Assembly: GCF_019312585.1 (NCBI RefSeq)
Contig: NZ_JAHWDP010000001.1
Span: forward strand, 248,001 to 312,000
DNA length: 64,000 nucleotides
Source of the DNA: Halomarinibacterium sedimenti
GTDB taxonomy: Bacteria > Bacteroidota > Bacteroidia > Flavobacteriales > Flavobacteriaceae
Reading direction: 5' to 3'
How positions within the stretch are numbered: position 1 is the stretch's first letter; each line of letters starts with the position of its first letter. Positions 1-64,000 of the stretch are shown one piece after another. The notes below the pieces were generated by a model, which was not told the DNA's origin, ran no database searches, and was given only the letters and a program-made list of their open reading frames with translations. The translations under genes and the position numbers were made by a program.

Positions 1-440
1 AAACCTCTTTCCTTAAAATAACTATAGCCTATGGCTTTGCCAGCTTCCGTTTCGGTAAGTGTTTTAGCAAAATAGTCTCGTGCAAATTCATTCACCAAAT
101 ACAAGCTTTCCCGTTCGCTTGCTTCCTCTTTGGCTTCGGCACTTTGCTCGGTTTCTTCAATTTCAATTCCGTACTTTTTTGCCAAATATTTAATGGCTTC
201 GGGATACGAAAAATGCTCGTGTTCCATTAAAAAAGCCACTACATTACCTCCTTTTCCGCTGGAAAAATCTTTCCAAATCTGCTTAACGGGAGATACCATA
301 AAACTTGGAGTGCGTTCTTCAGAAAAAGGACTCAATCCTTTATAGTTACTCCCCGATTTCTTTAACTGAACAAAATCACCAATAACCTCCTCAACACGGG
401 CGGTATCAAATACTTGATCTATGGTGGTTTTTGAAATCAA
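1..440 (-). CDS. dnaG: DNA primase, N-terminal part (cut by window edge)
   Basis: Synthesises RNA primers at the replication fork. The visible 146 codons cover the N-terminal zinc-ribbon region and the start of the catalytic core; the rest lies left of position 1. Sequence landmarks are KGLSPFSEERTPSF and KQIWKDFSSGKGGNVVAFLM, which align with KGLCPFHxEKTPSF and FxCFGCGxGG of ordinary primases. The four zinc ligands (Cys, His, Cys, Cys) therefore read Ser, Ser, Asp, Ser here. There is no ATG upstream of that block. An in-frame stop (complement of 447-449) leaves TTG at 440-438 (LISKTTIDQVFD) as the best start, with ATT next to it as the alternative. Identity is clear from the ordered motifs; loss of metal binding is inferred from the alignment. 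Confidence 0.93.
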   Translation of the reverse strand, partial: MISKTTIDQVFDTARVEEVIGDFVQLKKSGSNYKGLSPFSEERTPSFMVSPVKQIWKDFSSGKGGNVVAFLMEHEHFSYPEAIKYLAKKYGIEIEETEQSAEAKEEASERESLYLVNEFARDYFAKTLTETEAGKAIGYSYFKERG

Positions 441-480
441 AAGGAGCTAAATTTAAAACAAATATACTAAATGAAAACCT

Positions 481-495
481 CTCGACTGCGCTCGA
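481..495. repeat. CTCGACTGCGCTCGA intergenic motif
   Basis: A short GC-richer motif in an AT-rich gap, with TCGA at both ends (482-485 and 492-495). I recall near-identical strings being scattered through intergenic regions of many Flavobacteriaceae genomes. No second copy was noticed in this window, so its repeat nature is from memory only. Confidence 0.35.
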
Positions 496-503
496 TGATA
501 CAA

Positions 504-535
504 TAAAAAAGACACTCAAAAACCGAGTGCCTTTT
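504..535 (-). terminator. Intrinsic terminator of the 560-1609 gene
   Basis: On the minus strand a ten-pair stem with one G-T wobble (AAAGGCACTC / GAGTGTCTTT) encloses a GGTTTTT loop and runs into a T tract. It lies 25 bases after the stop codon of the outer-membrane protein gene. Confidence 0.7.
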
Positions 536-559
536 CTTACTAATTATTGAAACATCTGG

Positions 560-1609
560 CTAATCCATATCGAAACGCAATCCTAAGGATACATTGTGAA
601 GGTCTATAGTATTATCTTTAAAAATTGGGTTGAGATCATATTTTACATAAAGCGCAGTGTCTCGCCATCCAATATACCCACTCAATCCATAAATTACATT
701 ATTAGTATTGTAATTGGCCTTTAATTTTTGTTTTACACTTTCACCTTCTTCATCAAACTTTAATTTTTGACGTGCGCCTAAATTAAGTCCAACATACCCA
801 CCCAAACCTACTTTTATTTTATTATAGGTATTATACCTAAAATAGGTTTCTTTTTCAATCTTGTTTGAGGGGCCAAATTCAAAATGTACTGGAATTACAA
901 GGTTATCCATTCGGAATTTCGATTTATCCAAATCTCCATCAAACGTTTGCAGTTCGGACATGTCTCCTGTATCCACAAAATACCTATTATCTGTTGGCTT
1001 AAGTCCGTTAAACTGAAATGAAATTCCGTATTTTACACGAAGCCAATTGCTTTCATTAAAAACTCTCGTTTTCCAAGCCCAACCAATTTCTGCAAATCGG
1101 CTTCCTCCTATTTTAAAATCGCTATCATTTAAAGATTGTCCATCGCCAATCGCATTGTTTAAGCCAAAAGCCAAAACAAAATCACTGGTGGTACGACGGT
1201 CGTATTTTCTTTCTTTATACTTTCTACCTAGGTAAATAAAGCCGTCTTTGTCTTTTCCTCCCAGTCCAAAACTCAAAACAGTTCGATCATCATCATCAAT
1301 AACCTCCACAGTATTGTTGCGTTGGATTAATGCTATTTTATTATCTACAATAGCGATTCGGTTTTCAATATTGAGTGCATGCTTTTCGGCAGCGGCGTTT
1401 TTTAATTGCTCTGCTTCAGCCTCAGTAATTTGATTGTTCTCCAATCTTTTATTAATGTTCTCTACTTCCCCTTTTAACAAGTCCTTTTCTTCATTAATAA
1501 TAGCTTCCTTTGAAGCTTCTAAGGTTTCTAAAGTGGTTTCTTGAGCGTGGATTTGGCACATAGTTAGTAGCCATACCGCCAAAGCGGCACTAAATGTAAT
1601 AAGTCTCAT
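560..1609 (-). CDS. Predicted outer-membrane beta-barrel protein with coiled-coil N-terminus
   Basis: 349 residues. A signal peptide covers about 1-22 (ends IHAQ). A charged Glu/Lys/Asn-rich helical stretch follows at about 25-95, probably a coiled coil. From about residue 105 the protein alternates polar and aromatic residues with frequent glycines and ends in VSLGLRFDMD, the pattern of an outer-membrane barrel. No enzyme motif was recognised. It is the last gene of an apparent three-gene unit after an ECF sigma factor and its putative anti-sigma factor (44-base gap), so it may be a regulated envelope target or a sensor partner. The function is unknown; only the cell location is predicted. 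Confidence 0.75.
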   Translation of the reverse strand: MRLITFSAALAVWLLTMCQIHAQETTLETLEASKEAIINEEKDLLKGEVENINKRLENNQITEAEAEQLKNAAAEKHALNIENRIAIVDNKIALIQRNNTVEVIDDDDRTVLSFGLGGKDKDGFIYLGRKYKERKYDRRTTSDFVLAFGLNNAIGDGQSLNDSDFKIGGSRFAEIGWAWKTRVFNESNWLRVKYGISFQFNGLKPTDNRYFVDTGDMSELQTFDGDLDKSKFRMDNLVIPVHFEFGPSNKIEKETYFRYNTYNKIKVGLGGYVGLNLGARQKLKFDEEGESVKQKLKANYNTNNVIYGLSGYIGWRDTALYVKYDLNPIFKDNTIDLHNVSLGLRFDMD

Positions 1610-1653
1610 AATGTTCGTGATTTGTGCTTTTTAAAGCGTGATTGATGAATTGT

Positions 1654-2439
1654 TTAATTGTTGCGCTCTGCAACGGCAGACCGCACTTTGTTGAATCCTT
1701 CCCCTAAGGCATCGAAAACCCGATCTCGAAAACTACGTTCTAGTTCGGTTTCTACATCCAACAGTAGGGCTGCAGCATCTACTTTTTGGGTGTTGGCCTG
1801 TAAGATTCTATTATTGGAGATGTCCCGTTGTGCTTTGGCCAAAAGCGCATCGATTTCATCTGGGGTCACTGTATTATTTTCATTTTGAATTTTCTGAACC
1901 GCAATCACTACCTCATCTACTTTCTTGTTTATAAAAAGCTCTTCTTTTGTGGGTTCTTTTTCAGTCTTAGCTTCTTTTATCGCAATGACTTCTTTGTTTT
2001 GGTTTTGAATTTCAATTAACGGATTGATAGTCTCTTTTTTAATTGAAGCTGGGTTCTTTTCAGTTTTGGCAATGTTCGATTTTGGAAGTTGAACCTCTTC
2101 TATTTTTTCGGCAGGGATATCATTATCTTTTTCTTCTGAAATATTTTCAGAAGCTATTCCTCCTTCATTTTGAAATTGTTCATTGGTATCTAACACTTCT
2201 ATTGGTGTTTCATTTACTAGTTGGGTATTTACCTTTTCTTTACTAAAAAACAAGGTGGTTACCAGTAATATCCCTACAAAACTTGCTGCGACAGCAAACC
2301 AAACAAAGGTATTGTTCCTTTTTTGTGGGGCTTGCGTATCTAATTTTGCTGAAAGTTTTGCCCAAGCATCATGGCTAGGAGTAAGTTCCCTTTCCTGCAA
2401 CTTTTCTCTAATATTTTCTTCAAATTTAATGGGTGCCAT
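1654..2439 (-). CDS. Putative anti-sigma factor, single-pass membrane protein
   Basis: 261 residues. A short soluble N-terminus (about 1-43, with SHDAWAKLSAKL) is followed by one membrane helix at about 45-66. A long hydrophilic Glu/Lys/Asn-rich tail follows and ends in a more ordered helix near 205-255. This is the architecture of membrane anti-sigma factors that hold an ECF sigma factor with the N-terminal part. The start overlaps the end of the sigma gene by 14 bases, which suggests translational coupling. No zinc-binding anti-sigma motif (HxxxCxxC) is visible. The call rests mainly on position and topology, so a different small membrane protein is possible. Confidence 0.65.
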   Translation of the reverse strand: MAPIKFEENIREKLQERELTPSHDAWAKLSAKLDTQAPQKRNNTFVWFAVAASFVGILLVTTLFFSKEKVNTQLVNETPIEVLDTNEQFQNEGGIASENISEEKDNDIPAEKIEEVQLPKSNIAKTEKNPASIKKETINPLIEIQNQNKEVIAIKEAKTEKEPTKEELFINKKVDEVVIAVQKIQNENNTVTPDEIDALLAKAQRDISNNRILQANTQKVDAAALLLDVETELERSFRDRVFDALGEGFNKVRSAVAERNN

Positions 2440-2992
2440 AACTTAATTTGTTTTCTTGATTCATCCTATTTTGAAGCGCCTTTCGTGCTTTAAACAACTG
2501 GGTTTTTGATGTGCTTTCAGAAATTTGTAACAACTCTGCTATCTCACTATGTTTATAACCCTCAACTGCATATAGCACAAAAACGGTTTTGTAGCCATCG
2601 GGAAGTTCGTCTATCATTTTTTGGATTTCATTTACTTCCAATTCTGTTTCAATATAGGCGACGTGATCTGTAGATTGCTCTAGTACTTTCTCATCTTCAA
2701 AAAATAAAGCCTTCTCTTTGCGCAATTGAGAGATAGACTCATTGACCATAATCCGGCGTATCCAACCTTCAAAACTACCTTCAAACTTATACGAGTTTAA
2801 GTAGGTAAATACTTTTAGAAATCCAGTAAGCATCACCTCTTCGGCAATATCATCTCTTTTAATATACTGCCTGCAAACACTTAGCATCTTTGGTGCAAAA
2901 AGTTCATACAATTCCTGCTGTGCTTTTCTATTACCATCTTTGGCTCGAGAAATAACACTTTTGTAATTTTTATGTAATGAAACCAATCGCAT
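2426..2992 (-). CDS. RNA polymerase ECF-type sigma factor
   Basis: 188 residues, the usual ECF length. Region 2 (core binding, -10 recognition) covers roughly residues 20-90 (QELYELFAPKM, IAEEVMLTGFLKVFTYL, GWIRRIMVN). Region 4 covers about 125-180 (LPDGYKTVFVLYAVEGYKHSEIAELL followed by the recognition helix ISESTSKTQLFKARKAL). It heads the unit sigma / anti-sigma / outer-membrane protein, which implies that a membrane-derived signal releases it to transcribe envelope genes. The stimulus is unknown. Confidence 0.93.
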   Translation of the reverse strand: MRLVSLHKNYKSVISRAKDGNRKAQQELYELFAPKMLSVCRQYIKRDDIAEEVMLTGFLKVFTYLNSYKFEGSFEGWIRRIMVNESISQLRKEKALFFEDEKVLEQSTDHVAYIETELEVNEIQKMIDELPDGYKTVFVLYAVEGYKHSEIAELLQISESTSKTQLFKARKALQNRMNQENKLSYGTH

Positions 2993-3065
2993 ACAAGGGT
3001 TTAAAAAACGCTTCTATTATAAAGACGCAACATCGAAAGAAAAGGTTGCCTCGGGTTCAAAAAAA

Positions 3066-4043
3066 TTATTTTTTTCTCTCTATAACGTAGTTCACCATAA
3101 GTTCTAAGGAGTCTCTATAAGGTGAGGCAGGATAACTTTGTAAAAGAGTTAGTGCTTGTTCTTGGTAGGTTGTCATTTTTGAAATAGCATAATCCAAACC
3201 TCCACTATTCTTTACAAACGCAATAACTTCTTTTACTCTTTGCTTATCATTATTATAATTCTTCACCGAATTAATAAGCCAAACACGGTCTTTTTTTGAC
3301 GCATTATTGATAGCATATATTAAAGGAAGTGTCATTTTCTTTTCTTTAATATCAATTCCTGTGGGTTTCCCAATGGCAGTATCGCCATAATCAAACAAGT
3401 CATCCTTTATTTGAAACGCTATCCCTATTAATTCTCCAAATTTTCTTAAAGTTTCAACATCATTGGCTTTTGCATGAACAGATTGAGCTCCCATAGCACA
3501 GCAAGCAGCAATAAGTGTAGCGGTTTTTTGACGAATAATATTAAAATACACCTCTTCTGTGATATCAAGCCTACGAGCTTTTTCAATTTGAAGTAATTCG
3601 CCTTCGCTCATTTCACGCACAGCCACCGAAATAATTTTCAATAAATCGAAATCATCATTATCTATAGAGAGTAGTAACCCTTTTGAAAGCAGATAATCGC
3701 CTACCAGCACAGCAATTTTATTTTTCCAAAGGGCATTGATGGAAAAGAATCCTCGTCTTCGATTACTATCGTCCACTACATCATCATGCACAAGGGTTGC
3801 AGTATGTATTAACTCAATTACTGAAGCCCCACGATAGGTACGCTCATTCACTTTACCCTCGTTGCACATTTTGGCTATTAAAAAAACAAACATGGGTCGC
3901 ATTTGTTTTCCCTTCCGATTTACCACATAATGTGTAATTCTATTAAAAAGTGCCACTTTTGTAGACATGGACTCAGAGAACTTTTTTTCGAAAAGTTCCA
4001 TCTCTTCCTCAATGGGCAGTTTTATTTTGGAAACGACTTTCAT
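3066..4043 (-). CDS. Polyprenyl diphosphate synthase (trans-isoprenyl, long chain)
   Basis: 325 residues. Condenses isopentenyl diphosphate onto an allylic primer to make the isoprenoid side chain, most likely of menaquinone. Both aspartate-rich magnesium sites are present: DDVVD at 87-91 and DDLFD at 214-218, with the basic patch SNRRRG after the first. Length and motifs fit the octaprenyl/heptaprenyl synthase branch (IspB-like), but the product chain length cannot be read from the sequence with confidence. It stands alone between the sigma operon and the plus-strand T9SS gene. Confidence 0.93.
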   Translation of the reverse strand: MKVVSKIKLPIEEEMELFEKKFSESMSTKVALFNRITHYVVNRKGKQMRPMFVFLIAKMCNEGKVNERTYRGASVIELIHTATLVHDDVVDDSNRRRGFFSINALWKNKIAVLVGDYLLSKGLLLSIDNDDFDLLKIISVAVREMSEGELLQIEKARRLDITEEVYFNIIRQKTATLIAACCAMGAQSVHAKANDVETLRKFGELIGIAFQIKDDLFDYGDTAIGKPTGIDIKEKKMTLPLIYAINNASKKDRVWLINSVKNYNNDKQRVKEVIAFVKNSGGLDYAISKMTTYQEQALTLLQSYPASPYRDSLELMVNYVIERKK

Positions 4044-4146
4044 ATACTCAGAGATACAAATTACGTTAAATTAGAATTAAAATAGTAGTATATAGAATGC
4101 ATTTGTTTAATTTTAAAACTTCATTAAACCTTAAAATATATTTAAT

Positions 4147-5010
4147 ATGAAAAAAATTACTTTATTGGCAGCTTTCTTTGCTGCATTTGCTATGAATGGA
4201 CAAATTATCTTTTCTGAAGATTTTGAAGCAGATCCCGTTGATTCTATCCTATTTACCAATTGGGATAACCATGATGAAGACGGAGATGGAAATTTTTGGG
4301 AAGTAACTGATATGTTTGCTTTTGCGACTGGAACCAGTGGTGCGGTTAATCACCCAATGCAAACTTTAGCGGCTGATTCTGACTCTTGGGAAGGTGGTGC
4401 ATTTTCACCTGATAATTATTTAGTGACAAAAACTCCATTAAATCTATCAAATTCTTCAGGGTCTTCTCTTACTTATACTGTTGGAACTTATCAAGTTAAT
4501 GGAACCTTTATTAATGATAAATATTCTATTTACCTAACAGATTCAAATGCTGTATTAGATATTTTAGCGGCAACCCCTGTTGTTACAAAATTTGTTGGCG
4601 ATGATTGCCCAAGCAATCAAGCAGACGGTTCTGAGTCTGCGGCAACATTAACTGTTGATATTTCAGCTTTTGATGGACAAGTTGTATACTTAACGTTTAG
4701 ACATTATGACACTACAGATGAAAATTCTGTATTAATTGATGATGTTATTGTTGATGGTATTCTTGCAGTTTCAGATCAAAACTTTAATGGTTTTACTTAT
4801 TTTGTAGATGCCAACAACCAACTTAATCTTTCTGCTTCTATTGCTATGGAAAAAGTGGCTTTATACAATGTATTAGGACAAGAGGTATTATCGGCTAAGC
4901 TTTCTAGCAACAGTGAAGTTATAGATATTTCTGGATTAAATTCTGGTGTTTATATAGCAACCGTATCTATTGAAGGGCAAGTAAAGTCTTTTAAAATTGT
5001 TAAGAAATAA
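4147..5010 (+). CDS. Secreted T9SS protein with choice-of-anchor J / cleaved-adhesin-type domain
   Basis: 287 residues. A signal peptide covers about 1-18 (MKKITLLAAFFAAFAMNG). The body begins FSEDFEADPV and contains GDGNFWEV, YLVTKTPLNLSNSS and VYLTFRHYDTTDENSVLIDDV, the pattern of the jelly-roll choice-of-anchor J domain (about 22-200). The last 75 residues (ALYNVLGQEVLSAKL, ISGLNSGVYIATV, KSFKIVKK) form a type A C-terminal sorting domain, so the protein should be exported by the type IX system and attached to the surface or released. The ligand is unknown. Monocistronic, with its own terminator. Confidence 0.88.
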   Translation: MKKITLLAAFFAAFAMNGQIIFSEDFEADPVDSILFTNWDNHDEDGDGNFWEVTDMFAFATGTSGAVNHPMQTLAADSDSWEGGAFSPDNYLVTKTPLNLSNSSGSSLTYTVGTYQVNGTFINDKYSIYLTDSNAVLDILAATPVVTKFVGDDCPSNQADGSESAATLTVDISAFDGQVVYLTFRHYDTTDENSVLIDDVIVDGILAVSDQNFNGFTYFVDANNQLNLSASIAMEKVALYNVLGQEVLSAKLSSNSEVIDISGLNSGVYIATVSIEGQVKSFKIVKK

Positions 5011-5033
5011 TTTAACTAATTAAGTACAATTTT

Positions 5034-5062
5034 AAAGAGCGGCAATTGCCGCTCTTTTTTTT
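5034..5062 (+). terminator. Strong intrinsic terminator between convergent genes
   Basis: A perfect inverted repeat AAAGAGCGGCAATTGCCGCTCTTT is followed by a T run. It sits between the T9SS gene and the minus-strand rlmN, whose stop codon begins at 5063; it can act in both directions. Confidence 0.9.
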
Positions 5063-6101
5063 ATTTCTTATTTGCTAATTGTCCGCAAGCCGCATCAATA
5101 TCTTTACCTCTACTTCTTCTAACAGTAACTGGAATTCTATTCGATTCTAGCTGCTGAATATACTTTTGGATTGCATCATCATCTGCTTGCTGGAAATCGC
5201 CATCATCAATAGGGTTGTACTCGATTAAATTAACCTTACAAGGCACATATTTACAGAATCTAACCAAGGCTTTTATATCTTCATCCTTATCATTGATTCC
5301 TTTCCAAACTACATACTCGTAGGTGATTTTCTTCTTGGTGTTTGAATACCAATATTCTAAAGATTCTTGTAAATCTTGAAGTGTAAAACTCTTTGCAAAC
5401 GGCATGATTTGTTCGCGAGTTTCTTGAATGGCAGAATGTAATGAAACAGCTAGATTAAATTTTACCTTATCATCGGCTAGCTTTTTAATCATTTTTGGCA
5501 CACCCGAGGTAGATAAGGTTATTCTCTTTGGAGACATCCCCAAACCTTCATCACTCGTTATTTTTTCAATAGATTCAAGAACATTTTTATAGTTCATAAG
5601 AGGCTCACCCATTCCCATAAAAACAATATTTGTAAGGGGTCTGTTATGGTATAGCAAACTTTCACGGTGAATTGCAACCACCTGATCGTAAATCTCATCG
5701 GGATTTAAATTACGCATACGTTTTAATCGTGCTGTGGCACAAAAATTACAATCCAGACTACAACCCACTTGTGAAGATACACAAGCGGTTGTTCTTTTTG
5801 AAGTAGGAATAAGCACTGATTCAACAATGAGACCGTCATGCAATCGTACGGCGTTTTTAATGGTACCATCTTTACTTTTTTGAAGAGTATCTACCTTTAT
5901 ATGATTGATTACAAAATTCTCCTCTAATTGTGTCCGAGTTTCTTTTGAAATATTTGTCATATCTTCAAAAGAATGCGCCCCTTTATTCCATAGCCATTCA
6001 TAGACTTGATTCCCTCTAAATGCTTTATCCCCCTTGGAAACAAAAAAATCTCGAAGTTCTTCTTTTGAAAGTGCTCTTATGTCTTTTTTTTCGGAAATCA
6101 T
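5061..6101 (-). CDS. rlmN: 23S rRNA (adenine-2503-C2)-methyltransferase, radical SAM
   Basis: 346 residues. Methylates C2 of A2503 in 23S rRNA, and C2 of A37 in some tRNAs, by a radical-SAM, ping-pong mechanism. The CxxxCxxC iron-sulfur motif is at C114, C118 and C121. The C-terminal catalytic cysteine is at C339 (DAACGQL). Other signatures are NIVFMGMGEPLMNY and RITLSTSGVPKMI. Full length with no anomalies. Monocistronic by spacing. Confidence 0.97.
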   Translation of the reverse strand: MISEKKDIRALSKEELRDFFVSKGDKAFRGNQVYEWLWNKGAHSFEDMTNISKETRTQLEENFVINHIKVDTLQKSKDGTIKNAVRLHDGLIVESVLIPTSKRTTACVSSQVGCSLDCNFCATARLKRMRNLNPDEIYDQVVAIHRESLLYHNRPLTNIVFMGMGEPLMNYKNVLESIEKITSDEGLGMSPKRITLSTSGVPKMIKKLADDKVKFNLAVSLHSAIQETREQIMPFAKSFTLQDLQESLEYWYSNTKKKITYEYVVWKGINDKDEDIKALVRFCKYVPCKVNLIEYNPIDDGDFQQADDDAIQKYIQQLESNRIPVTVRRSRGKDIDAACGQLANKK

Positions 6102-6133
6102 CTGGCAAAATTACCATATATTTTTGGGTATAA

Positions 6134-6163
6134 TAAAAAACCTCTTAAAATTAAGAGGCTTTA
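6134..6163 (-). terminator. Terminator in the rlmN/protease gap
   Basis: On the minus strand AAGCCTCTTAA / TTAAGAGGTT is followed by a T run. It lies 25-54 bases after the protease stop codon at 6188. Confidence 0.75.
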
Positions 6164-6187
6164 TTACTTTAAATAGTATAGCGTTGG

Positions 6188-7858
6188 TTAATGCCTAATG
6201 ATAATTTTTTTTGTGATACTATCATTAGTGTTATCATCAATTAAATGCAGAAAGTAAATACCCTCTGGGTAATTTTCAACATTCATTCTATTTTCGGAAT
6301 TCGACATACTTCCTCTTGACACTTCTTGCCCTAGCATATTGTAAAAACGATAACTTAAGTTAGGGTATCGCGTATTCATAACCATAAAATAGTTTGATAC
6401 TGGATTAGGATAAACAAACAATTGACCCGTAAATTCAAAATCTCCAACACTTAATGAGTTTTCAATTGTATCGATTTGATTTTGTCCACTGTTAAGTGGG
6501 TCTAACCAATCACGAAGTCTGTTATCAGGCGAAGTACCTGCATTCCAAGAAATACCTATCCTTCCATAAATATCATAGTCGCCATTATTTTCAATACCAT
6601 TACAATTAGATTCACCTGCATACAGCTGTCCAATAATCCTTCCAAATTCATTAAAAAGTGGCGATCCAGAAGATCCACTTTCTGTTGTTCCTATATCCCA
6701 ACCATTTCCATTTCCTGCAGAAACTCCTCTAATGAGCCACACTTTTACTCCATTGGCATTTTCTTTAATAGCTGGATCGTTATCTCTACAAATTTTCATT
6801 ATATCACCATTAGGATGATGAATTCCAATCTGGAACTGAGGTTGAATATCGCTTTTATCCCATCCTGCAAATGCTACATCCCATGAAGCCGGAATTGAGT
6901 TAAAAAGTTCTACCAAGGCAAAATCTGTAATTGTATTACTTGCTCTTAATTGGGCACCACTCATTGTGAAATTAGACTGGATATCTGCACTTTCTCCATC
7001 AATTCCGCAAACTGGATTGGGGCTCACCCAATTAAAACGAACCGACCATAAAGCAGGATCTGAATTATTCAAACAATGATTTGCTGTTAGCAAATATGGT
7101 TTTTTATCATGCATAGTATTGTTTACCAGAGCAGCAGAGCAAAGATGTCCGTTTCCTAAGTTTAAAAGTGCAACCGTTTTTTTAATTAAATTTTTCTTGC
7201 TTTCAAAATCACTACCCACAGAGCAATTTACATCAAAATTACAATCACCAGAATCTCCAAGACCTCTTCCATCCTCCAACATTTGCCGTACTCTTCCCAT
7301 ACGGTACCCGTGAATAATACTGCCAATTTCTAGTAAAGGAGGGCTTGAAACATGGGGTGGTTGAAAATATTCCACCACAATAGTTTCCCCTTCAATAAAC
7401 CAAGAACCTAAAACATTAGAATTCCTATTGTTTTCCGTAGTATAAACTATAGAAAAATCAGTTTTATTAGAATTGTACATTTGCAAGGTAGCACCCTCAG
7501 GAAGTCGAAAATTATTAAAGTTAACTCCCATATTTAGTGCCTCGGGAGATTTTATTGCAACTCTCCAAAGTTTACTCCCATCATCCAAGAGTGTCCAAAC
7601 ACCACTACTTTCAAAATCTAGTGTGATTCTTCGTTCAACTCCATATCTCCAAGGAAGTGTTTTATCTTGGTCGTTAATACTGTCTTCAATAGCTAAAGCG
7701 ACTAAATCTAAAGGAATTAATTCTATTGGGGAAATATCATCAAGCTGTAACTCCCAACTTAATGGAGTCCTGCCCTCTTGTGACGTTGCTGTGAAGAAGG
7801 AAATAAGAAAAAGCAATAGGAAGGTAGCTCTTTTCAACTTAAAATGGTTAGCTATCAA
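6188..7858 (-). CDS. Secreted trypsin-fold serine endopeptidase with T9SS sorting domain
   Basis: 556 residues. A signal peptide covers about 1-26. A propeptide-like region (about 30-190) precedes the catalytic domain (about 215-465). The chymotrypsin-fold triad is visible as His261 (LLTANHC), Asp312 (ITDFALVEL) and Ser399 (GSSGSPLFN). Several cysteines (C206, C212, C240, C262, C284) suggest disulfides. The general shape is that of lysyl-endopeptidase-like enzymes (family S1, Achromobacter protease I group), but the specificity cannot be read off. The last ~75 residues (LFVYPNPVSNYFMV, RFYNMLGQEVSRG, YPEGIYFLHL) are a type A T9SS sorting domain. Monocistronic. Confidence 0.9.
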   Translation of the reverse strand: MIANHFKLKRATFLLLFLISFFTATSQEGRTPLSWELQLDDISPIELIPLDLVALAIEDSINDQDKTLPWRYGVERRITLDFESSGVWTLLDDGSKLWRVAIKSPEALNMGVNFNNFRLPEGATLQMYNSNKTDFSIVYTTENNRNSNVLGSWFIEGETIVVEYFQPPHVSSPPLLEIGSIIHGYRMGRVRQMLEDGRGLGDSGDCNFDVNCSVGSDFESKKNLIKKTVALLNLGNGHLCSAALVNNTMHDKKPYLLTANHCLNNSDPALWSVRFNWVSPNPVCGIDGESADIQSNFTMSGAQLRASNTITDFALVELFNSIPASWDVAFAGWDKSDIQPQFQIGIHHPNGDIMKICRDNDPAIKENANGVKVWLIRGVSAGNGNGWDIGTTESGSSGSPLFNEFGRIIGQLYAGESNCNGIENNGDYDIYGRIGISWNAGTSPDNRLRDWLDPLNSGQNQIDTIENSLSVGDFEFTGQLFVYPNPVSNYFMVMNTRYPNLSYRFYNMLGQEVSRGSMSNSENRMNVENYPEGIYFLHLIDDNTNDSITKKIIIRH

Positions 7859-7905
7859 CTAACTAAGATAGCTTTTTCTTTTATAATTAGAAAAAACTGA
7901 GGCAC

Positions 7906-7936
7906 AAAAAAAGCCCTATTCAAAAAATAGAGCTTT
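7906..7936 (-). terminator. Terminator downstream of queA
   Basis: On the minus strand AAAAGCTCTATT / AATAGGGCTTTT with one G-T pair is followed by a T tract. It lies just past the queA stop codon. Confidence 0.75.
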
Positions 7937-7956
7937 TAATCATTATCTAGCTAATG

Positions 7957-9012
7957 TTATATAATTAACATCGCATCACCATAGGTATAAAAACGATATT
8001 TTTCTTTTATGGCTTCTGCATAGGCTTCCTTAATAAATTCGTGACCTGCAAAAGCAGCTACCATCATTAATAAGGTTGACTTTGGTGTATGGAAATTAGT
8101 TACCATACTATTAGCAATACTAAAATCATAAGGAGGGAAAATAAACTTATTGGTCCATCCTGTATATGCATTTAGAGTTGCTCCAGAAGAAACTGAACTT
8201 TCTAAAGCTCTCATTACCGTAGTGCCCACGGCACAAATACGTCTTTTATCCTTTATTCCACGGTTTATGGTCTCAACAGCCGCATCTTGAATAATCATCT
8301 CTTCCGAATCCATTTTGTGTTTGGAAAGGTCCTCAACCTCCACTGGGCTAAAAGTCCCTAATCCTACATGCAAAGTAACTTCAGCAAAATTTACTCCCTT
8401 AATTTCCAAACGCTTCATTAAATGTTTTGAAAAGTGTAATCCAGCGGTAGGCGCAGCAACTGCTCCTTCATTTTTAGCAAAAATAGTTTGGTAACGTTCT
8501 GCATCTTCCGGTTCTACATCTCTTTTAATATATTTTGGAAGAGGTGTTTCTCCTAGCTCAGTTAATTTACTTCTAAACTCTTCATACGAACCGTCAAAAA
8601 GAAAACGCAGTGTTCTTCCTCGAGACGTAGTATTGTCTATCACCTCTGCTACTAAAGACTCATCATCTCCAAAATACAATTTGTTTCCAATTCTAATTTT
8701 ACGCGCTGGATCTACCAAAACATCCCAAAGACGAGTTTCTGGATTTAGTTCACGCAATAAAAAGACTTCTATACGAGCTCCGGTTTTTTCTTTATTTCCG
8801 AAAAGGCGTGCTGGGAAAACCTTGGTATTATTTAACACCAATACATCATCTTCCTTAAAATATTCAATTAAATCCTTGAACATTTTATGCTCAATGGTTT
8901 TCTCTTTTCTATTTAACACCATAAGACGCGCATCGTCTCTATTTGGTGCTGGGTATTCTGCAAGTAAGTCGGCTGGTAAGTCGAAGTTAAAATTGGATAA
9001 TTTCATTCCCAT
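7957..9012 (-). CDS. queA: S-adenosylmethionine:tRNA ribosyltransferase-isomerase
   Basis: 351 residues. Transfers and isomerises the ribosyl part of AdoMet onto preQ1-modified tRNA to give epoxyqueuosine. Signatures: [29 protein letters not shown] at the N-terminus, [27 protein letters not shown], and the C-terminal [24 protein letters not shown]. The start MGMKL could also be the Met three residues in. It follows aroA with a 74-base gap and may be part of the same minus-strand housekeeping run. Confidence 0.97.
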
Positions 9013-9086
9013 AAGTGATGGCTTTTATTTTAGAAGCGGCAAATATACAACCTCAAGATAGGCGTTGTCAAGTAAATAGGGATTTA

Positions 9087-10319
9087 TTATTGGAAATCGA
9101 TTGAAAAGCCCACAGATTTAAGGTCTTCCCAAAAAGTTGGATAAGATTTTGAAACCACTTCACAATCATTTATCTGTAACGATGTCTTTAAAGCTAAAGG
9201 AGCAAATGCCATTGCCATACGATGGTCATTATAGGTATTGATTGAAACATTTTTAAATATAGTATTTGAAGAAGTTAGTTTAAGACTGGCTTCATTAATC
9301 TCAAGGTAAGCGCCTAATTTTTCTAATTCTACTTTTAAAGCCGTAAGCCTATCTGTCTCTTTAATTTTCAAGGTGTGAAGTCCTTGGAGTTCACAGTCAG
9401 TTCCTAAACCAAAGCATGTTACTGCAATAGTTTGTGCAATATCTGGAGTATTGACTAAATTAAAATTGACTTTATTAGGGACCTCAATTTTACTTTTTGA
9501 AAGCTTAATGGCATTTTCTTTTGGGAAAAATTCAGTTTCAACTCCTAAGCTTGTGTATATTGTTGAAAGTGCTGCATCTCCTTGTAAGCTTTGCTTTCGA
9601 TAACTTTTTAAAACAATTTCAGTTGCTTTAGACAGTGCTACGATACTATAAAAATAGGATGCCGAACTCCAATCTGATTCCACAACAACCGTTTGATTCT
9701 CGATACTTTTTTTATTAGGGATATAAATATTATTTTCTGAAAAATTCCCTTCAATACCTAGCTGTTGCATCAAAGCTAACGTCATATTTATATATGGCAC
9801 TGAAGTGATTTTTCCCTCTAATTGTATTGTTAAGCCGTTGGGTAAGGATGGAGCAATTAGCATTAACGCAGAAATGAACTGACTGCTTGTAGTAGCCGCT
9901 ATCGACACTTTATTTTGAGTCAATTTTTTTCCTCTTATTTTTAAAGGTGGATATCCATCATTTTTTTCATATTGAATATCCGCCCCCATTTGTCGTAAAG
10001 CTTCTACTAAAATACCTATAGGACGCTCTTGCATTCTTTCACTGCCTGTGAGAATAACTTCAGAATTTTCTTTACAAGCAAAATAGGCAGTTAAAAATCG
10101 CATCGCAGTGCCCGCATGGTGAATATCAACTTCTTTCTCTTTTGAGTTTAACGCCTTTTGAAGGTATTTGGTGTCATCACTTTCTGAAAGATTTTCAATA
10201 GTGATGTTAGGATATAAAGCCTTAAGAATAAGCAAACGATTCGATTCACTTTTTGAACCCGTTATTTGGACTTCAAACGTTTTTTTGGGAAGTGTTGTAT
10301 GGTGGAGAATTGCCTTCAA
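9087..10319 (-). CDS. aroA: 3-phosphoshikimate 1-carboxyvinyltransferase (EPSP synthase)
   Basis: 410 residues. Joins shikimate-3-phosphate and phosphoenolpyruvate in the shikimate pathway. Visible motifs: GSKSESNRLLIL near residue 22, HAGTAMRFLTAYFA (the NAGTAMR-type loop), ERPIGILVEALRQMGA and the C-terminal IKETDRL and YNDHRMAMAFAPLAL. Somewhat shorter than the E. coli enzyme. It lies one base downstream of a small membrane protein gene and is probably co-transcribed with the rsgA-dtd-MazG group. Confidence 0.96.
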   Translation of the reverse strand: MKAILHHTTLPKKTFEVQITGSKSESNRLLILKALYPNITIENLSESDDTKYLQKALNSKEKEVDIHHAGTAMRFLTAYFACKENSEVILTGSERMQERPIGILVEALRQMGADIQYEKNDGYPPLKIRGKKLTQNKVSIAATTSSQFISALMLIAPSLPNGLTIQLEGKITSVPYINMTLALMQQLGIEGNFSENNIYIPNKKSIENQTVVVESDWSSASYFYSIVALSKATEIVLKSYRKQSLQGDAALSTIYTSLGVETEFFPKENAIKLSKSKIEVPNKVNFNLVNTPDIAQTIAVTCFGLGTDCELQGLHTLKIKETDRLTALKVELEKLGAYLEINEASLKLTSSNTIFKNVSINTYNDHRMAMAFAPLALKTSLQINDCEVVSKSYPTFWEDLKSVGFSIDFQ

Positions 10320-10320
10320 A

Positions 10321-10554
10321 TTATTTCTGATTCTCTTTCAGTTTTTTCCAAAACTTTCCGTAGGTAACAAAAAAACCATACACAAAGCCCCCAAGACCAA
10401 TAGAAAGTAAAAAAACAACGGGATCTCTAGAAATAAATTCGAAGCTAAAGCCTTCAATCGCCCATTTAAATATGCAGAAAAGCACTGCAAATGCAATTGC
10501 CAAAGTGACAACCGACCTCCAAAAATTTTTATGATTAACAATTTTTTTGAACAT
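10321..10554 (-). CDS. Small two-helix membrane protein, unknown function
   Basis: 77 residues. Two hydrophobic helices, about 15-33 and 44-66, with basic residues at both ends (MFKKIVNHK and WKKLKENQK). The gap to the MazG-like gene is one base and to aroA is one base, so it is clearly in the operon. No family was recognised. An overlapping frame at 10338-10541 has lower plausibility and was rejected. Confidence 0.75.
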   Translation of the reverse strand: MFKKIVNHKNFWRSVVTLAIAFAVLFCIFKWAIEGFSFEFISRDPVVFLLSIGLGGFVYGFFVTYGKFWKKLKENQK

Positions 10555-10555
10555 G

Positions 10556-10882
10556 CTATTTCAGTTTTTCGTTATTGTGGTGACGGTCGTGATCTCGTTT
10601 GGTTTTCTTCTCCATTTTTTTATCGAATGCTGCTTGTAAATCCACTCCTGTTTGGTTTGCTAAACAAAGTACTACAAAAACTACATCTGCCAACTCCTCA
10701 CCTAAGTCTTTATCCTTATCGCTTTCTTTTTCACTTTGCTCACCGTATCTACGCGCAATAATGCGAGCTACTTCGCCAACCTCCTCAGAAAGCTGAGCCA
10801 TATTGGTAAGCTCGTTAAAATAACGAACCCCGTGTTCTTTAATCCAGTCGTCTACTATTTTTTGAGCGTTTTGAATATCCAT
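10556..10882 (-). CDS. MazG-like nucleotide pyrophosphohydrolase
   Basis: 108 residues. Predicted all-alpha NTP pyrophosphohydrolase that removes non-canonical or excess nucleotides. Metal-binding acidic motifs are visible: LSEEVGEVARI at about 30-40 (ExxE) and ELADVVFVVLCLA at about 63-75 (ExxD). The Lys/Asp/His-rich tail is disordered. The stop of dtd and the ATG of this gene share a base at 10882, suggesting coupled translation. Confidence 0.88.
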   Translation of the reverse strand: MDIQNAQKIVDDWIKEHGVRYFNELTNMAQLSEEVGEVARIIARRYGEQSEKESDKDKDLGEELADVVFVVLCLANQTGVDLQAAFDKKMEKKTKRDHDRHHNNEKLK

Positions 10883-11334
10883 TACTCCCTAATTTTTGAA
10901 TCTATTATAATTGTTACAGGTCCATCATTAATTAAAGCAACATCCATCATGGCACCAAATTCTCCTGTCATTACTTTTTGTTGGCTATCCATTTTAAGTT
11001 GTTTTACAAATTCTTCATATAATGGTATAGCAATTTCTGGGCGAGCGGCTTTAATAAATGAAGGCCTATTCCCTTTTTTGGTACTTGCATGTAGTGTAAA
11101 CTGGCTAACCACCAATACCTCCCCTTGTATATCTAACAACGATTTGTTCATGGCATCGTTTTCATCTGAGAACACCCTTAATTGAACTATTTTTTTACTT
11201 AACCATTGAATATCTTCTAAAGAATCTTCTGTTTCAATGCCTAACAATATAAGAAACCCATTATTAATTTCTGAAATAATTTGCCTTTCAACTGTTACGG
11301 AAGCTTTTTTTACTCTTTGTACTACAACTCTCAT
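10882..11334 (-). CDS. dtd: D-aminoacyl-tRNA deacylase
   Basis: 150 residues. Hydrolyses D-amino acids, and glycine misacylated on tRNA-Ala, from tRNA. Both diagnostic motifs are present: SQFTL (about residues 76-80) and the cross-subunit NDGPVT motif near 137. Its ATG region overlaps the rsgA stop by four bases; it overlaps the MazG-like gene by one base. Confidence 0.96.
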
Positions 11335-12287
11335 TCTTTATTATAAATATCTTTTCGATAGGTTTCATCTTCTCCTTCCAAAATTTGTAAATAACTTTTG
11401 TAACGAGACCAAGCAAGTTCGTCTTTTTCTAAGGCCTCTTTCACTGCACATTTTGGTTCTTCAAGATGCAAACAATTATGAAATTTACAATGTACTTTTA
11501 AAGCAAAAAATTCTGGAAAATAATCGGCCAATTCTTCTTTTTCCATTTCCACAATACCAAAGCCCTTTATCCCTGGGGTATCAATAATTTGACCTTCAAA
11601 AGAAAGATCATACATCTCTGCAAAGGTAGTGGTATGTTGTCCTTGTAGATGTTGTTCGGATATTTCGGAAGTTTTTAAATTTAAATTGGGTTCAATGGTA
11701 TTGATTAAAGTAGATTTCCCAACCCCACTATGGCCAGAAAACATAGATACTTTATGCTGCATTAATGTCTTTACCTTATCAATATTTTTTCCTGTTTTGG
11801 CAGATATCCCTATACATTCATAGCCAATACTTCTGTATAAATGTGCTAAGTATTTAATTTCTAAAACCTCTTCTTCAGTATAGGTGTCAATTTTATTAAA
11901 TAGTAAGACGGCTTTTACATGATAAGCTTCGGCAGTTATTAAAAAACGATCTATAAAAGTGGTAAATGTGGGAGGATTATTCAATGTTACTAATAAAAAA
12001 GCAATATCGATATTTGCTGCAATAATGTGAGTTTGTTTTGAAAGATTGACCGATTTACGAATGATGTAATTTTCTCTTTCTTCAATTTCATAAATAATAC
12101 CGATGGTTTCATCTCCTTTGGTCTCCACTTCAAACAACACACGGTCACCCACAGCCACTGGATTGGTACTCTTTATGCCTTCAATACGAAACTTCCCCTT
12201 TAAACGGCATTCGTAAAAAGTTCCGTTTTGAGATTTTACGGTATACCAACTTCCTGTAGATTTATAAACGGTGCCTTTCATTATCAC
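11331..12287 (-). CDS. rsgA: Ribosome small-subunit-dependent GTPase A
   Basis: 318 residues. Late 30S assembly GTPase with the circularly permuted G motif order: OB fold (about 1-75), G4 FNKID, G1 [13 protein letters not shown]2 TTT and G3 DTPGIKGFG. It ends in a zinc-binding CxxxxxCxHxxxxxxC-type segment ([17 protein letters not shown]). First gene of a tightly packed operon with dtd, the MazG-like gene, a small membrane protein and aroA. The start could be MIMKG or the Met two codons later. Confidence 0.96.
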
Positions 12288-12363
12288 AAAAATCTGAAAA
12301 TTAAAGCAAACGACCTCACATAAATTTTATATTTGCAATTCCACAAAAATTAAACACTTAATT

Positions 12364-12816
12364 ATGAAAAAATTTACAATTCTCCTTTTGTTACTTGTTT
12401 TCATCCCCGAAATAAATGCGCAGGTATATGAATTTAAAACCATAACGGTTATTGAATCTATTATCCCTAATGGATTGGGTCGCTCTAGAATGATCTCTGT
12501 AAATGATGAAAGAGATTATAAAGAGTTTACTTCTACCCGCTCTGAAGAGGACAACGATCGAAACAAATCTGACCGAAGCGACATTCGCGTAAAGGGATTT
12601 GACGAAACCAAACTATTAAATTTCTTTAATTTGGGCGGAATTCGTTTCCAAAACATTGCTGCCAATGATGCTATTGTAACCTCAAAACTTAATGCAATGT
12701 CTGAAGAAGGTTGGGAGCTTACTTTTGTAAACAGTGGTGTTGAAAGCTACGGAGGTAAAGGTGACGACAACGGAATTTACATTACTCGCTATATTTTTAA
12801 AAGAGTTAAACAATAA
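12364..12816 (+). CDS. Secreted protein of unknown function
   Basis: 150 residues. A signal peptide covers about 1-19 (ends EINAQ). The mature part is hydrophilic, with SMISVNDERDY-type charged segments and a WELTFVNSGVESYGGKGDD segment near the C-terminus. No conserved domain was recognised. Divergent from rsgA and convergent with the DAHP synthase gene, so monocistronic. The upstream sequence contains TATATTTGC (12326-12334), a plausible Bacteroidetes -7 box. Confidence 0.75.
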   Translation: MKKFTILLLLLVFIPEINAQVYEFKTITVIESIIPNGLGRSRMISVNDERDYKEFTSTRSEEDNDRNKSDRSDIRVKGFDETKLLNFFNLGGIRFQNIAANDAIVTSKLNAMSEEGWELTFVNSGVESYGGKGDDNGIYITRYIFKRVKQ

Positions 12817-12828
12817 TATTATTGAAAG

Positions 12829-12856
12829 AAAAAAGCCTGCTAATGCAGGCTTTTTT
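12829..12856. terminator. Shared bidirectional terminator containing the aroF stop codon
   Basis: AAAAAGCCTGC / GCAGGCTTTTTT with a TAAT loop. The minus-strand stop codon of the DAHP synthase (12842-12840) lies at the loop. It serves both convergent genes. Confidence 0.88.
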
Positions 12857-13940
12857 CTTGTTGTGAAACAATTTTATTTTGATGGTTAATGGATTCTTGG
12901 TGAATGGCTTTATAAATTCTAAGGATGAATTCTTCGCTCAAGCGATGTTCTTCACCTTCCAAAATCATTTTACCAAGAATTTCATTCCATCGTTTCGATT
13001 GTAAAATAGCCACATTGTTTTCTCTTTTCAATTCTCCAATGGCGTCGGCAATTTTCATTCGTTTTCCAAGCATTTCAATTAATTGATGGTCAATAACATC
13101 AATCTTCGTTCTAAGAGTAGCTAATTTGTTATTAAATTCTATTGCATCCCCTTCCTCTTTTCTTATTTTTAAATCAACCGTCATTTTATCGAGAGTTGAC
13201 GGAGTAATTTGCTGCGTAGCATCGCTCCAAGCATTGTCCGGATCGTAATGGGTTTCTACCATTAATCCATCGTAATTGAGGTCTAATGCCGTTTGACATA
13301 AATCAAATATAATATCCCTTCTTCCTGCAATATGCGAAGGGTCTAAAATTAAAGGCAAATCTGGAAAGCGATTTTGCAAATCGATGGCAATTTGCCATTC
13401 AGGATTGTTACGATATCTGGTTTTCTCGTACGTTGAAAATCCTCTATGAATTACCCCTAGGTTTTTTACATTGGCACTATAAAAACGTTCTACGGCACCT
13501 AGCCAAAGGGACAAATCTGGATTTACTGGGTTTTTTATCAGGACAATTTTATCAGTTCCCTTTAAGGCATCTGCGATTTCTTGTACAATGAACGGTGACA
13601 CTGTAGACCGTGCTCCAACCCATAAAATATCTACATCGTGTTCGAGGGCTAATTCCACATGGTTTGCATTAGCCACTTCGGTTGTGGTTAACAGGCCTGT
13701 TTCTTCCTTAGCTCTTTGAAGCCATTTTAAGCCTAATGCACCAACACCTTCAAAATTTCCAGGACGGGTACGTGGTTTCCAAATACCAGCTCTAAAAACA
13801 GTGGCGTCAGTATTCTTAAGCTCATGAGCAATTTTAAGCACTTGCGCTTCGGTTTCGGCACTACAAGGTCCTGCAATCACTAATGGATGCGCCAATTCCA
13901 TGGCATCTAACCAATTTCTTAATTCTTTTTTATTCTCCAT
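12840..13940 (-). CDS. Bifunctional DAHP synthase / type II chorismate mutase
   Basis: 366 residues. N-terminal DAHP synthase (about 1-255; VIAGPCSAET, FRAGIWKPRTRPG, ILDPSHIAGRR) makes the first intermediate of the shikimate pathway. The C-terminal AroQ-type helical chorismate mutase (about 270-350; LRTKIDVIDHQLIEMLGKRM) converts chorismate to prephenate. It overlaps the end of pheA by 11 bases, so mutase and dehydratase are co-made. In the Flavobacteriia operons I recall, an aminotransferase and tyrA stand between pheA and this gene; both are absent here. Confidence 0.95.
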   Translation of the reverse strand: MENKKELRNWLDAMELAHPLVIAGPCSAETEAQVLKIAHELKNTDATVFRAGIWKPRTRPGNFEGVGALGLKWLQRAKEETGLLTTTEVANANHVELALEHDVDILWVGARSTVSPFIVQEIADALKGTDKIVLIKNPVNPDLSLWLGAVERFYSANVKNLGVIHRGFSTYEKTRYRNNPEWQIAIDLQNRFPDLPLILDPSHIAGRRDIIFDLCQTALDLNYDGLMVETHYDPDNAWSDATQQITPSTLDKMTVDLKIRKEEGDAIEFNNKLATLRTKIDVIDHQLIEMLGKRMKIADAIGELKRENNVAILQSKRWNEILGKMILEGEEHRLSEEFILRIYKAIHQESINHQNKIVSQQEKSLH

Positions 13941-14799
13941 CTTGTATTACGTTAGTTAATTCACTGGGTACATTTTCAATGTTTTGGGCATACATACCAA
14001 GTATTTTGAAATTCTTTACAAATTGTTTTAAACTTTCAGTAGCACTATAAAAATCCTGTGGATCCAAAAATGTCACATCCACAAAAAAGGCATATTTCCA
14101 CGGTGTTCCTAAAACTGGCAAGGATTGAATTTTGGTGAGATTTATATTATGCAAAGCCATAATTTGAAGTGCCTTACTCAAGGTTCCTACTTCATGACCC
14201 AATTGAAATCGTATGGAAGCTTTGTTTGGTACTTTTTTAGTAGCGGAAGTACCCTTATTCCCAATTAACACAAAACGGGTGTGATTCTCTTTAATATCTT
14301 GAATATTACTATCCAATATTTTTAAACCATAGCGTTCTGCCACTTGTTTTCCTGCAATAGCCGCTACTCCTTGAAGATTGTTTTCACGAATTCGTTTGGC
14401 TTCACTAGCCGTATCGTTCCCTTCAATAATTTTGAATTGCGGCGGGAATTTTCTTAAATAATCACGACACTGAAGCAATGCGACAGGATGTGAATGCACT
14501 TCAAAAATATCGATAATCGATTCAGTTTCAAGTGCCATTAAATACATTTGAATATTAAGAAATACCTCATCCAAAATTTCAAAATCCCCTTTTTCAACCA
14601 GATTATAGTTGGGTAAAAGCGATCCCGTAATGGTGTTTTCAATGGCAAGAACACCAAAATCCGCTTTTTTATTTTTCACGCTTTGGGTAACTCCGTCAAA
14701 AGAATCACACATGACTAAGTCTACTTTCTCGTTTGGAAATAACTTCTGGACAGCTTCATCATGGAAAGAACCTTCAATTCCTTGTATTGCAATTTTCAT
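13930..14799 (-). CDS. pheA: Prephenate dehydratase
   Basis: 289 residues. Turns prephenate into phenylpyruvate, the committed step to phenylalanine. The catalytic domain is about 1-185, with the TRF motif in ENHTRFVLIG. The C-terminal ACT domain is about 200-285; the Phe-binding ESRP motif of E. coli-type enzymes reads QSLP here (LTKIQSLPVLG), so feedback sensitivity may differ. I recall this variant in other Bacteroidetes. First gene of the operon, preceded by a Phe/Tyr leader peptide and attenuator. Confidence 0.95.
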   Translation of the reverse strand: MKIAIQGIEGSFHDEAVQKLFPNEKVDLVMCDSFDGVTQSVKNKKADFGVLAIENTITGSLLPNYNLVEKGDFEILDEVFLNIQMYLMALETESIIDIFEVHSHPVALLQCRDYLRKFPPQFKIIEGNDTASEAKRIRENNLQGVAAIAGKQVAERYGLKILDSNIQDIKENHTRFVLIGNKGTSATKKVPNKASIRFQLGHEVGTLSKALQIMALHNINLTKIQSLPVLGTPWKYAFFVDVTFLDPQDFYSATESLKQFVKNFKILGMYAQNIENVPSELTNVIQDGE

Positions 14800-14824
14800 A
14801 ATTCGAATAATTAAAATGTTCCAT

Positions 14825-14853
14825 AAAAAAACCCGGAAATAAGCTCCGGGTTT
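14825..14853 (-). terminator. Attenuator terminator of the pheA operon
   Basis: On the minus strand AACCCGGA / TCCGGGTT with a GCTTATT loop runs directly into a T tract, 26-54 bases upstream of the pheA ATG. A competing antiterminator is available: CGGGT at 14891-14887, inside the leader peptide gene, pairs with ACCCG at 14851-14847, with a small AATTTA/TAAATT hairpin in between. Terminator and antiterminator are mutually exclusive. Confidence 0.85.
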
Positions 14854-14876
14854 CTAAATTTATAATTTAACATAAA

Positions 14877-14948
14877 TTACATAGTTACCCGTTTCTTACC
14901 GTAAAAGTAAAAAAACCAAAAGTTGAAATATGTAAAAAATGTATTCAT
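14877..14948 (-). CDS. Aromatic-rich leader peptide of the pheA-aroF operon
   Basis: A 23-codon ORF (ATG at 14948, TAA at 14879-14877). It begins MNTFFTYFNFWFFYFY and ends GKKRVTM, so 11 of 23 residues are aromatic: seven Phe, three Tyr and one Trp. It is followed at once by a terminator hairpin and then pheA. Codons 20-21 (CGG GTA) contain the antiterminator strand. A ribosome that stalls at Phe/Tyr codons leaves this strand free to pair and lets transcription continue. A ribosome that reaches the stop codon covers it and lets the terminator form. This is classical attenuation; peptide and hairpins are read directly, the mechanism is inferred. Confidence 0.85.
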   Translation of the reverse strand: MNTFFTYFNFWFFYFYGKKRVTM

Positions 14949-14965
14949 TGCGCTATTAATTGTTG

Positions 14966-14995
14966 CTAAAGTAAACAATACTTTATAACAACAAA
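14966..14995 (-). promoter_or_regulatory. Possible promoter of the pheA leader
   Basis: TTTG (14995-14992), then 18 nt, then TACTTTAG (14973-14966), one mismatch to TAnnTTTG. It would start transcription about 12 bases before the leader ATG. Weak match; a proposal only. Confidence 0.4.
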
Positions 14996-15042
14996 ATCTT
15001 TTTTGCGTTTTTTTATTTGTGTAGCTTTACCTTTTTAAAATT

Positions 15043-15942
15043 ATGTCGATAGAAGTACAACATATTTCAAAAACCTATGGCAATCAAAAAGCCCTAGACG
15101 ATGTTTCTTTCTCACTTAAAAAAGGAGAGATTGTAGGATTCCTTGGTCCAAATGGTGCTGGGAAATCTACGATGATGAAGATTTTAACTACCTATCTCGA
15201 AGCATCAAATGGAAGCGCCTCTGTAAATGGTTTTTCTGTTGAAAAAGAGGCTTCAAATGTTCAAAGAAGTATTGGCTATTTAGCGGAACACAATCCTTTA
15301 TATTTGGATATGTACGTAAAAGAGTATCTTCTTTTTAATGCTGAAGTGTACGGCGTTTCTAAAAATGAAGTTGAGAATGTTATTTTAAAAACAGGTCTCA
15401 CATCTGAAGCACATAAAAAAATTCAGCAACTCTCAAAAGGGTATCGACAGCGTGTGGGCTTGGCCAATGCCTTATTGCATAATCCAGATGTTTTAATTTT
15501 AGATGAGCCCACTACAGGTTTAGACCCCAACCAACTGATTGAAATACGAGAATTGATAAAAAATGTGGGTAAAGAAAAAACCGTACTTCTTTCTACCCAT
15601 ATTATGCAAGAAGTGGAAGCTATTTGTGATCGTGTCATTATAATAAATAAAGGAAAAATTGTTTTGGATACACCTTTTAGAGAGCTTCGGAATAATAAAA
15701 CCCAAATTATTGAAGTGGAATTTGACTATAGGGTTGAAGAAGTGGCATTGCAAAATATCTCTTCAATAAAAAATATTGAAAACAAAGAAGGCTTTTTATA
15801 TCATTTACATTTTAATACAGAAGAAGATATGCGAGGTAAGGTATTTGATTTTGCACATGATAATGGATTAAAAATACTTCAGTTACATCAAAAAAATACC
15901 TCCCTAGAAAAGTTATTTATTGAATTAACTACTCAAAAATAA
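15043..15942 (+). CDS. gldA: Gliding-motility ABC transporter ATP-binding protein GldA
   Basis: 299 residues. ATPase of the GldA-GldF-GldG ABC transporter needed for flavobacterial gliding. Walker A GPNGAGKST at about 36-44, signature LSKGYRQRVGLA, Walker B VLILDEPT, switch His in LLSTHIMQEVE. Length and the C-terminal extension after residue 220 fit GldA rather than a generic drug exporter. gldF and gldG are not in this window; I recall gldA often lying apart from them. Its 3' end overlaps the convergent lipoprotein gene by 14 bases. Confidence 0.92.
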   Translation: MSIEVQHISKTYGNQKALDDVSFSLKKGEIVGFLGPNGAGKSTMMKILTTYLEASNGSASVNGFSVEKEASNVQRSIGYLAEHNPLYLDMYVKEYLLFNAEVYGVSKNEVENVILKTGLTSEAHKKIQQLSKGYRQRVGLANALLHNPDVLILDEPTTGLDPNQLIEIRELIKNVGKEKTVLLSTHIMQEVEAICDRVIIINKGKIVLDTPFRELRNNKTQIIEVEFDYRVEEVALQNISSIKNIENKEGFLYHLHFNTEEDMRGKVFDFAHDNGLKILQLHQKNTSLEKLFIELTTQK

Positions 15943-16690
15943 GTCTTCCTGTGTAAAGTTCTTCAACCTTTACAAACGGAGGGCGATTTTTAGAAATAAC
16001 ATCTCCTATTCCTTGAATAACTCCACTAATTCTTTCTACAGGATATACAATTATTTTATTTGTACTTCTGTGGCTAACAAAAACCTTATCCGTAATCAAT
16101 TCTTCAGCTTCGACTCGAACATCCCCATCCGAGAGAACATAAGACACGGAACGTGCCACTCCTTGAAGTCTAAAGGTAGATAATCCATTAGCAAGAATTT
16201 CAATTGTGGATACATCAATATTATCAAGATTGAAATCACCATCAATATGAAATTCATCTTCTTCAAATTGATCTTCAGAAATCAAGACTATTTTATGGTT
16301 TTTTAGCCTACCTATATTCTCCACCGTTAAACCAGAGCTATTTCTTATTTTCAAAGTATCGGCAAGTACAGTAACAAAGACCGTTGTTCCTTCATCAATA
16401 TCTCTAACAAAGTTACAGCTGTTCCTGTCACTTACTTTTAAAATACTATCTTCTACTCGAACTCTAATCTCGTTAAATAGATTTTTTCCAGATCTAACCA
16501 TGACTCTCTTTTCTGGGCCTTCTACTAAAACCAATTTTACTCTATCCCACACAATAATACTATTAAAGTCATCAACTTCATATACCTCTTCCAACATATC
16601 ACCGGCGGACTGAAAGCAATCTGGAGCGTTTTCAGAATCACATCCAAAAATTAAAAACAAAATTGATATATAGAATAAATTTTTCATCAT
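15929..16690 (-). CDS. Head-GIN/DUF2807-type putative auto-transporter adhesin lipoprotein
   Basis: 253 residues. Lipobox ILFLIFGC near residue 16 marks a lipoprotein. The mature part begins with YEVDDFNSIIVWDRVKLVLVEGPEKRVMVRSG and continues as repeated short beta strands with DGDVRVEAEEL-type turns. That is the layout of the DUF2807 (head GIN) beta-solenoid family common in Bacteroidetes. Ligand unknown. It starts one base after the PagL-like gene ends, so the two are probably co-transcribed. Confidence 0.75.
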   Translation of the reverse strand: MMKNLFYISILFLIFGCDSENAPDCFQSAGDMLEEVYEVDDFNSIIVWDRVKLVLVEGPEKRVMVRSGKNLFNEIRVRVEDSILKVSDRNSCNFVRDIDEGTTVFVTVLADTLKIRNSSGLTVENIGRLKNHKIVLISEDQFEEDEFHIDGDFNLDNIDVSTIEILANGLSTFRLQGVARSVSYVLSDGDVRVEAEELITDKVFVSHRSTNKIIVYPVERISGVIQGIGDVISKNRPPFVKVEELYTGRLIFE

Positions 16691-16691
16691 T

Positions 16692-17801
16692 TTACAATCT
16701 TAAACCTAAACCAAATTCAACCGCTTCCGCCTTTGCCCAATGTGCTTTAACAGTCACAGCGATAAAAACATTGTCATTAAACATATATCGTTTTAGACCC
16801 AACCTATTATAGGTGATATTCTCAAACTCATATGGCCAGTAGATATATCTTCCTAACTGTGAAACAAACGCTACTTTATTAAATCGAAGTTCATGGCCAA
16901 TAAAAACTCCTACCCTTCTAAAATCCTCATCGCCTGTAAGTCCATCACCGGGATAGGCAATTTCTCTATAGCGAATTAAATTAAGTAAAAAATAAGAAAA
17001 ATATACATCTACACCAGCTTGAAAAGTACTTTTATAATTAATTCTTTTATCTGCAAAAAATGAAAAAGTATAAAAGGGGAACTGACCCAATCCATTCACA
17101 TCGGCTTCATTAACCCCAGTTCTAAAAACAACATTGTAATGAATTCGCTCTGCATAATTTGAACTTCTCCAAGACCCCACCGGAATTCTAACTGGGAAAT
17201 TTGGGGCATCAAATTGATAGCTTAAACCTGCACTTGCAAAAAGTGTATTCGTACTATTATTAGGAGCTTTTAGATTTGCATTGGAATAGTGTAAAACTCC
17301 TAAATTAAGCTGTATTCCTAAACCATCAATAATATTTTCTTTTACAAATCCTGCCTTTATAAAAGTGGAACTTAAAAACCTACTTCCATAGGCACTATTT
17401 TCGTAATTATCATCTGGGTGATATGGGTTGGAAGCATATGCAACACCTTGACCCACTGTAACTCTTAAATATCTATTTAAAAAATACCAGTTAAAATGTC
17501 CATACAGCCCATAGTTTTCACCTAAATATGTATTCTTTAAATCTTGGTATGAAAATGTAAAGCCCCAATCTGGAAAATTATACCTTCCCTCCCATTCATT
17601 CCAACCGTATGTTTTTCGGTTATAAGAAAGCCACAAACCATTAGGAAAATCTGTGATTAAATGGGAGATATCTTGATTGTGTTCTAGAATGCTTCCATAA
17701 AAATAATCTGCTTCTATAGAAAATGGTTTCACCTCATTTTGCTGTCCTACAGTAACATGGGCAACAAACAGAAAAAAAAACAGATTAAATAAATTTCTCA
17801 T
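16692..17801 (-). CDS. Acyloxyacyl hydrolase / PagL-type lipid A deacylase-like barrel
   Basis: 369 residues from the Met at 17801, which directly precedes a signal peptide (MRNLFNLFFFLFVAHVTVGQ); an in-frame ATG at 17828 would add nine unlikely residues. The protein is barrel-like throughout. The HYSNANLKAPNNS segment near residue 175 matches the His-Tyr-Ser catalytic region of PagL enzymes, which remove the 3-position acyl chain of lipid A in the outer membrane. The acidic member of the triad cannot be placed with certainty. Together with the downstream lipoprotein it looks like an envelope pair behind the metH-metF operon. Confidence 0.7.
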   Translation of the reverse strand: MRNLFNLFFFLFVAHVTVGQQNEVKPFSIEADYFYGSILEHNQDISHLITDFPNGLWLSYNRKTYGWNEWEGRYNFPDWGFTFSYQDLKNTYLGENYGLYGHFNWYFLNRYLRVTVGQGVAYASNPYHPDDNYENSAYGSRFLSSTFIKAGFVKENIIDGLGIQLNLGVLHYSNANLKAPNNSTNTLFASAGLSYQFDAPNFPVRIPVGSWRSSNYAERIHYNVVFRTGVNEADVNGLGQFPFYTFSFFADKRINYKSTFQAGVDVYFSYFLLNLIRYREIAYPGDGLTGDEDFRRVGVFIGHELRFNKVAFVSQLGRYIYWPYEFENITYNRLGLKRYMFNDNVFIAVTVKAHWAKAEAVEFGLGLRL

Positions 17802-17827
17802 AGCTTTTAAGAAGCCGTAAATATACA

Positions 17828-17953
17828 TTAATCTTCAAATATTAACCCCTCAGGACTGAATTCTTCAATATCAATAACAGTTAACTTTTTCAATGATAAA
17901 CAACCGGTTCCATGGGTAACATCACATAGTATATTAACTAACAATTCAGTCAT
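17828..17953 (-). CDS. Possible 41-residue small protein between metF and the PagL-like gene
   Basis: An ORF starting MTELLVNILCDVTHGTGC and ending EEFSPEGLIFED fills the space between the metF stop (17979) and the next gene. Composition looks more protein-like than most shadow frames (balanced charge, no low-complexity stretch). No family was recognised. It could extend upstream in frame to 18061 by overlapping metF, which is less likely. Confidence 0.33.
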   Translation of the reverse strand: MTELLVNILCDVTHGTGCLSLKKLTVIDIEEFSPEGLIFED

Positions 17954-17978
17954 TTTATTTCCATCAATTCGAAAAATA

Positions 17979-18935
17979 TTAGAATATTTGAGAGGCAATA
18001 GCTTTAATATTATTACTCTTCCCCATGGAGTAGTAATGAAGTACAGGCACTCCTTTTTCAATTAACTCTTTACTTTGGGTAATACACCACTCAATTCCTA
18101 TTTGGCTAGCAGCTTGATTGTCTTTGCATTTAACTACTTCCATAATTAAATCGTCTGGAAGGTCTACATTAAATCGATGCGGAATTAAATTCAATTGTTT
18201 TTTGGTGGCAATGGGTTTTAACCCTGGAATAATAGGAACGGTAATTCCCTCTTTACGACATTTTTCAACAAAACTGAAATATTTCGAATTATCAAAAAAC
18301 ATTTGGGTAACGACATAGGTAGCCCCCTTGGCAATTTTCTTTTTCAGAAAGTAAATATCACTGTCCATACTGGGTGCTTCAAGGTGTTTTTCAGGATATC
18401 CGGCAACTCCAATACAAAAGTTGGTTGGAGCCGTGTTTTGAAGCTCTTCCTCCAAATATTTTCCGTTATTTAAATCTGAAATTTGAGCCACTAACTGACT
18501 CGCATAACTATGACCATCTTTTTCTGGAGAAAAATAAGTTTCACTTTTTACAGCATCACCCCTAAGTGCCATCACATTATCAATCCCTAAAAAGCCTAAA
18601 TCGATTAAGAAATTCTCGGTATCTTCTTTACTAAAACCTCCACACAAAATATGAGGAATGGCATCCACATCATATTTATTTTGAATGGCAGCGCAAATTC
18701 CCACAGTCCCTGGACGTTTTCGCACTACTTGCTTCTGTAGAAAACCGTTTTCCAATTCTTTATACACATATTCCTCACGATGATAAGTAACATCTATAAA
18801 GGGCGGATTAAATTCCATTAAAGGGTCAATTCCATCAAAAATGGATTGAATGTTTTGTCCTTTTAAAGGTGGAAGAATCTCAAAGGAAAATTGTGTTTTT
18901 CCGTTGGCTTGTGCTACATGTTCTGTTACTTTCAT
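17979..18935 (-). CDS. metF: 5,10-methylenetetrahydrofolate reductase
   Basis: 318 residues. FAD enzyme that makes 5-methyl-THF, the methyl donor for MetH. N-terminal FSFEILPP carries the catalytic Glu region. Later motifs are VMALRGD, IGVAGYPEKHLEAP, YVVTQMFFDN and the C-terminal GVPVLHYYSMGKSNNIKAI. It starts one base after metH ends, so it is co-transcribed with the methionine synthase genes under the SAM-I riboswitch at 23.7 kb. Confidence 0.96.
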   Translation of the reverse strand: MKVTEHVAQANGKTQFSFEILPPLKGQNIQSIFDGIDPLMEFNPPFIDVTYHREEYVYKELENGFLQKQVVRKRPGTVGICAAIQNKYDVDAIPHILCGGFSKEDTENFLIDLGFLGIDNVMALRGDAVKSETYFSPEKDGHSYASQLVAQISDLNNGKYLEEELQNTAPTNFCIGVAGYPEKHLEAPSMDSDIYFLKKKIAKGATYVVTQMFFDNSKYFSFVEKCRKEGITVPIIPGLKPIATKKQLNLIPHRFNVDLPDDLIMEVVKCKDNQAASQIGIEWCITQSKELIEKGVPVLHYYSMGKSNNIKAIASQIF

Positions 18936-21629
18936 TTACTCTGCAATGTTGGGTTGAAGCCATTGAGTGGCTTCAGTTAATGATATATTTTTTCGTTGGG
19001 CAAAATCTGCCACTTGGTCTTCGCTAATCTTTCCTAGACCAAAATATCGAGCTTCAGGATTCCCAAAATAATATCCCGAAACCGAGGCCGCTGGCCACAT
19101 CGCCAAACTTTCGGTTAGGGTAACACCAATGTTTTCATTTACTTGTAAAACCTCCCAAATCGTCTTTTTCTCTAAATGATCTGGACAAGCAGGATATCCT
19201 GGAGCAGGACGAATTCCTTTATATGTTTCGGCAATTAATTCCTCATTAGAAAGATTTTCATTAGCGGCATAGCCCCAATGTTTTGTACGTACTTCCTTAT
19301 GAAGATATTCTGCAAATGCCTCAGCAAGTCTATCGGCCAAGGCCTTCACCATAATTGAGTTATAATCATCATGTTCTTTTTCAAACTTCGCAGCTAATTC
19401 TTGCGTTCCAAAACCCGCCGAAACACAAAAACAACCTATATAATCTTTAAGACCTGAATCTTTTGGAGCAATAAAATCGGCTAAAGCAATATTGGGTCTA
19501 CCTTCGGCTTTTTTACTTTGTTGACGTAGGGTTCTAAATATTCCCCTCTTTTCCTCGGACACCTCCCTCGAAAGGGGAGGAAAATATAATTCTATGTCGT
19601 CGTTATTTATTGTATTGGCTTCAAAAAGACCAAAGATGCCTTTTGCTTTTAATAGTTTTTCTGAAATAATTTTCTGTAGCAACTGTTGTGCATCCTCAAA
19701 TAATTCGGAAGCTTGTTTTCCTACCACCCCATCTTTCAAAATGTCTGGAAATCTTCCGTGGAGTTCCCAACTTCTAAAAAAAGGAGTCCAGTCTATGTAC
19801 TCTTTCAGAATTTCTAAATCTAAATTTTCAATCAACTGAATTCCCAGCTGTTTGGGTTTTACAATTTCTGAAGCCTTCCAATCTATTTTAAATTTATTCT
19901 TTCGGGCTTCTTCGATAGACAAATATTCTTTAACACGTTGTCTTTTTGAAAACCCTTCTCTGAAAATTTTATATTCTTCTTTCAGCTTTATTTTATAAGC
20001 GTCTTTTCGTTCTTTCTGCAGTAAATCTCCTACTACCGTAACAGCACGCGATGCATCATTTACGTGAACCACCGTTTGTCCATATTCTGGGTCTATTTTT
20101 ACTGCGGTATGCGCTTTGCTAGTCGTAGCACCTCCAATTAACAAGGGTACTTTAAAATTCTGTCGTTGCATTTCTTTGGCGAGAAACACCATCTCGTCCA
20201 AGGAAGGGGTTATTAATCCGCTTAGCCCAATAACATCTACATTTTCTTCTTTTGCGGTATCGATAATCTTTTCGGGGGGTACCATGACTCCTAAATCGAT
20301 GATTTCATAATTATTACAAGCCAATACTACCGAAACAATATTTTTTCCAATGTCATGTACATCCCCTTTTACGGTCGCCATCAATATTTTACCATTTGAA
20401 GAAGACACATGATCCTTTTCAGCTTCAATATAGGGAAGCAAATAGGCAACGGCTTTTTTCATGACTCGTGCACTTTTCACCACCTGGGGAAGAAACATCT
20501 TTCCACTGCCAAAGAGGTCTCCCACCACGTTCATTCCAATCATTAAATGTCCTTCTATTACTTCAATAGGTTTTGCAACAGCTTGCCTTGCTTCTTCAAT
20601 ATCCTCTAAAATATAAGCATCAATTCCTTTAACTAAGGCACGAGTGATTCTATCTTGCAAAGGTTCCTCACGCCAGGATAAATCGACTTTCTTTTCTTCC
20701 CTTGTCCCTTTAACGGTTTCAGCAAAGTCTAATAACCTTTCAGTGGCATCGTCTCTTCGGTCGAGCATAACATCTTCTACTCGTTCTAGTAAATCTTTAG
20801 GGATATCATCATATACCTCCAACATCGTTGGGTTTACAATCCCCATATTCATTCCTGCCTGAATCGCGTGATACAAAAACACCGAGTGCATCGCTTCACG
20901 AACCACATCATTCCCTCGAAAACTGAAAGAAACATTGCTTACACCTCCACTCACACTACAATGTGGAAGGTTTTCTCTTACCCAACGAGTAGCTTCAATA
21001 AAATCAATGGCGTTTCGTTTATGTTCATCCATTCCCGTAGCCACCGGAAAAATGTTTAAATCGAAAATGATGTCCTCTGGAGGAAAATGAACCTTATTTA
21101 CGAGTATATCGTAGGATCGTTTAGCAATTTCTATTCTTCGTTCGTAATTATCGGCTTGTCCCACTTCATCAAATGCCATGATAATTACGGCAGCGCCATA
21201 TCGTTTAATGAGTTTTGCCTGACGAAGAAATTCAGTTTCACCTTCCTTTAAACTGATGGAATTCACCACACATTTTCCTTGCACCACTTGTAAACCAGCT
21301 TCAATAATCTCCCATTTAGAGCTATCAATCATAATTGGAACTCGGGAAATATCAGGTTCTGCAACCACTAAATTTAAGAACTTAACCATGGCTTCTTTTC
21401 CATCAATCAATCCATCGTCCATATTAATGTCGATAATCTGAGCACCCCCTTCTACTTGATGACGAGCGATGGTTAGGGCTTCTTCAAAATTTTCTTCCTT
21501 TATAAGCCGAAGAAATTTACGTGAACCAGCTACGTTTGTACGTTCCCCTACATTTATAAAGTTACTCTCCGGAGTTATTACCAAAGGTTCTAAACCTGAA
21601 AGCTTTAAATATCTTTTCTCGTTTTCCAT
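18936..21629 (-). CDS. metH: Cobalamin-dependent methionine synthase, C-terminal subunit (pterin, B12 and activation domains)
   Basis: 897 residues from Met at 21629 ([15 protein letters not shown]); ATG at 21653 is possible but gives an atypical extension. Order of domains: pterin-binding (about 15-300; [16 protein letters not shown]), cap (about 330-420), B12-binding with the cobalt-ligand motif [13 protein letters not shown] near 435, and the AdoMet activation domain (about 560-890; [15 protein letters not shown]). The homocysteine-binding domain is missing and is encoded separately at 22569-23579, so this is a split MetH. The gap to the PLP-enzyme gene upstream is one base. Confidence 0.95.
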
Positions 21630-21630
21630 T

Positions 21631-22572
21631 TTAAAAAGGCAAGTTTTTAACATCTACATTTCCACCAGAAAGGATTATTCCAATCTTTTGACCTTTTAAT
21701 TTTTCCTTTTGTTGTAACACAGCCGCTAAAGGAACCGCACTGGAGGGTTCTACCATAATTTTCATGCGCTCCCAAATAAGTTTCATAGCTTCCACAATCT
21801 CAAGTTCTTCTACACAAATAATTTCCTTTAGTAACTTTTGAATAATAGGAAAATTAATATCTCCCAAATTGGTTCGCAATCCGTCTGCAATGGTGTTAGA
21901 AGTTTCATTGGTTTCAATGACACCCGATTTTAACGATCGGAACGCATCATTCACATTTGAAGGTTCACCTCCAATCGTCTTACAATTTTTTCCGAAGTAA
22001 TAAGCCGAAAGTGCTGTGCCAGCAATCAATCCGCCACCACCCACTGGCGTTAAAACTACATCCAGCGTCGGGTACTCTTCTAGTAACTCTAAGGTTGCAG
22101 TCGCATTTCCTAAAATCACATCCAAATTATTGGATGGATGTAAAAAAGTAGCTCCTTTTTCTTGTACTATTTTTTTTGAAGTGGCTTCCCTTGCTTTAAG
22201 TGTAGACTCGCAAAAAATAACTTCGGCTCCATAACCCAGAACGGCTTCTTTTTTTACTGAAGGAGCATTTTCTGGCATTACGACATAGGCTTTTATTCCT
22301 AATTCATTTGAAGCCAAAGCAACAGCTTGACCAAAATTTCCTGAAGAATGTGTGACTACGCCTTTTTCTTTTTGAATTTCAGAAAGATTTTGAATAGCAT
22401 TAACAGCACCTCTCATTTTAAAGGCACCCATTTTCTGAAAGTTCTCACATTTAAATAAAATAGATGTTCCTGCTAATTCATTAATCGCCGAGGATGAAAG
22501 CACAGGGGTTCTATGAACAAATGGCTTAACACAATTGTAAGCATTTAATATGTCTTGTTTGGAGGGAATCAT
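21631..22572 (-). CDS. PLP-dependent threonine/serine dehydratase or serine racemase-type enzyme
   Basis: 313 residues, fold type II. PLP lysine K52 in GAFKMRGA, phosphate loop [11 protein letters not shown], and [11 protein letters not shown]. No C-terminal ACT domain, so it resembles catabolic threonine ammonia-lyase or serine racemase rather than the biosynthetic IlvA. It sits inside the split metH operon: ATGA overlap with the homocysteine-methyltransferase half and a one-base gap to the other half. The substrate is uncertain (Thr, Ser or a hydroxyamino acid). The position suggests a link with one-carbon or homoserine-family amino-acid flux, but that is inference. Confidence 0.85.
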
Positions 22573-23579
22573 ATTACTGCTTCAATTTTTGGTAACGGTC
22601 TCGGAGAAAACTTTGCAGCTACCTCTGTGATGGCCTTAATATGAGGAGGTGTGGTTCCACAGCATCCTCCAATAATATTGACCAGATTCTTTTGTAGGTA
22701 CTCCTCTATTTGTTTTCCCATTTGTTCTGGTGACTCATCATACTCTCCAAAGGCATTTGGTAATCCAGCATTGGGATAGGCAGATATAGCTAAATTGGTC
22801 CTACTAGAAACAGCTTCTAAATGTGGAGTCAGCTGTTTTGCACCCAAGGCACAATTAAATCCAACGCTAAGCAATGGAATATGTGAAATAGAGATTAAAA
22901 AGGCTTCGGCGGTTTGTCCAGAAAGGGTACGCCCCGAAGCATCTGTAATGGTTCCACTTACCATAATGGGAATATCGAGATTTCGTTCTTCTTTTATCTC
23001 TTCAATAGCAAACAAAGCCGCTTTGGCATTTAGAGTGTCAAAAATGGTCTCAACCAATAATAAATCAGCTCCGCCGTCGATGAGTGCTTCTGCTTGTTGT
23101 TTGTATGCTATTCGTAATTCTTCAAAAGATATTGCTCTAAACCCTGGATCGTTTACATCTGGAGATAAACTAGCTGTTTTATTGGTAGGTCCTAAAGCAC
23201 CAGCCACAAAACGAGGTTTGTGTGGCTCTTTTGCTGTATATTCTTCAGCAACTTGTTTTGCTATTTTGGCACTTTCAAAATTTAATTCATAGACCAAATC
23301 TTGCATATCGTAATCTGCCATGGCAATGGTTGTACCAGAAAAAGTATTGGTTTCCACAATATCGGCTCCCGCTTCAAAATATTTTTTATGAACCTCGGCA
23401 ATAGTTTGCGGCTGGGTTAACGAAAGTAAATCGTTATTTCCTTTGACCGATTTATGAAAATCTTTAAACCGTTCTCCACGGAAATCTTCTTCGGTAAATT
23501 GATAGCGTTGCAACATGGTTCCCATGGCGCCGTCGAGAACTAAAATACGTTCTCGTAATAATTTTTCAATACTATGCAT
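22569..23579 (-). CDS. metH: Methionine synthase, homocysteine-binding subunit (split MetH N-terminus)
   Basis: 336 residues corresponding to the first barrel of full-length Met[27 protein letters not shown] opens it. Zinc-ligand cysteines are visible in GFNCALG (about residue 240) and [13 protein letters not shown] (about 307). It binds homocysteine and receives the methyl group from the B12 subunit encoded downstream. First gene after the SAM-I riboswitch at 23647-23752. Confidence 0.95.
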
Positions 23580-23646
23580 AACAAACAGAGTCTATAAATT
23601 AGACTTTAAAAAATGCTATCATAAAAAGAGGAGAAATCTTCGTTTT

Positions 23647-23752
23647 GTTATCTATTCTGAAATTAACTTCAGATAGAATGTAGCACCTTCATTGCATGGC
23701 AAAGGGTTGCTAAGGTTTCAAAGGGTCTATTCCCTCCACCTTTCTTGATAAC
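23647..23752 (-). ncRNA. SAM-I (S-box) riboswitch upstream of the split metH operon
   Basis: On the minus strand the conserved S-box core is readable: TTATCAAGAAAGGTGGAGGG, then GACCCTTTGAAACCTTAGCAACC, then AAGGTGCTACATTC. Helix P1 closes with GTTATC / GATAAC at the two ends. It lies 67 bases before the metH ATG. No clear terminator follows, so the expression platform is not assigned. Confidence 0.93.
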
Positions 23753-23777
23753 GTTTCAAAAAGTGTATGAACTGGCA

Positions 23778-23808
23778 CAAAGAAAAGGCATAAAATTGTT
23801 TTTACCAA
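23778..23808 (-). promoter_or_regulatory. Probable promoter of the metH SAM-I transcript
   Basis: TTG (23808-23806), a 20-nt spacer, and TTTCTTTG (23785-23778), one mismatch to TAnnTTTG. Spacing is ideal for a Bacteroidetes promoter, and the start point would fall 15-20 bases before the riboswitch. Confidence 0.6.
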
Positions 23809-23824
23809 TTCTTAATGTAAAAAA

Positions 23825-24457
23825 TTAATGCTTTAAATGAATTCCACATTCGCGATTCTCTAAAGCTTTTACAGGATCGAAATAATCAAATTCTAATGGT
23901 AACTTTTTGTTTTTTATATAGGCTTCCAATGCATCATCATCATAATGATAAAAGGGGCTTACCTTTAAAATTCCATCGCGACTAAAACTAAATACATCTA
24001 ATCCATTGCGATGCTCAGTTTGTCCTTTTCGAACATTGGTAAACCAAACATCGGGCTGATGCTTTTTAAACGCTCTATTAAAAGGCTCCAACTTTACCTT
24101 TTCTGAAAAAATAGGATGGTTTGGATTGTTAATATTTGGTAATCCAATTCTACTATTTATATATGCGGTAGTATATTTTGGACTGAAAATTTCGATATTA
24201 AGTTCAAGGTTTTCAATCAAGTAATTAGCATGTTTATAGGTAGCTTCAGTATTATATCCTGTGTCACACCATATCACCTGAATATCCTTTTTTACTTTGC
24301 TACAGGCCCACAATAAAGCGGCCGAATAGGAACCAAAACTTGTTGTAACTAATGGACTTTTGGCTTGTTCTAATGAAAAAGAAATAATTTCCAAAGGGTC
24401 TTCAAATCGAACATTTTCATTAAATAAATGAATATTTTGAGGAGTGATTTGGTTCAT
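23825..24457 (-). CDS. cysH: Phosphoadenosine phosphosulfate reductase family protein
   Basis: 210 residues. Reduces PAPS to sulfite in sulfate assimilation. The P-loop-like TTSFGSYSAALL (about 38-49) binds the nucleotide; WCDTGYNTEATY follows. The catalytic C-terminal cysteine is C204 in ECGIHLKH. The paired CC/CxxC cysteines of iron-sulfur APS reductases are absent, which favours the thioredoxin-dependent PAPS type. Last gene of the trans-sulfuration / hom / osmC / Rrf2 group. cysDN and sulfite reductase are not in this window. Confidence 0.9.
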   Translation of the reverse strand: MNQITPQNIHLFNENVRFEDPLEIISFSLEQAKSPLVTTSFGSYSAALLWACSKVKKDIQVIWCDTGYNTEATYKHANYLIENLELNIEIFSPKYTTAYINSRIGLPNINNPNHPIFSEKVKLEPFNRAFKKHQPDVWFTNVRKGQTEHRNGLDVFSFSRDGILKVSPFYHYDDDALEAYIKNKKLPLEFDYFDPVKALENRECGIHLKH

Positions 24458-24522
24458 GCTATTATCCTATCGATTTAGTAGAGTTTGCAAACATACAAAC
24501 TTTAATCAAAAAAAAATATGAT

Positions 24523-24945
24523 TTATGTCAGTTGATTTTTCACAAAGTCTGAAAGGGACGTATTCTCCATAATTGAAAGTGTGTTATCTCGCACCTGAAT
24601 CATAAGATTGTGAACACTACAAAGATCCTCGTCTGGGCAATCTTCACATTTTTCATAAAAATTGAGACTTACACAAGGCACCATAGCGATGGGGCCTTCA
24701 AGCACTCTATAAAACGCAGCAATGGGAGTATTTCTAGATTTTTCAAGCAAATAATACCCACCTCCTTTACCTTTTTTAGCACCCAAATAGCCTGCTTTTT
24801 TAAGGGTTAAGAGGATACTTTCTAAAAACTTTTGAGAGATATTTTCTGCTTTAGAAATAACTTCAATCTGTACTGGCTCATTGTCCTCCCTTCTTGCAAG
24901 AAAGCTCAAAGCCTTGAATCCATATTTTGTTTTTCTAGATAGCAT
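24523..24945 (-). CDS. Rrf2-family transcriptional regulator
   Basis: 140 residues. N-terminal winged helix (about 1-70; MLSRKTKYGFKALSFLA, NISQKFLESILLTLKKAGYL, GKGGGYYL). A cysteine cluster C91, C100, C103 and C109 (VPCVSL, EKCEDCPDEDLC) could hold an iron-sulfur cluster or sense redox/sulfur state. Placement directly before cysH and after osmC points to cysteine/sulfate control (CymR- or IscR-like). A possible operator, CCTATCGATTTAGTAGAG, lies at 24466-24483 just before cysH. Confidence 0.9.
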   Translation of the reverse strand: MLSRKTKYGFKALSFLARREDNEPVQIEVISKAENISQKFLESILLTLKKAGYLGAKKGKGGGYYLLEKSRNTPIAAFYRVLEGPIAMVPCVSLNFYEKCEDCPDEDLCSVHNLMIQVRDNTLSIMENTSLSDFVKNQLT

Positions 24946-24954
24946 ATAGTAAAG

Positions 24955-25374
24955 TTATAGTTTCGTTCCGTTTAAAACAACATCGTAAGTAATTTTTACT
25001 GAATTTTCTAAAGTAATCGAAACCGAACAATATTTTTCAAAACTTAAAGAAGCGGCTCTTTTAGCTTTTTCTGGGGCAATATCACCTTCCAAATAAACGG
25101 TTACATGCATAGATTTAAAAGGTTTTGCGTTTCTTACTTCGGAACGAGTTCCTTCCACTTCTACTTTGTAAGAATCTACAACTTGACGTTGCTTTTTCAA
25201 AACATAAATGATGTCTATAGCATTACAGCCACCTACTGCCATTAATAAAAGTTCCATAGGGCTTGCCCCATTTACTTTGTTATTGTTTTTATTATCTATT
25301 AATACCGAGATATTATTATCCCCTTTTCCTTCCAAAAGGTAATCCTCATTAATTCTATTTAAAGTAACTTTCAT
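24955..25374 (-). CDS. OsmC family protein
   Basis: 139 residues. OsmC/Ohr fold with both family cysteines, one in GGCNAIDIIYVL (about residue 49) and one in KYCSVSITLEN (about 117). This suggests a peroxidatic thiol pair acting on hydroperoxides or persulfides. Lies between hom and the Rrf2 gene with gaps of 3 and 9 bases, so it is part of the sulfur operon, where a protective role is plausible. Confidence 0.88.
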   Translation of the reverse strand: MKVTLNRINEDYLLEGKGDNNISVLIDNKNNNKVNGASPMELLLMAVGGCNAIDIIYVLKKQRQVVDSYKVEVEGTRSEVRNAKPFKSMHVTVYLEGDIAPEKAKRAASLSFEKYCSVSITLENSVKITYDVVLNGTKL

Positions 25375-25377
25375 GAA

Positions 25378-26517
25378 TTATTTTATTTTATCACTTAATC
25401 TTAAAATATCACCCAAAACACCTCTTGCCGTTACTTTTGAACCCGCTCCAGCGCCCTGTATAATAATGGGGTGATTACCGTAATTTTCAGTATAAATTTC
25501 AAACAGTGAGTCGCTTCCTTGTAAATTTCCTAACGCACTATTTTTAGAAACTGAAACCAAGCTTACATCCAAAATAGCTCCATCTTCCTTAGACAAATCG
25601 CCATGTAAATCTCCTACGTACCGCAATACTTGACCTTTATTAAGGTTCTTCTTTTTAATTTGAAACGGAACATCCAATGCCTCTAAATTTTTTAAAAACG
25701 TTTCTTTGGATACTTTTCTTAATTCTTTCGGAATTAAATTTTGAATCGAAATATCTTCAAACTCATTATGCAAATCCAATTCTCTTGCTAAGATAAGAAG
25801 TTTTCGAGCCACATCATTACCACATAAATCTTCCCGTGGGTCAGGCTCTGTATATCCCACATATATTGCCTTTTTCAATACCGAACTGAAAGTGCCTTCT
25901 TCTTCAGAAAAGGAATTAAAAATATAGCTCAACGAACCTGAAAAAACGCCTTTTATTCGTGTAATATTCTCACCTGAAAGATGCAATAGTTTGATGGTGT
26001 CAATAAGTGGCAGCCCAGCGCCAACATTGGTTTCATATAAATATTCTTTTTCATTTTTAGCTAGTAAACCTCGTAATTCTTGATAAAATTTTAAACTGGA
26101 AGTATTGGCAATTTTATTGGATGAAACCAAATTAAATCCTGAATTTATAAACTCAGGATAATGATTTACAAATTCTGAAGAAGCGGTATTATCAATAGCG
26201 ATAAGATTTTTCAGTTGATTTGTTTTAGCAAAATGAATTACCTCAGTAATGGAATAGCATTGTGTTTTTGTTGTAAACTCTTCTTTCCAATTTGCTGAAA
26301 TATGTTGTCCCAAAAGAGCCGTTTTGGAATTTGCAATACAAAATATATTCAACTCCAAATCGCGACGCTTTGCAATTTCATTTTTCCTTTCAAATAGTTG
26401 GTCAATTAATACCGAACCCACATTTCCTCTTCCAAAAACCGCAATATTAATTTGCTTCTTTTTTAAGGCACCCAAATTAATGCGTGCCTTTGGTTGTTCT
26501 AAAATTTCAGTGCTCAT
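25378..26517 (-). CDS. Homoserine dehydrogenase (stand-alone)
   Basis: 379 residues. Reduces aspartate semialdehyde to homoserine. Rossmann motif AVFGRGNVGSVL at about 28-39, catalytic region NVGAGLPLIDTIKLL, GVFSGSLSYIFN and GYTEPDPREDLCGNDVARKLLIL. There is no fused aspartokinase and no ACT domain, so it probably lacks allosteric control by threonine. It follows the trans-sulfuration gene by 11 bases under the SAM-I riboswitch at 27.8 kb, which suggests it supplies homoserine for methionine. Confidence 0.93.
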   Translation of the reverse strand: MSTEILEQPKARINLGALKKKQINIAVFGRGNVGSVLIDQLFERKNEIAKRRDLELNIFCIANSKTALLGQHISANWKEEFTTKTQCYSITEVIHFAKTNQLKNLIAIDNTASSEFVNHYPEFINSGFNLVSSNKIANTSSLKFYQELRGLLAKNEKEYLYETNVGAGLPLIDTIKLLHLSGENITRIKGVFSGSLSYIFNSFSEEEGTFSSVLKKAIYVGYTEPDPREDLCGNDVARKLLILARELDLHNEFEDISIQNLIPKELRKVSKETFLKNLEALDVPFQIKKKNLNKGQVLRYVGDLHGDLSKEDGAILDVSLVSVSKNSALGNLQGSDSLFEIYTENYGNHPIIIQGAGAGSKVTARGVLGDILRLSDKIK

Positions 26518-26528
26518 TTTTCTGAGAT

Positions 26529-27698
26529 TTATACAAATAAAACTTCGGCTTCTTTTTGAACACTTTTAAAAGCATTTTCTAAATCTAAAATTAGATCATC
26601 AGCTTCTTCAATACCGCAGGATAAACGAATAAGAGAATCTGTAATTCCAGCTTGCAATCGTTTCTCTCTGGGAATAGAAGCATGCGTCATCTGTGCAGGA
26701 TAACACAGCAAGCTTTTCACACCCCCTAAACTTTCTGCCAATTTGAAAAACGCTGTACTTGTTACAAATTCATTTGCAGCGTCTTGAGTATCATTTTTTA
26801 AACTAAAGGAAACTACGCCTCCAAACAATCCATTTTGCTGGCTATTAGCTATTTCGTGGTTTTTATGGCTTTTTAATCCAGGATAAAATACCTGATCTAC
26901 AGCATCATGCTGCTCTAAATACAAAGCCACTTTTAAGGCATTTTCACATTGCTTTCTAAAACGCAAATCCAAAGTTTCAATCCCTCGAATAGTTAAAAAG
27001 CAATCCCACGGACCTAAAACACCTCCCGAAGCATTTTGAACAAATTTTATTTTTTCGGAAAGCTCTTTTGTTTTAGTAATTACCAGACCAGCGACCAAAT
27101 CGGAATGACCCCCAATGTATTTGGTGCCACTATGAATAATTATATCGGCTCCTAAATCAATTGGATTTTGCCCAATAGGGGAACCAAAAGTGTTATCAAC
27201 CACCAACAAGGCATTCACACTTTTTACAATGTTTGAAATTGCTTTAATATCTGAAACTTTCAAAGTAGGATTCGTAGGTGATTCTATCCATACCAATTTG
27301 GTTTTGGAGGTAACGGCTTCGGCAACATTATCAACTTCGGTTGTATCTACATAATTTACTTTAATGCCTAATTTTTCATACACGTGGGTAAATAAACGGT
27401 ACGCACCACCATAAATATCATCTACCGCTACAATTTCATCTCCAGCTGAAAGTAATTTCAGAACAGAATCGATGGCTGCCAAACCAGTGGCAAAAGCAAA
27501 CCCAGAATGCCCATGTTCAAGCTTGGCCACAAGGTCTTCTAGCACTTTACGGGTGGGGTTGTTACTTCTTGCATAATCGAAACCTTTATTCACCCCTGGG
27601 GCTTCTTGAATAAATGTGGAAGTTTGGTACACAGGTACCGAGATAGCACCCGTTAATGGGTCACTTGGAATGGAATGGATAATTTTTGTTGCACTCAT
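26529..27698 (-). CDS. Trans-sulfuration PLP enzyme (cystathionine gamma-synthase / homocysteine synthase family)
   Basis: 389 residues, Cys/Met-metabolism PLP family. PLP lysine K193 in HSGTKYIGGHSD; YARSNNPTR near residue 43 and SLGGVKSLLCYPAQMTHAS near 335 are family signatures. Acts on an activated homoserine to make cystathionine or homocysteine; synthase versus lyase versus sulfhydrylase cannot be decided from these motifs alone. First gene after a SAM-I riboswitch with its own terminator, followed by hom, osmC, Rrf2 and cysH. This favours a biosynthetic role. Confidence 0.9.
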   Translation of the reverse strand: MSATKIIHSIPSDPLTGAISVPVYQTSTFIQEAPGVNKGFDYARSNNPTRKVLEDLVAKLEHGHSGFAFATGLAAIDSVLKLLSAGDEIVAVDDIYGGAYRLFTHVYEKLGIKVNYVDTTEVDNVAEAVTSKTKLVWIESPTNPTLKVSDIKAISNIVKSVNALLVVDNTFGSPIGQNPIDLGADIIIHSGTKYIGGHSDLVAGLVITKTKELSEKIKFVQNASGGVLGPWDCFLTIRGIETLDLRFRKQCENALKVALYLEQHDAVDQVFYPGLKSHKNHEIANSQQNGLFGGVVSFSLKNDTQDAANEFVTSTAFFKLAESLGGVKSLLCYPAQMTHASIPREKRLQAGITDSLIRLSCGIEEADDLILDLENAFKSVQKEAEVLFV

Positions 27699-27796
27699 TT
27701 TTCTAATTTTTTTGAGTTAATAAATAGATTAAAACAAAAAATTCAAATACGTCTTGCGACGGATGTACTAGAAAAATGTTATTAAGAAATTTGAAA

Positions 27797-27820
27797 AACC
27801 ATTTTAGAAAAAAATGGGTT
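27797..27820 (-). terminator. Riboswitch-linked intrinsic terminator
   Basis: On the minus strand CCATTTT / AAAATGG is followed by a T run, just 3' of SAM-I helix P1 and about 100 bases before the coding start. This is the expected off-state hairpin of the riboswitch. Confidence 0.8.
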
Positions 27821-27824
27821 TGTC

Positions 27825-27930
27825 GTTATCTATCAGCCGCAATTTGCGGTGTAGAATGTAGCACCTTCTTTGCAGAACAAAGGGTTGCTAAGGCTTCAGC
27901 GGGTCTAGTCCCTCCACCTTTCTTGATAAC
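27825..27930 (-). ncRNA. SAM-I (S-box) riboswitch upstream of the trans-sulfuration operon
   Basis: Minus-strand core TTATCAAGAAAGGTGGAGGG, GACCCGCTGAAGCCTTAGCAA and AAGGTGCTACATTC; P1 is GTTATC / GATAAC. Closely resembles the copy at 23.7 kb. A terminator follows, so control is by premature termination when AdoMet is high. Confidence 0.95.
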
Positions 27931-28035
27931 ATTTCAGTAAGTTATTGAACTTTGTGAGCACAAATATTGATAAACAAAATCGACTTCTCCAAATATTTTA
28001 TGAGAATTTTAAAAATTTACCAACAAAATATAGCT

Positions 28036-28065
28036 TTTGTATCTATATTAAAATACTTACATTTG
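28036..28065 (+). promoter_or_regulatory. Promoter of metK
   Basis: TTTG at 28036-28039, an 18-nt spacer and a perfect TACATTTG -7 box at 28058-28065. Transcription would begin about 28070, immediately before the SAM-II riboswitch. Confidence 0.7.
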
Positions 28066-28075
28066 CCCCAAATTA

Positions 28076-28126
28076 AGAGGAAAGATTTGACTGATTGCAA
28101 CCTCGCAAAAAAATGCTAAAGGCAGT
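28076..28126 (+). ncRNA. SAM-II riboswitch upstream of metK
   Basis: The conserved SAM-II core is readable: AAAGATTTGACTGATTGCAA, then a short stem strand, then AAATGCTAAAGG. P1 is GAGG (28077-28080) with CCTC (28101-28104). The H-type pseudoknot can form between ACTG (28090-28093) and CAGT (28123-28126). AdoMet binding would mask downstream sequence. In addition GAAAGATTTG (28080-28089) is a perfect ten-base complement of CAAATCTTTC (28153-28162), close to the start codon, and may form the ligand-free structure. Confidence 0.85.
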
Positions 28127-28178
28127 ACCTACTACCTTCCTAGCTTTTAAGACAAATCTTTCTATAGAAATGTAAACT

Positions 28179-29435
28179 ATGGCATATTTATTTACTTCCG
28201 AAAGTGTTTCGGAAGGACATCCAGACAAAGTAGCAGATCAAATTAGTGATGCACTAATTGATAATTTTTTGGCTTTCGATCCAAATTCGAAAGTAGCTTG
28301 TGAAACATTAGTTACTACCGGACAAGTTGTTTTAGCGGGTGAAGTAAAATCGAATATTTATTTAGATGTTCAGAAAATTGCACGCGATGTTATTAATAGA
28401 ATTGGATACACCAAAGGAGAATACCAATTTGATGGTAATTCGTGCGGAGTGCTTTCTGCCATTCACGAGCAGAGTGATGATATTAACCGTGGAGTAGATC
28501 GTGCAAGTAAAGAAGAGCAAGGTGCTGGTGACCAAGGAATGATGTTTGGCTATGCTACTAAAGAAACTGAAGACTATATGCCTTTGGCTCTAGATTTATC
28601 ACACAAAATTTTACAAGAATTAGCTACTTTGCGCAGAGAAGCAAAGGAAATTCCATATTTACGTCCAGACTCTAAAAGTCAAGTTACTATAGAATATGAT
28701 GATGATAATACGCCTATTCGTATAGACTCTATAGTTGTTTCCACGCAACATGACGACTTTAATAAGGATGAGGAAGCTATGCTTGCCAAAATTAAAAGCG
28801 ATATTATTCATATTCTTATTCCGCGAGTTAAAGGTCAATTAAAGCCAGAAATTCAGAAGTTATTTAACGATAAGATTAAATATCATATTAATCCTACGGG
28901 TAAGTTTGTTATTGGTGGTCCCCATGGAGATACTGGGTTAACAGGAAGAAAAATTATTGTGGATACTTATGGTGGAAAAGGTGCTCACGGAGGAGGTGCT
29001 TTTAGTGGAAAAGACCCTAGCAAAGTGGACCGTTCTGCAGCCTATGCTACCCGTCATATAGCTAAAAACTTAGTTGCTGCTGGCGTATGTGATGAAGTGT
29101 TAATACAAGTGAGTTATGCCATTGGTGTCGTGGAACCTATGGGAATTTTTGTAGACACCTATGGTACTTCAAAAGTGAATATGACTAACGGAGAAATCGC
29201 TAAAAAAGTTTCTGAAATTTTTGATATGCGTCCAGCTGCCATTGAAGAACGATTAAAGCTAAGACAGCCTATGTATTCTGAAACCGCAGCGTATGGGCAT
29301 ATGGGAAGAAAAAATGAAGTAGTTTCAAAAACATTTTACACGCCTGACCAAAAATCTAAAACACTTGATGTAGAATTATTTACTTGGGAAAAACTGGATT
29401 ATCTGGATAAAGTTAAAAAAGCTTTTAATCTATAA
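28179..29435 (+). CDS. metK: S-adenosylmethionine synthetase
   Basis: 418 residues. Makes AdoMet from methionine and ATP. Signatures: [19 protein letters not shown] at the N-terminus, [12 protein letters not shown] near residue 120, and [19 protein letters not shown] near 270. Complete and typical. It stands on the plus strand, divergent from the methionine biosynthesis operon; each side carries a different AdoMet riboswitch class. A terminator follows at 29455-29482. Confidence 0.98.
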
Positions 29436-29454
29436 TTGAACTAAATTATAAAAT

Positions 29455-29482
29455 AAAATCTCTTCATTTGAAGGGATTTTTT
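29455..29482 (+). terminator. Terminator of metK
   Basis: AAAATCTCTTC / GAAGGGATTTTTT with an ATTT loop and one G-T pair. It overlaps the last bases of the convergent response-regulator gene. Confidence 0.75.
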
Positions 29483-30131
29483 ATATAATATTATGTCGTT
29501 TTGCTTTTTGCACCGCTTCAATTTTACTGTGTACTTGAAGTTTTTTGTAAATATTTTCAATGTGCTTTCTAACCGTACTGGGCGATAAAAATAAATTTTC
29601 AGCAATAACAGTATAACTTAAGCCAGTGCTTAACTGTTCTAGTACTTCTATTTCACGTTTGCTTAATGAAATATCTTCTTTGTCTTTTTCATTTTCAATT
29701 GAAAGAGGATTACGTAATAATTTTAATGTTTTCAAAGCAATGGAAGGATTCATAGCTGCACCTCCATTTAAGGTTTCAACAATACCTTCGTATAAATCCT
29801 TAGGATTGATTTCTTTCAGCAAATAGCCATCTGCACCCGCTTTTATAGCATTAAAAATATTCTCATCATTATCGAAGGCGGTTAGCATGATAATTTTGAT
29901 TTGAGGATATTTTTGTTTTACAATTTGTGTTGTTTCAATACCGTTTAAAACTGGCATTTCAATATCCATTAAAATTAAATCGACATTATGATTATCCTCT
30001 AGTTTTCCCAATAGGTCACTTCCATTTAAAGCAGTATGTTTTACTGTAATATCTTCAAAAAAAGAAAGCTTTTCCTTTATAGCGTGAATGAGAAATGAGT
30101 TGTCATCTACAATTGCTATTTTAAGGTTCAT
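29481..30131 (-). CDS. NarL/FixJ-type response regulator
   Basis: 216 residues. Receiver domain about 1-120, with the acidic pocket (VDD, residues 8-10), phospho-acceptor D56 (LILMDIEMPVLNG) and the conserved Lys in YLLKEINPK. LuxR-type helix-turn-helix at about 150-212 (LSKREIEVLEQLSTGLSYTVIAENLF, SPSTVRKHIENIYKKL). Follows the TPR kinase gene by 73 bases and has its own copy of the 18-bp palindrome 53 bases before the ATG. It is the obvious candidate to bind that palindrome and regulate itself and the neighbouring targets. Confidence 0.95.
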   Translation of the reverse strand: MNLKIAIVDDNSFLIHAIKEKLSFFEDITVKHTALNGSDLLGKLEDNHNVDLILMDIEMPVLNGIETTQIVKQKYPQIKIIMLTAFDNDENIFNAIKAGADGYLLKEINPKDLYEGIVETLNGGAAMNPSIALKTLKLLRNPLSIENEKDKEDISLSKREIEVLEQLSTGLSYTVIAENLFLSPSTVRKHIENIYKKLQVHSKIEAVQKAKRHNII

Positions 30132-30154
30132 GGAAGTAGTTGTTGGTTATACTA

Positions 30155-30201
30155 TAAAAGTAAGTCTTTTTGGCATTTCCTCAATAAGGCATTTGTCGTA
30201 T
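30155..30201 (-). promoter_or_regulatory. Palindromic operator and promoter of the response regulator (site d)
   Basis: Plus-strand site ATAAGGCATTTGTCGTAT at 30184-30201. On the minus strand it is followed by TTG, 19 nt and a TACTTTTA -7 box (30162-30155). Operator-to-TTTA gap is 25 nt; TTTA to ATG is 24 nt. One of five such promoters in the window. Confidence 0.75.
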
Positions 30202-30204
30202 TCA

Positions 30205-31992
30205 TTATTTTTCAGCTTTTAGAACACTAAAAAGAATTGTAGTGCCCTTCCCATTTTCTGAATTAAGCTCAAGCTCTCCTTGCAAGTCACGTACTCTTTT
30301 AGACATATTTTGTAAGCCATTCCCCATAACAACTTCTTCCTTATTAAAACCTACACCGTTATCCTGAATGGTTATCATAAAACTTTTATGAGCTTCTTTA
30401 ATTTGCACCACCACTTTAGAAGCTTTAGCATATTTAATAGCGTTATTTACCCCTTCCTGGATGATACGATATATGTTCATCCCTATAATAGATGTAAAAG
30501 ATTGTTGACTATCTATGGAAGGGTCAATCTGAAAATCAAATTGTATGCCTGTCGCGGCTACTTTTGCCTGATTAATAAAATTGGTTATTCGAGTTTGTAA
30601 ATCCTCAAAGGAAATTTCATTTTTATTCATTGCCCAAATGGTATCTCTTAACTCATAAATTGTTTGAGTAGTAAAGGCACTTATGCCTGAAAGCTTATTA
30701 GCTAACTTCTCATTTACATCTGGAAATCCAAACTTTATATTATCGATACTTGAAATAATAAATGTAAGTTGAGAACCAATATTATCGTGCAAATCTCGAG
30801 AAATACGTAATCGTTGTTCTTGTAATTTATTTTGAGTTTCAATACGGGCAAGTGCTTCTTTAAGTTCGCCTTCTTTTTGTAATTGGCGATTCTTTAATTT
30901 TTGTTGATTGTACACTAAATACCCCAATAACCCTAAAACAATAGCCAATCCAAACCCTCCAAAAATCCATGTATTTTTACGGCGAACTTCTAAATCTTTT
31001 TCGGCTAATTGAGCACGTTGTTGAAGGATTTCATTTTCTTTTTTTTCGGTTTCAAACTCAATAGATAATGCAGCAATGTTTTCGTTTACTTTAATATTAT
31101 GAATACTGTCTTTTACGGCTACGTATTGTTCAAAATAGTATAATGCCGAGTCTGTATTCTTTTGTGTTTTATAAATATCTGAAAGCAATTTATAATTGTA
31201 TTGTGTAAGATTTCGGTATTGCTTTTTAATAGAGATGGGTAGTGACTTATGAACAAATGGTATGGCATTTTTCCAATCTTCTTCTGCCATATACACTTCT
31301 CCTATTTGAGTGTAGTTTTCGGCAATTCCAATGGAATCTGCTCGCCTTAATCTATCTCCAAGAGCCATAGTAAAGTACTCTCGAGATTTATTATATTTTT
31401 TTTGCAGTCCATAGACTCCGGCAATATTGCTAATACTGTAAGGAATCCCAACAGAGTCCTTCAATTTTCGCTTTAATTCTAATCCTTTATTAAAATAGTA
31501 CAAAGCACTATCCAATTCATTGTTTATTTCCTTCAATACTCCATAATTATTATAAATATCCTTTAAGCTATTCTCGAGGTTATTTTCTTCTGCTAAGTTC
31601 TTTCCCATCTGCATATAATATAATGCCTTTGGCATATCACGATATTTCATTCCGTAACCCATTTCGGCATAATGATAGGAAACTTTGTCCCACCGTTGCA
31701 ACTTTTCAAACATGGTAATAGACTCTAACCCATATTTTGTGCTTTCTTCATATTTCCCTTGATATCCAAATACGAGAGATAGTTTTGATAAAGCACCTGC
31801 TATACCATCTTCGTAGGAAATCTTTCTTGCATCACTTAAATTTTTTTGAAACAAACTTATAATAGAATCCTGCGGAATATTTAATCCCTGTGTATATAAA
31901 TTATTAATTGAATCAATCTCTTTTTGGGTTTGTGAAAAAAGAAAGGAGCTTACTAAAAAAAGTGAAACTAAGAGGAAGTTCGTTCTGGTCAC
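30205..31992 (-). CDS. TPR-domain sensor histidine kinase (HisKA_3 type)
   Basis: 595 residues. Signal peptide about 1-20; TPR-like repeats across about 60-295 in the periplasm; a charged coiled coil at 300-340; one membrane helix at 341-361. Then a dimerisation domain with phospho-acceptor H402 in RISRDLHDNIGSQL, and an ATPase domain (EGVNNAIKYAKA, DNGVGFN, GNGLQNM, GKGTTILFS). This is the NarX/DesK-like kinase class that partners LuxR-type regulators. Followed by the response regulator and preceded by a small membrane protein 27 bases upstream. The periplasmic TPR ligand is unknown. Confidence 0.93.
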   Translation of the reverse strand: MTRTNFLLVSLFLVSSFLFSQTQKEIDSINNLYTQGLNIPQDSIISLFQKNLSDARKISYEDGIAGALSKLSLVFGYQGKYEESTKYGLESITMFEKLQRWDKVSYHYAEMGYGMKYRDMPKALYYMQMGKNLAEENNLENSLKDIYNNYGVLKEINNELDSALYYFNKGLELKRKLKDSVGIPYSISNIAGVYGLQKKYNKSREYFTMALGDRLRRADSIGIAENYTQIGEVYMAEEDWKNAIPFVHKSLPISIKKQYRNLTQYNYKLLSDIYKTQKNTDSALYYFEQYVAVKDSIHNIKVNENIAALSIEFETEKKENEILQQRAQLAEKDLEVRRKNTWIFGGFGLAIVLGLLGYLVYNQQKLKNRQLQKEGELKEALARIETQNKLQEQRLRISRDLHDNIGSQLTFIISSIDNIKFGFPDVNEKLANKLSGISAFTTQTIYELRDTIWAMNKNEISFEDLQTRITNFINQAKVAATGIQFDFQIDPSIDSQQSFTSIIGMNIYRIIQEGVNNAIKYAKASKVVVQIKEAHKSFMITIQDNGVGFNKEEVVMGNGLQNMSKRVRDLQGELELNSENGKGTTILFSVLKAEK

Positions 31993-32019
31993 GATTAAAA
32001 ATATTTACATTAAAAATAC

Positions 32020-32253
32020 TCAAATATTTATTTCGGACTGCACGACTAAAGCTTCATCGAGATTGTATTGTAGAAAATGATATTTGTTTAACCCAGTTTC
32101 TCGAAACTGAATTTGATTTTTGTGCTTTAAAGCTTCTTCAATTAAAAAGACTTGTTGAGCAATAGCATGTTGTTTGAGGGCTTTATTTTTGTATTGAAAA
32201 TACAACCCCAAAGTCCCACATATTAAAACAATTATGCAAATGGTAAACAGCAC
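32020..32253 (-). CDS. Small membrane protein co-transcribed with the TPR kinase
   Basis: 77 residues from a GTG start at 32253: one membrane helix at about 2-20, then a charged helical tail (YKNKALKQHAIAQQVF, LIEEALKHKNQIQF). No family was recognised; the topology suggests an accessory subunit for the kinase encoded 27 bases downstream. Start choice: the palindrome promoter upstream places GTG 27 nt after the -7 box, the same distance as for two other genes with that promoter. The codon directly after an upstream stop is ATA, giving an IKRRLIV extension, which is not a standard start. Confidence 0.6.
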   Translation of the reverse strand: MLFTICIIVLICGTLGLYFQYKNKALKQHAIAQQVFLIEEALKHKNQIQFRETGLNKYHFLQYNLDEALVVQSEINI

Positions 32254-32279
32254 AATTAATCTACGTTTTATTTATGAAA

Positions 32280-32327
32280 TAAAAATAGTCAATTACTCCT
32301 GAGGTAAGAATAAGGCATCTGACGTAT
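32280..32327 (-). promoter_or_regulatory. Palindromic operator and promoter of the small membrane protein / TPR kinase unit (site e)
   Basis: Plus-strand site ATAAGGCATCTGACGTAT at 32310-32327. Minus-strand -7 box TATTTTTA at 32287-32280, with 26 nt between operator and TTTA. No TTG at the -33 position (TTC instead). It also lies 82 bases before the plus-strand gene at 32409, but the spacing rule is not met in that direction. Confidence 0.72.
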
Positions 32328-32408
32328 TATGGATAATAGGAGCATAATTTTATCAAGGAAAATTTTTTTTGTATTTTACTGAATATTAGATTTTTAAATA
32401 AAAACAAA

Positions 32409-33596
32409 ATGAAAAATATTACACTTTTCTTTTCCATAGTACTATTCACTTTTTTTTGTGACACATACGCTCAAACCGAACGTTCTTTGGATGAACTTTT
32501 AGTAATACTTTCTCAAAATCATAAGGGAAAAGTTACCGATGTTTTTAGCTTAAAAGAACTTCAGGTACTGAAAGAACATTTTAATAGTTCCATCTTTTTT
32601 GAAGAAAAATTAAGTTCCGTGGAAAACATTAGGTTATCCACAACTCAATCTGTCACTACTGTACAAGCCGCCGATATTATTCCAAGCGATTTGTCAGTCA
32701 TTGAGGTACTTGGAAATTCTCCTAACACCGATTTTGAAGGAGCAGGTGTGGTAATTAGAGGTTCGACCAATCAAAGTACGGATGCCTATATTATTTTGGA
32801 CACCTCTAATAGATTACAACATCGGGATCCACTAACTGGTACGTACACAGATTATGGTGAAGTTACAGGTATTCCAGCTGGAGTTTCCATTACAGGATTA
32901 ACTCGAGGGGCTGCAGATCATTTACTCTTAGGAATCGCCACTAATGGAACTCCTGGTGGAAGTGCCCTGTATAGTATTAATATTAATACACTTACAGCTA
33001 CTTTTATTCAAGGAAATGACTTAGTCCTACCCATCGCTTTGGCCGAGGATGGAAATGGGGAGTTAGTGACCATTGATATTGACAATGATATGGCATACCG
33101 AGTGAATCCTATTACGGGATTTGTATCCCCCATTGGTTCTATAGGATATGATGCAAATTTTGGGCAAGGGATGACTTTTTCTCCTGTTGAAGGAAAAATT
33201 TACAACACAGCCTATAATTCGACCATTGGCGATTCGTCTTTATATGAAATGAATCCAAATACAGGTAATTTAACTGCCCTAGGTATTATACAACCTGGTT
33301 TAACTCAACAATTTGGATGGTCTGGATATTACGATCAAGATCTCTTATCAATTTCAGACACTACTATTGAAGGACTTATTTTTTATCCTAATCCTACTAA
33401 AGATTTTGTGGTATTGGAAGGAAATCATCAATTACAACAAATTGAAATTTATTCTATGTTAGGAAATAAAGTATATTCAGAAAGGTTTCAAGCTAGATTA
33501 AAAAAATTGGATGTCTCATTTTTAGCAACAGGAAACTATATTTTGAAAGTATTTTCAGCAGATCAAACAGGAACTTATAAATTAAAAAAATATTAA
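32409..33596 (+). CDS. Secreted beta-propeller-like protein with T9SS sorting domain
   Basis: 395 residues. Signal peptide about 1-21 (ends DTYAQ). The central part (about 90-310) has repeated blade-like segments (DPLTGTYTDYGEVTGIPAG, INTLTATFIQGNDLVLPIALAEDGNGELVTID, VNPITGFVSPIGSIGYD, NPNTGNLTALG), typical of DUF4394-like propellers. A type A T9SS domain closes it (about 322-395; IFYPNPTKDFVVLEG, IYSMLGNKVYSE, TGNYILKVFS). It is convergent with the second kinase gene and its 3' end overlaps it by 4 bases. Function unknown. Confidence 0.83.
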   Translation: MKNITLFFSIVLFTFFCDTYAQTERSLDELLVILSQNHKGKVTDVFSLKELQVLKEHFNSSIFFEEKLSSVENIRLSTTQSVTTVQAADIIPSDLSVIEVLGNSPNTDFEGAGVVIRGSTNQSTDAYIILDTSNRLQHRDPLTGTYTDYGEVTGIPAGVSITGLTRGAADHLLLGIATNGTPGGSALYSININTLTATFIQGNDLVLPIALAEDGNGELVTIDIDNDMAYRVNPITGFVSPIGSIGYDANFGQGMTFSPVEGKIYNTAYNSTIGDSSLYEMNPNTGNLTALGIIQPGLTQQFGWSGYYDQDLLSISDTTIEGLIFYPNPTKDFVVLEGNHQLQQIEIYSMLGNKVYSERFQARLKKLDVSFLATGNYILKVFSADQTGTYKLKKY

Positions 33597-35476
33597 TCCA
33601 TAGGAAAGGTTAGCGTGATTATCGTTCCTTTATTATCTGAATTAATATGGACCCTTCCGTTTAAATCTCGTGCTCTTTTCTTAATATTATTGAGCCCATT
33701 TCCCATTTCAGTATTCTTGAGATCAAATCCTTTACCATCGTCTAAAATTGACAGTACCAATTGATTATCCTTTTCCAAAATACTAACGATTATCGTTTTG
33801 GCATCGGCGTACTTTAAAGCATTGTTTACCCCTTCCTGTATAATACGGTAAACATTCATCCCTTTAATAGATGGCAACATAAGCTCTTTCGAAATACTTT
33901 CGGCTACTTGAAAGGTGAACTTTACTTTAGAATCTGCAACACCTGCTTTATCAATAAAGTTAGAAATTCTGGCCTGTAGATCTTCCACCGAAATATTTTC
34001 TTTATTCATTGCCCAAATGGTATCTCGAAGCTCATAGATGGTTTGAGTAGTAAATGCGCTTATTCTAGTTAGTTTATCTGAAACTTTGTCATCTTTATCT
34101 TGTAATCCATACTTTAAATTATCTACAGAGGAAGTAACAAAAGTAAGCTGTGCGCCAATATTATCGTGTAAGTCCCGGGAAATCCTTAATCGCTGTTCTT
34201 GAAGTTTATTTTGCGTTTCAATTTTTGCTAAAGCCTCCTTTAGTTCGCCTTCACGTCTTAATTGATTATTTTTCAATTTTTGCTGATTGTAAAATAGGTA
34301 TCCTAAAAGTCCTAAAATTAGCCCAAACGCCATGCTACCGTATATAAACTTGTTTTTTCGCTCTACTTCAAGTTCTGTTTCTGCAAGATTAGCACGCGTT
34401 TCGGCAAGGTCCCGTTCTTTTTTCTCGGTTTCATATTTAGTCTCCATTTCGGTTACCTTTGCGGCTCTTTCGTCATTAAAAACGGAGTCTCTCAATTTAT
34501 AAAATGCTTCCTGTTTTTCTAAAGCATTTTTATAATCTCCTATTTTTTTATAAAACCAAGCTTCCTGTTGGACTACATCTCTTATTTTTTCTATGCTACC
34601 ACTCTCCTGCGCAAATTTGTTTGCTAGGATAAAGTTTTCTTTTGCTTCGGTATTTTTACCCTGTTCGTAAGCTATAGTAGCAAGATTGGTATAATTGGTT
34701 GCTAGGTTGTATATATTCCCTTTAAGGGTATTCATTACCAAAGATCTATTGATATATTTTTTGGCCTCAGTATAGCGCTTAGTCTTTAAAAGTGTATTTC
34801 CAATATTATTGAAAATGAAAGTAAAGTTTAAAGAATCATCTACCTTTTTGAGGAGTTCTACATTTCTATAATGGTAAAATAAGGCACTGTCTGCTTTTCC
34901 CCAATCGTCAAAATTTATGGCCGTTGCATTATTAGCAAAAATGAGGTATTTATAATTTTTATTCTTAGCCTCATCCATAATTTTATAGGCCTTTTTCCCA
35001 TAGGAAACACCTTTTTCATAATCTTCGAAATCATGATACACAATAGATATGTCTGATGTATGGCGTGACACTAATCCTGTATCTTTCATTTTTTCAGCAA
35101 TAGTAAGCGCTTGTTGGGTAAAACCTAAGGCTTCTTCATACTTCCCAGTTCTTAATTCTTGGTAATATAGACGTTCATATATTTTTCGGATTCGCTCTAA
35201 AGAATCCAATGATTTTAACAGTGGGATAACTTTATTTGAATAATAGGCGGTGCTATCTGTAATTCTTAGAACATCATTTCTGAAAAACCTGAAATACCAG
35301 TAGTTAGCAGTATCGGCTTTATTTTTTAGAAGTTTTTTCGATTTTGAAAAATAATATTCAGAAGAGTCGTTGCTTTTGTACGCATTTAATAATAGAGTAT
35401 CCAAAGTATCTATTCCTTGAGAATGAACACTCCCAATAGAGGATAAACAAAGAAAAAAGGGAAGTATATATTTCAT
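33593..35476 (-). CDS. Second TPR-domain sensor histidine kinase (paralogue)
   Basis: 627 residues. Signal peptide about 1-19, TPR repeats about 95-330, coiled coil 335-375, membrane helix 377-396, phospho-acceptor H437 in RISRDLHDNIGAQL, then the ATPase domain (EGVNNALKYADA, DDGKGFD, GNGLNNI). The part after the membrane helix is highly similar to the kinase at 30205-31992, while the TPR part differs. This points to duplication with change of sensor. It has no adjacent response regulator of its own, so both kinases may feed the regulator at 29.5 kb. Confidence 0.92.
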   Translation of the reverse strand: MKYILPFFLCLSSIGSVHSQGIDTLDTLLLNAYKSNDSSEYYFSKSKKLLKNKADTANYWYFRFFRNDVLRITDSTAYYSNKVIPLLKSLDSLERIRKIYERLYYQELRTGKYEEALGFTQQALTIAEKMKDTGLVSRHTSDISIVYHDFEDYEKGVSYGKKAYKIMDEAKNKNYKYLIFANNATAINFDDWGKADSALFYHYRNVELLKKVDDSLNFTFIFNNIGNTLLKTKRYTEAKKYINRSLVMNTLKGNIYNLATNYTNLATIAYEQGKNTEAKENFILANKFAQESGSIEKIRDVVQQEAWFYKKIGDYKNALEKQEAFYKLRDSVFNDERAAKVTEMETKYETEKKERDLAETRANLAETELEVERKNKFIYGSMAFGLILGLLGYLFYNQQKLKNNQLRREGELKEALAKIETQNKLQEQRLRISRDLHDNIGAQLTFVTSSVDNLKYGLQDKDDKVSDKLTRISAFTTQTIYELRDTIWAMNKENISVEDLQARISNFIDKAGVADSKVKFTFQVAESISKELMLPSIKGMNVYRIIQEGVNNALKYADAKTIIVSILEKDNQLVLSILDDGKGFDLKNTEMGNGLNNIKKRARDLNGRVHINSDNKGTIITLTFPMD

Positions 35477-35505
35477 TAAGGCCGGTTATAGTAGGATGAA
35501 AATAG

Positions 35506-35533
35506 AAAAAACACGGCAATTGCCATGTTTTTT
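35506..35533 (-). terminator. Terminator of the MORN gene pair
   Basis: A near-perfect palindrome AAAAAACA-CGGCAATTGCC-ATGTTTTTT downstream of the second MORN gene. Its centre resembles the operator palindrome of this region, but it is flanked by A/T runs and lacks the fixed -7 spacing, so terminator is the better call. Confidence 0.78.
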
Positions 35534-35553
35534 CTATAAAAATTATTCTAAAA

Positions 35554-36321
35554 TTAATAGGCTGTAACTAATTGGCCATTACTCCATTCGCCTATTTTAG
35601 ATTTGTAACTACTATCGTGATAATATCCTCTACCATGTTGTTGTCCATTACTCCATTGGCCCCCATAATAGGCATTGTCATTAAAGAAAAACCTTCCTTC
35701 ACCATGAAATTGATTGTTACTGTTAAACATACCCTCGTATTTGTCTCCAGAAGCGAAGGTGTAAGTCCCCATGTACATTTTTCCGTTTTTAAAGAAGCCT
35801 GTAAATCTATCGCCATTGCTCCAAATATATCGCCCGTATTTATCTTGACAATCACCAGCGACACACCCAGTATCTACATTGTTATCGTAAAAAGTATACG
35901 CCGTATCGACTAAATAATTTTTAAAAATACCGTACTCCCACTTATCATTTTCGAGTTCATGGGTATATCCCACACCATTCATCATCCCATTGCGGTACTC
36001 ACCAATCAAGTTCTTTTCCTTTCCAATATAGCAGCCATACCCGTGTAACTCGTCATTATTCCAAAACCCCATATAACTTCCGGAGGTTGTCCAATTAAAA
36101 AGTCCATATCCTTCTCGGTTTCCATTTCTAAAGAAACCTTCATAATAACCGTAATCATAGATTTTCTTTCCCCAGCCATTTGTACAATCCCCACTTTCAC
36201 AATAGGGGTATTGTTTTTCTGTAGTAGTTTTAGGGGTCTTAGGTTGTGGCACTCCTTGTGCATACACCATTGAAAATAGCAAGAGCCCAATAATAGTAAA
36301 TGTAATTTTTAGTGTTTTCAT
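35554..36321 (-). CDS. Exported MORN-repeat protein (second of a tandem pair)
   Basis: 255 residues from Met at 36321, which begins a signal peptide (MKTLKITFTIIGLLLFSMVYAQ); an in-frame ATG at 36366 adds 15 unlikely residues. About eight MORN-like repeats fill the rest (GYYEGFFRNGNREGYGLF, YMGFWNNDELHGYGCY, GEYRNGMMNGVGYTH, FTGFFKNGKMYMGTY, YEGMFNSNNQFHGEGRF, YGGQWSNGQQHGRGYYH). Paired CESGDC and CVAGDC segments suggest a disulfide. Very similar to the C-terminal part of its upstream neighbour; gap 11 bases. Function unknown. Confidence 0.88.
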   Translation of the reverse strand: MKTLKITFTIIGLLLFSMVYAQGVPQPKTPKTTTEKQYPYCESGDCTNGWGKKIYDYGYYEGFFRNGNREGYGLFNWTTSGSYMGFWNNDELHGYGCYIGKEKNLIGEYRNGMMNGVGYTHELENDKWEYGIFKNYLVDTAYTFYDNNVDTGCVAGDCQDKYGRYIWSNGDRFTGFFKNGKMYMGTYTFASGDKYEGMFNSNNQFHGEGRFFFNDNAYYGGQWSNGQQHGRGYYHDSSYKSKIGEWSNGQLVTAY

Positions 36322-36332
36322 TATAATAACTT

Positions 36333-37718
36333 TTACATTTTTTTGACTAGTGTTCCATTGGACCATTCACCTATTTTTTGTTCTAAACTACTGTTGTGGT
36401 AGTAGCCTCTACCCTCATATTTTCCATTTCGCCATTCTCCTCCATAATAGGCATCATCTGCGAAGAAAAATCTTCCCATTCCGTGGAATTGATTATCACT
36501 ATTAAACATTCCCGAATATTTATCGCCACTGGCAAAACTGTATGTACCCATATACAGCTTTCCATTTTTGAAAAACCCAATAAAAGTATCGCCATTACTC
36601 CATTCAAACTTTCCGTATTTGTTTTGACAATCACCGGCAGTACAACCCGAATCATTTCCTGTTGAATAGAAATCGTAATGTGTACTTATGTTTCCATCAT
36701 AAAATATTCCTTGATCCCACTTATCTCCAGTAACAGTAATTCCTAATCCATTAAGTTGCCCGTTTTTGTATTCACCAATAATATTGTCATTATTATCGGC
36801 TAAATAAACACCATAGCCATTCATATTATCATTTTGCCACGTTCCAATATACTTTCCTATACCATCCCACTTATACAATCCGTAGCCTTCTTTTTTTCCA
36901 TTTTTCCAAAAACCATCATAATATCCATTGTCGTATTCGTATTTTCCCCATCCGTTTTGACAATCCCCATCAACGCATCCTGAAGTATTATTGTTTGTAG
37001 GAATTGAACCCGAAGATGCCATTTTTACTGGCTTAAAAACTAAGGACGCCATGGTGTAATATCCAGGAAGAATATATTTATCTACTCCATTTACCTTAAC
37101 TACTAGGTCGTTATCTCTTTTTTCGGTAGAAGCGTTAGTGTAGTCCATGGACTCCCCTTTTTCAACCACGTGATAGCTATTACTCTCTGCCACTCTACAC
37201 CAATATACATTTTCTGCAGAATAGTCTAGCTTTGATGCTGTTTTAGCTCCCCAATTAGAAAATTTACGAATATCTGGAAGGTAATAGGTAGTATTTTTTT
37301 CGGCAACGTAGTAAACATAACTTCCCCCAATATTAACAAAGGGACCAGATATGTATTCATCATCGGAATAAAAAACAAAAGAGTTTGGATTTGTGAGATA
37401 GAAATTGGTTCCTACATTACGTTCCAAAAGTGTTGCTTTCCCTGAAGAGCCATTGACTGCTTCTTTAAAATCTTCTAATAAATACACATTTCTTGAGCTT
37501 TTATCCAAAACCGCAAGTGTATTGGTACTTAGGTACTTTAAATCAACAACGTTTGTTAATTGTCGACCGTTCTCCTTAAGCGAATAATTGTATTCGCTGG
37601 TTTTTGTCCAAGTTAATCCAGATGTAGAATTATTAACTCCTTGAGGTGTTGGGACTTGAGCATTTACCGCTAGATTGAAGCTAAAAATAAGGCTGAAAAA
37701 TAGGGTTACTAATTTCAT
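36333..37718 (-). CDS. Exported MORN-repeat protein with N-terminal unknown domain
   Basis: 461 residues. Signal peptide about 1-20 (ends LAVNAQ). Residues about 25-235 form an unrecognised domain. From about 245 there are eight or so MORN repeats (GYYDGFWKNGKKEGYGLY, YIGTWQNDNMNGYGVYL, FIGFFKNGKLYMGTYSFASG, YSGMFNSDNQFHGMGRFFF, YGGEWRNGKYEGRGYYH). CVDGDCQNGWG and CTAGDCQNKYG pairs match the tandem copy. MORN repeats are usually cytoplasmic or membrane-linked scaffolds, so an exported pair is unusual. Its promoter carries one of the five shared palindromes. Confidence 0.9.
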   Translation of the reverse strand: MKLVTLFFSLIFSFNLAVNAQVPTPQGVNNSTSGLTWTKTSEYNYSLKENGRQLTNVVDLKYLSTNTLAVLDKSSRNVYLLEDFKEAVNGSSGKATLLERNVGTNFYLTNPNSFVFYSDDEYISGPFVNIGGSYVYYVAEKNTTYYLPDIRKFSNWGAKTASKLDYSAENVYWCRVAESNSYHVVEKGESMDYTNASTEKRDNDLVVKVNGVDKYILPGYYTMASLVFKPVKMASSGSIPTNNNTSGCVDGDCQNGWGKYEYDNGYYDGFWKNGKKEGYGLYKWDGIGKYIGTWQNDNMNGYGVYLADNNDNIIGEYKNGQLNGLGITVTGDKWDQGIFYDGNISTHYDFYSTGNDSGCTAGDCQNKYGKFEWSNGDTFIGFFKNGKLYMGTYSFASGDKYSGMFNSDNQFHGMGRFFFADDAYYGGEWRNGKYEGRGYYHNSSLEQKIGEWSNGTLVKKM

Positions 37719-37744
37719 AATTGAAAGGTTTTTAAGTGTTTAAA

Positions 37745-37792
37745 CAAAGTACTAAAAAAAAATTAAATTATATAATAGGGCATTTGCCCTAA
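37745..37792 (-). promoter_or_regulatory. Palindromic operator and promoter of the MORN operon (site c)
   Basis: Plus-strand site ATAGGGCATTTGCCCTAA at 37775-37792; 26 nt separate it from TTTG (37748-37745, in GTACTTTG). TTTG to ATG is 27 nt. The operator overlaps the last codons of the membrane-protein gene ending at 37789. Confidence 0.75.
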
Positions 37793-38169
37793 AAATAAAC
37801 CAAACATATTCCTACAAAAATTAATACAAGTAAAAACCCCAACCAAACCAAGGAAAGCAACCGTAACTTTGAGGTCTTTAGAAATTTAAAAACTACCCAA
37901 AGCCCCACTATACCCGTAGGAAAAGAAATATAAACAGTCTCGGTAAAAGTTCCTTGATAGAAGGTACATAGCCCTATGACACTAATAATTATCCCTAAAA
38001 TTCCATAGCTATAAATTTGAGTTTTGGGCTTACTTTTAGCAATTTTCAGAATCAAAAAATCAAGAATAAGAACCAAAACTAGTAAACCTATTAAAACAAA
38101 TAAAGCTGGAAAATAACTCAGGACATATCCCCAAATTCCGTAATCATTGTTTGGCACTAATGATATCAT
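37789..38169 (-). CDS. Four-helix membrane protein, unknown function
   Basis: 126 residues, with hydrophobic helices at about 12-40, 53-72, 78-95 and 102-125. No signal peptide or motif recognised. The start overlaps the end of the upstream membrane-protein gene by four bases, so the pair is translated together. Its 3' end carries the MORN operon operator. Confidence 0.7.
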   Translation of the reverse strand: MISLVPNNDYGIWGYVLSYFPALFVLIGLLVLVLILDFLILKIAKSKPKTQIYSYGILGIIISVIGLCTFYQGTFTETVYISFPTGIVGLWVVFKFLKTSKLRLLSLVWLGFLLVLIFVGICLVYF

Positions 38170-38894
38170 TCTGAAAATTCTTGAAATTTTTCCTTTGCTT
38201 CCAAATACTCGGCTTCGGTCTTTGTGATTTTTCTTAAAAGTTTATCCATATTGTTGGAGTCTCTGTGAATTCCGAGAATGATAAGATCTACAATTAATCT
38301 GAATAAAATTAATAAAACGGCGGCAGCAAATCCTTCCGATAGTAAAATAAAAAAGAACCCTGCCAAAATAACGGTGAACTGTTGTATAAAAATACGCACA
38401 TAAGGCCTAAAAAATAATCCGCTTGGAGAATACTCTTTAAACTGGTCATTTTTCCAAAAGTTGGTGTAAAAATATTTCAGATTTGAAACAACCAATGAAG
38501 CAATTAAAATTGGCATTCCTTCTAGCCGAAGAATAACTCCGTAATTATGTATTAAATGAAACCCATCTTTTAGTTGAGATAATTCATTTTCAAAAAAAGA
38601 AAATAAAAAAATAGATTGGATAGCTACAAACATTCCATAATGGAATATAAAAAATACAATAAGCCCTATAGAAGAAGTTGGCATCTTAGCAGTTGCCTTT
38701 GAACTTTTACCATATGTATTTACCATCCACAGTTTCACACAATGAAAAACCCCAATAATGATGGTTTCCAAAAAATAGGCAAATACAACACTTATAGGGT
38801 CTGCTAACTCTAACAATAGTAGCACCAATAAAAAAAGTGCATTTCCCCAAATTAAGTAATTGTATTTGTTAGGAATAAAAATCGATTTCATCAT
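38166..38894 (-). CDS. DUF6498-type integral membrane protein
   Basis: 242 residues, with about five to six hydrophobic helices (about 13-30, 33-52, 75-100, 125-145, 170-212). IWGNALFLLVLLLLELADPISVVFAYFLETIIIGVFHCVKL matches my memory of the DUF6498 family. Ends in a soluble charged helix (LLRKITKTEAEYLEAKEKF). Function unknown. First gene of a two-gene unit. Confidence 0.65.
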   Translation of the reverse strand: MMKSIFIPNKYNYLIWGNALFLLVLLLLELADPISVVFAYFLETIIIGVFHCVKLWMVNTYGKSSKATAKMPTSSIGLIVFFIFHYGMFVAIQSIFLFSFFENELSQLKDGFHLIHNYGVILRLEGMPILIASLVVSNLKYFYTNFWKNDQFKEYSPSGLFFRPYVRIFIQQFTVILAGFFFILLSEGFAAAVLLILFRLIVDLIILGIHRDSNNMDKLLRKITKTEAEYLEAKEKFQEFSE

Positions 38895-38907
38895 TTTACT
38901 AGTTTAA

Positions 38908-38933
38908 AAGCCCCATTGCTTCCAATGGGGCTT
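38908..38933 (-). terminator. Terminator of the beta-propeller gene
   Basis: AAGCCCCATTG / CAATGGGGCTT with a four-base loop, then TTTTAAAC on the minus strand. Lies between the propeller gene and the DUF6498-type gene. Confidence 0.8.
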
Positions 38934-38991
38934 GCTTTGCGACAAACCTAAACTCCTCATTTACATCGTCGCGATTAACTTGGCTAGTTAA

Positions 38992-40851
38992 TTACTTTTT
39001 AAGATCATACGCATAAATAAGATCGTCTTTGGCTTTGTAATACAATACACCTCCAAAATCATCTACTTCATACTCTGGCTTTTTATCTTTTAAAATGATT
39101 TCTTTTTCTGTCTTACCCGAATCCTTGTTTACTTTAACCAGACCTACGCCGTCATCTAGTTTGGTTAAAATGAATTGTGCATTTTCGGTGGCAGCTGTAG
39201 CTTTAAATCGTTGCGACATAAACTCAAATGAAGCTGAACCAATGGCAGAGAACATTTTAGATTGCCTATCATATTCCTTTCCATATTCGTTATAATCTCC
39301 CAAGCTATTTCTGTTTGCTCCGGCTGCTGCCGCGGCAGAAACAGCCATAGTTGTGGATGCCACAGCTATAACACCCCCTACAATTTTTGCAAAGGTGCTC
39401 TTTGAAGGCGATTTATAATATTGATGATATACTTCATTACCATTAAAGTCTATTAAAGTCATATTTTGATCCGAACCTAAATAAACTCCACCATTTCTCA
39501 TTTGAATTGAACTGGGTTGTTCTTTTTCATCAAAATCTGTGTTTGCAAAAGCTGAAACATTCCCTGTAGTAGGATCTACGGCCATAATTTCATCATCTGC
39601 AGAGATTAAATACCGATTGTTACTTTTATCGAATGTGGAAGCAACCGATGTTGCTCTTTTGTACTTTAGAGGTTTATCCCACACTTGGTCACCCGTTTCA
39701 AGGTTTACAATATTGGCATCTTCACTTGTAATATAAATTAACCCTTGTGGAGTATGTGCCATTACCATAATATTCTCTCCTGTTTTTAATGGCTTTTTGA
39801 AGAGGGTTTTTCCATCAAACGAAATTTTATTAATTCCGCCTTGTTGTATTCCAAAGAGAATTCCATCGTCCATAATATAAAAATGCTGCACATACCCTTT
39901 TGTTTTTGGGGCTTTTTCCCAAAGATCTTCACCGGTTTGGGCGCTTAAAAATCCTATTTCAGACTCGTCTTTTGCGGCAAATACACTATTGCTTCCACCA
40001 CTGCTTTTGTTACTTACAACTGCTAAACCTTGTGGTAATATTTCAAAATTTACTACTTGTCCTTTTACTTTTGCAGCATCTTTCCAAAGTTCTGCCCCAT
40101 CTGCTCCCACTTTATAAATTTCCATACTACTTCCCGAAGTGTTGCTTTCAAAAGCATAGATTTCTTTTTCAGAAGCATCCGCAGTCATCCAGTTTACATT
40201 CTTAATTTTATTTTCCCAAAGGGTTTCACCTGTAAGTGTTTTTGCAATAATTCCTTGACTGGTTGGGATAAGCATTTTGTCTTTTAACAATAATGGATCT
40301 CCTGTTACCATATAACTTTTCATAGTCGTTTTCCCAGGAGGAAATAAGTAAAAAGAGTAGTCCTCTTTTCCATTTCCTAAATCATATACCGCTACTTTTG
40401 GAGTATTATTCTCGGCCATGTCGCCAGTTTTTTGGAGCCCACTAACAATAAGCTTGTTTTGAGGCATCGCTGTAGAAGAAGTGAAAATCTGTCTCCACTG
40501 ATTCCCTTCAGAACTAAAAAGTATTTGACCTGAAACAAAATCAATTACAGTTTTCTTGGAAGACATAAATCCGCCTTGTGCCACCATAACATAAGGTGAA
40601 GCAGGAATAAAAGTGAGTTCTTCTGGTTTTACGCGACCGTAGTCTGTAAATTTAAAAAGCAATTCATTGCTTCCAGGCTTAATGCCTACTAAGCCATCGT
40701 TACTTGCAACAACAAGCGTCCCAGCCTCGGTAAGATACATTTCGTTAATTTTCCCGCCTATATCGTAGCTCCAGTCGGGTTGTTCGGCTTTTTGCGCAAA
40801 CGTCCCTAAAGCTATTAAAAGAGCAAAAAGTGTGTTGAAAATTGTTTTCAT
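38992..40851 (-). CDS. Exported PQQ-type beta-propeller repeat protein
   Basis: 619 residues from Met at 40851, which starts a signal peptide (MKTIFNTLFALLIALGTFAQ); ATG at 40893 would prepend 14 residues. Blades alternate phrases such as LVVASNDGLVGIKPGSNELLFKF, GIIAKTLTGETLWENK, IGFLSAQTGEDLWEKA, VNLETGDQVWDKPL and IMAVDPTTGNVSAF, the pattern of quinoprotein-like WxD propellers. A hydrophobic Ala/Val segment near 500 (FAKIVGGVIAVASTTMAVSAAAAAG) interrupts the repeats and could insert in a membrane. A cofactor is not evident. Controlled by a copy of the shared palindrome. Confidence 0.82.
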   Translation of the reverse strand: MKTIFNTLFALLIALGTFAQKAEQPDWSYDIGGKINEMYLTEAGTLVVASNDGLVGIKPGSNELLFKFTDYGRVKPEELTFIPASPYVMVAQGGFMSSKKTVIDFVSGQILFSSEGNQWRQIFTSSTAMPQNKLIVSGLQKTGDMAENNTPKVAVYDLGNGKEDYSFYLFPPGKTTMKSYMVTGDPLLLKDKMLIPTSQGIIAKTLTGETLWENKIKNVNWMTADASEKEIYAFESNTSGSSMEIYKVGADGAELWKDAAKVKGQVVNFEILPQGLAVVSNKSSGGSNSVFAAKDESEIGFLSAQTGEDLWEKAPKTKGYVQHFYIMDDGILFGIQQGGINKISFDGKTLFKKPLKTGENIMVMAHTPQGLIYITSEDANIVNLETGDQVWDKPLKYKRATSVASTFDKSNNRYLISADDEIMAVDPTTGNVSAFANTDFDEKEQPSSIQMRNGGVYLGSDQNMTLIDFNGNEVYHQYYKSPSKSTFAKIVGGVIAVASTTMAVSAAAAAGANRNSLGDYNEYGKEYDRQSKMFSAIGSASFEFMSQRFKATAATENAQFILTKLDDGVGLVKVNKDSGKTEKEIILKDKKPEYEVDDFGGVLYYKAKDDLIYAYDLKK

Positions 40852-40877
40852 AATCGTGGTTTTAAATTTGATTACTT

Positions 40878-40925
40878 CAAAGGTGTAAAACATTGCCTAG
40901 TAGTTCAATAGGGCAATTGACGTAT
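40878..40925 (-). promoter_or_regulatory. Palindromic operator and promoter of the beta-propeller gene (site b)
   Basis: Plus-strand site ATAGGGCAATTGACGTAT at 40908-40925. Minus strand: operator, then TG completing a TTG, 20 nt, then CACCTTTG (40885-40878). Operator to TTTG is 26 nt; TTTG to the chosen ATG is 27 nt. Confidence 0.78.
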
Positions 40926-40965
40926 AATTTATATAGTAATGGATTTTAGGTAGATGGTCATTACG

Positions 40966-41003
40966 TAAAAAACCGGAAGCAAAACAAAGTTCTACTCCCG
41001 GCT
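40966..41003 (-). terminator. Terminator of the DUF6252-like lipoprotein gene
   Basis: Minus strand CCGG-AG-GAAC / GTTT-CT-CCGG with small internal bulges, followed by a T run. Lies 43 bases after the stop codon. Confidence 0.6.
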
Positions 41004-41045
41004 CCACGTAAAAACCTCAACACTTGAGATTTTTTTTAATGGGAT

Positions 41046-41564
41046 TTAGTTTTGGGTTACTTCCATATCAAAAGATCCACTTGTTACTGAAACTGTATCT
41101 GTGTTATCTTGAATATTATACCCTGTAAAAGAAAAGGTTCCCTTTACTCTGTCTGCTGTGTAACTAGAAATATTAACTTCTCCTCCAGAAGTAGTTCCAT
41201 TTACGGCCATATACACTACCACGGTTGTTGGATCTGGATTGCCTGGATCTGGCAAGTAGCTATAGGTTCCAATATTAGCTAAGTTTAACTCGTAAGTTCC
41301 TACGCCATCAAAATTTTGGATTATCATTTGTAGATTTTCTGAATCCACTGTTCCTGCAGAAACAGCCATAACTCTAACACCTCCAGAATTGGATTCTTGA
41401 GCCATAACAGTTCCTTCAAGTGACTCAAAAGAACCACCATCTACAGTTGCAGTCATAGTTCCAGCGGCTGCCTGTGGGTCGTCACCCCCGTCATCGTCTT
41501 TTTTACATGAAGCAAGCACTAAACTTGCAAAAAAGAATAAAGAAAGAATTTTTAAAGTTTTCAT
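41046..41564 (-). CDS. DUF6252-like secreted lipoprotein
   Basis: 172 residues. Lipobox SLVLASC near residue 19 is followed by an acidic linker (KKDDDGGDD). The mature part (GTMTATVDGGSFESLEGTV, YELNLANIGTYSYLP, GGEVNISSYTADRVKGTFSFTGYN) has the beta-rich pattern of the DUF6252 family found in Bacteroidetes. Function unknown. Its promoter carries the best copy of the shared palindrome, which makes it a likely member of the two-component regulon. Confidence 0.75.
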   Translation of the reverse strand: MKTLKILSLFFFASLVLASCKKDDDGGDDPQAAAGTMTATVDGGSFESLEGTVMAQESNSGGVRVMAVSAGTVDSENLQMIIQNFDGVGTYELNLANIGTYSYLPDPGNPDPTTVVVYMAVNGTTSGGEVNISSYTADRVKGTFSFTGYNIQDNTDTVSVTSGSFDMEVTQN

Positions 41565-41592
41565 AATTGTATGTTTTGGTTTTTGTTAGGTA

Positions 41593-41640
41593 CAAAGTTG
41601 TCCTAAAACCAAAGCGCATACAATACGGCAATTGTCGTAT
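41593..41640 (-). promoter_or_regulatory. Palindromic operator and promoter of the DUF6252-like gene (site a)
   Basis: Plus-strand site ATACGGCAATTGTCGTAT at 41623-41640, nearly a perfect palindrome. Minus strand: operator, TG completing a TTG, 20 nt, CAACTTTG (41600-41593). Operator to TTTG is 26 nt; TTTG to ATG is 29 nt. Confidence 0.78.
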
Positions 41641-41645
41641 AATAC

Positions 41646-41673
41646 AAAAATGACGCCCATAGGCGCCATTTTT
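41646..41673 (-). terminator. Terminator of the DUF2892 gene
   Basis: AAAAATGACGCC / GGCGCCATTTTT with a CATA loop; it overlaps the stop codon of the small membrane-protein gene and lies just before operator site a. Confidence 0.8.
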
Positions 41674-41881
41674 ATTTCTTTTTTACCTTACACGTACTAA
41701 TACCAAAAGGCGCATACAATGGGCAAAAACTTATAAAACTAGTAAGTATAAAAATACCTGCCAGTATTAAAAGCACGAGCCCTAGTGTACCAGAGATAAC
41801 ACCTGCGTAATAAAGAATGGCGATAATGACTGCGATGATAATTCTTAAAAAACGATCACCTTGTCCCATGTTTTTTTTCAT
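41672..41881 (-). CDS. DUF2892 (YgaP-like) small membrane protein
   Basis: 69 residues. MKKNMGQGDRFLRIIIAVIIAILYYAGVISG followed by a second helix (TLGLVLLILAGIFILTSFISFCPLYAPFGIST) matches the DUF2892 family of two-helix inner-membrane proteins, often associated with rhodanese or sulfide metabolism elsewhere. The conserved FCPLY motif contains a cysteine. Monocistronic. Confidence 0.85.
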   Translation of the reverse strand: MKKNMGQGDRFLRIIIAVIIAILYYAGVISGTLGLVLLILAGIFILTSFISFCPLYAPFGISTCKVKKK

Positions 41882-41956
41882 AACCGTAGCTTTTTAAACT
41901 TATTAAATATAGTCAAAACTATCATTTTTCTAAAAACAATTAAATGACCAAAGTCA

Positions 41957-42904
41957 CTAAAACTGTATCCAAGGAAGTTCCTTTTGAAGCTTTTCTATGC
42001 TCTTCTGAAGATTTTTTTGAAACACGCTGTGTTCCTCACTATCAGGATTAAACGGTTTGTGTTGTAATCCTTTATGAATGGCCGCAATCTCATTTTGAAG
42101 GTGGGTTGTTTCAGCTGAAATCCATACCCGATTAAACTTTTCCCATATATACTGTATGGCAGTATCATTAGGATGCAACATATCCTCTTTATAAAAGCGA
42201 TAATCGCGTAGCTCGTCCATCATCAATTCATAAGAAGGGAAATAATGTGCATTTTCAATCGTAGAAATCGATGGGTGTACGGCTGAAAGTAAGTGCGACT
42301 TGCTTAAGGTATTTTCTGCAAATCCATCCTTTATATGCCTAACAGGAGAAACCGTAAAAATGAAAGTAACCTTTGGGTTTACTTCATTAATTTCTGAAAT
42401 ACAATTTTGCAAACTTTTTGAAATCATCTCCATAGAGAGTATCTCTTTTGAAAATTCTTTCTGTGGGACTTTTTGACAGTTTGCAACAATTTCGGAAGTG
42501 TTGTTGTGCAAGTACACCCAAGCCGAACCTAATGTAAAGATGATATGTGAGGCTTCTAAAAGGTATGTTTTAAAATGGCTAAGTTGAAGGTTAATGCTGT
42601 TTAAAAATTCAGATTTATCTACCATTGAAAGGGACGAATGCACCTCATAACAATGCCATAAGCCTTTGTGCTGAAAAACATCATTTTCCGTATAAAAATC
42701 ATCATGTAACGCTCTAAAAATGAGTTTTTCAATAGAAACAGGATTGAAAATTACCCCAAACGGATTTTGAATATTCTGAAATTGAAAATAGTCCAGCTTC
42801 CCTCCTATATTCTCCGTAAAACAAGACCCCATTAATACCACCTTGGACTGGTAATTAATTTGAGGTTCCTTGGGAGAAAGTGGTATTTGGGTTTGGAGGT
42901 TCAT
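41957..42904 (-). CDS. GSCFA domain-containing protein
   Basis: 315 residues. The family signature GSCFTENIGGKLDYF occurs at about 27-41, with NPFGVIFNP following and TVSPVRHIKDGF and MLHPNDTAIQYIWEKF later, as in GSCFA/SGNH-like hydrolases of Bacteroidetes. Substrate unknown. It begins one base before the alaS stop region (42904/42905), so it is co-transcribed with alaS. Confidence 0.92.
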   Translation of the reverse strand: MNLQTQIPLSPKEPQINYQSKVVLMGSCFTENIGGKLDYFQFQNIQNPFGVIFNPVSIEKLIFRALHDDFYTENDVFQHKGLWHCYEVHSSLSMVDKSEFLNSINLQLSHFKTYLLEASHIIFTLGSAWVYLHNNTSEIVANCQKVPQKEFSKEILSMEMISKSLQNCISEINEVNPKVTFIFTVSPVRHIKDGFAENTLSKSHLLSAVHPSISTIENAHYFPSYELMMDELRDYRFYKEDMLHPNDTAIQYIWEKFNRVWISAETTHLQNEIAAIHKGLQHKPFNPDSEEHSVFQKNLQKSIEKLQKELPWIQF

Positions 42905-45517
42905 TTATTTTAAATAATCTTCCGCAGCTTTTAAGGCCTCAGTAATCCCTTCAGGGTTTTTACCTCCAGCCGTAGCAAAGAAGGGTTGTCCACCACCGCC
43001 GCCTTGGATGTATTTTCCTAATTCACGAACTATCTGACCAGCATTTAGGTTTTTTTCAGCAACTAATTCTTTAGAAATATAACAGGTTAATAAGGCTTTT
43101 CCATCGATTGCGCTTCCAAAGAGTAAAAACAAATTGTCTACTTCATTCCCCAATTCAAAAGCCAGATCCTTTTGCCCTGCGGCATCCAAATCGATTTCTG
43201 TGGCTAAATAGTGAACGCCATTTACCTCTTTTACTTCAGCCTTTAAATCTCCTTTTAAATTTTTGGCTTTATCTTTTAATAGCTGCTGAATCTGCTTCTG
43301 CAATTCGTTGTTTTCTTCCTGTAGTTTTTCGATAGAACTTACGGGGTCTGGTGTGTTGTTCAATAATTTTTGAACTTGTTTAAAAGAGGCTGCACGTTCT
43401 TCAAAATATTGCTTTGCGGCATCGCCTGTAATGGCTTCGATTCTTCGTATTCCTGAAGCTACCGCCCCTTCTGAAGTAATGATAAAATGCCACACGTCAT
43501 TAGTATTTTGCACGTGTGTACCACCACACAATTCCATCGATTTTCCAAACTTAATGGCACGCACTGTATCCCCATATTTTTCACCAAATAATGCCAAAGC
43601 ACCTTCGTCAATGGCTTGTTGATGTGGAATATTGCGACGCTCTTCTAAGGCAATTCCTTCTCGAATACGAGCATTGACAAAATCTTCAACTTTTTGTAAT
43701 TCTTCATCAGTCACTTTACTGAAATGAGAAAAATCGAAACGCAAATTTTTACTATGTACCATGGACCCTTTTTGAGCTACATGTTCGCCTAAAATATTGC
43801 GCAAAGCCTGGTGCAACAAGTGTGTTGCCGTATGGTTTGATGCGGTTCTAAATCGCTGTTTTGAATCTACAACTGCCTTAAAAGTAGCTTCAGGATCACG
43901 TGGTAAATTTTTTGCAAAATGAACAATAAGGTTGTTCTCTTTTTTGGTGTCAATAATATAGACTACTTCCCCATTTTGAGCTTCCAAATAGCCTTTATCA
44001 CCTACTTGTCCGCCCCCTTCAGGATAGAATGGTGTAAGATTAAAAACCAGTTGATACAACTCCCCTTCCTTTTTGCATTCCACCTTACGATAACGGGTAA
44101 TCTTTATTTGGGTTTCTAGGGTATCATACCCAACAAATTCTTCATCGGCATCATCACTTAATAGCACCCAATCGCCCGTTTCTACTTTGGTGGCAGCACG
44201 CGATCGTTCTTTTTGTTTTTGGAGTTCTTCTTCAAATCCTTTTTCGTCTAGTTCTAACCCCCGTTCTCTTAAAATAAGCGCTGTCAAATCGATAGGAAAC
44301 CCAAAGGTATCATACAATTCAAATGCCTTGGAACCCGAAATAGTTTTACTCTTTGAAGCAGAAATAACATTCTCCAATAACACCAAACCTTGGTCCAGAG
44401 TTCTAAGGAAAGAAGCTTCTTCTTCTCGAATGACATTTGTAATTAAATTTTCCTCACGAACCAATTCTGGAAAGGCTTTTCCCATCATTTTTACTAAGGT
44501 GGGAACAAGCTTGTAAATGAAAGCCTCTTTGGTATCCAAAAACGTAAATCCGTAGCGAATAGCACGACGAAGTATTCTTCTAATAACATACCCAGCCCCA
44601 GAATTACTTGGCAACTGCCCATCTGCAATAGAAAATGCTACCGCTCGAATATGATCTGAAATTACGCGAATCGCCACATCCCTTTTTTCATCTTTCCCGT
44701 ATTGACTCTTGGTAACGGCTTCAATTTCACGAATAAGCGGCATAAATACATCGGTGTCGTAATTACTTTGTTTGTTTTGAAGCACCATACACAAACGTTC
44801 AAATCCCATCCCCGTATCTACGTGTTGCGAAGGTAGTTTTTCAAGACTTCCATCCGCCTTACGGTTGTATTGCATAAATACCAAATTCCAAATTTCCACC
44901 ACTTGTGGATGGTCTTGGTTGACAAGTTTATCTCCTGAAATTTTTGCTTTTTCTTCGGCAGAACGAATATCCACATGGATTTCACTACAAGGGCCGCATG
45001 GTCCTTGTTCTCCCATTTCCCAAAAATTGTCTTTTTTGTTTCCGTTTAGGATACGTTCTTCAGGAACAAATTTTTTCCAAAGGTTGTAAGCTTCGGTATC
45101 ACGGTCCAACCCTTCACTTTTATCTCCTTCAAAAATGGAGACATATAAAATATCCTTATCTATTTTATATACTTCGGTCAATAATTCCCAAGCCCATTCA
45201 ATGGCTTCCTTTTTAAAATAATCGCCAAAACTCCAGTTTCCCAACATCTCAAACATGGTATGATGATAGGTGTCCATTCCCACCTCTTCCAAATCGTTAT
45301 GCTTTCCGCTTACACGTAAACATTTTTGGGTATCGGCAATACGGTTATTTTTAGGTTTTCCATTTCCTAAAAAATATTCCTTAAATGGCGCCATCCCACT
45401 ATTAATAAACATTAAAGTAGGATCATTTTTTACCACCATGGGTGCTGAAGCTACTATGGAATGAGATTTCGACTTAAAAAAATCTAAAAACTGTTGACGG
45501 ATTTCTACCGAAGTCAT
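42905..45517 (-). CDS. alaS: Alanyl-tRNA synthetase
   Basis: 870 residues, full length. Aminoacylation domain (about 1-450; [50 protein letters not shown]). Editing domain with [11 protein letters not shown] and the CGGTH zinc motif ([11 protein letters not shown]). C-terminal oligomerisation domain ending in [15 protein letters not shown]. No anomalies. A cell-wall peptidase gene starts divergently about 120 bases away. Confidence 0.98.
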
Positions 45518-45635
45518 AAAAAATTAGTATTTGTAAGAGTTTATTTACTATAAAAGCAAACAATTTCTATCTTTGTTATGCGTTACAAAAAAGGCATTAG
45601 CCTTTAATCACCGCAAAAATAGGACTTTTTAAGAT

Positions 45636-46613
45636 ATGTCTAAGGTAAAATATTACTACGATAGCGAAACGCTCTCCTACCGAAAAATTGAACGCAAAAA
45701 AGGGAGAAGGCTAGGAATATTCTTGTTATCTCTTTTGGGATCTTTATTGAGCGGTTTTTTACTTTTATTAGTTTATTTAAATCTACCTAATGTTGAAACC
45801 CCAAAAGAGCGCGAATTAAGGCGTGAACTTGCGCAGATGGAGCTTCAATTTGAGTTATTAAATAAAAAAATGACGCAGGCCGAAGCGGTTTTGGAACAAG
45901 TAGCCGATAGAGATAATAACATTTACCGTGTTTATTTTGAAGCCAATCCCATTCCCGAAGAACAGCGTAAAGCAGGTTTTGGAGGGGTGAACCGTTATAA
46001 GGATTTGGAAGGATTTGATAATTCCAAACTTATTATTAATGCTAGTAGACGGCTTGATATTTTAACCAAACAGATTGTTATTCAATCAAAATCGTTGGAT
46101 GAAATAACGATACTCGCTACCGAAAAACAAAAGTTACTCGAAGCTATTCCCGCCATACAACCTGTAAACAATGAAGATTTAACCCGCATGGCGTCTGGAT
46201 TTGGATACCGAACCGATCCTTTTACCAAAGAACGTAAATTTCACTGGGGAATGGATTTTACTGCCCCTCGAGGAACACCGGTTTATGCTTCAGGAAATGG
46301 AGTGGTAAGTAGAGCAGATAACAGTGCAGCAGGATACGGTAATCATGTTCGTATAGACCACGGGTTTGGATATGAAAGTTTATACGCTCATTTATTTAAA
46401 TATAATGTGCGTGTGGGACAAAGAGTAAAACGAGGAGATTTAATTGGCTTTGTGGGTAGCACTGGAAGAAGTGAAGCGCCTCATTTACACTACGAAATAT
46501 TTAAGGACGGAGACCGTATAAACCCTATTAATTTTTACTATGGAAACTTAACGCCAGAAGAATTTGCTCAAATACTTGAGAAATCTCAGTTAGAAAACCA
46601 ATCGCTCGATTAA
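45636..46613 (+). CDS. Membrane-anchored M23 family metallopeptidase
   Basis: 325 residues. Short basic N-terminus, one membrane helix at about 27-49, a coiled coil at about 58-105 and a LytM/M23 domain at about 185-300. Zinc and catalytic residues are visible in HWGMDFTAPRG (HxxxD), YAHLF and HLHYEIF (HxH). Predicted murein endopeptidase or an activator of cell-wall hydrolysis during division. Shares its stop region with the next ATG (one-base overlap). Confidence 0.92.
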   Translation: MSKVKYYYDSETLSYRKIERKKGRRLGIFLLSLLGSLLSGFLLLLVYLNLPNVETPKERELRRELAQMELQFELLNKKMTQAEAVLEQVADRDNNIYRVYFEANPIPEEQRKAGFGGVNRYKDLEGFDNSKLIINASRRLDILTKQIVIQSKSLDEITILATEKQKLLEAIPAIQPVNNEDLTRMASGFGYRTDPFTKERKFHWGMDFTAPRGTPVYASGNGVVSRADNSAAGYGNHVRIDHGFGYESLYAHLFKYNVRVGQRVKRGDLIGFVGSTGRSEAPHLHYEIFKDGDRINPINFYYGNLTPEEFAQILEKSQLENQSLD

Positions 46614-46942
46614 TGCACGTAGAACTCCCAGAAAAATTGTATTACACCATTGGCGAAGTAGCTAAGGCATTTGATGTTAATACATCGCTTATACGATTTT
46701 GGGAAAAGGAATTTGATATTTTACAGCCTAAAAAAACTGCCAAAGGCAATAGAAAATTTACCCCCGAGGACATTAAAAACCTTGAGTTTATTTATCACTT
46801 GGTAAAAGAACGAGGGTTTACGCTTGAGGGAGCAAAAACGCATCTTAAAGAAAATAAGCACAAAACACTGGACAATTTTGAGATTATTAGAAAATTGGAA
46901 ACCGTAAAAGCTGAATTGTTAAAGATTAAGGAAAATCTTTAA
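46613..46942 (+). CDS. MerR-family transcriptional regulator
   Basis: 109 residues. N-terminal MerR winged helix (about 8-75; YYTIGEVAKAFDVNTSLIRFWEKEFDIL, GNRKFTPEDIKNLEFIYHLVKERGFTLEGAKTHL), followed by a short coiled coil (TLDNFEIIRKLETVKAELLKIKENL). No effector domain, so ligand sensing is unlikely. Overlaps the M23 gene by one base, a pairing I recall as common in Flavobacteriia. Confidence 0.92.
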   Translation: MHVELPEKLYYTIGEVAKAFDVNTSLIRFWEKEFDILQPKKTAKGNRKFTPEDIKNLEFIYHLVKERGFTLEGAKTHLKENKHKTLDNFEIIRKLETVKAELLKIKENL

Positions 46943-46946
46943 TTCA

Positions 46947-48248
46947 TTATTTCTTCCTAATAAAAATTGTTACTGGTACCCCGTTAAAGTCGAAGTTTTC
47001 GCGCAACTTATTTTCTAGAAAACGCTTGTAGGGCTCCTTTACATACTGTGGTAAGTTGGCAAAAAATGCAAAACTAGGGAAAGGCGTAGGCAGTTGTGTA
47101 CAGAATTTAATCTTTACATATTTTGCTTTAATAGCGGGCGGCGGATAGGCTTGTATAATAGGCAACATCACATCGTTAAGCTCACTCGTTTTTATCCTTT
47201 TACTTCTGTTCTTAAACACCTCAACAGCCGTTTCTATTGCCTTATAAATTCGTTGTTTATTGGTGACCGATATAAACACTATTGGGACATCTACAAAAGG
47301 TTCAATTTGTTTACGAATGTATGCTTCAAATTCTTTTGTTGTATTGGTTTCTTTTTCAACTAAATCCCATTTGTTCACCAAAATCACAATCCCCTTATTA
47401 TTTCGCTGTGCTAGCCAAAAAATGTTTTGTACTTGTCCATCGAATCCGCGTGTGGCATCGCAAACTAAAATAGCTACATCACAATGTTCTATAGCGCGAA
47501 CACTACGCATCACACTATAAAACTCTAGGTCTTCTTTTACCTTACTTTTCTTTCGTATTCCGGCTGTATCTACCAAGTTAAACTCGAACCCAAACTGGTT
47601 GTAGGTGGTGTCTATACTATCGCGCGTAGTTCCGGCAATATCGGTTACCACAAAACGATCTTTACCAATTAAGGCATTAATAAAAGAGGATTTTCCTGCA
47701 TTGGGACGTCCTACTACCGCAAAACGCGGAAGGGTGGTTTCTTCCTTTTCGGCTTCATCAGGTAACGCTTCTACTAAATCGTCAAGCAGTTCTCCTGTTC
47801 CGCTTCCGTTAATGCTAGAAAGGGTATAATATTTTTCTACGCCTAAGGAATAAAACTCCATGGCATCATTTACCCTGTTGCTATTATCTACTTTATTAAC
47901 GGCTAAGAAAAATGGTTTTTTACTCTTTCGAAGCAATTCCGCTACTTCTTGATCCATACCCGTAACGCCGTCTTCTACATCTACCATAAAGATTATGGCA
48001 TCTGCCTCGTCAATAGCGAGTTCTACTTGTTTGTCAATTTCAGCTTCAAAAATATCATCGCTTCCTACTACATACCCTCCTGTATCGATTAGCGAAAATT
48101 TCTTTCCGTTCCAGTCGCTCTTACCATAGTGACGGTCACGGGTTACCCCGCTCACGGCATCTACAATGGCTTCACGACGCTGGATTAATCGGTTAAAAAA
48201 GGTAGATTTACCTACATTGGGTCTTCCTACTATAGCTACTATACTCAT
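46947..48248 (-). CDS. der: Ribosome assembly GTPase Der (EngA)
   Basis: 433 residues from Met at 48248 ([21 protein letters not shown]); an in-frame ATG at 48308 would add 20 residues not typical of the family. Two tandem G domains: GRPNVGKST ... NKVD and GRPNAGKSS ... NKWD, then the KH-like domain (about 345-433; [17 protein letters not shown]). Acts in 50S maturation. Complete. Confidence 0.96.
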
Positions 48249-48329
48249 ATTCTGAAAAATGGACTGCAAAGGTAGGGGTTTAAATTGAAGAAAAAATGCT
48301 AATTTCAATCTGTTTAAAATTATTATCTA

Positions 48330-48824
48330 TTGGAACTAGGTGAAGAAATAGTATTGCGCCCCCGGTTTACTTTTGATTTAAAAAGTACACCCGAAGAAGC
48401 GATAAAGGCATTTGAAGCTAAAAAGAATAACACAGAGGACATTGTGATTACGCATGTAGACCATCACGTATTTTTAAAAATTCCGAAACACCTACAACAT
48501 TTTTGGTCGCCTCAACTGGATTTGGAAATTACTAGTTTTGAAGAAGGAAAGACTACCCTACGAGGGCTCTTTGGCCCCAAACCAGCGGTATGGACTATGT
48601 TTATGTTCTTCCACTTTGCCGTGGCATCGCTGTTTATTGCCTTCGGGATTTGGGCATACACCAATGCCTCTTTAGACTCCCCTTACCTACTACAATTAGT
48701 ATTCATGGGGCTTATGGTAATTACTTGGTTTGTACTTTATTTTGCCGGTAGGATGGGCAAACAAGCAGGTAAAAAAGAAATGCTAAAGCTTTATGGGTTT
48801 ATGAAGCAAACGTTGCAGCTTTAA
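48330..48824 (+). CDS. Membrane protein, two helices after a soluble N-terminal domain
   Basis: 164 residues from a TTG start (codons upstream run into a stop five codons earlier, with no ATG). A soluble part at about 1-80 (EEIVLRPRFTFDLKSTPEEAIKAFEAKK, LQLDLEITSFEEGKTTLRGLFGPKPAVW) resembles START-like lipid-binding segments only weakly. Two helices follow at about 88-110 and 118-140, then a basic tail. Function unknown. Divergent from der, convergent with era. Confidence 0.72.
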   Translation: MELGEEIVLRPRFTFDLKSTPEEAIKAFEAKKNNTEDIVITHVDHHVFLKIPKHLQHFWSPQLDLEITSFEEGKTTLRGLFGPKPAVWTMFMFFHFAVASLFIAFGIWAYTNASLDSPYLLQLVFMGLMVITWFVLYFAGRMGKQAGKKEMLKLYGFMKQTLQL

Positions 48825-49702
48825 TTGTTATATCCAAAACGCTTTAATTGGTTTTGATCGTTACGCCAGTTTTTATTCACCTTTACATACAACTCTAGGT
48901 GAATATGCTTCCCGAAGAATTTCTCTAAATCTTTACGTGCTTCAATCCCTACCCACTTAAGAGGTTGTCCTTTATGACCAATCACAATTCCTTTTTGAGA
49001 TTCTCGCTCTACCATAATAATTGAACGAATACGAATCATTTTTTCATCTTCAAAAAACTCTTCGGTTTCTATCTCTACCGAATACGGAATTTCCTTTTTG
49101 TATTGCATTAATATTTTTTCGCGAATGGTTTCATTCACAAAAAAACGTTCGGGCTTATCGGTTAATTGGTCTTTAGGATAAAAGGCGGGTGACTCTGGTA
49201 GTAGCTCAATAATCCTCTGAAAAACTTGTTGTACTCCAAAATTCTTTAAAGCAGAAATGGCAAAAACCTCGGCATTGGGCACTTTTTCCTGCCACATTTT
49301 TACAGCTTCGAGCAGGGATTCTTCATTCCCCATATCAATTTTATTGAGCAGTAGTAGCACGGGGATTTTGGCACTCTTTATTTTATTGAAAAAATCTTCG
49401 TCTTTTAATTCCTTTTCGCCTAATTCTACAATATAGAGCAGTACATCGGCATCGTCAAAAGCAGATTTTACAAACTCCATCATACTGCTTTGCAACTCGT
49501 AGGCTGGTTTAATAATTCCAGGGGTATCACTCAACACTACCTGAAAATCCTCACCGTTTACAATCCCTAAAATTCGATGGCGTGTTGTTTGCGCTTTACT
49601 GGTGATGATAGACAAGCGTTCCCCTACAAAAGCATTCATAAGTGTACTCTTGCCTACGTTAGGGTTTCCTATAATATTTACAAATCCAGCTTTGTGAGCC
49701 AT
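48821..49702 (-). CDS. era: GTPase Era
   Basis: 293 residues. N-terminal G domain (GNPNVGKST at about 12-20, DTPGI, NKID) and C-terminal KH RNA-binding domain (about 215-290; GIVIGHKGQPLKWVGIEARKDLEKFF). Binds 16S rRNA in 30S maturation. Ends overlap the convergent gene by four bases. Confidence 0.97.
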   Translation of the reverse strand: MAHKAGFVNIIGNPNVGKSTLMNAFVGERLSIITSKAQTTRHRILGIVNGEDFQVVLSDTPGIIKPAYELQSSMMEFVKSAFDDADVLLYIVELGEKELKDEDFFNKIKSAKIPVLLLLNKIDMGNEESLLEAVKMWQEKVPNAEVFAISALKNFGVQQVFQRIIELLPESPAFYPKDQLTDKPERFFVNETIREKILMQYKKEIPYSVEIETEEFFEDEKMIRIRSIIMVERESQKGIVIGHKGQPLKWVGIEARKDLEKFFGKHIHLELYVKVNKNWRNDQNQLKRFGYNN

Positions 49703-49772
49703 AAAAAATGTTTTTGCAAAGGTAGGTTATTACAATTTGTTGAAAAGGAAGCGCATTTATTTATTTCTGAAA

Positions 49773-49808
49773 TAAAAAAAATAGGTAGCCAAGTAATTGA
49801 CTACCTAT
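49773..49808 (-). terminator. Terminator of the small lmo0937-like gene
   Basis: Minus strand ATAGGTAG / CTACCTAT with a further CAA/TTG pairing inside, followed by eight T. Lies 20 bases after the stop codon. Confidence 0.85.
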
Positions 49809-49827
49809 CCCTCAGCTGTAGAAATCC

Positions 49828-50022
<195 letters not shown>

Positions 50023-50130
50023 TTAAAGATACAGTAACTAAGGTTAAGTAGTACGCCTTTTAATAATTCCTTCACAAAAGTTTGGGACAGATTAACAATT
50101 AGCGCTTTACATTCTTATAATTTTAAAATC

Positions 50131-51381
50131 TTATTTTTTTAAATCTTGAATCACCCAATGTAACATATTATCTCTCCCCTTTGCAAAGCTACCCCATTGA
50201 TAATGTAATAAAACATCGGGTTGCACCCCTTGTGTAACAGTATCTGAAATTTTAAAATATCGTTTTGAATACGTAATTACCAATTTTGAGTTTGGCAACT
50301 CAAATGTAGCCATATCTTGATATCCAGTGGGGTTAGAGCCAGTGGGTTCGCCTACTACTTTGCCGTTAAGTAGCCTTTTAAAAAGGGCGGTGTTACTGGT
50401 TGCTGCCGAAAATGTAATATGATCACACATAATGTAAACTCCATTTTTCCAGTCTATGGTGTCTGCCAAATTGAGCGCATAGGCCAAAACCACTCCTACA
50501 TATAAATCGCCACCTCCATTGCCACGAAGATCAATAACTGCCTTTGAATGTGCATTCGCCATAATATATCCAACCAAGGTTTCCCCAAAGGCTAGCATTT
50601 CATCAAAACTTGGATAACCCTTAAATTTAATATAGATAGCTTTTGTATCCTTTATGGGTGTATACCATAAATAATCGAATTTTGAGTCTTCGGGTTTTGT
50701 AATCTCAGGAACGCTAATCGTTAGTGCTTCAAAATCGGTTTCTTTTGTAGACGTATTGTTGGAAATAGGATTTAAAGTAAGGCTTATTTCCCGTTTATTT
50801 TCATCTATAAAAGTGAATTTGGCTTCGTTTTTATTCTTCGTAATGTGTAGCGCATAAAGCAACTCACTCATAGGTATATATTCTCCTGTTCTAATCACTT
50901 CCGAATATTCATTTTCTACAAACTGGGCCACTTCTGAAACCTTTGACACTACCTCATTAATAGGAATTCCTTCAATTTTAATTAAGGATGTTTTTAAAAG
51001 ATTTTTATGCTCTTTAGCAACCTTTACCACACGCCAATGCCCTTCTAAAAAACGTACTTCAAAAGGATAGTTATGGGTTTCAATATTTCGTAATGACACC
51101 GAGGTATGACCATCACCAATGCGTCTTGTTAATCGCATGAGGTCTAACATAATCTCAAAATCGGTCTTCTCAAGGACACTTTCTTTTATCCTAGTTAGCT
51201 CACTTTCAAAATCTTGTTTGCTAACGCTATTATAAACGTCTATGTGTTTTACTTCTAATCCAGTTTGATAGGCTTGAATATCTTCTTGCCAAGCCAATAC
51301 CCTATTCTGCTGGGCATTTACAAAGGAAAGTTGAAGGAATGTAAAACCGAGTAGGAGATATTTAAAAACATATTTTTTCAT
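50131..51381 (-). CDS. S41-like peptidase, secreted
   Basis: 416 residues. Signal peptide about 1-23 (ends FVNAQ). N-terminal helical part (about 30-110) and a C-terminal S41 fold (about 215-400) with AVIDLRGNGGGDLYVG and the nucleophile region HITFSAATSNTALFKR. The conserved Lys of C-terminal-processing proteases (GEKTFGKG) is replaced by GEPTGSNPTGYQ, as in the tricorn/IRBP-like branch. Substrate unknown. Follows the cyclase gene by 54 bases and may be co-transcribed with it. Confidence 0.82.
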   Translation of the reverse strand: MKKYVFKYLLLGFTFLQLSFVNAQQNRVLAWQEDIQAYQTGLEVKHIDVYNSVSKQDFESELTRIKESVLEKTDFEIMLDLMRLTRRIGDGHTSVSLRNIETHNYPFEVRFLEGHWRVVKVAKEHKNLLKTSLIKIEGIPINEVVSKVSEVAQFVENEYSEVIRTGEYIPMSELLYALHITKNKNEAKFTFIDENKREISLTLNPISNNTSTKETDFEALTISVPEITKPEDSKFDYLWYTPIKDTKAIYIKFKGYPSFDEMLAFGETLVGYIMANAHSKAVIDLRGNGGGDLYVGVVLAYALNLADTIDWKNGVYIMCDHITFSAATSNTALFKRLLNGKVVGEPTGSNPTGYQDMATFELPNSKLVITYSKRYFKISDTVTQGVQPDVLLHYQWGSFAKGRDNMLHWVIQDLKK

Positions 51382-51435
51382 AATAAACTGACGATTTAAA
51401 CCATTTTTTGAAACAATTTAATGAAAGAAAATAAC

Positions 51436-52533
51436 TCAATGTATTTTTACAGTAAATAGGCTTACCTTTTCTTGTTTTCCTTTTAAGGGAATATTCCCAA
51501 TGGAATTAAATTGAAACGTTGACTTTTCTTGAATATCATCCAAAACCTTTTGAGAAACCAATAAATCTGTAGAAAATTCCTTGCATAAAGATTGCATTCT
51601 TGCCGTGGTATTTAAAACATCTCCTGTAAAAAATATTTCTTTCTTTAGTGCGCCTATTTCCCCTGTAGTAACCTCCCCCACATGAATAGCAGCTTTAAAT
51701 TCTGGAAAAAAATGAAATGTTTTGTGATACCAATCTTTTCTTTTTTCTAAATCGGTTTTCATATCATAAAAGCATTTAATACTTGCATCGGCTCCTTTCA
51801 CTTTCTTAAGATTCCAAGTAATTACAATCTCATCCCCAATGTATTGATATACCTCCCCTTCATTATTAATAATGGCATTAGACAAATCATTGTAATAGGC
51901 TCTTAATAGTTCAAAATATTTTCGGTTGCCTAACTTCTCTGCGATGGTTGTGGAGGCTTTCATATCGGTAAACATAATGACCCGTTCCTCGTTAATGGGA
52001 TTATGATACTTTCCCGTAAAAAAGTTTTTTAGCACATTTTGACCTAGGTTTTCACTTACTTCAGCATATAGCAGAGAAATTAAAAGCGAAAAGCCAATTT
52101 GCATTAGGGTGCTTAGGTGGGTAATACTAAAGAAAAAGGTGACATATTTATTCCAAACTTGAATGTCCAAAATTGAAGTATTCATTTCAATACTAGCGGC
52201 AATCATAAACATGACGAATATGATAATGCTTAAAAAAACAGTATAAATAATGAACTTATAAAATATCTTAGCTTTAAAACTATAGGTAACAAAGTGTTTT
52301 TCAAGATATACTAGCTCAATAACTCCAACTAAAAGACCTACCAGGGTTACCCCAAATGAGGCAAAAATAAATACCTGAAGATTAACATTAATGGCAGAGT
52401 CTAAGGTGTTTCCTTGAGCTCCTGATACGGCATGCTCTGAAAACAAAAAGACTAAAGAGAGAATAAACCATATAAGCCCAAAGGGAATAATTCGATTAAT
52501 ATTTCTCTTAGTTCTGGGTGTTAGTTTTAGCAC
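51436..52533 (-). CDS. Membrane-bound class III adenylate/guanylate cyclase
   Basis: 365 residues from GTG at 52533. Four hydrophobic helices at about 14-30, 48-70, 85-112 and 130-152. Then a class III cyclase domain (about 180-365) with metal ligands in FTDMKAST and YIGDEIVITW and transition-state residues in LNTTARMQ. The usual substrate-specifying Lys before GD reads Gln (VYQYIGDE), so ATP versus GTP preference is uncertain and an atypical product or low activity is possible. The two Crp/Fnr-type regulators just to the right could in principle respond to its product, though their nucleotide binding is unproven. Confidence 0.85.
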   Translation of the reverse strand: MLKLTPRTKRNINRIIPFGLIWFILSLVFLFSEHAVSGAQGNTLDSAINVNLQVFIFASFGVTLVGLLVGVIELVYLEKHFVTYSFKAKIFYKFIIYTVFLSIIIFVMFMIAASIEMNTSILDIQVWNKYVTFFFSITHLSTLMQIGFSLLISLLYAEVSENLGQNVLKNFFTGKYHNPINEERVIMFTDMKASTTIAEKLGNRKYFELLRAYYNDLSNAIINNEGEVYQYIGDEIVITWNLKKVKGADASIKCFYDMKTDLEKRKDWYHKTFHFFPEFKAAIHVGEVTTGEIGALKKEIFFTGDVLNTTARMQSLCKEFSTDLLVSQKVLDDIQEKSTFQFNSIGNIPLKGKQEKVSLFTVKIH

Positions 52534-52569
52534 AATTAAAAATAGTAAAAACTATAAAAAAGAAAAAAA

Positions 52570-52598
52570 TAAAGCCTCTTGATTTCTCAAGAGGCTTT
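52570..52598 (-). terminator. Terminator behind the tRNA-fMet fragment
   Basis: AAAGCCTCTTGA / TCAAGAGGCTTT with a TTTC loop, T-rich on the minus-strand 3' side. It fits the original tRNA transcript rather than the cyclase gene, which starts further down. Confidence 0.8.
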
Positions 52599-52600
52599 AT

Positions 52601-52645
52601 TAGTAGCGGGAACTGGACTCGAACCAGTGACCTTCGGGTTATGAG
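52601..52645 (-). tRNA. 3'-terminal fragment of initiator tRNA-fMet (CAT), probable attachment-site scar
   Basis: Read on the minus strand: CTCATAACCCGAAGG, TCACTGG, TTCGAGT, CCAGTTCCCGCTACTA. That is the anticodon loop with CAT, the three-C side of the initiator anticodon stem, the variable loop, the complete T arm and the 3' acceptor strand. The 5' half (acceptor 5' strand, D arm, GGG of the anticodon stem) is missing: homology stops abruptly at 52645 and the next bases do not continue the tRNA. The gene is therefore broken. An intact copy should lie at higher coordinates outside the window if this is an integration scar. Confidence 0.8.
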
Positions 52646-52894
52646 TTCCAATCGAAAATTAACAAACCCTCTATTTACTTGGATTTCCAGTGACTCACTC
52701 CTGCTATTATGTCAAAATCGTATGCGTTAGCGTATGCGCAAAGATTATTAATTACTACAGTAAAAATAGACATTATATTATTAATTACAAAAGATCTCTA
52801 AAAACCATCTCTTTTTCAATAGTAATTTATTTTTTTTTACTTTAAACCTTTATTTTTAATGTCTTTAGAATATTTTGAAACAGTAAATTAATTA
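52646..52894. other. Gene-free AT-rich stretch right of the tRNA scar
   Basis: No ORF, RNA or clear promoter recognised. It holds one close direct repeat, CGTATGCG at 52719-52726 and 52731-52738 (12-base period). This could be an arm site for an integrase or nothing. Base composition is more AT-rich than the flanking genes. Confidence 0.4.
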
Positions 52895-53479
52895 ATGGTA
52901 ATGAAACCAAAAGATATATTTATTACACATTTAAAAAAGAGCATTTCGATTTCAGAAAGTGACGAAATACTTGTTAGGACATATTTTATTGAAAGAGAAT
53001 TAAAGAAAAAAGAAATTTTACTTTTTGCTGGAAAGGAATCGTGTCATATGCAATTTATTGCAAAAGGATCATTACGGGCATATTATTTAGATGAAGATGC
53101 CAAGGAACATATAGTACAATTTGGTATTGAAGAATGGTGGGTTAATGACTTATACAGTTACCTTACAAAAACCCCTGCTACACAGTATATACAAGCACTA
53201 GAAGATAGTATCATCTTACAAATACATAGAGATAAACTAAACGAGCTTTATGATTTAGTCCCAGCTATTGAGCGTTTTTTTAGATTGAAATTTGAAAAAG
53301 CCTATGTTGCTTTCCAAAATAGAACCATTAATTCTATGAGCAAAACAGCCGAAGAACGATACGAAGAATTTCGTACAAAATATAGAGCTATAGAACAGCG
53401 TGTGCCACAATATATGGTAGCTTCCTATCTTGGCATTACCCCCGAATTTCTTAGCGCTATCAGAAAAAAAACAATATAA
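52895..53479 (+). CDS. Crp/Fnr-family transcriptional regulator (Bacteroidetes type)
   Basis: 194 residues. N-terminal cyclic-nucleotide-binding-like barrel (about 15-130; AGKESCHMQFIAKGSLRAYYLDEDAKEHIVQFG). The C-terminal helix-turn-helix is at the very end (RVPQYMVASYLGITPEFLSAIRKKTI). The Arg/Glu pair of a cAMP pocket is not evident, so the ligand is unknown. Shares the RVPQY.ASYLG.PE.LS.IRK signature with the regulator at 57306. One of the two is the best candidate to bind the TTAAGATATCTTAA palindrome. Confidence 0.92.
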   Translation: MVMKPKDIFITHLKKSISISESDEILVRTYFIERELKKKEILLFAGKESCHMQFIAKGSLRAYYLDEDAKEHIVQFGIEEWWVNDLYSYLTKTPATQYIQALEDSIILQIHRDKLNELYDLVPAIERFFRLKFEKAYVAFQNRTINSMSKTAEERYEEFRTKYRAIEQRVPQYMVASYLGITPEFLSAIRKKTI

Positions 53480-53484
53480 ATTCC

Positions 53485-53532
53485 TTTCTTAAGATATCTT
53501 AATTATTAGTTTTCCCTCAAGGTCTAGCTTTG
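53485..53532 (+). promoter_or_regulatory. Palindromic operator and promoter of the GNAT-VOC unit
   Basis: TTTCTTAAGATATCTTAA at 53485-53502, 22 nt, then a perfect TAGCTTTG -7 box (53525-53532). There is no TTG -33 element at the usual place, which suggests dependence on an activator bound at about -42. Confidence 0.75.
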
Positions 53533-53552
53533 TACTGTTAAATAAGAAATGT

Positions 53553-54272
53553 ATGAACGCTAAAATCATAAATAATTTATTTGAATTTTGGGAACAAATA
53601 GGAACCTCAGCTCATTGTTTTAAAAAAGAAATTGGCTTTAAACTTACCATGCCAGAGAACAATTCATGGCCCTCTAAAATCTTCTCCTTAAATCCCCTAA
53701 CCATTGATTTAAAAGATTTACGAAACCGCATTCAAAATAGTGAACTTCCGAATGCTATTGGGGTTGTCGAAGAAGAAAACACTAATCAAATATTAGTAAA
53801 GCATCACTTTAAAAAGACAAGCATTGTAAAAGCTATGTCATTAAATATTTCTCAATTAGAAAAACCAACAATTAATTTTGATAATATAAAGCAGATTGAA
53901 ACTGATGAAGAAGCTTGTCATTTTGCCGAAATAGCTACAAAATCATTCGGATATGTGGTTTCACCCAAGATTATTAAAGCAATCATAAAGGAATCAAATA
54001 TTAAAATGTTTTTAGGCAAACTCGAAAACGAATATGCAAGTTGTGGAATGATTTATTTAGATAAAAATGGAGAATCGGGTATCCATATGATAGGGACACT
54101 TGACAATTTTAGAGGCTTTGGGTTAGGAAAGACAATGACCCAGAAACTTATATCTGAAGCATTCAAAAATAATAGCGATTATGTATTTTTAGTAGCATCA
54201 AAACTTGGAGAACCTATTTACACTAAATTAGGCTTCCAAACCTTTGGCGCACTTGCTACGTACACTGTTTAA
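53553..54272 (+). CDS. GNAT-family N-acetyltransferase
   Basis: 239 residues. C-terminal GNAT fold (about 105-235): acetyl-CoA motif A in HMIGTLDNFRGFGLGKTMTQKL and LGEPIYTKLGFQTFGALATY at the end. The N-terminal ~100 residues (NLFEFWEQIGTSAHCFKKEIGFKLTMPENNSWPSKIF) are a separate domain that I could not name. Substrate unknown. Followed by the VOC gene 38 bases later under one promoter. Confidence 0.85.
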   Translation: MNAKIINNLFEFWEQIGTSAHCFKKEIGFKLTMPENNSWPSKIFSLNPLTIDLKDLRNRIQNSELPNAIGVVEEENTNQILVKHHFKKTSIVKAMSLNISQLEKPTINFDNIKQIETDEEACHFAEIATKSFGYVVSPKIIKAIIKESNIKMFLGKLENEYASCGMIYLDKNGESGIHMIGTLDNFRGFGLGKTMTQKLISEAFKNNSDYVFLVASKLGEPIYTKLGFQTFGALATYTV

Positions 54273-54310
54273 TGACCTTCACTTGATTTATTTTTTAGTA
54301 ATTTTATTTA

Positions 54311-54988
54311 ATGAAGATTAAAAAATTACAACTGCTTACAAACAATCTTAAGGATACAAAAGAATTTTATACAGTTTCTTTAGGGCTTCAAACCATTGAA
54401 GAATCTTCAGATAAGTTTACATTACAAATTGGAAGAAGTGAGCTCACTTTTCTCAAAGCCCAAAACAACCATATTTACCATTTTTGTTTCCTAATTCCTT
54501 CAAATAAAATTATCGAGGCTTTAGAATGGTTTGAAAAAAGAGGTCGCGTCCTTTCAATTGAAAACCAGAGAAAAATACAAAATTTTGAAAGCTGGAATGC
54601 TCAGTCTTTTTATTTCAAAGATCCAAGTGGAAATATCGTAGAGTTTATAGTCAGACATGATATAGAAAATAAAAGTGATGTTGCCTTTGGTTCAGATAGT
54701 ATTCTTTGTGTAAATGAAATTGGCATGCCCACAAGAGACATTCTTACTACTAATAGATTTTTAGAAAGTAAATTGACATCGAAGTTTTGGAAAGGAAATT
54801 TTAAATCATTTGGCACCCATGGATCACAAATAGGATTGCTTCTGCTTCCAAATTACCTTCTAAAAGCAAAATGGTTCCCAACGGAATTAGTAATAAAACC
54901 AGAACCCTTTAAAGCTCAATTGGAAATAAATGAAATTTTGTATTCATTAGAATACAAAAATGAAACTATTTCCATTTCTATTTTGTAA
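54311..54988 (+). CDS. VOC (glyoxalase/dioxygenase) superfamily protein
   Basis: 225 residues in two halves. The first VOC module (about 1-118; KIKKLQLLTNNLKDTKEFYTVSLGLQTI, HFCFLIPSNKIIEALEWFEKRGRVL, SFYFKDPSGNIVEFIVRHD) has the typical metal-ligand region. The second half is degenerate. Could be a lyase, dioxygenase or resistance protein; substrate not determinable. Second gene of the GNAT unit. Confidence 0.85.
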   Translation: MKIKKLQLLTNNLKDTKEFYTVSLGLQTIEESSDKFTLQIGRSELTFLKAQNNHIYHFCFLIPSNKIIEALEWFEKRGRVLSIENQRKIQNFESWNAQSFYFKDPSGNIVEFIVRHDIENKSDVAFGSDSILCVNEIGMPTRDILTTNRFLESKLTSKFWKGNFKSFGTHGSQIGLLLLPNYLLKAKWFPTELVIKPEPFKAQLEINEILYSLEYKNETISISIL

Positions 54989-55006
54989 CAATTTGGTTCA
55001 CAAGCC

Positions 55007-55054
55007 TTTCTTAAGATACCTTAAGTTTTATCACCCAACTAGCCTCTAAATTTG
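55007..55054 (+). promoter_or_regulatory. Palindromic operator and promoter of the barrel-DoxX-DMT-nitroreductase operon
   Basis: TTTCTTAAGATACCTTAA at 55007-55024, 22 nt, then a perfect TAAATTTG -7 box (55047-55054). Same spacing as at 53485; again no -33 TTG. Confidence 0.75.
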
Positions 55055-55077
55055 CCTATATCAATTAGATATAGGTT

Positions 55078-55698
55078 ATGAAAACAATTTTACAATTTAT
55101 AGTTTTTATCCTTTTCGGTTTACAACTAACCCATGGGCAACTACTATCCTTTACCCCAGAAATTGTATTAGGAACAAGATCCCATACCTACCAACACTAT
55201 ATTAATTATTCATTCGATAGTAACTGGTCAATTAATAATGTCACACTGTTTGATGCAGAATACTTTACTGAGGGAAATACTATTTTTTTCATCAGAAATA
55301 TGCTGGCATATAAAGTTAGCAAACATTACAAAATTAATGCAGGTTTTGGTGTAAAAAATCCAGGAACATTCTCAACAATAAACGGACAATATCAACTTAC
55401 AAAATCAAAGTTAAAACTAAACTATTCCATAGGGACCACCTATCAAGAGGGCTTCACACTAGAGCAAAATATTAGCCTAAACTATACGCCTAGACTTACG
55501 AACACCCTAGATTTTTATTTAAGTGTCTTTGCTGTTATGAATACAGATTTTAAGATGATTAATCGTGGGATTCAGCAAGTAAAAATTGGGGTTAAAAAGG
55601 GAGATATTATGTTCGGGCTTGCAGGCAATCTAGATCAATTTAACAATACTTCAAAGACCCTCGAAAACTATGGAGTATTTATAAAATATAACTTTTAA
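55078..55698 (+). CDS. Predicted outer-membrane beta-barrel protein
   Basis: 206 residues. Signal peptide about 1-20 (ends LTHGQ). The rest alternates aromatic and polar residues in about eight to ten strands (FTPEIVLGTRSHTYQHYINYSF, YKINAGFGVKNPG, KLKLNYSIGTTYQEGF) and ends NYGVFIKYNF with a C-terminal Phe, typical of barrels. No family named. First gene of a four-gene operon; gap to doxX-like gene is 11 bases. Confidence 0.75.
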   Translation: MKTILQFIVFILFGLQLTHGQLLSFTPEIVLGTRSHTYQHYINYSFDSNWSINNVTLFDAEYFTEGNTIFFIRNMLAYKVSKHYKINAGFGVKNPGTFSTINGQYQLTKSKLKLNYSIGTTYQEGFTLEQNISLNYTPRLTNTLDFYLSVFAVMNTDFKMINRGIQQVKIGVKKGDIMFGLAGNLDQFNNTSKTLENYGVFIKYNF

Positions 55699-55709
55699 AA
55701 CTAAATATT

Positions 55710-56111
55710 ATGAATCAAAAACAACACATCGGATTATTTTTATTAAGAGCTAGTATTGCTTTTACCATGCTTTTATATGGTATTAATAAATTAATTTTTG
55801 GCATTGAATACATAAAAGATTTGTTGGATCAATATGGCCTTCCTACATTTTTAAGCTACGGGGTTTTTATTGGTGAAATAATTGCTCCCATCCTCATTAT
55901 TATTGGATTAAGAGCCAAATTGGCAGGGCTTTTTTTTGGTATATTTTGCTTTATAGCCATCTTATTGGATCGAATTCCAGATGTTTTGAGTTTAAACGAA
56001 AATGGCGGTTGGTCAATAGGATTGATTTTCATCTACATGATATTTGGCTTAAGTATATTTTTTATTGGGGCAGGCAAATACGCCTTGTCAACTTCTAACA
56101 AGTGGGATTAA
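55710..56111 (+). CDS. DoxX family membrane protein
   Basis: 133 residues, four hydrophobic helices. LFLLRASIAFTMLLYGINKLIFGIEYIKDLLDQYGLP and FIGEIIAPILIIIGLRAKLAGLFFGIF match the DoxX/SURF4-like family, implicated in redox or thiol homeostasis. Operon with a barrel, a DMT transporter and a nitroreductase. Confidence 0.88.
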   Translation: MNQKQHIGLFLLRASIAFTMLLYGINKLIFGIEYIKDLLDQYGLPTFLSYGVFIGEIIAPILIIIGLRAKLAGLFFGIFCFIAILLDRIPDVLSLNENGGWSIGLIFIYMIFGLSIFFIGAGKYALSTSNKWD

Positions 56112-56130
56112 GCAATTTTAATAAACTATT

Positions 56131-56580
56131 ATGAAAATATTCTCATTCTACATTCTAGCCTTAATGGGCGGTGTTTTTTTGGCAGTTCAAGCTGGGTTTA
56201 ATTCTCATTTAGGAGGACTTTTAAAACAACCGATTCTTGCAGTAATTGCAACTTCCATTAGCAGTGTGGTATTTGGGAGTATTTTATTCCTACTAATAGG
56301 AAAAATAAATTTCCACACAATAACATTTACGAATATCCCATGGTATTTATGGTTTATAGGTGGCCTTTTTAGTGTTCTTGGAATTTCCTTGTATTTCTAT
56401 ACAATTCCACGTCTTGGCATTTCAAAAATGATTGCTTTAGGACTATTTGGGCAGCTCATTTTCTCACTAATTGCAGGAAAGTATGGCTGGTTGAATTTAC
56501 CTATAGAACCTCTTACTATGAAAAGAATTTTAGGTGCAATAGCTATGACTATTGGAATTATATTAATTAATACAAAATAA
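56131..56580 (+). CDS. DMT-superfamily transporter, YdcZ (DUF606) type
   Basis: 149 residues, five hydrophobic helices. FYILALMGGVFLAVQAGFNSHLGGLLKQP and the conserved WYLWFIGGLFSVLGISLYFYTIPRLGISKMIALGLFGQLIFSL match YdcZ half-size drug/metabolite transporters. Substrate unknown. Three bases before the nitroreductase ATG. Confidence 0.87.
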   Translation: MKIFSFYILALMGGVFLAVQAGFNSHLGGLLKQPILAVIATSISSVVFGSILFLLIGKINFHTITFTNIPWYLWFIGGLFSVLGISLYFYTIPRLGISKMIALGLFGQLIFSLIAGKYGWLNLPIEPLTMKRILGAIAMTIGIILINTK

Positions 56581-56583
56581 AAA

Positions 56584-57213
56584 ATGGAATTATTAAAAAA
56601 CTTAGAATGGCGTTATGCCACAAAAAAATTTGATACTACTAAAAAAGTGTCCAATGAACATTTATCCAAACTAAAAAAGGCAATTCAACTTTCAGTTTCA
56701 TCTTATGGATTACAGTTGTATAAAGTACTTATTGTAGAAGACCCAAAAATAAGAAAACAACTCTTGCCTGTCTCTTGGAATCAAAGTCAAATAATAGATG
56801 CTTCTCACCTATTTGTTTTTTGTTATCACAAAAATCCTACTCCAGAAATGATTGATATATTTATTAAACAAACCGCAGATGAACGTCAATTAGACTTAGA
56901 AAGGTTAAATGGATATGGAGACTTTATAAAACAAAAAATTGAGGAAAAATCTCAAGAAGAAAAAACAAGCTGGTTAAAATCTCAAACCTATTTGGCATTA
57001 GGAAATTTGTTAAATGCTTGTGCCGAATTAAAAATTGATGCTTGTCCAATGGAAGGTTTTGAAGCAGAATCGTACAACGAGATATTAAATCTGAATGAAG
57101 AAGGGTTGTGCGCTGCTGTTATTGCTCCTATAGGGTACAGGCATAAAGAGGATAATACGCAAGCTTTACCCAAGGTTCGCAAACCAATAGAAAAACTATT
57201 TTCAGTGATTTAA
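56584..57213 (+). CDS. NAD(P)H-dependent nitroreductase-family oxidoreductase
   Basis: 209 residues. FMN-binding nitroreductase fold: LEWRYATKKFDTTKKVSNEHLSKLKKAIQLSVSSYGLQ at the start (the RYA-KKFD motif) and ACAELKIDACPMEGFEAESYNEIL plus CAAVIAPIGYRHKEDNTQALPKVRKP at the end. Likely reduces nitro compounds or quinones. Last gene of the operon; terminator at 57239-57269. Confidence 0.92.
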   Translation: MELLKNLEWRYATKKFDTTKKVSNEHLSKLKKAIQLSVSSYGLQLYKVLIVEDPKIRKQLLPVSWNQSQIIDASHLFVFCYHKNPTPEMIDIFIKQTADERQLDLERLNGYGDFIKQKIEEKSQEEKTSWLKSQTYLALGNLLNACAELKIDACPMEGFEAESYNEILNLNEEGLCAAVIAPIGYRHKEDNTQALPKVRKPIEKLFSVI

Positions 57214-57238
57214 TCGTTTTTACTTTAGTATTTTAAAT

Positions 57239-57269
57239 AAAGGTTTGGGTTTGTACCCAAACCTTTTTT
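57239..57269 (+). terminator. Terminator of the nitroreductase operon
   Basis: AAAGGTTTGGGT / ACCCAAACCTTT with a TTGT loop, then T residues. Confidence 0.85.
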
Positions 57270-57305
57270 AATTTAGCTTAGTTTTTAAGATATCCCTTTG
57301 ACGAA

Positions 57306-57881
57306 ATGGAAAATAAAATTTCCGATCTTATCTCCAGATTTTTAAGCCTTAACAAGGAAGAGCGTAATGCTTTTGAAGAATGTATCCCCATTAAATCGTT
57401 TAAAAAAGGGACAATACTTTTAAAGGAAGGCCAGATTTCTAGGGAATCTTATTTTGTAATAAAGGGATGTGTTAGAAAATTTTACTTGGTGGATGGTGAG
57501 GATAAAACTACCTCCTTTTATATTGAAGACGAATCTGTAGCATCATTACAAAGCTATAAGAATAAAACACCAGCAAATCATTACTTTGAATGTGTAGAGG
57601 ATTGCAAATTAGCCGTATTAACATACGAAAAGGAACAAGAATTGTTTCAACGAGTCCCCAAGTATGAAACCCTATGCAGAATGACCATGGAGGAAGACTT
57701 TGGTGATCAACAAGAAGAACAAGCAAGGTTTATTACTTCTAATCCTGAAACTCGATATAAACTCCTCATTGAGACCCGACCAGATTTAGTACAACGTGTA
57801 CCACAATACCATTTGGCAAGTTATTTGGGTGTAAAACCGGAATCTTTGAGTCGCATTAGAAAAAGAATAGCGAAAAAATAG
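57306..57881 (+). CDS. Second Crp/Fnr-family transcriptional regulator
   Basis: 191 residues. Cyclic-nucleotide-binding-like barrel (about 15-130; FKKGTILLKEGQISRESYFVIKGCVRKFYLVDGEDKTT) and C-terminal HTH (RVPQYHLASYLGVKPESLSRIRKR). Homologous to the regulator at 52895 across the whole length. A weaker palindrome half, TTAAGATATCCCTT (57285-57298), lies only 8 bases before the ATG and could allow autorepression. Ligand unknown. Confidence 0.92.
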   Translation: MENKISDLISRFLSLNKEERNAFEECIPIKSFKKGTILLKEGQISRESYFVIKGCVRKFYLVDGEDKTTSFYIEDESVASLQSYKNKTPANHYFECVEDCKLAVLTYEKEQELFQRVPKYETLCRMTMEEDFGDQQEEQARFITSNPETRYKLLIETRPDLVQRVPQYHLASYLGVKPESLSRIRKRIAKK

Positions 57882-58015
57882 ATTTTCTTTAATTAAAATA
57901 TTCTACCCTTACTTATTTGTAAATAAAACAAACCTATACTTCTATAATGATGTGTAAATTATTAAAGTAAGTATGAATAATAATTTGAACTATAGTTATC
58001 AATACTATTTGCACT

Positions 58016-58063
58016 TTTCTTAAAGTATCTTAATAGATAAGAATCTGTTTCTAAATAATTTTA
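58016..58063 (+). promoter_or_regulatory. Palindromic operator and promoter of the second VOC gene
   Basis: TTTCTTAAAGTATCTTAA at 58016-58033, 22 nt, then TAATTTTA (58056-58063; one mismatch to TAnnTTTG). Third instance with the identical spacing. The rest of the 57882-58095 gap shows no gene. Confidence 0.72.
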
Positions 58064-58095
58064 CAATCCTATAATCCTTTTTAAAAACAACAAAC

Positions 58096-58605
58096 ATGAA
58101 TTTAGAATTTCATAAAAGAATCTTTGCAGTATTTATGGCAAGCATAGCCCTACTAGTTACTTTAGAACTTTATAGTTCGAATTTACGAAACTCTGGTAAT
58201 CAAGGAAGTGCTATCAATCCTCCTAATATGACAATGAGGCTAGAATTATTTACATCGAACATAGAACAAACGGTGAATTTTTATAAAAACGTACTTGGTT
58301 TTAAATCCTTAAAATCCTCTATTTCCACCTATCAACCCATTCAGAATGGACAAGTTGTATTAGGAATAGGGCTGATAGAAAACCTCGGAAATGATCATTA
58401 TTTTAATCCCAATCAAATTGATATTCAATACGGTTTTGGAGTGGAAATAGTATTGGAAGTGGAAGATATAAAATTCATATATAATAAAGTTAAGATGGCT
58501 GATATTGAAATTGAAAGTGAACTTAAAAAGCAACCTTGGGGACTAACTGACTTTCGTTTAGTAGACCCTAATGGATACTATATTCGAGTTACTTCAAAAA
58601 AATAA
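58096..58605 (+). CDS. VOC superfamily protein with N-terminal membrane anchor
   Basis: 169 residues. A hydrophobic helix at about 10-28 (IFAVFMASIALLVTLELYSS), then a single VOC module (about 46-168; RLELFTSNIEQTVNFYKNVLGFKSL, VEIVLEVEDIKFIYNKVKMADI, DFRLVDPNGYYIRVTSK). The anchor is unusual for VOC proteins and suggests work at the inner membrane or periplasm. Substrate unknown. Convergent with a lipoprotein gene via a shared terminator. Confidence 0.82.
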   Translation: MNLEFHKRIFAVFMASIALLVTLELYSSNLRNSGNQGSAINPPNMTMRLELFTSNIEQTVNFYKNVLGFKSLKSSISTYQPIQNGQVVLGIGLIENLGNDHYFNPNQIDIQYGFGVEIVLEVEDIKFIYNKVKMADIEIESELKKQPWGLTDFRLVDPNGYYIRVTSKK

Positions 58606-58632
58606 TAATATTTTCGCAATCTATTTAATCTT

Positions 58633-58679
58633 AATTAAAAGGAAGCCCTAGGAATTATTTCTAGGGCTTCCTTTTAATT
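58633..58679. terminator. Long bidirectional terminator
   Basis: A perfect 19-base inverted repeat AATTAAAAGGAAGCCCTAG / CTAGGGCTTCCTTTTAATT around a 9-base loop between convergent genes. Confidence 0.9.
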
Positions 58680-58695
58680 ACTAATAATCTTGGTA

Positions 58696-59025
58696 CTATT
58701 CTTCTCTTTTAATCACTTTTACCGTTTTATAATCTACCATTCCAAGGGAAAGGATTCGTAACCATAAACTAGATTTCGTTTCAATAGTATACTTTTCTGC
58801 ATTCATTTCATCAACAAGTGCTTTTACATCACTCTCTTTTACATTAATACCAATAATGTGTAAATCACTTGTTTTTTTAAAGGTTAACTCCTTTGTTTTT
58901 TCTCCAAATACTTTCCCGCCATTTTCAAATGGCTCAGTTTCTGTATTCACTGCAAATTGTTGCACCGAACAAGATGTTATAGTTAAACACAATAACATCC
59001 AAAATACTAATTTCATTAAATTCAT
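58696..59025 (-). CDS. Small lipoprotein, unknown function
   Basis: 109 residues. Lipobox CLTITSC near residue 19, then a compact soluble domain (KELTFKKTSDLHIIGINVKESDVKALVDEMNAEKYTIETKSSLWLRILSLGMVDYKTVKVI) that looks alpha/beta. No family recognised. Monocistronic. Confidence 0.75.
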   Translation of the reverse strand: MNLMKLVFWMLLCLTITSCSVQQFAVNTETEPFENGGKVFGEKTKELTFKKTSDLHIIGINVKESDVKALVDEMNAEKYTIETKSSLWLRILSLGMVDYKTVKVIKREE

Positions 59026-59114
59026 AATTTTTAAATTTTTAATCTTACAAAAGTATCAAGGGATTAAAATTCAAACATTGACTTAAGTTAATAATGAAAG
59101 GTCAAATCCAAATA

Positions 59115-59198
59115 AAAGAAGCCGGATTTAACATCCGGCTTCTTACCCAACTAACTATTAATCAAAATCACTAATTAAAAACTTAATTAGTTTTTTTT
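59115..59198 (-). repeat. Hairpin module, copy A
   Basis: On the minus strand: AAAACTAATTAAG ... TTAATTAGTG hairpin, a TAGTTAG spacer, then a strong terminator AGAAGCCGGATG / ATCCGGCTTCTT. About three quarters of the bases match copy B at 59372-59452, including TTAATC, AAATCACTAAT and AATTAGTTTT blocks. Could be a duplicated 3'-UTR or a small RNA. No gene ends just upstream of copy A, which makes it the odd one. Confidence 0.6.
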
Positions 59199-59371
59199 AA
59201 TGTTACTATTAATCTTTCATTTCATTTTTTGGTATCGAAAAATAGCTTGGTAAAATAATTATAGCTGTTTACAAACCAATAAATAATAATTCTAAACGAA
59301 TTAGAAATTACTTGCCCTTACTTGATTGCTTTTTTATCACATAAAATTTTATTCCACAAAAACTCTTTATT
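59199..59371. other. Gene-free stretch between the two hairpin modules
   Basis: AT-rich with no ORF of protein-like composition and no RNA recognised. TATTTTTC on the minus strand near 59239-59246 (one mismatch to TAnnTTTG) could start a transcript into copy A. Possibly the remnant of a deleted gene copy. Confidence 0.3.
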
Positions 59372-59452
59372 AAAAAGCCAGACATTACATCTGGCCTTTT
59401 ACATAACTAACCAATTAATCTAAAAATCACTAATCAAAACTCAATTAGTTTT
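59372..59452 (-). repeat. Hairpin module, copy B
   Basis: Minus strand: AAAACTAATTGAGTTTTGAT with ATTAGTGATTTTTAGA, spacer with GGTTAGTTATG, then terminator GGCCAGATG / CATCTGGC and a T run. It follows the large T9SS gene and would terminate it. See copy A for comparison. Confidence 0.6.
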
Positions 59453-59649
59453 CCTTCAAAGTCTCTATTATCTTATCACTTTTAATTTTTTTTATTTCAA
59501 CATTATTAAATGACAGAGTATTCTTCTTAGCTGTTGCTAGAGTCAAAAAAATAGGAAGGAACCCATCCATTCTTACCAACCGGCAAGTTCCTTTTTTTAC
59601 TACGGCATAATAATATTTCTGATTAACGGTTGTCACTGATAACAATAAA

Positions 59650-61956
59650 TTATTGTTTAATAACTCGCTTAAGGAATGTCCCTCCTGAATCTGTGGTTAC
59701 ATTCAGTAAATAAACCCCATTAGAGAGTCCAGACATATTGACTTCAGCATTATTGGAAACTTCAATAATCTTTTTTCCAGTTAAATCATAAACAGATATA
59801 GCTTTAGGCGAAACACCCGATACCATTACAGAAACTACATTGGTTGTTGGGTTTGGAAAAACAGAAATATCTTGGTTTGAAAAATGATTCTCTTCAATTT
59901 CTAGCACCTGCAGGTCTATGGTATACTTTAACAATCCCAAATCTACACTTCCAATATAGACGTCTGCACTTTCTTCATTGAATTTAACCGTAGAAGCAGC
60001 CGATCCAATAGATAATAATTCATCATTATCTACAACATCCCAAGTCTGTCCAGCATCCATTGAATAAATTAATCCAAATTCAGAATCTCGAGAACTGTGA
60101 ATCATTCCAACCAAATGTCCATCATTATAGCTGGAATGATGAATTTGATGAACAAGCTCATTGTAAATTTGACTCCAAGAAGCACCACCATCTAGGGATG
60201 TAAATATTCCTCTATTGGTTGCAATAGACAATTGATCATTATTAAATGGATTTGAATCCATATGCAAGATTAGATCTATTTGTGGGTCTAAAAATTCAAT
60301 ACCGACATTAGACAAATTCCAAGTACTTCCAAAATCTTCAGTTTTATATACTTTCGTTCCTAAGGTGATTATTACATGACCTTGGTTATTTGGATCAAAA
60401 TAAATACCTCTAATTATTCCATTCTCGGGTAAGGAAATATTACTTGTTATTATGGAATTTAAGTCACTTACATCTGCACGTTTGAGTTGAGCATTTCCAG
60501 CTGTATCAGAAAAAGCAAACCAAATAACACTTGTATCAAAAGGATCTGTTCCCGTGGCGTCCAAAGAATTCATCCAAGTATTAAGAACTTGATGCTTGTT
60601 TTGACCGTGGTCAATACTTATTTTGAGGTCTGATCCAAACCATCCTCCACTTAATGTAAAAATTCTTCCCTCTATAGCTTCATCAATAAATAGCTTTGGA
60701 GCATTCCCTTGAGTAAACCAATCAAGTGGCAGAATATCAAAGCTAGCTTCATTTTCAGTAGTTAAATTTCTATTTATGTATCCATATTGAACCCCATAAT
60801 ATAAATGACCATCTCCTTCAGGAAATAACCCAATAGAACCTGTAGAAAGGAAGAAATTGTTTTTAGCCCAATTTAAGGTTATACCTCCATCATTCGAAAA
60901 TTGTGGGTGATAATCACTGTTAATAAATACTTCATTCTCATTATAGGGATTAAATGAAAGGTTTGTACCATAATAATATCCGTGAATATTACTAGTATCA
61001 TGAACATAATTCTCCCAAGTAATTCCGTTGTCTGTGGAAATAGCAATTTCATTTTCTTCTAAAACCATGATACTATTTTCAACCTGTGGATTAAAGGCAA
61101 TAAAAGTAATGTCATTCAATTGTTCATCTGTCCAAGAAATGGGTACCGTTTGCCAGTTTTCTCCACCGTCTACAGAACGATATAAGTTTTCTATTGTACT
61201 TCCAAAGCTAATCCCTGTACCAGCATAAATTACGTTGGTATTATGCGGATTAAAAACCACTGGAGCCAAAACAATACCTTCTAATTTTTCAACCCAGGTT
61301 TGTCCTCCGTCAAATGACTGAAATAATCCACCATCAACACCTGACGGACCTAACCCTCTGGTAAGTATAAGGTGCTCTGGATTACTTGGGTTTATCGTTA
61401 CACTATTAATAGCAACATTATCGTGCTCAGATTTTGTGTAAACTAAATCCCAATTTTGACCTCCATCTGTTGTATAGTATGTGTTCTCTAAAGTGCCAAA
61501 GTCAATTCTGGTATTCATCAAAATGACATTTGGGTCTGCATCATAAATACTATATGACTTTATATATTTATCTCCAGAAGTGTAGGGAATTTCTATTTCA
61601 TCAATAATAGTATTTGAATTTAAATCCAGTATTAAAATTGTATTATTTGATGAACCTATATTATACTTAATAAAACTCAATGCTGTATTATTTCGAGTGA
61701 GTTTTAAATTTTTGAATGTGGTAACCTCTTGTACCGACATAGAAAATAATACTTCCCAGTTTTGACCATTATCATTAGACACTAGAATATGGTTATACAG
61801 GGTTGTTGCATATAATTTATTTTCAACCGAAGGGTCATACGTAATATTAAAAATTCTTCCGTAGTCAGACGACCCTATAGCCTCCAATTGGGCAAATCCT
61901 CTTTGAAAAAATGAGAGACCCAAAACCAAAATAAGCCAAGTAAATTTGTTTTTCAT
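59650..61956 (-). CDS. Large secreted Asp-box (BNR/VPS10-like) beta-propeller protein with T9SS sorting domain
   Basis: 768 residues. Signal peptide about 1-22 (ends RGFAQ). Nine or so Asp-box-type repeats, S/T-x-D-x-G-x-x-W: SNDNGQNWEV, TTDGGQNWDL, SFDGGQTWVE, SVDGGENWQT, STDNGITWEN, EDFGSTWNL, SLDGGASWSQ and SMDAGQTWDV, the pattern of sialidase/sortilin propellers. No sialidase catalytic Arg triad was found, so a binding or unknown enzymatic role is likelier. The last ~75 residues (ISVFPNPTTNVVSVMV, SVYDLTGKKIIEVS, LSNGVYLLNV) are a type A T9SS domain. Adjacent to a TPR-LuxR regulator. Confidence 0.88.
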   Translation of the reverse strand: MKNKFTWLILVLGLSFFQRGFAQLEAIGSSDYGRIFNITYDPSVENKLYATTLYNHILVSNDNGQNWEVLFSMSVQEVTTFKNLKLTRNNTALSFIKYNIGSSNNTILILDLNSNTIIDEIEIPYTSGDKYIKSYSIYDADPNVILMNTRIDFGTLENTYYTTDGGQNWDLVYTKSEHDNVAINSVTINPSNPEHLILTRGLGPSGVDGGLFQSFDGGQTWVEKLEGIVLAPVVFNPHNTNVIYAGTGISFGSTIENLYRSVDGGENWQTVPISWTDEQLNDITFIAFNPQVENSIMVLEENEIAISTDNGITWENYVHDTSNIHGYYYGTNLSFNPYNENEVFINSDYHPQFSNDGGITLNWAKNNFFLSTGSIGLFPEGDGHLYYGVQYGYINRNLTTENEASFDILPLDWFTQGNAPKLFIDEAIEGRIFTLSGGWFGSDLKISIDHGQNKHQVLNTWMNSLDATGTDPFDTSVIWFAFSDTAGNAQLKRADVSDLNSIITSNISLPENGIIRGIYFDPNNQGHVIITLGTKVYKTEDFGSTWNLSNVGIEFLDPQIDLILHMDSNPFNNDQLSIATNRGIFTSLDGGASWSQIYNELVHQIHHSSYNDGHLVGMIHSSRDSEFGLIYSMDAGQTWDVVDNDELLSIGSAASTVKFNEESADVYIGSVDLGLLKYTIDLQVLEIEENHFSNQDISVFPNPTTNVVSVMVSGVSPKAISVYDLTGKKIIEVSNNAEVNMSGLSNGVYLLNVTTDSGGTFLKRVIKQ

Positions 61957-62039
61957 TGTTATTTGTTTTTAAATATGATTTACGGGGCGAAATTGAGGAA
62001 TTGGTGGTTCTAGGAAGAATTTTACACACGAATTAATAG

Positions 62040-62070
62040 GACATGTTAGAATAAAAAGTGTGACATGTAA
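62040..62070. promoter_or_regulatory. Pair of GACATGTWA sites upstream of the Asp-box gene
   Basis: GACATGTTA at 62040-62048 and GACATGTAA at 62062-62070. Each contains the palindrome ACATGT, 22 bases apart (two helical turns), and they lie 84-114 bases before the ATG at 61956. Candidate sites for the LuxR-type regulator encoded next door; no test possible here. Confidence 0.35.
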
Positions 62071-62074
62071 TTCT

Positions 62075-63625
62075 TTATTGCAATTGAGAGAGGTACTGAT
62101 ACAAATTAGAAGTATCCTTTAAACCCAGTTTTTTCCCAATGCGTTCCTTTCGTTTTCTACACGCATCTGGGGTAATGTTAAACATGGTTGCAATTTCCTT
62201 AATTGAAAGATTCATGTATAAATAAGAAATGAATCGGATGTCGTTAGTATTTAATGAGGGATGTTTTTCTTTTAAAGTTTTTAAGAACCCATAATTTGCT
62301 TCTTCAAAATGAATCAAAAAATCGTTCCAACCTGCATCATTTTTTAAATGAGTCTTTAACTGAAGCATCAAATTTTTTAATTCACTATTACTAGCTAAAT
62401 CTTTATATGATTTAATTGTTTGTAAAACTTCTTGAAGCAATTCATTTCTGCTTGCCATATTCAAGGCTCTGACCGTTAACTTCCTGTTTTTAGATTCCAA
62501 TTCATTTTCAAGTTCCAACATTTTAATCTTTTGATCTCTTTCAGAAATGATTCTCTTTTGTTTATATCTTGAAATATTCATTTTCCATGCCCAAATGGAA
62601 AGTAAAAGCAATAACACAAAAGAACCTATTAGTATATAAAACACCTTACGTTCTGCATTAAATTTTCGAGTATTATCTTCAAGCTCTTTTTCATAACGCT
62701 TGATATCGAATTTCACTTTATTTCCTTCAAACTGATTTCTACTTTTAACTTTGAAAAGGCTATCTTTTAAAGTAATAACCGAATCTCCATAAACCCGTGC
62801 TTTTTCAAAATCTTTTGAACCGTAGTTGAGTAATGAGAGCTGTTCGTATACTTTAATTAGAGTTTCTAAACTACCATAAAAAGACTTTGCTTTTAATCCA
62901 TACTGTTTAGCACGCAACAAATCACCTTCTTTTTGATAGATATTCGAAAGAATTAGATAGGCCTCAGATTGATGTTCCAATAGCCCAGCATTATTTAATT
63001 CTGGAATCAATGAGTTAATTAAATTAATTGCCTCTTCCAGATTCCCCTTTAAATATACATTCTCCGCTAATGCAAATTTACCTTGAAGAAATATGGCCTT
63101 GTCATTATGGAGAAGAGGGAACGCCATATCTAAATACTGATTCGCCTTATCTAAATTCCCTAATTTATTATGAACAAGACCTAAGTTTATCGCGTAAATA
63201 CCTTTTTTAACTGTTTCATTATACTCATTGGCAATGGTGTATGCCTTTGAAAAATAGTTTTCAGCTTCTTTATACTTCTTCTCCTCAAAAGATAAAATTC
63301 CCACATTATTTAAAACGACCATTTCCTTTCGTGGGCTTAAATAATCTAAAGCAACATTATATGCTGCTAAATAGTTCTCCAACGCCTCTCCATAATCTGA
63401 TAATTGATAATAGTTAGCACCTATATTATTTAGTGCCAAAAACTGTTCTTCATACCATTTATAGGTAATGGCCATATTTTGGGCATTGATGAGTAATTCT
63501 AAGGATTTAACATGTTCCTTATTGTGCAAGGCCTCAATGGCTGTTTGAATCATTTCTTGACATTGCTCTCTAGATTTTTCAAGAGGACTAAATACTAATA
63601 ATAAAACAATAAAAAATAACTTCAT
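62075..63625 (-). CDS. TPR-containing membrane regulator with C-terminal LuxR-type HTH
   Basis: 516 residues. Signal-like N-terminus, TPR repeats at about 20-290 (LNNIGANYYQLSDYGEALENYLAAY, LNNVGILSFEEKKYKEAENYFSKAY, INLGLVHNKLGNLDKANQYLDMAF), membrane helix about 331-349, coiled coil 360-390, and a HTH at about 450-510 (LNTNDIRFISYLYMNLSIKEIATMFNITPDACRKRKERIGKKLGL). There is no receiver or kinase domain: a one-piece sensor-regulator that must act on DNA from the membrane or after release. Common in Bacteroidetes. Likely target: the adjacent Asp-box gene. Confidence 0.88.
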   Translation of the reverse strand: MKLFFIVLLLVFSPLEKSREQCQEMIQTAIEALHNKEHVKSLELLINAQNMAITYKWYEEQFLALNNIGANYYQLSDYGEALENYLAAYNVALDYLSPRKEMVVLNNVGILSFEEKKYKEAENYFSKAYTIANEYNETVKKGIYAINLGLVHNKLGNLDKANQYLDMAFPLLHNDKAIFLQGKFALAENVYLKGNLEEAINLINSLIPELNNAGLLEHQSEAYLILSNIYQKEGDLLRAKQYGLKAKSFYGSLETLIKVYEQLSLLNYGSKDFEKARVYGDSVITLKDSLFKVKSRNQFEGNKVKFDIKRYEKELEDNTRKFNAERKVFYILIGSFVLLLLLSIWAWKMNISRYKQKRIISERDQKIKMLELENELESKNRKLTVRALNMASRNELLQEVLQTIKSYKDLASNSELKNLMLQLKTHLKNDAGWNDFLIHFEEANYGFLKTLKEKHPSLNTNDIRFISYLYMNLSIKEIATMFNITPDACRKRKERIGKKLGLKDTSNLYQYLSQLQ

Positions 63626-63642
63626 TTAATCTCCTTTTCTAC

Positions 63643-64000
63643 CTACCAACTTCTAGCTTTTCCTTTATTCCAAAACTGACCCGATTTCACATTACTATTT
63701 AACAAATTGAAAATATCATTTGCTGCTGCTTGAGGTTTACGATTAGCCTCAAGCCCACCCATATCGGTTTGCGTCCACCCTGGATCTAGAGAGGAAACCT
63801 TAATTTGCTTTTCTTCCAATCGTTTTGCCAACAATTTAGTGTACATATTTAAAGCAGCTTTAGACATTTTATAATGGGGCTGAAATTCATCAAAGTTTTG
63901 CTCGCTAAATGAACCCCAATCTGAGGTAATATTTACAATATGCGCATTGGTGTTTAACTTTGGTATTAACTTTTCGGTTAACTCAATAGTTCCAAATAGA
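63643..64000 (-). CDS. Short-chain dehydrogenase/reductase, C-terminal part (cut by window edge)
   Basis: About 119 codons visible. The catalytic Tyr-x-x-x-Lys motif is in PHYKMSKAALNMY. It is preceded by AHIVNITSDWGSF (active-site Ser region) and followed by VSSLDPGWTQTDMGG, the typical SDR order. The N-terminal NAD(P)-binding part lies right of position 64000. Substrate unknown. The stop codon is 17 bases before the TPR-LuxR gene, so the two may be co-transcribed. Confidence 0.92.
   Translation of the reverse strand, partial: LFGTIELTEKLIPKLNTNAHIVNITSDWGSFSEQNFDEFQPHYKMSKAALNMYTKLLAKRLEEKQIKVSSLDPGWTQTDMGGLEANRKPQAAANDIFNLLNSNVKSGQFWNKGKARSW

Follow-up and report, generated by a model that had tools for sequence, protein, structure and literature searches.

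Introduction

A stretch of 64,000 nucleotides from the flavobacterium Halomarinibacterium sedimenti (the window) carries a palindrome ahead of each of five promoters, in an island of genes that includes a two-component system. This raises the question of which protein acts at these palindromes, and with what effect. The genes concerned are as follows:

29481-30131, minus strand: NarL-type response regulator, 216 aa (Pfam Response_reg 2.5e-25, GerE 1.2e-18)
30205-31992, minus strand: sensor kinase HK1, 595 aa (Pfam TPR repeats, HisKA_3, HATPase; signal peptide and TM by eye)
32020-32253, minus strand: small protein, 77 aa, first gene of the kinase unit (alignment of 20 sequences; one TM by eye)
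33593-35476, minus strand: second sensor kinase HK2, 627 aa, without its own operator (Pfam TPR, HisKA_3, HATPase)
35554-36321, minus strand: exported MORN protein 2, 255 aa (Pfam MORN 2.7e-17)
36333-37718, minus strand: exported MORN protein 1, 461 aa (Pfam MORN 5.2e-13)
38166-38894, minus strand: DUF6498 membrane protein (Pfam 3.5e-43)
38992-40851, minus strand: exported PQQ/BamB-like propeller, 619 aa (Pfam PQQ_2 7.7e-12)
41046-41564, minus strand: DUF6252/Riean_0653-family lipoprotein, 172 aa (Pfam 4.4e-09; NF052634 61.4 bits, cut-off 57)

The sites are very probably operators of the NarL-type regulator encoded at 29481-30131, and together would define an autoregulated, activating, class II-like TPR-kinase/NarL-type regulon. 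This predicted regulon belongs to the Flavobacteriaceae and extends to other families of the order. The signalling system seems to be undescribed, both in this flavobacterium and in many related genera; to our knowledge few two-component regulons have been mapped in Flavobacteriia, and no regulon like this one was found in the open-access literature searched. Its operator, spacing rule, regulator, kinases and target list can be read from the DNA of many genera, which opens promoter control and the co-evolution of regulators and operators in Bacteroidota to direct testing, and a first handle is gained on DUF6252 lipoproteins, exported MORN proteins and a small membrane protein without a name.

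Palindromes and Promoter Spacing in the Window

A sequence-only reading of this DNA had proposed that five sites fit the consensus ATAnGGCAnyTGnCGTAT, which served here as the search pattern ATANGGCANYTGNCGTAT. Four of them match it exactly (30184, 32310, 40908, and 41623; mean of 0.00 in 100 shuffles), but the fifth, at 37775 (ATAGGGCATTTGCCCTAA), departs from it at two bases while remaining a good palindrome in a position equivalent to that of the other four. With up to three mismatches and both strands counted, the window holds 13 matches, against a shuffle mean of 2.1 and a largest shuffle value of 6. The exactly reversed control pattern gave no matches in the window (2.05 expected by shuffles). 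All five promoters are on the minus strand, with the following elements:

30155-30158, minus strand: TTTA of the -7 box, regulator promoter (25 nt from the operator)
30184-30201, minus strand: operator of the response regulator gene, ATACGACAAATGCCTTAT, then TTG across its edge (exact match)
32280-32283, minus strand: TTTA of the -7 box, small protein/kinase promoter (26 nt)
32310-32327, minus strand: operator of the small protein-HK1 unit, ATACGTCAGATGCCTTAT (exact match)
37745-37748, minus strand: TTTG of the -7 box, MORN promoter (26 nt)
37775-37792, minus strand: operator of the MORN unit, TTAGGGCAAATGCCCTAT (two mismatches to the pattern)
40878-40881, minus strand: TTTG of the -7 box, propeller promoter, CACCTTTG (26 nt)
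40908-40925, minus strand: operator of the propeller gene, ATACGTCAATTGCCCTAT, then TTG across its edge (exact match)
41593-41596, minus strand: TTTG of the -7 box, lipoprotein promoter, CAACTTTG (26 nt)
41623-41640, minus strand: operator of the lipoprotein gene, ATACGACAATTGCCGTAT, then TTG across its edge (exact match)

The gaps between operator edge and TTTG/TTTA claimed earlier (26 nt at 41623, 40908, 37775, and 32310, and 25 nt at 30184) hold when read from the sequence, as does the claim of TTG at the operator edge in three of the five (41623, 40908, and 30184). Instead of the "about -42" proposed earlier, the predicted operator centre is nearer -43.5, a value computed from the 26-nt gap and the Flavobacterium psychrophilum sigma-A box for a predicted transcription start. 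According to excerpts of the source, the sigma-A consensus of that species (-7 TAnnTTTG) is located at -12 to -5 (PMC9723704).

Conservation Across Related Loci

Across 42 loci, the window included, 122 operators stand before the same six genes, an operator being counted if it has at most two mismatches and lies at most 170 nt upstream of the gene. It precedes the lipoprotein gene in 34 of 38 cases, the propeller gene in 26 of 32, the small protein gene in 22 of 26, the regulator gene in 26 of 40, MORN1 in 10 of 20, and MORN2 in 4 of 11, whereas in these loci none was found upstream of the control genes GSCFA (0/39), alaS (0/38), and metK (0/10), or of HK1 (0/48). A TTTG or TTTA follows at 25-27 nt in 109 of the 122, and at exactly 26 nt in 98 (shuffle mean 7.7, largest 15).

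Among named relatives, the lipoprotein promoter has both operator and spacing in 59 of 60 genes; in the named loci the combination occurs at none of 111 control genes (GSCFA 0/59, alaS 0/34, metK 0/18) and at 25 of 560 other ORFs of at least 200 aa. The DUF6252 lipoprotein is the most constant target of the predicted operator. However, only 35 of 82 regulator-like genes in the named loci have operator and spacing, which counts against the proposal. Two regions of another family (L292 and L293) have the same layout before the regulator. In 17 regulator-bearing genomes outside the family, with 28 DUF6252-like loci, the stricter pattern found operator and spacing in two, both in genome G565; the DUF6252-like genes outside the family are weak matches and were left uncounted as regulon evidence.

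Co-occurrence of Operator and Regulator

In 397 Flavobacteriaceae genomes, which as relatives are non-independent samples and in which palindromic matches register on both strands, the exact symmetric motif occurs in 51 of 97 genomes with the regulator and in 27 of 300 without it (Fisher 1.9e-18), and at least three exact matches occur in 34 of 97 versus 1 of 300. The reversed control gave 4 matches in regulator-positive and 19 in regulator-negative genomes of this set. Of 30 regulator-positive genomes examined, 23 have a DUF6252 match at E <= 1e-45 (24 at E <= 1e-8); of 40 without the regulator, none does (6 at E <= 1e-8). Operator and spacing accompany 22 of the 23 DUF6252 genes at E <= 1e-45 in regulator-positive genomes, but none of the seven DUF6252-like genes of regulator-negative genomes and none of seven weaker paralogues.

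The exact GGCA pattern is missing from 46 of the 97 regulator-positive genomes, and this counts against the proposal; all five such genomes that were read (G006, G010, G016, G045, and G146) have the variant ATACG-N8-CGTAT. Four of the 27 regulator-negative genomes with exact matches were inspected (L281-L284): those in G065, G260, and G320 lack a TTTG/TTTA 25-27 nt away whichever strand is read, and that in G247 has a -7 box on one strand, ahead of a 70-aa ORF only. Four exact matches outside the island in G043 and G269 (L265-L268) also lack the -7 rule on both strands. The lone regulator-negative genome with at least three matches is a same-genus assembly with a contig end within the kinase gene.

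Proposed Mechanism and Sign of Regulation

In the proposed mechanism, one or both of the membrane kinases, through their TPR sensor parts, would phosphorylate the regulator, a dimer of which would occupy the 7-2-7 palindrome, centred near -43.5 and spanning roughly -52 to -35 beside the -33 position, and recruit sigma-A RNA polymerase in class II-like activation. The regulator would thus switch on its own gene and the small protein-kinase unit, as well as the exported DUF6252 lipoprotein, PQQ-type propeller, and MORN proteins; a papain-like DUF4384 protein and an outer-membrane barrel may be further targets elsewhere in the genome. We infer binding, phosphorylation, the activating sign, and the signal alike from sequence.

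The same regulator might instead repress from the same operators, hindering sigma region 4 when bound at -52 to -35, with phosphorylation lifting or imposing the block. The operator does touch the -33 TTG, adjoining it in 33 of 34 lipoprotein and 25 of 25 propeller promoters having a -7 box, and NarL itself is a repressor at some promoters, as stated in excerpts of PMC4549865. However, purely repressed promoters should keep a good core, and TTG, TA, and TTTG occur together in none of the 109 promoters (13.6 expected if independent) and in none of the 59 lipoprotein promoters of the named loci; moreover, a fixed distance separates the site from the -7 box downstream of it, as activators require. 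Repression is therefore unlikely, and core promoters that are nearly always short of one element suggest activation. The rule is less strict over six genes of the named loci, where 1 of 131 promoters has the full TTG, TA, and TTTG, this being 1 of 34 regulator promoters.

These promoters resemble Bacteroidota sigma-A promoters in having a TTTG/TTTA box at a fixed place, but lipoprotein and propeller promoters mostly carry CA for TA, and in the 109-promoter set those of the regulator and small protein mostly have TTTA for TTTG. We tentatively propose, at somewhat less than an even chance, a two-tier promoter code throughout the order, in which almost all target promoters would be short of one core element and hence regulator-dependent; output promoters have the -33 TTG and TTTG but CA for TA, and autoregulatory promoters (regulator, small protein-kinase) have TA, mostly no TTG, and a TTTA end. 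In the same proposal, one regulator, with a beta-barrel lipoprotein as its dedicated output, is tuned by two kinases and the small membrane protein, and replacement of two recognition-helix residues across a clade (PS to xG) rewrote the operator core while the outer ATACG...CGTAT was kept.

The Regulator as the Probable Binder

The receiver domain of the regulator has the phospho-acceptor and conserved residues (D9, D10, D56, T84, and K106), and its C-terminal GerE/LuxR-type HTH contains SPSTVRKHIENIYKKL and matches NarL chains. Both window kinases show the HisKA_3-TPR architecture in Pfam, and the H-box [DE][LI]H[DE] is present in 103 of 106 kinase-like ORFs of at least 450 aa in the named loci. 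The small protein has the C-terminal motif R..L..Y.F..YNL.EAL..Q in the alignment of 20 sequences; Pfam scans found no family for the window copy.

The earlier suggestion that the regulator is the most likely binder is strengthened by operators before the same genes in other genera, the 26-nt rule, co-occurrence with the regulator, the receiver and GerE domains, and the 7-2-7 layout. Somewhat less probable even than repression is that another DNA-binding protein, encoded elsewhere, owns the operators and has the two-component genes merely among its targets. Such a protein has some room, as the pairing of regulator and operator is drawn from sequence and the genome holds 27 matches to the regulator protein, mostly paralogues or receiver domains. 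Nevertheless, the regulator is the sole recognised DNA-binding protein among the island proteins scanned, operator matches track its presence, the palindrome has NarL's layout, and the operator core changes together with the regulator's recognition helix; because the tree supports a single such event (four at most), this covariation is not independent evidence.

The NarL-type regulator and Escherichia coli NarL share receiver and GerE domains and sites of inverted heptamers 2 bp apart, TACCCCT-AA-AGGGGTA in the NarL test site of the excerpted source and TACGGCA-NN-TGCCGTA here. According to these excerpts, NarL prefers this arrangement, as in the test site TACCCCTAAAGGGGTA, and works through 7-2-7 sites, at -40/-49 and -38/-47, in the napF and yeaR promoters (PMC4549865). 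Outer TA...TA bases are present in all 122 operators, partly by selection at two mismatches or fewer. In contrast to NarL, this system has the inner heptamer bases GGCA, TPR-sensor kinases, Bacteroidota sigma-A promoters, predicted autoregulation, and exported-protein targets, and against the E. coli NarL equivalog model NF007935 the regulator scores 131.5 bits, below the cut-off of 250.

FimS/FimR of Porphyromonas gingivalis is a comparable system of the same phylum, FimR being of the LuxR/NarL class. The two window kinases align to the FimS model NF053520 over the TPR and kinase parts, at 68.4 and 73.3 bits against a cut-off of 600, and the targets of the FimR system, unlike those here, are fimbriae. 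Binding of FimR to the mfa1 promoter and its activation of a surface-protein gene are described in PMC1974823; the terms footprint, palindrome, and binding site are absent from the portion of that source searched.

It is highly improbable that the palindromes act as RNA, as terminators of upstream genes or leader hairpins: a near-match at 35511 forms a long hairpin (-21.1 kcal/mol) and the 37775 operator folds at -10.0 kcal/mol, but folding of the other four sites is weak (-1.6 to -5.5 kcal/mol), a terminator does not require a -7 box 26 nt away, and no listed terminator-like site coincides with any of the five operators. The 35511 near-match was excluded as a sixth operator because it has no TTTG/TTTA at 25-27 nt and its flanks prolong it into that hairpin. 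Judged by eye, the hairpin would be a terminator; it is absent from the terminator scan list.

Targets Within and Beyond the Window

NF052634 matches 35 of 36 aligned DUF6252 lipoprotein members at E <= 0.001. For the DUF6252 fold, Foldseek gave nothing at E <= 0.001, and the profile had four matches among PDB sequences, none below E 0.16; VIA-align gave LpqH (Z 10.5, rmsd 2.8, 107 aligned) and TbpB (Z 7.5). The fold comparison indicates a beta-barrel lipoprotein and gives no function.

A genome-wide motif search, as proposed in the sequence-only reading, returned 143 matches with up to three mismatches versus 108 for the reversed control; most matches at this looseness being noise, counts were restricted to exact or near-exact patterns. 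Two sites had escaped that reading: an exact one on another contig (C11:216196), equally spaced and lying ahead of a papain-like exported protein, and, at C13:21550, a weaker one with 27 nt to TTTA.

Operators in the Window and the Genome

Five promoters of the window share an 18-bp palindromic operator.

29481-30131, minus strand: NarL-type response regulator
30184, 32310, 37775, 40908 and 41623, minus-strand promoters: operators
32020-32253: small protein of 77 aa, without a Pfam match
32409-33596: gene of a T9SS-sorted protein matching DUF4394, oriented divergently to the small-protein gene
35511-35528 and flanks: near-match to the operator within a long inverted repeat, between MORN2 and HK2

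The genome comprises 2.96 Mb in 15 contigs, with the window at C1:248001-312000; named relatives identified through the regulator include Altibacter and Aequorivita (87-88% identity). The sequence-only reading had fitted all five sites to one pattern; four match it exactly, shuffled sequences gave none, and the site at 37775 departs by two mismatches. The distances proposed between operator and the TTTG/TTTA of the sigma-A -7 box (26, 26, 26, 25 and 26 nt) were recovered unchanged, as was TTG at the operator edge in three of the five. The genome-wide search that it recommended returned five exact matches, four in the window and one on contig 11, where TTTA again stands at 26 nt and is followed by the gene of a 524-aa exported protein (Peptidase_C1 and DUF4384). 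Under a symmetric pattern, ATANGGCANNTGNCNTAT, an extra site appears at C13:21550 with a spacing of 27 and an OMP_b-brl gene downstream. The near-match at 35511-35528 was rejected as an operator because no TTTG/TTTA stands at 25-27 nt and because, with its flanks, it folds into a long hairpin (-21.1 kcal/mol) whose 3' arm carries a run of T; it is probably a terminator or hairpin instead.

A Conserved Gene Island

Regions of up to 19.5 kb fetched around the regulator from relatives share one island with the window, with many losses and swaps. Its order, with "op" for operator, is alaS, GSCFA, op-lipoprotein (DUF6252), op-propeller, DUF6498, op-MORN1, op-MORN2, HK2, op-small protein, HK1, op-regulator, metK, where HK1 and HK2 are TPR/HisKA_3 kinases; Pfam confirms the flanking-gene names on the window copies. 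Operators were counted in 42 loci including the window (46 sources, less three distal stretches and the region of genome G037), and in the best 80 of at least 80 loci found by scanning genome contigs for the regulator, from Aequorivita, Altibacter, Gilvibacter, Mesonia, Gelidibacter, Psychroserpens, Winogradskyella, Flavobacterium and others.

Operators upstream of genes (42 loci: at most two mismatches, within 170 nt; 80 loci: looser rule,.TA.GN8C.TA. with TTTG/TTTA at 24-28 nt)
Gene; 42 loci; 80 loci
Lipoprotein; 34/38; 59/60
Propeller; 26/32; 15/38
Small protein; 22/26; 16/23
Regulator (80 loci: regulator-like genes); 26/40; 35/82
MORN1; 10/20; 2/7
MORN2; 4/11; 1/5
DUF6498; 0/12; 5/11
HK1; 0/48; 6/89
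HK2; 1/9; 0/19
GSCFA; 0/39; 0/59
alaS; 0/38; 0/34
metK; 0/10; 0/18
Other ORFs of at least 200 aa; -; 25/560

The single HK2 match is the 35511 hairpin. Control stretches of equal length, 200 nt inside each gene, gave eight matches in total: four in a short YgaP-like gene, three in the small protein, where the stretch overruns the gene end, and one in the lipoprotein. Of the 80 loci, 60 carry DUF6252 within the sequence retrieved; the one lipoprotein gene without operator and spacing belongs to a tandem pair at locus L180, of which it is the second copy.

On the regulator strand, with a flank limit of 10 kb, two kinase-like ORFs of at least 450 aa accompany one regulator in 30 of the 80 loci, one in 45 and none in five; the paired kinases suggest two inputs to one regulator. 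The small protein's family (about 80 aa) is encoded before or between the kinases and has a C-terminal motif with invariant R, L, Y, F, N, L and Q (20 sequences, two with weak LapA-domain matches). Relatives of the T9SS-sorted gene occur in seven of the 80 loci, with operator and spacing in 0/7. At five Flavobacterium loci (L180, L181, L182, L190 and L192) operator and -7 box, upstream of position 10001, are separated from the regulator start by 165-203 nt, and in four of them a similar leader (AAGTGGTATTGAT onward) fills the gap.

Spacing and Promoter Cores

The spacing was analysed in 122 of 124 operators, those of the window T9SS-sorted gene (same 32310 site) and window HK2 being dropped. 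TTTG/TTTA stands at 25-27 nt in 109, and at exactly 26 nt in 98, versus a mean of 7.7 and a maximum of 15 with shuffled downstream sequence. Because the bases between operator and -7 box show little consensus, common descent alone hardly explains this spacing. All 59 lipoprotein promoters of the 80-locus set have TTTG at exactly 26 nt.

TTG, TA and TTTG occur together in none of the 109 promoters, versus 13.6 expected if independent. Lipoprotein and propeller promoters with a -7 box have TTG (58/59) and CA for TA (56/59); those of the regulator and small protein have TA (33/36) and TTTA (34/36), with TTG in 5/36; the ten MORN1 promoters have TTTG, no TTG, and TA one base nearer. In the 80-locus set the lipoprotein class is alike (TTG 51, CA 54 and TTTG 59 of 59), and regulator promoters are less uniform (TTTG 11/34; one has all three elements). 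Such defective cores would suit dependence on an activator.

Co-occurrence With the Regulator

At E <= 1e-48, the regulator was found in 97 of 397 Flavobacteriaceae genomes. The exact symmetric motif occurs in 51 of these versus 27 of the 300 others (Fisher 1.9e-18, only a guide since the genomes are related), and at least three times in 34/97 versus 1/300. Total matches were 210 versus 39, palindromic ones counting twice, and 4 versus 19 for the reversed pattern. The sole regulator-negative genome with at least three matches, G001, is of the window's genus and 79% complete; a contig end falls inside its HK1, just before the expected place of the regulator.

The DUF6252 survey took in, among the matches listed, 30 of the 97 regulator-positive and 40 of the 300 regulator-negative genomes; among these the family was found in 23/30 versus 0/40 at E <= 1e-45, and in 24/30 versus 6/40 at E <= 1e-8. 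Operator and spacing are present in 22 of the 23 genomes at the stricter cut-off, the exception being G058, where the gene has an in-frame stop and 149 nt separate its operator from the aligned start. They are absent from DUF6252-like genes of regulator-negative genomes (0/7) and from weaker paralogues in regulator-positive ones (0/7). In G003, a genome without the regulator orthologue, a distant regulator of the same class (33% identity) adjoins a DUF6252-like gene (C12:1484828-1486823; L327, L364), with no operator of this kind within 1.5 kb; the pair may be a diverged sister system.

The Candidate Binding Protein

Of the island proteins scanned, the regulator alone is recognised as DNA-binding. 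The fullest operator, TACGGCA-NN-TGCCGTA, is a 7-2-7 inverted repeat, the site type that, according to excerpts of PMC4549865, Escherichia coli NarL favours (test site TACCCCTAAAGGGGTA) and from which it acts at napF (-40/-49) and yeaR (-38/-47). Counted from the sigma-A box TAnnTTTG at -12 to -5, as PMC9723704 places it in F. psychrophilum, the operator covers roughly -52 to -35 (centre -43.5), with TTG at -35 to -33. The layout looks similar to that of NarL at napF; operator, targets and promoter code are the regulon's own. Searches of the open-access literature gave no account of such a regulon in flavobacteria, whether sought from DUF6252 or from TPR kinases or MORN proteins with two-component systems.

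Recognition helices S-PS-T or S-PA-T pair with GGCA-core operators, and S-xG-T with ATACG-N8-CGTAT: the GGCA half occurs in 31/32 versus 4/28 lipoprotein promoters and in 20/23 versus 0/13 regulator promoters. This pairing fits binding by the regulator but does not prove it, as the receiver-domain tree holds one supported helix-operator change, and four at most. Among nine further regions, ATACG-N8-CGTAT occurs 15 times in seven with an xG helix (13/15, by position, before regulator or lipoprotein) and is absent from two P-helix regions, L262 and L065.

Targets and Reach

The predicted DUF6252 model (pLDDT 86.9) is a beta-barrel closest to LpqH, a modest match (Z 10.5) given that values of 7 to 8 often arise by chance. 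Excerpts of PMC7881567 state that disruption of the family namesake, Riean_0653, lowered haemolysis in Riemerella and that the recombinant protein was not haemolytic. Taken together, the targets suggest a programme of the cell envelope or surface.

Outside the island, 23 stretches with exact sites were examined (L027, L028, L264-L284). Operators with the 25-27-nt rule precede a papain/DUF4384 gene in G000 (the window's genome), G001, G121, G258 and G013 (Pfam for G000 and G013, N-terminal sequence for the others). Further genes behind such operators are OMP_b-brl (G000, G221), MORN (G334, G314), a gene whose product resembles MORN proteins by eye but has no Pfam match (G328), the propeller (G057) and genes of other exported-looking proteins (G117, G113 and two in G209). 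Four stretches of G043 and G269 have exact sites without the rule, and those of four regulator-negative genomes have no convincing promoter.

The regulator occurs in 23 of 196 sampled genomes of the order, 17 of them outside the family (45-70% identity). Twelve regions outside the family were read for operators with the rule: L292 and L293 have one before the regulator (L291 a poorer one), L294 before a propeller gene, and L288 and L289 before an exported gene; L297 has a poor operator match only, and L290, L295, L296, L298 and L065 have none. In G037, operators with the rule precede two exported-looking genes elsewhere in the genome.
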